Notes under the pieces: generated by a model
Told to the model about the DNA's origin: nothing
The model's input: the letters and a program-made list of their open reading frames with translations, nothing else
Databases searched by the model: none
Shown: one piece after another, positions 1 through 23,328 of the stretch
Numbering within the stretch: position 1 is the first letter of the stretch
How the letters are laid out: every line of letters starts with the position of its first letter
IMG/VR virus record: IMGVR_UViG_3300023481_000013
Span: 1 to 23,328 of that record
Origin: a virus
Strand: one strand, 5' to 3'
DNA: 23,328 bases
Made by a program: the position numbers and the translations under genes

Positions 1-153
1 GGGTTCGCCGGTGGGTCTGCCGCTGGGTACACCGCTGGGTCCGCCGCTAGGTACGCCGCTGGGTCCTCCGCTAGGTACGCCGCTGGGTCCACCGCTGGGT
101 TCGCCGGTGGGTCTGCCGCTGGGTACACCGCTGGGTCCGCCGCTAGGTACGCC
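1..153 (+). repeat. 12-bp tandem repeat with a 57-bp perfect duplication
   Basis: The stretch is built of 12-base units of the type GGGTxCGCCGCT. On top of the 12-base period, bases 1-57 recur without change at 97-153, an offset of 96 bases or eight units. Identity over 57 bases points to recent slippage or unequal recombination. The array probably continues upstream of the window. Confidence 0.9.
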
Positions 154-276
154 CAACGTGACGAGATTCTGCGCCTCTTGCTAGCAGCCCCCGTGGAGAC
201 AAACCCGGAGCCTCGCATCCCCTGCATCGACACCCTGAACACCTACAAGGCCGACCTGAAGGAGTCTGTTTTGTGA
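1..276 (+). CDS. C-terminal part of a tetrapeptide-repeat protein (5' end outside window)
   Basis: Reading frame 1 is open from the first base to the TGA at 274-276. It encodes about 51 residues of a Gly/Ala/Ser/Tyr/Arg four-residue repeat (units such as AAGS, AARY, TAGF), then a unique tail beginning QRDEILRLLLAAP and ending NTYKADLKESVL. Repeat changes fall mostly at the second and third codons of each 12-base unit, so the frame is kept. The stop overlaps the GTG start of the next gene (GTGA), which supports translation in this frame. Similar Ala/Tyr/Arg-rich tetrapeptide proteins occur in phage early regions, but I know no function for them. The minus strand is also open through the repeat. 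It meets a stop just upstream and has only a weak TTG start, so I prefer the plus reading. Confidence 0.6.
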   Translation, partial: GFAGGSAAGYTAGSAARYAAGSSARYAAGSTAGFAGGSAAGYTAGSAARYAQRDEILRLLLAAPVETNPEPRIPCIDTLNTYKADLKESVL

Positions 277-509
277 ATCTCATAAAGCCCCTATGCATCT
301 ACCATGGCAATTGCGCCGACGGCTTCGGTGCCGCGTGGGCCGTCTGGAAAGCCTTAGAGGGCGGCGTCGAGTTGTGCGCTGGCGTCGATGCTACTTCGAT
401 CGAAGGAGCTCCGTTCTTGTCCTGGTTGCGGATACATTCGAGGTCCAGCGCTACTCTCTCACGGGAAGGGCTGCGATCTAGAAGCGCTACTCGCGAGGAT
501 CGAAGGTGA
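273..509 (+). pseudogene. 5' fragment of an interrupted DHH-family phosphoesterase gene
   Basis: A GTG start at 273 has a good AAGGAG ribosome site at about 258-263 and overlaps the upstream stop. The first 34 residues (CIYHGNCADGFGAAWAVWKAL) match the N-terminus of DHH phosphoesterases encoded by phages and bacteria, which normally begins IYHxxCxDGFGAAW; Asp16 is the expected early metal/active-site region. After about residue 34 (nt ~375) the likeness stops, and the frame runs on as Arg/Ser-rich sequence to a stop at 507-509. The expected middle of the enzyme, including the DHH motif, is absent. A matching C-terminal piece lies about 1 kb downstream (1375-1497). The gene therefore looks broken by insertion or replacement. 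Any product would be inactive. Confidence 0.65.
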
Positions 510-525
510 GGATGTTTCGAAGTGA
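388..525 (+). CDS. Small CCHC zinc-knuckle protein or fragment
   Basis: Frame 1 is open from 358 to the TGA at 523-525. The first ATG is at 388, giving 45 residues. The peptide contains CPGCGYIRGPALLSHGKGC, that is Cys-X2-Cys-X10-His-X3-Cys, a plausible single zinc site, followed by an acidic helix-like tail (LEALLARIEGEDVSK). The stop overlaps the GTG of the next gene in a GTGA, as at neighbouring junctions, which supports translation. There is no evident ribosome site before 388, and the ORF opens just where the phosphoesterase homology ends. It may therefore be the 3' end of a longer gene brought in with the methyltransferase cassette. I do not recognise the family. Confidence 0.45.
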   Translation: MLLRSKELRSCPGCGYIRGPALLSHGKGCDLEALLARIEGEDVSK

Positions 526-707
526 GCAATATGAAGAAACGAAGCAGAGGTCAGTGCATCAGTCCTGTTCTTTCCGATTCCGATATCCAGGCGATGAGGC
601 TCGACCACACAGCCGGCGCAAAGCAGCTATTCCTATCCAGGAAATATGGTGTCTCGAAAAGCTACGTGAGCCTGATCGTGAGACGCAAGAGGCGGGTGAA
701 GGCGTGA
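522..707 (+). CDS. Small helix-turn-helix protein
   Basis: A 61-residue basic protein. It starts at GTG 522, overlapping the previous stop, with GGTGAGGA at 505-512 as ribosome site. Residues ~18-50 (LSDSDIQAMRLDHTAGAKQL and FLSRKYGVSKSYVSLIVRRK) have the layout of a phage-type resolvase/MerR-like helix-turn-helix: 'aMR.......akqLa.kYGVS.syVs.Iv', with the recognition helix over SKSYVSLIV and a run of Arg/Lys after it. It probably binds DNA. It lies directly ahead of the methyltransferase gene and overlaps it by four bases (GTGA at 704-707), so the two are translationally coupled. It could control the cassette or simply travel with it. Its target is unknown. Confidence 0.7.
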   Translation: MSNMKKRSRGQCISPVLSDSDIQAMRLDHTAGAKQLFLSRKYGVSKSYVSLIVRRKRRVKA

Positions 708-1378
708 AGCCGTACTACGACCATGGCGGGATCGTCATATACCACGGTGATTGCAGGGACGTTCTCCCGAGCATCGAAGCTGATGTGATGGTTACGGATC
801 CTCCGTATGGGGTGGGGTTGAAGGGAAAGAAGGCGAACCACCGCGGACAAACGCGAGATTCAGGCAAAGGAGGGTATCTTAGCTTTGATGACTCCTTGGA
901 ATATGTCGATGAAGTCGTTGTCCCAGTCGTTGCATCTTGGGGAAGGGTGGCTGTAACGCCTGGGACTGCTGCGATGTGGCTTTACCCGAAGCCGTCGGAT
1001 ATAGGATGCTGGTATTCGGGCGGGGGGACGGGGCTGGGCTCGTGGGGTTTCAGATGTTTTCAGCCAATCTTGTATTACGGGAAGTGCCCATATGTTTCGA
1101 GCTCTCGCGGCCACAGGCCCAACAGCACTCATGGAATCTGGCCGAATGATTCCAACTATATTGACCATCCGTGCGCGAAGCCTATGGGGTTCATGAGGTG
1201 GCTTGTCGTCCGAGCATCTCTGGCGGGAGAAACCATCCTTGACCCCTTCATGGGATCCGGGACTACTCTCCGAGCGGCCAAAGATGAATGCCGCAAGGCA
1301 ATCGGAATCGAGATCGAGGAGAAGTACTGCGAGATCGCGGCCAACAGGCTAGCGCAAGAGGTTCTGCCATTTGAATAG
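704..1378 (+). CDS. Beta-class DNA methyltransferase (N6-adenine or N4-cytosine)
   Basis: A 224-residue SAM-dependent DNA amino-methyltransferase. The catalytic motif IV, DPPY, is at residues 32-35 and the SAM-binding motif I, DPFMGSGTT, at 180-188. This order (catalytic motif first) defines the beta group. DPPY favours adenine N6 over cytosine N4, but does not prove it. The frame is open further upstream to an apparent start at 506, but that part overlaps the HTH gene. The GTG at 704 overlaps the HTH stop (GTGA), has AGAGGCGGG upstream and begins exactly where homology should (MKPYYDHGGIVIYHGDCRDVL). No restriction enzyme gene is nearby, so it is probably a solitary enzyme, for example protecting phage DNA from host restriction (inference). 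It sits between the two halves of the phosphoesterase gene. Confidence 0.88.
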   Translation: MKPYYDHGGIVIYHGDCRDVLPSIEADVMVTDPPYGVGLKGKKANHRGQTRDSGKGGYLSFDDSLEYVDEVVVPVVASWGRVAVTPGTAAMWLYPKPSDIGCWYSGGGTGLGSWGFRCFQPILYYGKCPYVSSSRGHRPNSTHGIWPNDSNYIDHPCAKPMGFMRWLVVRASLAGETILDPFMGSGTTLRAAKDECRKAIGIEIEEKYCEIAANRLAQEVLPFE

Positions 1379-1497
1379 ACGATCCTTCATCGGCGCGATT
1401 GGATGTATCAGAAATCGCCACTATGTATGGCGGCGGTGGACACAAACACGCAGCGGGGTTCAGCGTCCCGCGTGATCACGAGCTGGCGAAGGCATAA
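1375..1497 (+). pseudogene. 3' fragment of the interrupted DHH-family phosphoesterase gene
   Basis: Frame 1 runs open from 1375, after a stop at 1372-1374, to TAA at 1495-1497. It encodes IDDPSSARLDVSEIATMY then GGGGHKHAAGF and FSVPRDHELAKA. The GGGGHxxAAGF motif is the hallmark of the DHHA1 substrate-binding domain at the C-terminus of DHH phosphoesterases, and 'DVSeiA..yGGGGHk.AAGF' is the usual ending of these phage enzymes. There is no start codon before the motif except an internal ATG at 1423. Together with the 5' fragment at 273 this shows one gene cut in two, with roughly 200 central codons missing, judged from the usual ~300-residue length of the family. The TAA shares its last base with the ATG of the next gene. 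Confidence 0.75.
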
Positions 1498-1745
1498 TGA
1501 TGCACAGCGGAATGAACCTCTACTACTTCCAGCTCGCCACACAAGAGTGGGTGAGTGACGGTGCTATCTACATTCAGGCCTACGATGAGGAGGAGGCCAA
1601 GAGGATAGGTGAGCGCATTCAAGCCGGACTCGACGTGTCTCGCAAGTACGAGTACGCACTGGAGAACGCTCGGCAGTTCGTGTCTGACGCGGAGAAGGCG
1701 ACCAAAGAGGGGCCGGGGCCAACAGAGACGATGACGGCGAGATGA
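1497..1745 (+). CDS. Hypothetical protein
   Basis: An 82-residue protein of unknown function. It starts at ATG 1497 (TAATG junction with the phosphoesterase remnant); ATGs at 1500 and 1512 are also in frame. The N-terminus (MNLYYFQLATQEWVSDGAIYIQAYDEEEAKRIGERI, given in two parts: a beta-like NLYYFQLATQEW and a helix DEEEAKRIGERI) resembles small phage proteins that pair a short beta strand segment with a helix. The C-terminal half is charged and likely helical. It overlaps the next gene by ATGA. I do not recognise the family. Confidence 0.65.
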   Translation: MMHSGMNLYYFQLATQEWVSDGAIYIQAYDEEEAKRIGERIQAGLDVSRKYEYALENARQFVSDAEKATKEGPGPTETMTAR

Positions 1746-1942
1746 CTTCAATTGGAGAACAATGGCCCATCGAGCGAGCACGCGTTGAGGTGCTTATGGG
1801 CGAGTACAGAGAGATCGGTCCGGCTGGCCAGTTTGCGCTCCTGATGATAGGAGATGTGATCAAGCGCGCCGACGAAGCGTGGTCAAGCCAAGATGTCGTC
1901 GCGATCGTCCGTTCCTTTAAAGAGATGAAAGAGTGTCAATAA
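1742..1942 (+). CDS. Hypothetical protein
   Basis: A 66-residue protein starting at ATG 1742, which overlaps the preceding stop (ATGA). The sequence is mainly helical in character (IERARVEVLMGEYREI, QFALLMIGDVIKRADEAW, DVVAIVRSFKEMKECQ), with no cofactor motif or membrane segment. Its 3' end overlaps the GTG start of the zinc-ribbon gene by ten bases. It fits the tightly coupled series of small early genes here. I do not recognise the family. Confidence 0.65.
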   Translation: MTSIGEQWPIERARVEVLMGEYREIGPAGQFALLMIGDVIKRADEAWSSQDVVAIVRSFKEMKECQ

Positions 1943-2082
1943 TCGCAACCCGGTGTTACGGCTGCGGCGCACCGCCGGATCGGTTCGGGTGGTATTTGCT
2001 CCGTGACATGCAGTTGTGCGAGAATTGTTGGGCCGCCGCAGTTGAGTGTGAAGCAAACGAAAAGGATCCACCTCAGAAATGA
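1933..2082 (+). CDS. Small zinc-ribbon protein
   Basis: A 49-residue ORF starting at GTG 1933 and ending at TGA 2080-2082. It begins inside the end of the previous gene and overlaps the next gene's ATG (ATGA), so both borders fit the local overlap pattern. It contains CYGCG and, 18 residues on, CENC: two Cys-X2-Cys knuckles, as in a treble-clef or zinc-ribbon fold. The ribosome site is weak (AAAGAG before the start), suggesting translational coupling. Phages often carry such short proteins; their partners are unknown. Confidence 0.6.
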   Translation: MSIIATRCYGCGAPPDRFGWYLLRDMQLCENCWAAAVECEANEKDPPQK

Positions 2083-3338
2083 AACTCGATAAAGCATGGC
2101 CGGCCGCCAAGGTCGAAGAGCGCGACACAACCGCACTGGTCCCGTACGCACGCAACGCTCGAACTCATACCGAGGCCCAGGTGGCTCAGCTTGTGGCCTC
2201 GATCAAGGAGTGGGGATGGACCAATCCCGTCCTAGTGGACGAGGGCAACATGATCATTGCGGGCCACGGCAGACTGCTTGCTGCCCAGCAACTCGGCATG
2301 GAGAAGGTGCCGGTCATGGTGGCGCGAGGTTGGACCAAAGCCCAGAAGGCGGCCTATGTGATCGCAGATAACAAGCTGGCCGAGAATGCAGGCTGGGATA
2401 AGGAGCTGCTGAAGGTGGAGCTGGAGGGGCTCACGGAGCTGGACTTCGACTTGGGATTGACTGGGTTCGGCGACTTGGAGCTGGGCAACATCATGGCGTC
2501 GAAGGACTCGCTAGAGGAGGGCTATGAGAAGGAGATCGAGGTGCCCGTCGATCCTGTGGCGCAGCCAGGCGACCTTTGGGAGCTGGGCCCGCACCGCGTA
2601 TATTGTGGGGACAGCACCGATGCGGACTGCGTTGCCATGCTATTTGATGGCCACAAGCCTGGGATCATGGTCACTGATCCGCCCTACGGGGTGGAGTATG
2701 ATCCGGATTGGCGAAATCGGGCTACACGCAAAGATGACAAACCAGTAGGTGAAAGAAGTGTAGGTAAGGTCCAGAACGACGACCGCATTGACTGGACAGA
2801 TGCCTGGCGTCTATTCCCTGGCGACGTTATGTACGTGTGGCATGCGAGCTGGTTCATCAGCGACGTTCACCGGAACATCAGGGATGCAAACTTCGATACG
2901 CGGGCATTGATTATCTGGAACAAGAGCCGGTTCGCAATGGGCCGCGGTGACTATCATTGGAAACATGAACCCCTGTGGTACGCTGTCCGGAAGAGCGCCA
3001 AGTCAGGTTGGAAGGGCGACCGAACACAGTCAACCGTGTGGGATATTCAGACCAGCGACGACGGCGACAAGACGATCCACTCAACGCAGAAGCCTCTGGA
3101 ATGCATGGGCCGGCCGCTGCGCAACCACACCTTCGACGAGGTCTACGACCCCTTCCTGGGGGCCGGCACGACCCTCATAGCGGCACATCTGCTGGAGAAG
3201 ACTTGTTTCGGACTGGAGATCGACCCAGGATACGTGGACGTGATCATTCAGCGATGGCAAGACCGAACGAAGATCAAAGCCAAGTGCAAGGGCAAGACCT
3301 ACGACTCTCTGTTGAAGGCCAAGGAGGCGAAGAAGTGA
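2079..3338 (+). CDS. ParB-like nuclease-domain / DNA methyltransferase fusion
   Basis: A 419-residue protein with two domains. Residues ~18-115 form a ParB/Srx-like domain (LVPYARNARTHTEAQVAQL, then a GHGRLLAAQQLG helix region). Residues ~165-400 form a beta-class DNA methyltransferase with DPPY at 200-203 and SAM-binding DPFLGAGTT at 357-365. This architecture is widespread in phages and prophages, usually just ahead of the terminase genes, as here, and is annotated as a DNA modification methylase. The ParB-like part may recognise DNA or hydrolyse nucleotide, but its role is not settled. The ATG start overlaps the previous stop. AAGGAGGCG near its 3' end serves the following gene. No cognate restriction enzyme is seen. 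Target base and site cannot be read from the sequence. Confidence 0.9.
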   Translation: MKLDKAWPAAKVEERDTTALVPYARNARTHTEAQVAQLVASIKEWGWTNPVLVDEGNMIIAGHGRLLAAQQLGMEKVPVMVARGWTKAQKAAYVIADNKLAENAGWDKELLKVELEGLTELDFDLGLTGFGDLELGNIMASKDSLEEGYEKEIEVPVDPVAQPGDLWELGPHRVYCGDSTDADCVAMLFDGHKPGIMVTDPPYGVEYDPDWRNRATRKDDKPVGERSVGKVQNDDRIDWTDAWRLFPGDVMYVWHASWFISDVHRNIRDANFDTRALIIWNKSRFAMGRGDYHWKHEPLWYAVRKSAKSGWKGDRTQSTVWDIQTSDDGDKTIHSTQKPLECMGRPLRNHTFDEVYDPFLGAGTTLIAAHLLEKTCFGLEIDPGYVDVIIQRWQDRTKIKAKCKGKTYDSLLKAKEAKK

Positions 3339-3514
3339 GTGAGTCTGAACAAACAAATATCCCGTGCCCTGGTTGCGTGAAGGCAATTGTTGACGCAGGG
3401 TTTGCTTCACTTGAAGGCGATGGAGCAGCCGGCAAGGGATGCTTTCGGTGCGGTAGATATTGGTCTGTCGTCGGAGTGAACCGAAGTGAAGATGGAAACG
3501 ATGCGCAACAATGA
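3335..3514 (+). CDS. Small zinc-ribbon protein
   Basis: A 59-residue protein starting at GTG 3335 (GTGA overlap with the methyltransferase stop), with an excellent AAGGAGGCG ribosome site at about 3320-3328. The frame is open far upstream, but that part lies inside the methyltransferase and is not coding. CPGC at residues 11-14 and CFRC about 25 residues later make a Cys4 zinc ribbon of the type that binds nucleic acid or stabilises a small scaffold protein. The 3' end overlaps the next ORF by 29 bases. Function unknown. Confidence 0.65.
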   Translation: MSESEQTNIPCPGCVKAIVDAGFASLEGDGAAGKGCFRCGRYWSVVGVNRSEDGNDAQQ

Positions 3515-3668
3515 CAGCACTGCCACTGGCAACTGCCTTGCATGTCTAGGTACGGGATGGGTCGTCAAGAGGCTCAGTCAGTTCCAGATAGAGCAATCGA
3601 CGTGTGATCTATGCTCGGGGACAGGATGGACCAGTGCTCCGTGGCGGGGAGAGGAAACTCGCGCATGA
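3486..3668 (+). CDS. Small DnaJ-type zinc-finger protein
   Basis: A 60-residue ORF with two CxxCxGTGW knuckles (CLACLGTGWV and CDLCSGTGWT). This is the repeat seen in the zinc domain of DnaJ and in many short phage proteins, where two knuckles share one zinc ion. GTG 3486 has GGAG about nine bases upstream. ATG 3492 and ATG 3501 are alternative starts in frame, and I cannot separate them. The stop overlaps the small terminase ATG (ATGA at 3665). No J-domain is present, so it is not a DnaJ co-chaperone. It may bind DNA or a packaging partner, but that is a guess from position. Confidence 0.65.
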   Translation: MKMETMRNNDSTATGNCLACLGTGWVVKRLSQFQIEQSTCDLCSGTGWTSAPWRGEETRA

Positions 3669-4141
3669 CTGCCAAGAAGCCTCCCGGTGAGCCCAGGAAG
3701 AACAAGCACGTCCCTACGGATGACATGCGCTCTAAAGTCGAGGGACTGACTGCTGTGGGCATCCGTAGGGTGGACTTGGCGGATGTCTTGGGGGTCTCCA
3801 CGAACACACTAGAGAGGCATTATGCTCGCGAGCTTCGTGTTGGTCTAGTCAAAGCGAATGCCAAGGTCGCGGAGACGCTATTTAACAAGGCCATCAATGG
3901 CGACACGACTTCTATTATCTTCTGGCTGAAGACGCGGGCGCGATGGTCTACGGTCGAACATCTCCATGTAGAGGGCTCCGTCTCTCAGGAAGAGGTTCAG
4001 GCCCCGCTCATGCGTAGCCTAAACACGCTCGATGTCACTCAGCTTAAACAACTCCACGAGATCGCAACGGCTCTCACCGATCGAACGGAATCTGCGGCTC
4101 TGCTTAAAAACGGGAGCAACGGATCTATCTCTCGGAATTGA
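3665..4141 (+). CDS. Terminase small subunit (DNA recognition)
   Basis: A 158-residue protein. I chose ATG 3665 because it overlaps the previous stop (ATGA); the frame is open back to 3611. Residues ~30-60 (TAVGIRRVDLADVLGVSTNT and LERHYARE) form a helix-turn-helix that would recognise the packaging site. The next part (LVKANAKVAETLFNKAI, TTSIIFWLKTRARWST) matches the oligomerisation region of phage small terminases, where 'A.IFWLKtRarW' is characteristic. It lies directly before the large terminase gene, as usual, and its last 110 bases overlap the first possible start of that gene. Its role would be to bind the phage genome end and bring in the large subunit for packaging. Confidence 0.82.
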   Translation: MTAKKPPGEPRKNKHVPTDDMRSKVEGLTAVGIRRVDLADVLGVSTNTLERHYARELRVGLVKANAKVAETLFNKAINGDTTSIIFWLKTRARWSTVEHLHVEGSVSQEEVQAPLMRSLNTLDVTQLKQLHEIATALTDRTESAALLKNGSNGSISRN

Positions 4142-5966
4142 GAAGCTGATCTGCGCCAAGTCCCTTGGGGAGTTTGTGCGCATGGGATGGCAGCAGTTGC
4201 ACCCGGCAACGCCGTTCATTGGCGGTTGGGCGCTTGATGCTATGTGCGAGCATCTTGAGGCAGTGACGCACGGAGAGATCAAGAACCTTCTGATCAATGT
4301 TCCGCCAGGCTGCACCAAACCCGGATGGGTTGAGAATGAGGTGATGACCTCGCGCGGTATCGTTCGTCTTGGAGATATCGTTGTTGGCGATGAGGTGCTG
4401 ACCCATCGCGGGAGATACCGAGCTGTTTTGGATGTGCATCGGCAGGGGGTGATGCCGCTACTTAAGGTGGTCACTCATGGGGGGAGAGAATCCTATCCAG
4501 AGCCGAGCCATCCATACCTAACCACTGGCGGGTGGATCCAGGCGAGGGACCTGAGGGTGGGGGATGCGTTGGCTGCAGTCCATGCGAGCACTGAGGGAGG
4601 AGAGGACACCTTGGCCCGAGATGAAATTGCCTCGATCGAAGAGATAGCCCCCGGCGAGTGTCGGTGCTTGACTGTCTCTGAGGACCAGTCAATGACGTGG
4701 GGTGGAGTTGCTGTTCACAACTCGATGCTGGTCAACATCTACTGGCCGGCTTGGGAGTGGGGCCCGCTGAACCGCCCGCACCTTCAGTACATCTCCGCCT
4801 CATACGAACGTGGCCTCTCGGTGCAGCACATGGTCCGCTGCCGCGAGATCATGCAGGGTGAATGGTTTCAAAAGCGCTGGGGTGGGAACTTCAAGTTCAA
4901 GGGCGATGCGAACATGAAGACGGCTTACCACAACACTTTCCAGGGGACACGGTTTGCTTCGTCGGTTGGGGCATCGATCGTTGGATATCGCGGCGACCGT
5001 CTGATCATCGACGATCCCCACGATGTTCACAAGGCCGAGTCCGACACGATCCGCGAGGATGTTATCCGATGGTTTGCCGAGACGCTTCCCACGCGGAAGA
5101 ATAACAAGGACACGGCAACGGTCGTCATTATGCAGCGTGTCCACGAGCGCGACGTGTCCGGATTCATTCTCTCGAAGGAGCTGGGCTACACTCATCTCTG
5201 TTTGCCCATGACGGGCGACCCGCAGCACCCATATCAATCAACGCACTTCGTGGACCCTCGCGAGCCAGGCGAACTTCTATGGCCCGAGCGCTTTGATGAG
5301 GAGACAGTGGAAGAACTTCGGAAGTCATTCCGAGCGTTCGGCGGCTCCTACGCAGAGGCCGGTCAGTTAGAGCAGCGGCCCTCGCCTCGTGGTGGCGGAA
5401 TGTTCCAGCAGAAGGACTTCCAGTTCCTTGAGGAGGGTCCTCGACCTGACGAGATCGCCAAGGGGTCCAGGGGATGGGACCTTGCGGCAACCGAGGGGGG
5501 TGGGTCGTTCACGGCCGGCGTCAAAATGTGCCGGCTGAGGGACGGCTCGATTGTCATTCAAGACATGGTGCGGGGCCAGTGGAGGCCTTCGGTCGTCTAC
5601 GATATGATCCGAACATGCGCCCTGCAGGACGGACCACAGGTGGTTCAGTCTATCCCCCAAGACCCGGGGCAGGCCGGCAAGGACCAGAAGCGCCATATCG
5701 CCTCTCACCTTCATGGATGCACCTTGCATTTCTCTCCTGAGAGTGGATCGAAGGTGGATCGAGCGCGCCCATTGGCATCCCAGGCTGAGTCCGGGAACTT
5801 GTATCTGGTTCGAGGTCCGTGGAATGACACGTTCATTCAGAATGCCTGCGTATTCCCCCGTGGGGAGTTTCTGGACGACATTGACGCGGCCAGCAGGGCA
5901 TATGGAAGGCTGATCGAGAGCCGGATTCCATTGTTGGGGGCTTCTCCCCGGCTCATCGGAGGCTAG
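4032..5966 (+). CDS. terL: Terminase large subunit precursor with an in-frame intein
   Basis: A 644-residue precursor of the packaging ATPase/nuclease. The Walker A sequence is split: NVPPGCTK ends at residue 96 and SMLVNIYWPAWEW resumes at 231. Removing residues 97-230 restores a normal terminase P-loop and leaves a 510-residue protein. Walker B is LIIDDPH (324-330), followed by a coupling segment VVIMQRVHERD. The RNase H-like nuclease has GWDLAAT (Asp483) and DDIDAA (Asp615, 616, 618) as likely metal ligands. The protein packages DNA into the prohead through the portal and cuts concatemers. ATG 4032 is the only ATG, GTG or TTG upstream of the conserved region in this frame. It forces a 110-base overlap with the small subunit gene and has no clear ribosome site, so the exact start is uncertain. 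Confidence 0.9.
   Translation: MSLSLNNSTRSQRLSPIERNLRLCLKTGATDLSLGIEKLICAKSLGEFVRMGWQQLHPATPFIGGWALDAMCEHLEAVTHGEIKNLLINVPPGCTKPGWVENEVMTSRGIVRLGDIVVGDEVLTHRGRYRAVLDVHRQGVMPLLKVVTHGGRESYPEPSHPYLTTGGWIQARDLRVGDALAAVHASTEGGEDTLARDEIASIEEIAPGECRCLTVSEDQSMTWGGVAVHNSMLVNIYWPAWEWGPLNRPHLQYISASYERGLSVQHMVRCREIMQGEWFQKRWGGNFKFKGDANMKTAYHNTFQGTRFASSVGASIVGYRGDRLIIDDPHDVHKAESDTIREDVIRWFAETLPTRKNNKDTATVVIMQRVHERDVSGFILSKELGYTHLCLPMTGDPQHPYQSTHFVDPREPGELLWPERFDEETVEELRKSFRAFGGSYAEAGQLEQRPSPRGGGMFQQKDFQFLEEGPRPDEIAKGSRGWDLAATEGGGSFTAGVKMCRLRDGSIVIQDMVRGQWRPSVVYDMIRTCALQDGPQVVQSIPQDPGQAGKDQKRHIASHLHGCTLHFSPESGSKVDRARPLASQAESGNLYLVRGPWNDTFIQNACVFPRGEFLDDIDAASRAYGRLIESRIPLLGASPRLIGG
4320..4721 (+). other. 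Mini-intein inside the terminase Walker A motif (no Cys1)
   Basis: 134 residues interrupt the P-loop between Lys and Ser. Splicing motifs are visible: block A-like region VMTSRGIVRLGDIVVGDEVL, block B around EPSHPYLTTGGW (His at precursor residue 160), block F CRCLTV (Cys at residue 212, at the fourth position, where ordinary inteins have Asp) and C-terminal VHN followed by Ser+1. To restore the P-loop Lys the intein must start at Pro (KPGW), not at a Cys, Ser or Ala. Lack of Cys1 with Cys at F:4 resembles class 3 inteins, which are known from phage terminases and helicases and use that Cys as first nucleophile. The Trp and Thr of the class 3 signature are not clear here (Tyr and Val in my alignment). 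No homing endonuclease domain is present. Confidence 0.85.
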
Positions 5967-5978
5967 GGTATTGCGGTC

Positions 5979-7403
5979 ATGGTTGAATTCCTGGAGCGCA
6001 TGTTCAGTTCAGTCCGGTCTCAACGCGTGGCCCCCACGAAGACCATTGGCGTTGGGGGTACTGCGGTTTATGGAGGATACGTTGACAACAAGGAGATCAA
6101 TCAGAAGCTGATTGGCCAGGCCCGCTGGAAGACGTTTTCTGAGCTGCTCTCTAACGTCTCCATCGTTGCTTCGAGCGTTCGGTACTACCTGAACCTTTTG
6201 GGAAAGGCAACGTGGACGGTCGTTCCACCCAAGGACTCGGGCCAGGCCGGTGAAGACCTGGCAGAGTTGATCGACAACATCCTCTTCAACTCGAACACGC
6301 CGTGGAGTCAGATCGTTAGGCGCGCCGGGACATATCGAACCCACGGGTATTCGATTCAAGAGTGGACAGCCATGCGCCGCGAGGATGGCTCGATCGGCCT
6401 TCTGGATATAGAGCCACGCGCGCAATGGACAATCGAACGGTGGGACATTGATACCACAGGGACGGTGCATGGTGCTATTCAGAGGAGCCCACAAACCGCG
6501 CTTGAAATCTATCTGCCGCGCACGCGGCTAGTCTACGTGGTGGATGACTCTTTGAGTGACTCACCAGAAGGGCTTGGGATTCTTCGACACGTCTTCCCGA
6601 CTGCCGAAAGGCTGCAAAAACTTGAGGCCTTAGAGGTGGGCGGATTCGAGACTGATCTAGAGGGGATTCCTGTCGCCAAAGCGCCATATTCCACAATGAG
6701 GTCTCAAGGATTGACGGATGCTCAAATCGCGCAACGTGTCGCAACGGTCGAGGAGTTCATTCAGAACAGGACCAAGCAAAATGGGCGCAAGGCTCTGGGT
6801 CTCATTCTCGACTCGTTGCCCTACACTAGCGTAGATGAGGCCGGCACTCCAAGCGCAGCCAATCAGTGGGAGATGGAATTGCTGTCTGCAAGCTCCTCGT
6901 CTCAAGAAGCCTTGGTCACATCCATTCAGCGGATGAATCGAGAGATTGCTCGCAACTTCGGCACCGAGGGTCTCCTGCTTGGCGAGACCGGAGCTGGATC
7001 GCTCGCGCTGTCTAAGGATAAGACGAGTGTCTTCTCCCTGATGGTGGACAGCTCCCTATCCGATATCCGTTGGTCGCTTAAGCGCGACCTGATCGACTCG
7101 CTGTTCGTTCTGAACGGATGGGATCCTGCGTTGAAGCCCGACTTGCGCCCTGAGAAGATTCAGCATCGAGAGATATCCGAAGTGACTGGAGCTCTCGATG
7201 ACATGGCGCGCGCGGGTGCGGTGCTTACTCCCGATGATCCGGCGATCAATGCCGTGCGCGAGCTGCTCGGTCTCCCCGAGCAGATCGAGATTTTGGATAT
7301 CGAAGATGCAGCTCTAAACTCAGGAGGAAACGCCGATCCTACAAAATCTGACGGCCCAGAGGGAGTGCCTAGCGGCGCAGACGACACGTTGGAGGCCGAA
7401 TAG
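5979..7403 (+). CDS. Portal protein (DUF935 / Mu gp29-like)
   Basis: A 474-residue portal protein, the dodecameric ring at the capsid vertex through which DNA enters and leaves. Features of the DUF935 family include an early helical segment (SVRYYLNLLGKATWTVVP), the wing/stem part with SPEGLGILRHVFPTAERLQ, and the later GLLLGETGAGSLALSKDKT followed by a long helix. The acidic, Gly-rich tail (~440-474) may be disordered. ATG 5979 lies 13 bases after the terminase stop, with GGAGG and TAGGG upstream. Its place after the terminase is the usual one. In Mu-like modules the gpF-type morphogenesis gene normally follows directly; here that gene is about 6 kb away, with other genes in between. Confidence 0.88.
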   Translation: MVEFLERMFSSVRSQRVAPTKTIGVGGTAVYGGYVDNKEINQKLIGQARWKTFSELLSNVSIVASSVRYYLNLLGKATWTVVPPKDSGQAGEDLAELIDNILFNSNTPWSQIVRRAGTYRTHGYSIQEWTAMRREDGSIGLLDIEPRAQWTIERWDIDTTGTVHGAIQRSPQTALEIYLPRTRLVYVVDDSLSDSPEGLGILRHVFPTAERLQKLEALEVGGFETDLEGIPVAKAPYSTMRSQGLTDAQIAQRVATVEEFIQNRTKQNGRKALGLILDSLPYTSVDEAGTPSAANQWEMELLSASSSSQEALVTSIQRMNREIARNFGTEGLLLGETGAGSLALSKDKTSVFSLMVDSSLSDIRWSLKRDLIDSLFVLNGWDPALKPDLRPEKIQHREISEVTGALDDMARAGAVLTPDDPAINAVRELLGLPEQIEILDIEDAALNSGGNADPTKSDGPEGVPSGADDTLEAE

Positions 7404-7420
7404 GTGCTTCCGACCGTCCA

Positions 7421-9055
7421 ATGCCTGAGAGCTACCACGGGTCGATGGGAGACGCCTATCGAAATCACATACTGGACCTGCGCGAAGCAGAGCTGGACGG
7501 ACGAGAGTCGGAACTCAATAAGGGGCTCAATGTGGATACATCGGTGAATGGGAAGTTAGCCATGATCCTCACGTGCTTGGCCGCCGTTGGGGGATCTTAT
7601 TTCGTGGCCGGCGGCGGGCAACAAGTCATCCCAGACAAGAATCGAAACATAGCCGACTTGCGTCCGGTTTGGGATGATATTCATGCTGCACAGGTGAGTA
7701 TCGACGCCGCCGAGACGAAGCTGCTGGCATACGTGTTTGAACCTACTCCTGAGCCGGATCCGATGGGGCCTTCTCCGCCGACACCTGGAGCTGCGTCTCC
7801 GAGTTTTGCTGCCGCGCCATTCGCTGACCAGCTACCTCCATTCCCCCACTACGTCATCCCCACAGTCGAGGAGTGCGAGTGGCTTGTGGGCGAAGACGGA
7901 GTTATCCGATCAACTCTTGGCCTCCCTGACGCCACGCCTGGCAATAAAGGCAACGCCGTTGCTAACGCATATCGTGCGAGCATCGCGGCAGGCCAAGAGT
8001 TGCCCATTACGTTTGGGGTCTATGGGAATGCCAAGGAAGCCATTATCTGTGGCATCTACAATCCAAATGGGGATCAAAGCGTCACACAAGAGGATGGCGC
8101 CGGAGGATATGCAGACATTGAGTTCGTGGGTCTCGATCAGAAATGCGAGGTCATCCTGGGGTGGTCGCGGGAGTGGGGCTTCGCCAAGTACATAGGCGCC
8201 TACAACATCGGTCTCCGAGGAGATTCGGACTCATTTATCATTCGAGCGAATCAGGGGGTTGGGAAGCTCATCATCGATGGCTGCTGGTGGCTTGAATCTC
8301 GAAGCCACACTGGAATGCAAATGCATACATCGGGAATGCATATCGATAAGTGGGAGACTCTTGTGTGGCGTCGGCATAAGTGGCGCGGGCAAGAGCCTGG
8401 GTCTCCTGGCATCAACTTGCAGGAGCACTCGGCTTATTTGAAAAGTTCAAGAGGGGTGACATGGATCCTGGAGAATGATCTCCGCGGTGGAAATCGGACG
8501 GGATTTCAGATTCGTCCAGACCTTGGTAATGACGTTCCGATCGGTGACGTGGTGATAGCGTTCAACGTGGCCGATGGATATGGGTTCAACTTTGGAACGG
8601 ATCCTTCTACGGCAGCCGGCGGAGGATGCATTACCGTTTGGAGCAATCCCAATGCCAGGACATTCATTTATGGGAATCGGATCACAAACGCTCGATACGG
8701 ATGCCTGGTTGTGTCTGGCCAGCCGCCCGAGAAGAACCATCTCAACGGCAACGGATTTCCGATCCAGAATGTCTACATTGCCGACAATGTTTTTGAGAAC
8801 AGACAAGGCAATCGATCCCCATTCAGCGTCACCAGTGTCGAACACGCCTACATCTGGGAGAACTTGATCCAGGGTCCGGCCCAGGGCGATGCCATTTTTG
8901 ATTCTCCGTGGGCCCATAGCGTTGGCGCTCCTGTCAACGGGGCTGTGACCATCTACGGCAACTGGTATCAGGCACTTCGCGCGGGCACCTTCAATCCAAA
9001 CGGGTCCAACCAGGTCCCCCTCGATCTCACCTCGTACGCAGAAATCATCAACTAG
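7421..9055 (+). CDS. Parallel beta-helix protein, possible spike or depolymerase-like virion protein
   Basis: A 544-residue protein. Residues 1-45 are charged and helical. Residues 46-64 (LAMILTCLAAVGGSYFVAG) are hydrophobic and could be a membrane or buried segment. Residues 108-146 are a Pro-rich linker. From ~150 onward short strands recur with the Asn/Gly/Ile spacing of a right-handed parallel beta-helix: VVIAFNVADGYGFNFG, TFIYGNRITNARYGCLVV, VYIADNVFENR, AYIWENLIQG, VTIYGNWYQA. This pectate-lyase-like fold is typical of tailspikes and polysaccharide-degrading virion proteins. I cannot assign catalytic residues. ATG 7421 is preceded by AGGTG at some distance; ATG 7445 is an alternative. 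A spike-like gene directly after the portal is unusual; it may decorate the head or neck, or be a displaced adsorption gene. Confidence 0.7.
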   Translation: MPESYHGSMGDAYRNHILDLREAELDGRESELNKGLNVDTSVNGKLAMILTCLAAVGGSYFVAGGGQQVIPDKNRNIADLRPVWDDIHAAQVSIDAAETKLLAYVFEPTPEPDPMGPSPPTPGAASPSFAAAPFADQLPPFPHYVIPTVEECEWLVGEDGVIRSTLGLPDATPGNKGNAVANAYRASIAAGQELPITFGVYGNAKEAIICGIYNPNGDQSVTQEDGAGGYADIEFVGLDQKCEVILGWSREWGFAKYIGAYNIGLRGDSDSFIIRANQGVGKLIIDGCWWLESRSHTGMQMHTSGMHIDKWETLVWRRHKWRGQEPGSPGINLQEHSAYLKSSRGVTWILENDLRGGNRTGFQIRPDLGNDVPIGDVVIAFNVADGYGFNFGTDPSTAAGGGCITVWSNPNARTFIYGNRITNARYGCLVVSGQPPEKNHLNGNGFPIQNVYIADNVFENRQGNRSPFSVTSVEHAYIWENLIQGPAQGDAIFDSPWAHSVGAPVNGAVTIYGNWYQALRAGTFNPNGSNQVPLDLTSYAEIIN

Positions 9056-9057
9056 CC

Positions 9058-9483
9058 ATGGCCTCAGAAACCAACACCTCAGCAATTCTAATGTGCGATG
9101 CCGCTGTCGATGCCATCGACACAGGCGTGGGCACTGCCCTTGTTCGTATCTACTCGGGGGCGATCCCAGGGACAGGCCTGGTGGATGACGCCCTGTCTGG
9201 GAACACTGTCCTTGCTGAGCTGAACATGCCCAACCCGGCGTTCGGCGGAGCAGTGGACGCGACTCCGGGCGCAACGGCAACGGCAAATGCCATCGTTGAC
9301 GACACAAGCGCCAACGCCACAGGGACGGCCACGTTCGCGCGCATTTTTGATCGCGACAACAAAGCCGTGCTCCAAGTGACTGCCGGCGCTGGCGCCGAGG
9401 AGCTTGTCCTCAACAGTGCTGCCATCCAGTCGGGCGCACTCGTCGAGATATTGTCGCTGACCATGACCATGCCGGAGGGCTGA
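9058..9483 (+). CDS. Conserved phage structural-type protein
   Basis: A 141-residue protein starting at ATG 9058, two bases after the previous stop. Its pattern recalls a family common in phage late regions: an N-terminal helix (ILMCDAAVDAIDTGVGTALVRIYSG), a central 'LAELNMPNPAFGGAVD' strand segment, a 'TANAIVDDTSANATGTATFARIFD' segment, and a C-terminal 'SGALVEILSLTMTMPEG'. The sequences above are quoted as I read them; the fold is probably a beta sandwich. The members I know are annotated only as hypothetical or virion proteins. It has many Ala, Thr and Gly residues and no signal peptide. Its position in the beta-rich block after the portal suggests a virion component, but this is inference. 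Confidence 0.7.
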   Translation: MASETNTSAILMCDAAVDAIDTGVGTALVRIYSGAIPGTGLVDDALSGNTVLAELNMPNPAFGGAVDATPGATATANAIVDDTSANATGTATFARIFDRDNKAVLQVTAGAGAEELVLNSAAIQSGALVEILSLTMTMPEG

Positions 9484-9586
9484 TTCATTCTCCAGGGAGG
9501 CACGCTTGAAAGAGACCGGGCGTCGGTCCAGACCTTCATGGAGGGGCATCACAAGAGAAGCCGGAAGCCCAAGGAGGCGACGATCG

Positions 9587-10549
9587 ATGGCCCTGGTTGG
9601 TTTTGAGTCATTTCAAATCGCAGCGAGCGGATCTACAGGATCTCAGACTCTTTCTACGCCTATCGGCGGAGCGACTCCACTTGCTGTGATCATTGAGGGG
9701 ACTGGGGCAACGGTTGCCAACACGGTCACGAATCATTGCAGACAGTTTTGGGGAGGCGCTGACGGGGCAAACACATTTTCGTTTTCCAGCAGATCGGAGG
9801 ATGGTCAGGCCACATCTGATTGCGGCAGAAGGGCATCTCAAAATCTTCTTGAGCTGATCAATACAACGACGAACGCCAATGCAGGCGATGCGACGCTTTC
9901 AAGTTTCGCAGCAGACCAAGTAAACATAACGTGGGGAACAGCAGCAGCGGCTGCCTTTCTTTTGAACGTGACCGTCTTCTATGGCGACCAGCTTCAAGTT
10001 TCTCTCGTGGAGCATAAGCATTCAGGGACAGCAAGCACTCAGACATCCATTACCGGCTTAGGTTTTGATCCGAATCTGGTTATGAGCTGGGGTGCCCAGG
10101 CAGGCGGCGCATTCCCAGCTACCGCAGCAGGGTTCAACCACTGGATGTGGCATCATGGGATTGCGATCAACCAGATAAGCACCATTACTCAGGGCGGGTA
10201 TTCGTCTCGGGAGAGAGACAACTTAGGCATAACCACCGGATCCGGAAGGATCCTGAGAAACGATTCCATTGCTTCTCATTTGACTGTCAGCTCGACAGGC
10301 GTCCCCTCGTTAACGGGGAACCTGTCCATAGATAGCTTTGACCTCGGAGGAATCACTATGTCTCCGAGCGCATCATCCATGTCATTCAACCAGGCATATC
10401 TATGCCTTGATACTGGAGAAAACCGGCTTGCGCTCTCGTTTCAGGACTTAAAGACAAGCACGCTAGGAACAGGCTCTCCGAAGAAGATCACAACCGGGTG
10501 GGTGCCAAGGTCTGGCCGTTTCATTGGCACAAACATAACGGTGGCATGA
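9587..10549 (+). CDS. Predicted beta-rich virion protein
   Basis: A 320-residue protein from ATG 9587, preceded by a near-perfect AAGGAGGCG at 9571-9579. The same frame is open back to a TTG at 9506, which also has a strong site (AGGGAGG, five bases upstream); the 27 extra residues would be Arg-rich (RRSRPSWRG, SPRRRRS), so I prefer 9587. The protein is rich in Ser, Thr, Gly and Ala, with short alternating hydrophobic strands, and with GFDPNLVMSWG and FNHWMWHHG in the middle. There is no enzyme motif. The composition suits a fibre or decoration protein. I do not recognise the family beyond seeing its kind in phage structural modules. Confidence 0.65.
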   Translation: MALVGFESFQIAASGSTGSQTLSTPIGGATPLAVIIEGTGATVANTVTNHCRQFWGGADGANTFSFSSRSEDGQATSDCGRRASQNLLELINTTTNANAGDATLSSFAADQVNITWGTAAAAAFLLNVTVFYGDQLQVSLVEHKHSGTASTQTSITGLGFDPNLVMSWGAQAGGAFPATAAGFNHWMWHHGIAINQISTITQGGYSSRERDNLGITTGSGRILRNDSIASHLTVSSTGVPSLTGNLSIDSFDLGGITMSPSASSMSFNQAYLCLDTGENRLALSFQDLKTSTLGTGSPKKITTGWVPRSGRFIGTNITVA

Positions 10550-10550
10550 C

Positions 10551-11873
10551 GTGGCTATCAATGTCATCGGAACAGGAGCGTCAATTCAGGTAAGCCCGGG
10601 ATGGTTCAATGATTCATCTCCGAACACAGACCTCTGCGTATCTCTTCAGATTCAAGATTCCACCGCAACGAGCGATACAAGGTGCCGCGTTGCTAATGCG
10701 AACGTAACTTGGATCGTTAGCGACTCAGGAGCTCAGGCGTGGTCTGCGCTTGTTAGCACATACGATTCAGACGGACTTCAATTCGATATCGACGATGCGT
10801 CGGGGAGCGATTTCTTGTCGATGGTGCTCTTGCTTGAGCGCGATCGATATACCGGAACTGGGGTTGGAACATTCCCATCGCTGACTGCCGCGGGCACGGC
10901 TCAGATCCGATTCCAAGGTACGGGGACTCCGACTCTCCCGACTCTGACTGCATCGGGCACAGCTCAGGTGAGGTTTCAGGGCACGGGCGTCGCCACCATT
11001 CAGGCGCTGACGGCTTCTGGAACAGCGCAGGTCCGTTTCCAGGCGAATGGAATCGCTATCCTGCCCTCCTTGGTCGCCGCCGGCACGGCCAACGCAAGGT
11101 TCAGTGCGACCGGAGCGGCAATTCTTCCGGCGACGCTCGCCGCGGGCACGGCTCAGATCCGATTCCAAGGAAACGGTGCCGCATCGTTGCCCTTGCTTGC
11201 AGCCACTGGGACGGCCCAGGTTCGATTCCAGGCGAATGGCGCGGCAGTGCTCCCAATCCTTGTTGCCGTGGGCACAGGGACCACCACGTTGGGCACAACG
11301 GGCAACGGGGTCGGCGTCCTCCTACCCATGACGGCCGCAGGGACGGCCCAAATCAGGTTCCAAGGCACTGGGAAGTCCTCTTTGCCTGCAATGGCAGCCG
11401 CTGGATCGGCCCAGATCCGGTTTCAGGGGACGGGGATTGGCGTTTTGCCTTCCCTGTCGTCTGCTGGGACATCGAATGTCAGATTCGCTGCGAATGGCGC
11501 GGGTGTGCTTCCGTCTTTGCTTGCCGCAGGCACCGCCCAGGTTCGATTCCAGGCCACCGCAACCCCTTCTTTGCCAATCCTTGTTGCTGCATCGACAGCA
11601 CAAATCCGGTTTCAGGGAACGGCCTCTGGGGTCATTCAAACACTGATTGTTGCTGGGACTGGCTCGACGACCGTAGCCGCATCGCAGCCTTCAGATGTCG
11701 ATCTGAATGCGAGCGTGGACATCATTGTGGCGATGTCAGCTTCGTATCAAAGCCAAGTCTCCATCGGTTCGAGCGTGGACCTTGCTTTAGAGATCAGCGC
11801 GAGCACAGACATTGTGGTTCCGATCTCAGCCTCCTACGATGAGACTGTGCCCCTCTCTGCTGGATTCGACTGA
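10551..11873 (+). CDS. Virion-type protein with thirteen 21-residue repeats
   Basis: A 440-residue protein from GTG 10551, one base after the previous stop; no clear ribosome site, so coupling is likely. Residues 1-101 form an N-terminal beta-rich domain (SPGWFNDSS to FLSMVLLLERDRY). Residues 102-376 are thirteen tandem copies of a 21-residue unit with consensus GTGxxxLPxLxAAGTAQIRFQ. Residues 377-440 carry a looser repeat (VDLNASVDIIVAMSASY, VDLALEISASTDIVVPISASY). The unit has two short strand-like parts (LPxL, AQIRF) separated by Gly turns, as expected for a fibrous beta solenoid or stack. The stop overlaps the next ATG (TGATG). A fibre shaft or length-variable decoration is a reasonable guess; no adhesion domain is recognised. 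Confidence 0.75.
   Translation: MAINVIGTGASIQVSPGWFNDSSPNTDLCVSLQIQDSTATSDTRCRVANANVTWIVSDSGAQAWSALVSTYDSDGLQFDIDDASGSDFLSMVLLLERDRYTGTGVGTFPSLTAAGTAQIRFQGTGTPTLPTLTASGTAQVRFQGTGVATIQALTASGTAQVRFQANGIAILPSLVAAGTANARFSATGAAILPATLAAGTAQIRFQGNGAASLPLLAATGTAQVRFQANGAAVLPILVAVGTGTTTLGTTGNGVGVLLPMTAAGTAQIRFQGTGKSSLPAMAAAGSAQIRFQGTGIGVLPSLSSAGTSNVRFAANGAGVLPSLLAAGTAQVRFQATATPSLPILVAASTAQIRFQGTASGVIQTLIVAGTGSTTVAASQPSDVDLNASVDIIVAMSASYQSQVSIGSSVDLALEISASTDIVVPISASYDETVPLSAGFD
10854..11678 (+). repeat. Coding tandem repeat, 13 units of ~63 bp
   Basis: Thirteen units of 63 bases (the seventh is 69 bases). Protein conservation is stronger than DNA conservation, so selection has kept the repeat. One exception is a perfect 32-base match, 10887-10918 and 11139-11170, exactly four units apart (252 bases), which points to recent unit exchange or gene conversion. 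Confidence 0.85.
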
Positions 11874-12250
11874 TGGTTGTAACCGGAACCTCTGATTTCA
11901 TCTACGCCGGGAACCGACGGCAACTCCTGTTCACAGTCCTGGACCAGGACGCAGGAGGAAGCACGCCGTTTGATTTGACCGGCTTCTCGGTGACATGGGC
12001 TATGGCCATCCTGTCCGATGGGGTGCCTGTAACTTCTGGTCCGCTGATCAATATTTCAACATCGACATCTGCCGTGGTGATCACAAACGCCGCTGGGGGC
12101 TTGCTGACGGTTACGCTTGATGGAACCCTAACTGCGGCGATTGTCCCGGCGACGTATTATTGGGAACTTGAGGTCACTTCTGCGGCAGGGAACTCAACAG
12201 TGGTGGCGACAGGAACGATGGACGTTCGCCCAAACGTGGATAACACATAA
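11873..12250 (+). CDS. Small beta-sandwich protein, BppU N-terminal-like
   Basis: A 125-residue protein. ATG 11873 overlaps the previous stop (TGATG) and its own stop overlaps the next start (TAATG). The order of elements recalls BppU_N-like phage domains and related Ig-like baseplate/fibre proteins: RRQLLFTVLDQDAGG, then FDLTGFSVTWAMA, VVITNAAGGLLTVTLDGT, and YYWELEVTSAAGNSTVVATG. That is 'DLTGxxVtw', a Gly-turn strand, and 'YyWeLevt.a.G....v.tG'. The match is by pattern only. Such domains usually anchor or connect receptor-binding proteins, which fits the beta-rich block it closes. Confidence 0.6.
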   Translation: MVVTGTSDFIYAGNRRQLLFTVLDQDAGGSTPFDLTGFSVTWAMAILSDGVPVTSGPLINISTSTSAVVITNAAGGLLTVTLDGTLTAAIVPATYYWELEVTSAAGNSTVVATGTMDVRPNVDNT

Positions 12251-13071
12251 TGGTTGACATCATCGTAGGCACAAACAGCTTCGTGACGCTTGCAGAGACG
12301 AATAGCCGTCTTGCTGAGTCAAACCGTGGTGCGATTAAGTGGCTGTCTGTTGGAACTGATGCACGTAAACGATCAATGATCTCTTCGTTTCGTCGTCTCG
12401 ACAGACAATTGTGGAACGGGAGTCCGTCTGCTGTTCAGGTTGTTGATACGATCGTCATCAACGGCGCTGGCACGGGATGGGCTGTCGATGATGTGGTCAC
12501 AGTGGACGGAGGTGTTTTTGGCAACCAGGCCGAGGCGGTTGTGACGACGATCTCTGGATCCACCATCACTGGCCTTCGACTTTCCAACACAGGAACGTAC
12601 ACGACCACTCCTGGAGCGACTGCTGTTACCGTTTCGGGTAATGGATCGGGGGCTACGGTCGATCTCACATTTGTAGCGCAGTCAGTTATTTGGCCCCGCA
12701 CTGGGATGGTTGATTGCGACTCTCAAGCCATCGGGTCGGCTATCTACCCGGATGATTTGCGTTTCGGTCAGATCGAATTGGCATTTGAAATCAGTCAGGA
12801 CGCCACGCTCGAAACCGCTGGCGGCGTTGGATCGAATTTAGCGCAGCTCAAGGCCGGAAGTGTGGACTTGAAGTTCTTCCGGCCGACCGGCGGAGAGGGA
12901 GGTGTTGGGTCTGACCCATTCCCTCCTGTGGTGATGGAGTATCTCAAGTGCTACCTCAGTGGCGCCTCTGGTAGCCGTACAAATGCTGCATTCGGGTTCT
13001 CTTCTGGAACAGGCGGAACGTCTGCCGTTACTGACTACCCGGCCAACTTTGGCCTAACGGGTGGACTCTGA
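12250..13071 (+). CDS. Head-tail connector, DnaT-like, with an inserted beta domain
   Basis: A 273-residue protein. Residues 1-60 (VGTNSFVTLAETNSRLAES, ARKRSMISSFRRLDRQLWNG) and 146-215 (SVIWPRTGMVDCDSQAIGS, IYPDDLRFGQIELAFEISQD) match the two halves of the phage 'DnaT-like' / gp6-type connector family: 'vGtNSyvtlaeA', 'rk.alI.atr.lD...w.G', 'WPRtg', 'iP..v..A..ElA'. Between them, residues ~64-144 are an extra Gly/Thr/Val beta domain (INGAGTGWAVDDVVTVDGG, LRLSNTGTYTTTPGATAVTV) of a type common in phage fibres. The connector would sit below the portal and help close the head. The TAATG and TGATG junctions at the two ends suggest coupling with both neighbours. Confidence 0.75.
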   Translation: MVDIIVGTNSFVTLAETNSRLAESNRGAIKWLSVGTDARKRSMISSFRRLDRQLWNGSPSAVQVVDTIVINGAGTGWAVDDVVTVDGGVFGNQAEAVVTTISGSTITGLRLSNTGTYTTTPGATAVTVSGNGSGATVDLTFVAQSVIWPRTGMVDCDSQAIGSAIYPDDLRFGQIELAFEISQDATLETAGGVGSNLAQLKAGSVDLKFFRPTGGEGGVGSDPFPPVVMEYLKCYLSGASGSRTNAAFGFSSGTGGTSAVTDYPANFGLTGGL

Positions 13072-13448
13072 TGGGCGTTCGCATTGCAGGGGTTGACGTG
13101 GCCGCACTAGTCAACGCGAACATCTCCCCTGCCCTGGCGGAGATACCCGTCACGCTGACGAAGTTCACCACGGGAACGCGCACCGCTACTTCGGCAAGCG
13201 CCGGCACCAACCCCACCAGCCAGAGCGCGACCGGCGTTGGGCTCATGGAGGATTATGGCGTGAATCAGATCGACGGCACGCTCGTCCAAGCAGGGGACCG
13301 CAAGGTGCTCGTTATCGCGGAGAGCCTTTCGCCTAAGCTGGTGCCGGATACCGGCGATCAGATCAAGATTGAGGGGATCACCTTGATCGTTGTGCGTGTG
13401 ACTCGCGATCCAGTCGGAGCGACCTACACCTGCCAGGCGCGCGGCTGA
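13071..13448 (+). CDS. Head-closure / neck protein candidate
   Basis: A 125-residue protein starting at ATG 13071 (TGATG overlap) and ending in another TGATG. It has an N-terminal helix pair (VRIAGVDVAALVNANISPAL), a Thr/Ser-rich loop (residues 32-55), then a small beta-barrel-like half with QAGDRKVLVIAESL, DTGDQIKIEGITLIVVRVTRD and a final TYTCQARG. 'D.i...G....V..V......ATY.cqaRg' is usual in phage minor head-tail joining proteins (stopper class). Its place between the connector and the gpF-like gene fits. It probably plugs the portal after packaging and gives the tail a docking surface; this rests on the family pattern and location. Confidence 0.65.
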   Translation: MGVRIAGVDVAALVNANISPALAEIPVTLTKFTTGTRTATSASAGTNPTSQSATGVGLMEDYGVNQIDGTLVQAGDRKVLVIAESLSPKLVPDTGDQIKIEGITLIVVRVTRDPVGATYTCQARG

Positions 13449-14395
13449 TGGCATCTTTTCAGTCGAGACGACTCATTGAACGGCTAATCCGAAGGGCCGA
13501 GCCAAAGATCCGCAGGGAGTTTGGACTTCTGGTGGCCTTCCTGAAAAGGCAGAACAGCCTGGACGACCTTGCCTTTTTCATTTCCACCGGGCGCATGGAC
13601 CTTGCTCTGGCGACGTTGGATCTTGCGTCGGAGCGCTTCGCAAACACTGTGATTGGCGTTATGTCTGGTGCGGCCGAGGAGGTCTCTGATGGACTCGCGA
13701 GCGCGTTGGGGATCCAAGTATCGTTCGATCGCACGAATATTGAAGCGGTGCAGGCATTCCAACGCAATCGCCTTCGGTTGGTTCGGGAATTCAGCCAGGG
13801 GCAGCGCGGTGCCGTCCGAGAAGCCTTGACTGACGGAATTCGGTTGGGACTCAACCCGCGACAACAGGCAGTGGCGTTTCGGAACTCCATTGGCCTGACC
13901 GGAAAACAGCAACGGGCGGTGAGTAATTTCCGCGCAGCATTGGAGCGGAACAGCTCTGAGGTATTCACGCGCAAGCTCCGAGATAGGAGATTCGACTCCA
14001 AGATCCGACAGGCCATCGCCAACGGAAAGCCGCTCAGCCGAGGAGAGATCGAACGAATGGTGGGTCGCTATCAGGAGCGATTCGTGAAATTTCGATCAGA
14101 AGTCATTGCGAGAACCGAGGCCCTTAGGTCTGCTCACGAGGGTGCAGAGGTGGCTTTTAAGCAGGCAACGGAAAAAGGGCACTTCCCTCCGGAGGCAATT
14201 CGTCGGATATGGAATACGGCCTCTGACGAGCGCGTACGCAGTTCCCACACATCCATGCACCTTCTTGAAGCCCGCGTGAACGAACCATTTCCAAGTGGTC
14301 TGGGCAACCTGCTCCTATTCCCAGGCGACCCTGCGGCACCGCCCGCGGACACCATCCAATGCAGATGCGTACTTGCAACGCGAGTCTCGCTCTGA
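13448..14395 (+). CDS. Phage head morphogenesis protein (Mu gpF / SPP1 gp7-like)
   Basis: A 315-residue protein from ATG 13448 (TGATG). The first 200 residues are helical and basic. The C-terminal 100 residues carry the family signature: VIARTEALRSAHEGAEVAF, then RIWNTASDERVRSSH, PFPSGLGNLLLFPGDP and finally APPADTIQCRCVL. The 'W.t..DeRvR.sH' and 'iqCRC' motifs are typical of minor capsid proteins of this family, which are a few copies inside the head near the portal and are needed for correct assembly or DNA ejection. In Mu-like modules this gene follows the portal; here five beta-rich genes and two connector genes stand between. Confidence 0.88.
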   Translation: MASFQSRRLIERLIRRAEPKIRREFGLLVAFLKRQNSLDDLAFFISTGRMDLALATLDLASERFANTVIGVMSGAAEEVSDGLASALGIQVSFDRTNIEAVQAFQRNRLRLVREFSQGQRGAVREALTDGIRLGLNPRQQAVAFRNSIGLTGKQQRAVSNFRAALERNSSEVFTRKLRDRRFDSKIRQAIANGKPLSRGEIERMVGRYQERFVKFRSEVIARTEALRSAHEGAEVAFKQATEKGHFPPEAIRRIWNTASDERVRSSHTSMHLLEARVNEPFPSGLGNLLLFPGDPAAPPADTIQCRCVLATRVSL

Positions 14396-14412
14396 TACTC
14401 ACAACCTCCGCT

Positions 14413-14841
14413 ATGACTGATCAGGAAACCTTCGAAGTCAGCACCTCGAAAATTATCAAAGTCGATGACAGCCTTGGGCTCGTCTTCGGCTACGGCATGG
14501 TTTGCTCCAAAGGAGGCGAGGAATACTTCGACACTCAGGGGGACGCCATCACCGAGAAGGCGATGGTGGAGGCTGCATGCGATTTCATGCTTCACAGCCG
14601 AGTCAGTGGGGACATGCACAAGGCCGGCGCCGATGGGAAGGCCGAGCAAGACGGTCAGGTTGTCTTTGCGTTCCCTTTGACTGCTGATATCGCAAAGGCG
14701 TTCGGTATCGCCACAGACACACTCGGTCTAATGGTAGCGGTCAAGCCTAGCTCGGATGTCTTTGCCAAGTTCAAGTCGGGCGAATATAGCGGCTTCAGCA
14801 TCGGCGGAGCCCGGATCGAGGAGGAGGTTGTCGAGGTATGA
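14413..14841 (+). CDS. Prohead protease, XkdF-like (S78-type)
   Basis: A 142-residue protein from ATG 14413, 17 bases after the previous stop; the frame is open to an ATG at 14359 inside the gpF-like gene, which I reject. The sequence matches the XkdF family of putative phage serine proteases: VFGYGMVCSKGGEEYFDTQG, FMLHSRVSGDMHKAG, and SGEYSGFSIGGARIEEE. His61 or His69 and Ser129 are the likely catalytic residues by analogy with the HK97 protease group. The enzyme would mature the head by cutting scaffold and capsid. It lies just before the scaffold-like gene and overlaps it (ATGA). No clear ribosome site is visible. At 142 residues it is short, but holds the core. Confidence 0.8.
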   Translation: MTDQETFEVSTSKIIKVDDSLGLVFGYGMVCSKGGEEYFDTQGDAITEKAMVEAACDFMLHSRVSGDMHKAGADGKAEQDGQVVFAFPLTADIAKAFGIATDTLGLMVAVKPSSDVFAKFKSGEYSGFSIGGARIEEEVVEV

Positions 14842-16019
14842 AATACCGACAAGGGAAGCGTCGTCGCATGACGAAGTTCCGCATTGATGAACTGTCTCCT
14901 GTGGATTTTCCTGCACAGGCTCCCGCCAAGGCTGTGCTGATGAAGCGGAAGCATAAAATCGACGACGAAGAGGATGCGAAGAACAAGGACCGCGGAGGTC
15001 TTTTCGGAAAGAACGAGGAGAGTACTATCGTCGTCATTACTTCAGCGACGGACGGCCACACACACGCCGTTTGGATGTATGGAGAGACAAAGGGCGGCGA
15101 GACGGGATATGGATTCAGCGAGGGAGACGAGAATTCACACGGCCACCCGTGGACGATCAATGCTGTGGGCGAGATTGAGATCGGAGAGAACTCTGGTCAT
15201 ACACACACAGTAGATCGTCAAGATTTTGCCAATGCCGTCTTGGCAACAATGAAACGCCTTGTCAAGTCTGGCAAGGAGATGCCTTTATCTAGCGAGCTTC
15301 AGAAGCTCATAAGCGAGTCCGGTTCAATCAAGGAGATACCCATGCCCGAACCGAAAACCGATCCCAAGGCTGTGGAGAAACTCCAGGCTGAGCTGGATCG
15401 AACGAAGAAAGTCGCTGAGCTGAACGATGCGCAAACCGCGCACTTCGGGAAGCTCGACGCAAAAGGTCAGGACGCCTACCTGGCCAAGTCCGCCGTTGAT
15501 CGCCAGGCGGCGATCGACGCGGAGATCGAAAAGGCAAAAGCGAATGAAAGCGTCGCGTACACCGACCTTGAGGGTAACGTCTTCACGAAAAGTGATGACC
15601 CCCGCATGGTTGCGTCCGCGAAGCGTGCCGACGAGGCGATCACGAAGGCAGCGAAGCTTGAGGTTCAAGCACAGTCTGCTGCCTTTGCGAAGCGCGCGTC
15701 CGTTGACATTCCTCATCTCCCCGGAGATGAGAATGTTGGCGCGGCCATCATCAAGGCCCTCGACGGCATCTCCGACAAAGACGTTCGAAAGAGCGCCATC
15801 GAAGCTGTTCGTGCGGGGTCCAAGGCAATCGAGGCCGCGTTTGAAAAGCGTGGCGTACTTGCCGGCGACAAGACTCCGAGCGCTGATGCGAATGCGGAGA
15901 TCGAGAAACGTGCTCGTGACATGGTGAAAGCCTCGACCGAGTCTCTTTCCTACTTGGATGCCTATCAGAAGGTGGCCGACGCGGAACCCGAACTCTACCA
16001 GCGCGCAATCGCCGGTTGA
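14838..16019 (+). CDS. Scaffold-like capsid assembly protein with a His-rich segment
   Basis: A 393-residue protein. The ATG at 14838 overlaps the protease stop (ATGA) with GAGGAGG ten bases upstream; ATG 14868 has AAGGGAAG and is a credible alternative. Residues ~12-38 (FRIDELSPVDFPAQAPAKAV) look like the end of an XkdF protease ('k...Is.VD.PAq..A'), so part of the protease family may have moved into this gene. Residues 72-125 hold three HxH motifs (His74/76, 101/103, 121/123) in the pattern DGHTH, HGHPW, GHTHT, likely a metal site. From ~170 on the chain is charged and mostly coiled-coil-like (KAVEKLQAELDRTKKVAEL, AEIEKAKANE), as in scaffolds. It probably guides capsid assembly and is then cut by the protease. 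Confidence 0.7.
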   Translation: MKYRQGKRRRMTKFRIDELSPVDFPAQAPAKAVLMKRKHKIDDEEDAKNKDRGGLFGKNEESTIVVITSATDGHTHAVWMYGETKGGETGYGFSEGDENSHGHPWTINAVGEIEIGENSGHTHTVDRQDFANAVLATMKRLVKSGKEMPLSSELQKLISESGSIKEIPMPEPKTDPKAVEKLQAELDRTKKVAELNDAQTAHFGKLDAKGQDAYLAKSAVDRQAAIDAEIEKAKANESVAYTDLEGNVFTKSDDPRMVASAKRADEAITKAAKLEVQAQSAAFAKRASVDIPHLPGDENVGAAIIKALDGISDKDVRKSAIEAVRAGSKAIEAAFEKRGVLAGDKTPSADANAEIEKRARDMVKASTESLSYLDAYQKVADAEPELYQRAIAG

Positions 16020-16051
16020 TCCCTCTCTGAAAATCAAAGGAGAACAGAGAA

Positions 16052-16459
16052 ATGCCCTTTACTGAAGCCGTAGAAGCGGTCTCATTCCCTATCGGCGGCG
16101 CGATTGCCCAAAACATCTTCGTCGTCGTCAACGCCAGTGGACAGGTGGCCGCTTCAGCTAACGGAGCTGCAGCTATCGGAGTCACCCTGGAGGCAGTTAC
16201 CGCTGCCCAATACAACTCAGGCGCAGGACAGGTGACTGTATCTGTTGCCCTGGTTCAAAAGGGTGGCAAGGTTCCCGTTCAAGTGACAGCTTCGTCGGCA
16301 GTCGCCGTTGGAGATGATGTCGCTTCGGACGCAAGCGGAACTGCAATCACCGCTGCCGTCGCTGACACCATCCTTGGCGTCTGCCTTGAGGCAGCGGGGG
16401 TTGATGCTGACCAAGAGGTCATCACGATCCTCCTACACTCACCCGGCGCCGTCGTCTAA
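16052..16459 (+). CDS. Capsid decoration (cement) protein, DUF2190-like
   Basis: A 135-residue protein with ribosome site AAAGGAGA before ATG 16052. Its make-up is Ala/Val/Gly-rich beta strand throughout: VEAVSFPIGGAIAQNIFVVV, AAIGVTLEAVTAAQYNSGAG, VSVALVQKGGKVPVQVTA, AVAVGDDVASDASG, TILGVCLEAAGVDADQ. 'GvtleA...G..v.V...G...v...a.vavGd.v..da.G......a.....iGv.leaa' is the trimeric decoration-protein pattern. It lies between the scaffold-like and major capsid genes, the standard spot. It would bind the outside of the expanded capsid and stabilise it. Confidence 0.82.
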   Translation: MPFTEAVEAVSFPIGGAIAQNIFVVVNASGQVAASANGAAAIGVTLEAVTAAQYNSGAGQVTVSVALVQKGGKVPVQVTASSAVAVGDDVASDASGTAITAAVADTILGVCLEAAGVDADQEVITILLHSPGAVV

Positions 16460-16488
16460 CCCACGCCAGCAAGAAAGGAAACTGAACA

Positions 16489-17460
16489 GTGCCTATTGTA
16501 TCGAACCCCACTGCTGGCGATGTCCATGTCAACACTCCTCTCACGAACTTCGCTCAGAAGTATCTTCAGAGCCAGGAGATGTTTATTGGTGGACGGGCCA
16601 TGCCCAACCATCCGGTTGCCAAACAATCGGATCTCTACTACACATTCTCTCGTGCCGACTTCTTCAGAGATGAAGCACAAGAACGTGCCGATGGAACTGA
16701 ATCGGCAGGCGGCGGATTCACGCCGTCCACCGATCCGTACTTCGCTCGGGTCTATGCATTCCACAAGGATGTCACAGACCGTCAACGCGCGAACCAAGAC
16801 TCGGTTATCCGACTCGACAACTCGGCAACTCAGTTTGTCACTCAGAAGCTCCTGATTCGACGCGATGTTCTTTTCAACACCGCGTTCTTTAAGACGGGTA
16901 TCTGGGGGACAGACGTTACGCCATCGCCCCTGTGGGATGTCGCGACTGGAACCCCGATCGCCGATGTTCGAACTGCCATCCGCACTGTTCAGGGGAACAC
17001 CGGGATGCGTCCGAACAAGATGATCATCGGAAGGATTGCTTGGGACGCGCTGCTTGACAGCGATGACCTGCTTTCCCGCATCACTGGCGGATCGACCGTT
17101 GGCCTTCCGGCCATGGTCCAGCGTCAGCTTGTTGCCGCTCTCTTCGAAATCGAGGAGATTTTCGTTTACGACAGTGTCGTGAACTCCGCGCAGCAAGGCG
17201 CAACTGAAGCCACTGGATTCATCGGAGGCTCAAAAGATGCGCTGGTTTACTACGCTCCGGATTCGTTGAGCCTTGATGAGCCTACTGCGGGCTCAATGTT
17301 CTCCTGGACCGGGTTCATGGGTGCGACTGAGAATGGAATGCGCATCAAGCGATTCCGCGAGGAGCGCCTAGAGTCCGATCGGATCGAAGGTCAAATGGCC
17401 TTCGACTTCAAGGTCGCTGCGTCCGAGCTGGGATATTTCTTCAGCACTGTGACTGCCTGA
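16489..17460 (+). CDS. Major capsid protein
   Basis: A 323-residue protein from GTG 16489, with AAAGGAA nine bases upstream. It follows the protease, scaffold-like and decoration genes and is followed by a strong hairpin, all usual for the major head protein. Recognisable stretches: QEMFIGGRAMPNHPVAKQSD, LDNSATQFVTQKLLIRRDVL (spine-helix-like), GMRPNKMIIGRIAWDALLD and the C-terminal RFREERLESDRIEGQMAFD. The 'N.m.ig...w.aL..' and the late 'r...e....d.ieg....d.kv' parts are those of HK97-fold capsid proteins. No long N-terminal delta domain is present; scaffold function is instead supplied by the separate 14838 gene. Confidence 0.85.
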   Translation: MPIVSNPTAGDVHVNTPLTNFAQKYLQSQEMFIGGRAMPNHPVAKQSDLYYTFSRADFFRDEAQERADGTESAGGGFTPSTDPYFARVYAFHKDVTDRQRANQDSVIRLDNSATQFVTQKLLIRRDVLFNTAFFKTGIWGTDVTPSPLWDVATGTPIADVRTAIRTVQGNTGMRPNKMIIGRIAWDALLDSDDLLSRITGGSTVGLPAMVQRQLVAALFEIEEIFVYDSVVNSAQQGATEATGFIGGSKDALVYYAPDSLSLDEPTAGSMFSWTGFMGATENGMRIKRFREERLESDRIEGQMAFDFKVAASELGYFFSTVTA

Positions 17461-17483
17461 TCCCCTCCTCACACTATCTCGAT

Positions 17484-17509
17484 GGCGCGGGGTCTTCGGA
17501 TCCCGCGCC
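17484..17509 (+). terminator. Strong UUCG-capped hairpin after the capsid gene
   Basis: Bases 17484-17494 (GGCGCGGGGTC) pair with 17499-17509 (GATCCCGCGCC) in an 11-pair stem with one G-U, closed by a C(UUCG)G tetraloop. It begins 24 bases after the capsid stop. What follows is pyrimidine-rich but is not a run of T, so it may be a weak terminator or an mRNA 3'-end stabiliser more than a classical intrinsic terminator. Confidence 0.7.
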
Positions 17510-17538
17510 ACCCTTCCATCCTTCTGAAGTCAAACCCT

Positions 17539-17883
17539 ATGGGCTCCATCCGACCTCGATATAGCCGTCACGCGAGTTTTGTTGCGGTGAAGCGCATCCG
17601 CTTGTCCAACACGGAATGGATCGAGCCCGGAGATGAGATCCCCTCTGGGGTTCGAAAATTCAGGCTCTTGGCGTGGTGGAGAAGGGGATTCGTTGAACAG
17701 GCTGGATCCAATCTCGCCGAGAGCAAGGTCGCTAAACACATGGCTCGGCTAGAGAGGGAGGGGGGCACTCCTCCGAAGTCGCCGGCAAAGAAGAAGACCA
17801 GGAAAGTGAAAAAACGATCTGACATTGTCCATGAACGTCTTTTCGAAGAAGGCGAGCATCTCGAAGAGCCCAACGAAGGCTGA
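17539..17883 (+). CDS. Hypothetical basic protein of the head-tail region
   Basis: A 114-residue protein. I chose ATG 17539; the longer frame from ATG 17482 would start inside the hairpin. The first 60 residues (PRYSRHASFVAVKRIRLSN, TEWIEPGDEIPSGVRKFRLL, AWWRRGFVEQAG) have a strand-turn pattern like small SH3-like phage proteins. The rest has a Lys/Arg-rich run (PPKSPAKKKTRKVKKRSD) followed by an acidic tail (FEEGEHLEEPNEG). The basic stretch may bind nucleic acid, but this is only composition. The gene stands between capsid and tail-completion genes, where short neck or connector proteins are common. I do not recognise the family. No strong ribosome site is seen. Confidence 0.6.
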   Translation: MGSIRPRYSRHASFVAVKRIRLSNTEWIEPGDEIPSGVRKFRLLAWWRRGFVEQAGSNLAESKVAKHMARLEREGGTPPKSPAKKKTRKVKKRSDIVHERLFEEGEHLEEPNEG

Positions 17884-17886
17884 CTA

Positions 17887-18291
17887 GTGTCACAAGCCGA
17901 CGACATCACCAAGCAACTCCAGAACCTGGGGGACAGGGTCATCATCAAAGTGGTCCTTGACTCCCTGGCGAACTTGGTGGCTGCCCCTTCTGAGGGGGGC
18001 ACGCCTGTAGACACTGGATGGGCTCGTGCTAACTGGATCCCATCTGTGGGGCAATCTTCGCGTGATCCTGTTGGCATGCCTGGGAATGCCGGTGCAGCAG
18101 CATCGGCGCAGCAATCAGGTTCCGCGCAGGTACTGAGTTACACCCAAGGAGACGGGAAGGTCTTCATTACAAACAACGTCCCGTACATCGGGGCTCTCAA
18201 TGATGGGCACTCTAAGCAGCAGCCGCGAGGGTTCGTCCAGCGCGCAATCAACAAGGCGCTGACCCAGGACATCGGAGGGTTTGCTACGTGA
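17887..18291 (+). CDS. Tail completion protein, HK97 gp10-like
   Basis: A 134-residue protein from GTG 17887, with AAGG about seven bases upstream. The motifs fit the HK97 gp10 / tail-completion family: GTPVDTGWARANWIPSVG near residue 38, then VFITNNVPYIGALNDGHSKQ and QPRGFVQRAINKAL. 'TPVDTGwaRanW', 'NN.pYi..Ln.GhS.QaP.Gfv..a' is characteristic. It joins tail and head. The gene overlaps the next by GTGA (18288-18291), so the two are coupled. Confidence 0.82.
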   Translation: MSQADDITKQLQNLGDRVIIKVVLDSLANLVAAPSEGGTPVDTGWARANWIPSVGQSSRDPVGMPGNAGAAASAQQSGSAQVLSYTQGDGKVFITNNVPYIGALNDGHSKQQPRGFVQRAINKALTQDIGGFAT

Positions 18292-18698
18292 CCACTCTTG
18301 CAGCAATGAGGGAGTCGATCACGCAGCGCTTTGAGGCAAACTTCACGGCGACTGATCGTGTTTTCTACCAGAACGAGGTGGCGAAGCCCTTGGCCACGGA
18401 AACGTGGGCTCGCCTTGTGGTAAGCAACGAAGGAACGCCTCCTTCGGGGATCACAATGGGAAAGACCGGCAACCGTCGGTTCACCCGGGTCGCTCGTGTT
18501 CTTATCCAGGTCTGGTCCCCAATCCGCGGCGGTATGGCTGCCGTGGATGCCCTCACCCAAACCGCACGCGCCATTTTCGAAGGCGTTTCATTCAGTGGAT
18601 TACGGTTCTTCGCCGCTGACGTTCGGGAGCTCGAAACCGATGGCAAGCACGTCGGGATGATCGTTGATGCCCCGTTCGACTACGAAGAACTAAAATAG
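18288..18698 (+). CDS. Tail terminator / minor tail protein candidate
   Basis: A 136-residue protein from GTG 18288 (GTGA overlap with the gp10-like gene). It lies between tail completion and the major tail protein, the normal place for the tail terminator (lambda gpU / HK97 gp11 class). Pattern: an N-terminal helix (MRESITQRFEANFTA), the strand WARLVVSNEG, then RFTRVARVLIQVWSPIRGG, a helix (AAVDALTQTARAIFEG) and VGMIVDAPFDYEEL. 'R.....v.vqv..P...G...a..la...r..f.g' is common to that family. It would cap the tail tube at the head-proximal end. The assignment rests on pattern and position. Confidence 0.72.
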   Translation: MTTLAAMRESITQRFEANFTATDRVFYQNEVAKPLATETWARLVVSNEGTPPSGITMGKTGNRRFTRVARVLIQVWSPIRGGMAAVDALTQTARAIFEGVSFSGLRFFAADVRELETDGKHVGMIVDAPFDYEELK

Positions 18699-18708
18699 GA
18701 GATTCCCC

Positions 18709-20274
18709 ATGGGACGCGTTCTCACAAACAACATCACACTCCAGTATGCCATTGAGGCAACTCCGGGCGTCCTGCCCGGGAGCCCCTCGTGGAAGATCCT
18801 TGAACCGAATACGGTTTCAACGATCGGCGCAAACATCTCCACGGTCCCTCGTGACCCAATCTCTGAACAGAGGCAGAGACGCAAGGGGGCGATCACGGAC
18901 TTGGACTCGGCGCTTGAGTTCGATGCAGACCTGACATTCGATTCGATCACCGATTTTGTAGAGGCGTTTGCCTTTGCAACTGGTGTCAACAAGGACGTGT
19001 ATCAGGCTGTGACTGCCGTTAGCACAACGCTCGACGACTACACTGTCGCTTCTCTCCCCGCGGCTGTGGCGAATAAGCTGGAGTTCGTGGTTGCGAGCTA
19101 TGCCTCGCTGATCTACGCGCGTGGGTTCACCAACGCAGCCAACAACGGACTCAAGGAGATCGACGCGGATATCGCTCCCGCCGCCACAACGATCACGGTC
19201 GCAGAAAACCTAGTGACAGAAGCATCCCCTCCGGCCAATGCGCGCATTGAACTTGCGGGCGTCCGCTCGCTGGCCGCCGCTGCTGATTTGACTTGGGATT
19301 GGACCGCAGGAACAGGTACTGCCCAGCTCATCTCTGCCGCGGATATCACCGACTGGACTGCGCTTGGATTTTCTGTGGGGCAGACTATCCATGTTGGATC
19401 GAAGACTACCGCAGGCGTTATCCAGAACGCGTTCGAAAACTCTGTTGCCAACGACATGTTCGGCTATGCGCGGATCGTCTCGATGGTTGCTGGAGTTATG
19501 ACACTCGACAAAGTCGATACTGCTCTCCAGTTTGATGATCTTGTGGCCCCTGCGACTGCAGTTGACATCTTGACTGGAGTCTTCGTTCGCAACGTTCCTG
19601 TGAGTAACACCACAGAATTCCTGGAGCGGACGTTCCAGTTCGAAATCCTGTGGCCCGATCTATTCACCGGACCTGCGGATGGGTTTTCATACTCGCCGTC
19701 GAACTATGCGAACTCGCTGCAAATCAGCTTCCCCTTGGCTGATAAATCGACGATGACGGTGGGATTCATTGGAACGGACACGGATAACCCGACAACGGTT
19801 CGGAAGACCAACGCTGCATCTGCGCTCGACCCTATCGGAACGGCAGCGTTCAACACTACATCCGACTTTGCTCGCCTTCGGATCACGGATGTAGATGAGA
19901 CGGGCCTGACAACCGACTTCAAGAACATCACTCTCACGCTGAACAACAATGTCAGCCCAGAGAAGGTGCTCGGCACGCTGGGGGCAAAGTTCATCAACAC
20001 CGGGAATTTCAATGTCACGGTTGAGGGGAACATCCTTTTCACAGAGCCATTGGTGGTCAATCGGATCCGGGCCAATACCACCGTCACAATGGATTTCATC
20101 CTCACCAACTCGGATGGGGCGATTGCCGTGGATCTCCCCTCAATGACGCTCGGGAACGGTGCTCCTGAACTTCCTGTGAATGAATCGGTCCAACTCGCCC
20201 TCACCGGAGAGGCATTCCAGGACGATACGCTGGGAACTTCGATCGGGATCACGATCTTTTCTGTCCCCCTATAG
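18709..20274 (+). CDS. Major tail (tube) protein
   Basis: A 521-residue protein from ATG 18709, with TAGGAGA overlapping the previous stop. The N-terminus (LQYAIEATPGVLPGSPSWKI, then ISTVPRDPISEQRQRRKG) follows the pattern of long siphovirus tail tube proteins: 'i.ya.E...G..P.sp.w..l.pn......................r.....g.......v...l.f......f'. A middle segment (TDWTALGFSVGQTIHVG, GYARIVSMVAGVMTLDK) is a beta insertion seen in some tube proteins. The last ~100 residues are an Ig-like or second tube-like beta part (FKNITLTLNNNVSPEKVLG, FNVTVEGNILFTEPLVVN). At 521 residues it is longer than the usual 150-350, explained by these extra parts. An intrinsic terminator follows. Confidence 0.82.
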   Translation: MGRVLTNNITLQYAIEATPGVLPGSPSWKILEPNTVSTIGANISTVPRDPISEQRQRRKGAITDLDSALEFDADLTFDSITDFVEAFAFATGVNKDVYQAVTAVSTTLDDYTVASLPAAVANKLEFVVASYASLIYARGFTNAANNGLKEIDADIAPAATTITVAENLVTEASPPANARIELAGVRSLAAAADLTWDWTAGTGTAQLISAADITDWTALGFSVGQTIHVGSKTTAGVIQNAFENSVANDMFGYARIVSMVAGVMTLDKVDTALQFDDLVAPATAVDILTGVFVRNVPVSNTTEFLERTFQFEILWPDLFTGPADGFSYSPSNYANSLQISFPLADKSTMTVGFIGTDTDNPTTVRKTNAASALDPIGTAAFNTTSDFARLRITDVDETGLTTDFKNITLTLNNNVSPEKVLGTLGAKFINTGNFNVTVEGNILFTEPLVVNRIRANTTVTMDFILTNSDGAIAVDLPSMTLGNGAPELPVNESVQLALTGEAFQDDTLGTSIGITIFSVPL

Positions 20275-20302
20275 ACGAACGAGATCCAAGTTGACATTCT
20301 TG

Positions 20303-20333
20303 CGGCGCGTGGCTCAGGCCGCGCGCCGTTTTC
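20303..20333 (+). terminator. Intrinsic terminator after the major tail gene
   Basis: Bases 20303-20313 (CGGCGCGTGGC) pair with 20318-20328 (GCCGCGCGCCG) in an 11-pair stem with one U-G, closed by a UCAG loop and followed by TTTTC. This is a good Rho-independent terminator. It lies 28 bases after the tail protein stop and would cut down transcription of the tail chaperone and tape measure genes relative to the tube gene. Confidence 0.85.
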
Positions 20334-20354
20334 AATTCCAGCAAGGATCAAACA

Positions 20355-20849
20355 ATGACCTCAAAGAGCCCCGCCCCCTCGCCTGCCCCGGCCGATTTTG
20401 GCCATCTTGCCAAGTACGACCTTTCGGATTTGCCAGAACGAACCTTCGTCTTCTATGACATCGAGGGCGAGCCTTCGCTGACCGTGATCCCTGCGACCAG
20501 TGCAAACAGGCCGTTCTGGAATGCCGTCATGGCTATTGCCACGAAGCGTAAACGCAGCGCCCAACAGATGCGTAGACTCGCGGCAGGGAAGGTGGATGAC
20601 AAGTTTATAGAGGAACAGCGTCAAAACACAAAGATGCTCATCCCAAGGCACTGTGTTGTCTCCTGGAAGGGTGTCAAGGATTCAAAGGGTGCAGAGGTGC
20701 CCTTCTCAAAGGAGAATGCTGCGCTGTTCCTGAATGCCATGCCTGACTGGATCTACAACGATTTTAACGGCTTCATCTCAAATTCCCGATCCTTCTTGGG
20801 CGAGGACGAGATGGACTCGGACGAGGTAGAGGAGATGGCGGGAAACTAG
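20355..20849 (+). CDS. Tail assembly chaperone, short form (gpG-like)
   Basis: A 164-residue protein from ATG 20355 with AAGGA about eight bases upstream. It lies between the tube and tape measure genes, where lambda gpG-type chaperones are always found. Readable parts: PADFGHLAKYDLSDLPERTF, FVFYDIEGEPSLTVIPATS, NRPFWNAVMAIATKRKR, IPRHCVVSWKGVKDSKGAEV and PFSKENAALFLNAMPDWIYN. The last two recall the 'r.cvv.W.gv.d..G..vpfs.ena..fl..lP.w....i..f' of this class. It is acidic at the end (DEMDSDEVEEMAGN). The TAG at 20847-20849 directly follows a slippery heptamer. The protein would coat the tape measure during tail assembly and be absent from the virion. Confidence 0.82.
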   Translation: MTSKSPAPSPAPADFGHLAKYDLSDLPERTFVFYDIEGEPSLTVIPATSANRPFWNAVMAIATKRKRSAQQMRRLAAGKVDDKFIEEQRQNTKMLIPRHCVVSWKGVKDSKGAEVPFSKENAALFLNAMPDWIYNDFNGFISNSRSFLGEDEMDSDEVEEMAGN

Positions 20850-21253
20850 GAGAGCGGCTGCTCTGGGAGCTGCGCTTTAGTCGTGACCGCTTCTCGATCG
20901 AGTCTGCCGTCGCCAAGGGGCGAAAGCTTCCGGACTGGTTCGAGGAGTGCCCAGAGATCGACGAGGAGGTGGATTGGTTCTATTTTGAAGCCTTCTGGGA
21001 ATTGTCATCGATGCGAAACCACGGACAAGTGATCGGACCGATCCCGTGGCGATCGATCCTGGACTACGGCATCTGGTCTGGCCTGAGAGGGCCTACGCTG
21101 CGGATTTTCAGTCGAGTGATCAGATCGATGGACTCCAGTTTCATGGGCTGGAACAAAAAGGAGTTCGAACGGATCTCTCAGCAACAAAGAAATGCCAGCA
21201 AGGCACAGCAGTCAGCGGCTAAAGTAGCGCGGGGCGCCAGGTACACACGCTAG
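20355..21253 (+). CDS. Tail assembly chaperone, -1 frameshift fusion (gpGT-like)
   Basis: A -1 slip on GGGAAAC (20840-20846) takes ribosomes from the frame of 20355 into the frame read from 20846, which is open to TAG 21251-21253. The fusion is 299 residues: 164 from the first ORF plus 135 (LGERLLWELRFSRDRFSIES, LPDWFEECPEIDEEVDWFYF, PWRSILDYGIWSGL). The downstream frame has no good start before ATG 20969, and its first 41 codons (20846-20968) are clearly protein-like, so it must be reached by frameshifting. This is the conserved G/GT arrangement of long-tailed phages. The fusion recruits tube subunits to the tape measure. The gene ends directly before the tape measure ATG (TAG then ATG). Confidence 0.82.
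20840..20846 (+). promoter_or_regulatory. -1 programmed frameshift site G GGA AAC
   Basis: The heptamer GGGAAAC is in the correct phase for a canonical X XXY YYZ slip (GCG GGA AAC TAG). The zero-frame stop directly follows. A small stem, AGAGC (20851-20855) with GCTCT (20860-20864) and loop GGCT, starts four bases after it and may stimulate. Lambda uses the near-identical GGGAAAG. Confidence 0.85.
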
Positions 21254-23328
21254 ATGGTTGACTTCCAGATTAGAGTCGTAGTCGATCCCTCCGGGGCCCA
21301 ACGCGGGACCCGGCAGGTGGGTCGTTCGCTCGGTAAAATGGAGAAGACGGCGCTGCGCGTGGCGAAGAGCGTTGCAGCGGCCTTTGGTGCATTTGCCTTG
21401 GGTGCGGGGATACTGAATGGAATCCGACTTCTTGCCTCGTTCGATCAGGAGCTTTCGAATGTCGCTGCTATTAGCGGAGCGACGAAGGCTGAGTTCGAGG
21501 AGCTGTCCCGTGTCGCGCAGGAGCTTGGAGCCAACACGCGGTTCAGCGCATCAGAGGCCGCCCAGGGCCTGACCTTCCTAGCGCGCGCCGGCTTCAGCGT
21601 CAGGGAGTCGATCGAGGCCGTGGACGACACGCTCCTTCTAGCCCAGGCTGGCGGACTCGGATTGGGGTCCGCAGCGGACATCGCCTCGAACGCTCTCCAG
21701 GGGTTTAGGCTGGACGTAGACCAGGCTGCGCGAGTGGTGGACGTGCTTGCGTTGACTGCCAACAGCTCAAACACGAACGTCCAGCAATTAGGCAATGCGT
21801 TGTCCTTCGTTGCGCCCATTGCTGCTGGCCTGGGCGTGAGTATCGAGGAGTCGTCGGCAGCGATCGGCGCACTTTCAAACGCTGGCCTTCAGGCGTCGCG
21901 AGCCGGCACCGGCCTGCGTCGAGTGCTAGGTGAGTTGGAGAGTCCATCGAAGAAGACTAAGGAGATATTTGAAGATTTAGGGGTCTCGTTTAAGGATGTG
22001 AAAATATCCCAAGTCGGACTCACAGCGGCATTGCGTGAACTGGCGAACGCCGGAGTTGACACAGGACAAGCGCTTGAGATATTTGGAGATCGAGGAGGCC
22101 CAGCCTTTGAGGTGCTGTCTAGTTCCATCCCAGATGTTGTGAGGATGACTGAGGAGCTCGGAAACGCTGAGGGCGCTGCAAAGAGAACCGCTGGCGTCAT
22201 GGACGATAACTTGAATGGAGCGATTCTTGCCGTCAAGTCAGCCTTCCAGGGGTTGGTCCTTGCCCTTGGAGATTCAGGGGCCACAGGCGGACTCACAAAG
22301 TTCTTCAGATCGGTTGCGTCCGGGACTCGGTTGATTATCGCAAACATCGACACGCTCGTCAATTCCATCCAGGCGATGAGCGCGGCCCTGGCAATTTCGC
22401 TTGCGCAGAAAGCGATTCCGGCTGCAATCGCTGCACTGAATAGGCTTCGCATTTCATTGCTTGCGAACCCGTTTACCTTTGTTGCCGCAGCGGCGACGAT
22501 CGCGGCAGGAGCTATCATCGGGTTTGCTGATCAGATCAAGATTGCAGAGGGAGAAGTGACATCGCTCGAAGATGTATTTGTCGCAACCTTCGACGTATTG
22601 GGAGGAATTGCATCTGAACTGGCATCAGAGATCGAGATAGTCTTCCAAGCTCTGAACGACACGCTTGGTGGCGTGTTTGGAGATGTAGAGATAAGCATCG
22701 TTGGAGTCCTTGAGCTTCTTGCCTTAGTAACAGATAGGGGTCTCGGGTTCTTTGTAGGCCTCGGCGATGCAATGCGCATAGCATTCTTGGGGATTGGAGA
22801 TGCAGTCGCAGAGGTTGCTATCGGATCCGTGAATGCCGTTATCCGCACGTTTGAGAAAATGCTAGATGTTTCTCGTGCAGCATTCTCCACCATAGGAAAG
22901 CAGTCTGCATCGATAGGCACAGGCATCTTGGATTTCTTCAGATCGATTGGTGCGGCTCTTCAGATTCTTGCCACAGGACAGGCATCTGCAGCGGTCGATA
23001 TTGCAAACGTCGCCATTCAGACACTCGGGCTATCCCTGACAAGGAGCGTCGCAAACATCCCCGTTGTCTTTGGCAAAGAACTGGAGAAGCTGTCAAAGGA
23101 CGATTCCATCGCGGAGATAGAGAATGCCTTCGCGGGGGCATCTGAGAGCTTAGGAGATGCTGTTCTTAATGGTTTTCTTGATGGCCTAGATGTTGGACTT
23201 GTCCGAGGAATCCTCGATGACATCATTCAACGCGCCAAAGAAGCGGCGGAAGCTGCGAAAGAGGCACGAGAAGCGGCTCAAGGAGATGGTGGCGGGGGCG
23301 GCTCGTCGGGTGGCGGCGCCGCACCGGG
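21254..23328 (+). CDS. Tail tape measure protein (3' end outside window)
   Basis: An ORF open from ATG 21254, immediately after the chaperone stop, to the window edge: 691 codons so far. The N-terminal 350 residues match the phage tape measure core family: FDQELSNVAAISGATKAEFE, ELGANTRFSASEAAQGLTFL, ADIASNALQGFRLDVDQAAR, NTNVQQLGNALSFVAPIAAG, LSNAGLQASRAGTGLRRVLG. Residues ~402-425 (LLANPFTFVAAAATIAAGAI) are hydrophobic and likely enter the host membrane or sit near the tail tip. After ~520 the chain alternates between long helices and Ala/Gly-rich parts and reaches a Gly/Ser-rich stretch at the edge. The protein sets tail length and helps DNA pass into the cell. Its full length, and so tail length, cannot be read here. 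Confidence 0.92.
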   Translation, partial: MVDFQIRVVVDPSGAQRGTRQVGRSLGKMEKTALRVAKSVAAAFGAFALGAGILNGIRLLASFDQELSNVAAISGATKAEFEELSRVAQELGANTRFSASEAAQGLTFLARAGFSVRESIEAVDDTLLLAQAGGLGLGSAADIASNALQGFRLDVDQAARVVDVLALTANSSNTNVQQLGNALSFVAPIAAGLGVSIEESSAAIGALSNAGLQASRAGTGLRRVLGELESPSKKTKEIFEDLGVSFKDVKISQVGLTAALRELANAGVDTGQALEIFGDRGGPAFEVLSSSIPDVVRMTEELGNAEGAAKRTAGVMDDNLNGAILAVKSAFQGLVLALGDSGATGGLTKFFRSVASGTRLIIANIDTLVNSIQAMSAALAISLAQKAIPAAIAALNRLRISLLANPFTFVAAAATIAAGAIIGFADQIKIAEGEVTSLEDVFVATFDVLGGIASELASEIEIVFQALNDTLGGVFGDVEISIVGVLELLALVTDRGLGFFVGLGDAMRIAFLGIGDAVAEVAIGSVNAVIRTFEKMLDVSRAAFSTIGKQSASIGTGILDFFRSIGAALQILATGQASAAVDIANVAIQTLGLSLTRSVANIPVVFGKELEKLSKDDSIAEIENAFAGASESLGDAVLNGFLDGLDVGLVRGILDDIIQRAKEAAEAAKEAREAAQGDGGGGGSSGGGAAP

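Follow-up and report, generated by a model that had tools for sequence, protein, structure and literature searches.

A DHH phosphoesterase gene split by a methyltransferase block in a tailed-phage contig, very likely through replacement of its catalytic middle

Two ends of one DHH phosphoesterase gene

The window, namely the whole stretch of DNA analysed here, is an entire, linear-ended IMG/VR record of 23,328 bases and represents a fragment of a tailed phage, its portal protein being 47% identical to the portal of Roseobacter phage RDJL Phi 2. On its plus strand, an N-terminal remnant of a DHH phosphoesterase gene (273-386, 38 codons) has its own start codon, GTG at 273, and carries motif I of the family (CADGFGAAW), while a C-terminal remnant of the same gene (1378-1497, plus strand; DHHA1, DVSEIATMYGGGGHKHAAGF) carries the DHHA1 motif GGGGH, ends with the stop codon TAA at 1495-1497 and has no usable start site. 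The two pieces were scanned independently, each against 38,880 families, and PHROG 4771, the DHH phosphoesterases of the NrnA/TM1595-like fold family (Pfam DHH + DHHA1), was the best family for both, the N piece matching positions 16-48 of the 363-position profile (E = 3.4e-9) and the C piece positions 258-290 (E = 3.8e-10). The C piece also matched Pfam DHHA1 with an E value of 5.2e-6, above the Pfam cutoff. Since the same family was hit at collinear positions in two independent scans of this breadth, the matches are not due to chance.

No single open reading frame (ORF) links the two ends in the window. The DFS, DHH and DRD metal-binding motifs are missing between 386 and 1378 and everywhere else in the window, and a displaced DHH catalytic middle, looked for across the whole window, was not found. 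Unlike the members of PHROG 4771, the window gene is without this middle and is therefore not a functional member of the family. The DHH gene in this phage is dead, as the earlier note on this DNA had claimed.

Comparison with intact relatives

Relatives were collected by an IMG/VR search with the joined DHH ends, plus one phage record, and 72 of the loci hold both ends. In these 72 loci the two ends lie within one gene, spaced by 699-819 nt versus 1102 nt in the window; the gene is open from end to end in 70, and a comparable insert splits none of them (0/72). In the loci L123 (6001-6918) and L127 (5239-6102), the DHH gene is otherwise intact, running in one frame across an in-frame stop with no insert, and this stop may reflect recoding, a pseudogene or a sequence error. 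The residues missing in the window between the two edges number 233 in the median (range 199-239, 59 proteins), giving a balance of about 700 nt (~233 codons) lost and about 990 nt gained. Together with the collinear best matches, these comparisons uphold the earlier claims that the pieces at 273 and 1375 derive from one DHH gene, that its catalytic middle is gone, and that DNA was replaced rather than simply inserted.

The N remnant is 81% identical to the intact protein of locus L082, and the C remnant is 85% identical to those of L083, L134 and L145. Both values fall inside the range of nearest-neighbour identities among the intact proteins (minimum 65% for the N part and 73% for the C part), and all columns conserved in at least 90% of the intact proteins are kept (15/15 in the N remnant and 12/12 in the C remnant). 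This lack of decay suggests that the loss is recent; the replacement event was probably recent, and the undecayed state could also reflect the short length of the remnants.

A relative with an intact DHH gene between the same neighbours, for which the earlier note had proposed a search, was not found: the closest genomes retrieved through the portal and ParB-methyltransferase searches were only L164 and L165, both of which end before the split-DHH region. As syntenic references, RDJL Phi 2 and KPP23 have no DHH or methyltransferase annotation within 9 kb upstream of their portal genes. No homologues of the upstream ORF tail (the ORF ending at 276) or of the downstream ORF 1497 were found in phages or IMG/VR. 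The contig opens, at 1-153 and inside an open frame, with a 12-bp tandem repeat (GGGTCCGCCGCT, ~13 copies), which is probably the point where the assembly stopped, and the sequence upstream of the split DHH locus reaches no farther than this repeat.

Farther along the contig, the gene for the terminase large subunit (4032-5966) contains an in-frame insert of ~135 residues at about 4320-4724 (from PGWVENEVMT through ECRCLTV to VAVHN, followed by S), which is absent from the 86%-identical L164 and L165, where PPGCTK runs directly into SMLVNIY. The insert gives weak Hint/PT-HINT matches and is intein-like: position 1 has no nucleophile, block B has a W and block F a C, all as in class 3 inteins (PMC5050341), but V stands at the T of the WCT motif.

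Three open reading frames between the remnants

Between the DHH remnants, three ORFs on the plus strand are joined by GTGA overlaps at 522-525 and 704-707, as had been described. The first, of 45 codons (388-525), has no Shine-Dalgarno (SD) sequence and no homologue in family searches, IMG/VR or phages. The CxxC...HxxxC spacing that had led to its being called a zinc knuckle is present, but no family or sequence match to a zinc-binding family was obtained, and a zinc-knuckle protein is not supported.

The second, a helix-turn-helix (HTH) ORF of 61 codons (522-707), resembles the C-terminal HTH of HNH endonucleases, both in its PHROG matches (PHROG 20467 and others) and in its similarity to phage HNH proteins. 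Its only IMG/VR relatives are the C-terminal domains of HNH endonucleases (L245-L248), with which it has the signature VSLIVRRK in common. In contrast to these endonucleases, the window ORF has no HNH domain; neither an HNH nuclease domain or motif nor, in family searches, a recombinase ORF was found within the insert.

The third (704-1378) encodes a complete N6/N4-type DNA methyltransferase (Pfam N6_N4_Mtase, E = 1.9e-21; PHROG 67, E = 2.1e-42), and its TAG stop lies at the right edge of the block. In beta-class amino-methyltransferases, DPPY precedes DPFxGSGTT, and the window protein, which is full-length, has DPPYG and then DPFMGSGTT. Among the orphan phage methyltransferases of these families in IMG/VR, identity reaches 63% over residues 1-223 with the nearest relatives, L002 and L003, and its C-terminal RLAQEVLPFE aligns with the ends of full-length relatives. 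Unlike these relatives, the window methyltransferase sits inside a DHH remnant. The predicted enzyme may protect the phage DNA from restriction. A second methyltransferase gene in the same operon (2079-3338) encodes a fusion with a ParB-like N-terminal domain (PHROG 498, E = 6e-131). On the contig of L004, two related methyltransferase genes occur in tandem (109-789 and 1272-1946) with ~480 nt between them.

The GC content at third codon positions (GC3) is 0.57 in the insert versus 0.76 in the DHH N piece. Since ORF 1742 of the same operon also has a low GC3 (0.59), this difference is weak evidence of a foreign origin.

SD-like pairing is strong at the DHH start at 273 (-8.3 kcal/mol), the HTH start at 522 (-7.5 kcal/mol) and the methyltransferase start at 704 (-8.6 kcal/mol), and weak at ORF 388 (-2.5 kcal/mol) and in the C remnant (-1.7 kcal/mol at 1399 and -4.0 kcal/mol at 1423). 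This pattern suggests that the start at 273 probably makes a 78-residue peptide, in which 38 DHH residues are followed by 40 nonsense residues from an out-of-frame tail into the new DNA (387-509, plus strand, stop TGA at 507-509), and that the HTH and methyltransferase ORFs are probably translated after it. The earlier view of a functional-looking cassette whose genes keep their own ribosome sites thus holds for the HTH ORF and the complete methyltransferase gene, and fails for the first inner ORF.

Position and sequence of the junctions

At the left edge, GGCGTC (381-386) is the last stretch that matches DHH genes, and the 45-codon ORF starts at the following ATG, 2 nt on at 388. At the right edge, the methyltransferase stop TAG occupies 1376-1378. 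The match to DHH proteins is certain from about 1396; that it begins as early as 1378 is probable, because the loop preceding LDVSVIA in L083 has the same length. The gained DNA spans almost exactly the stretch from the ATG of the 45-codon ORF to the methyltransferase stop codon, with the left joint lying within a few bases, and the right joint within about 20, of the limit of a complete ORF. Past the left edge, intact proteins continue as AGV-Y-x-x-D-P-P-D. The codons that come first, in frame, behind the methyltransferase TAG are GAC GAT CCT (DDP); MAFFT puts them at this spot, where L082 has ACGATCCT. Beyond the edges, neither GC content nor the reading frames show a break.

Short repeats at the mapped edges, another check that had been proposed, were not seen: no exact repeat of at least 7 nt is common to both edges, in keeping with an illegitimate exchange rather than a homologous or site-specific one. 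In the wider flanks, no direct or inverted repeat exceeds 8 nt, the longest exact direct match being one of 8 nt at 451 and 1263, off the edges. The exact left-junction sequence was found in no other viral contig of IMG/VR, and the replacement therefore rests on one metagenome assembly.

Search for a recurrent cassette

The block had earlier been regarded as possible moron traffic. The sample consisted of the fetched loci, namely 95 loci of strong methyltransferase relatives and the 72 DHH loci. A DHH piece occurs in none of the 95 methyltransferase loci, and an HTH of the window type stands beside none of these relatives (0/95, 90 of them with at least 300 nt upstream). Neither the same ORF set nor the same insertion site was found in another genome among the 95 and 72 loci, and the 45-codon ORF, HTH and methyltransferase do not recur as a unit in viral, genome or phage methyltransferase loci. 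Promoter- and terminator-like matches were near the shuffled background, and none framed 387-1378 (the promoter scan covered sigma-70 types). A moron is an autonomous extra gene with its own promoter and terminator, placed between two genes that are intact in relatives; here the block sits inside a gene, replacing its middle. Moron traffic is not supported by these results.

Mycobacteriophages have an HNH gene that shares a 4-bp overlap with a homologous methyltransferase gene; we considered this pair as a parent of the block and rejected it, as the HNH protein there is without this HTH. It is highly improbable that phages use the DHH locus as a preferred landing site, trading the DHH phosphoesterase there for a methyltransferase block that travels with an HNH-derived element.

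Origin of the split gene

We consider it very likely that the locus is a product of phage mosaicism, in which the DHH gene was inactivated as ~233 of its codons were replaced by ~990 nt with three end-to-end ORFs, the last being the complete methyltransferase gene. Non-homologous recombination with another phage or prophage would be the most likely mechanism, and the exchange may have taken one step or two (insertion plus deletion). Its retention would be explained by a methyltransferase that can still be expressed from the operon and by a DHH function that was dispensable. Both the direction of the exchange and a phage donor are what we infer.

A specific order of events, in which the three-ORF block entered after the codons for AGV and a later in-frame deletion took the DHH middle and left DDP as a scrap, is possible but doubtful: the DDP to the right of the TAG does resemble the DPP found in intact proteins just past the left edge, but this signal comprises only 8-9 nt and is not decisive, and DDPSSAR may just as well represent the variable loop preceding LDVSEIA, like EEGGTEA, of the same length, in L083. 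The kinship of the HTH ORF with the C-terminal domains of HNH endonucleases, together with the 4-bp overlap in mycobacteriophages, is what speaks for a homing-type HNH endonuclease having cut the DHH gene, copied itself in with a neighbouring methyltransferase gene and since shrunk to its HTH domain. We regard this as very improbable, because the mycobacteriophage HNH proteins do not have this HTH, Bolt007 and other phages have annotated HTH genes of this type that stand alone, the insert retains no HNH motif, and a 700-nt deletion of the target is not normal for homing.

An assembly artefact, with reads from different phages joined in the contig, would accord with a single metagenome contig that ends on the left in a tandem repeat and with a junction not seen elsewhere. 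It is nevertheless very improbable, as it would take two false joins within one gene, on one strand and in the right order, each close to the limit of a complete ORF, and GC content and reading frames are unbroken beyond the edges. Least probable is that the end pieces are still-used small proteins or leader peptides rather than remnants; both retain all strongly conserved residues and the N piece has a strong SD, but the reading frame of this piece continues into foreign DNA out of frame, a good start site is lacking in the C piece, and the DFS, DHH and DRD motifs are all missing.

Replacement by mosaic exchange, as the preferred reading, would make this locus a clean, datable example of function exchange in phages, with both ends of the replaced gene undecayed and with joints that can be located closely and fall at complete-ORF limits without shared sequence. 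It would also mean that the DHH phosphoesterase was dispensable to this phage. The split gene is a single, unusually clear instance of the ordinary shuffling of phage genomes and by itself opens no new question.

In the size distribution of phage mosaics, small gene fragments are exchanged more often than whole modules, and whether such mosaics arise by illegitimate or relaxed homologous recombination is debated (PMC3945230). Like phage mosaics with gene remnants, the window has sharp novel joints, a partly kept gene, and foreign genes in between on the same strand and in the same operon (PMC3945230). It is thus of the same kind, and cleaner than most of them, in that both gene ends survive and the joints lie at ORF limits.
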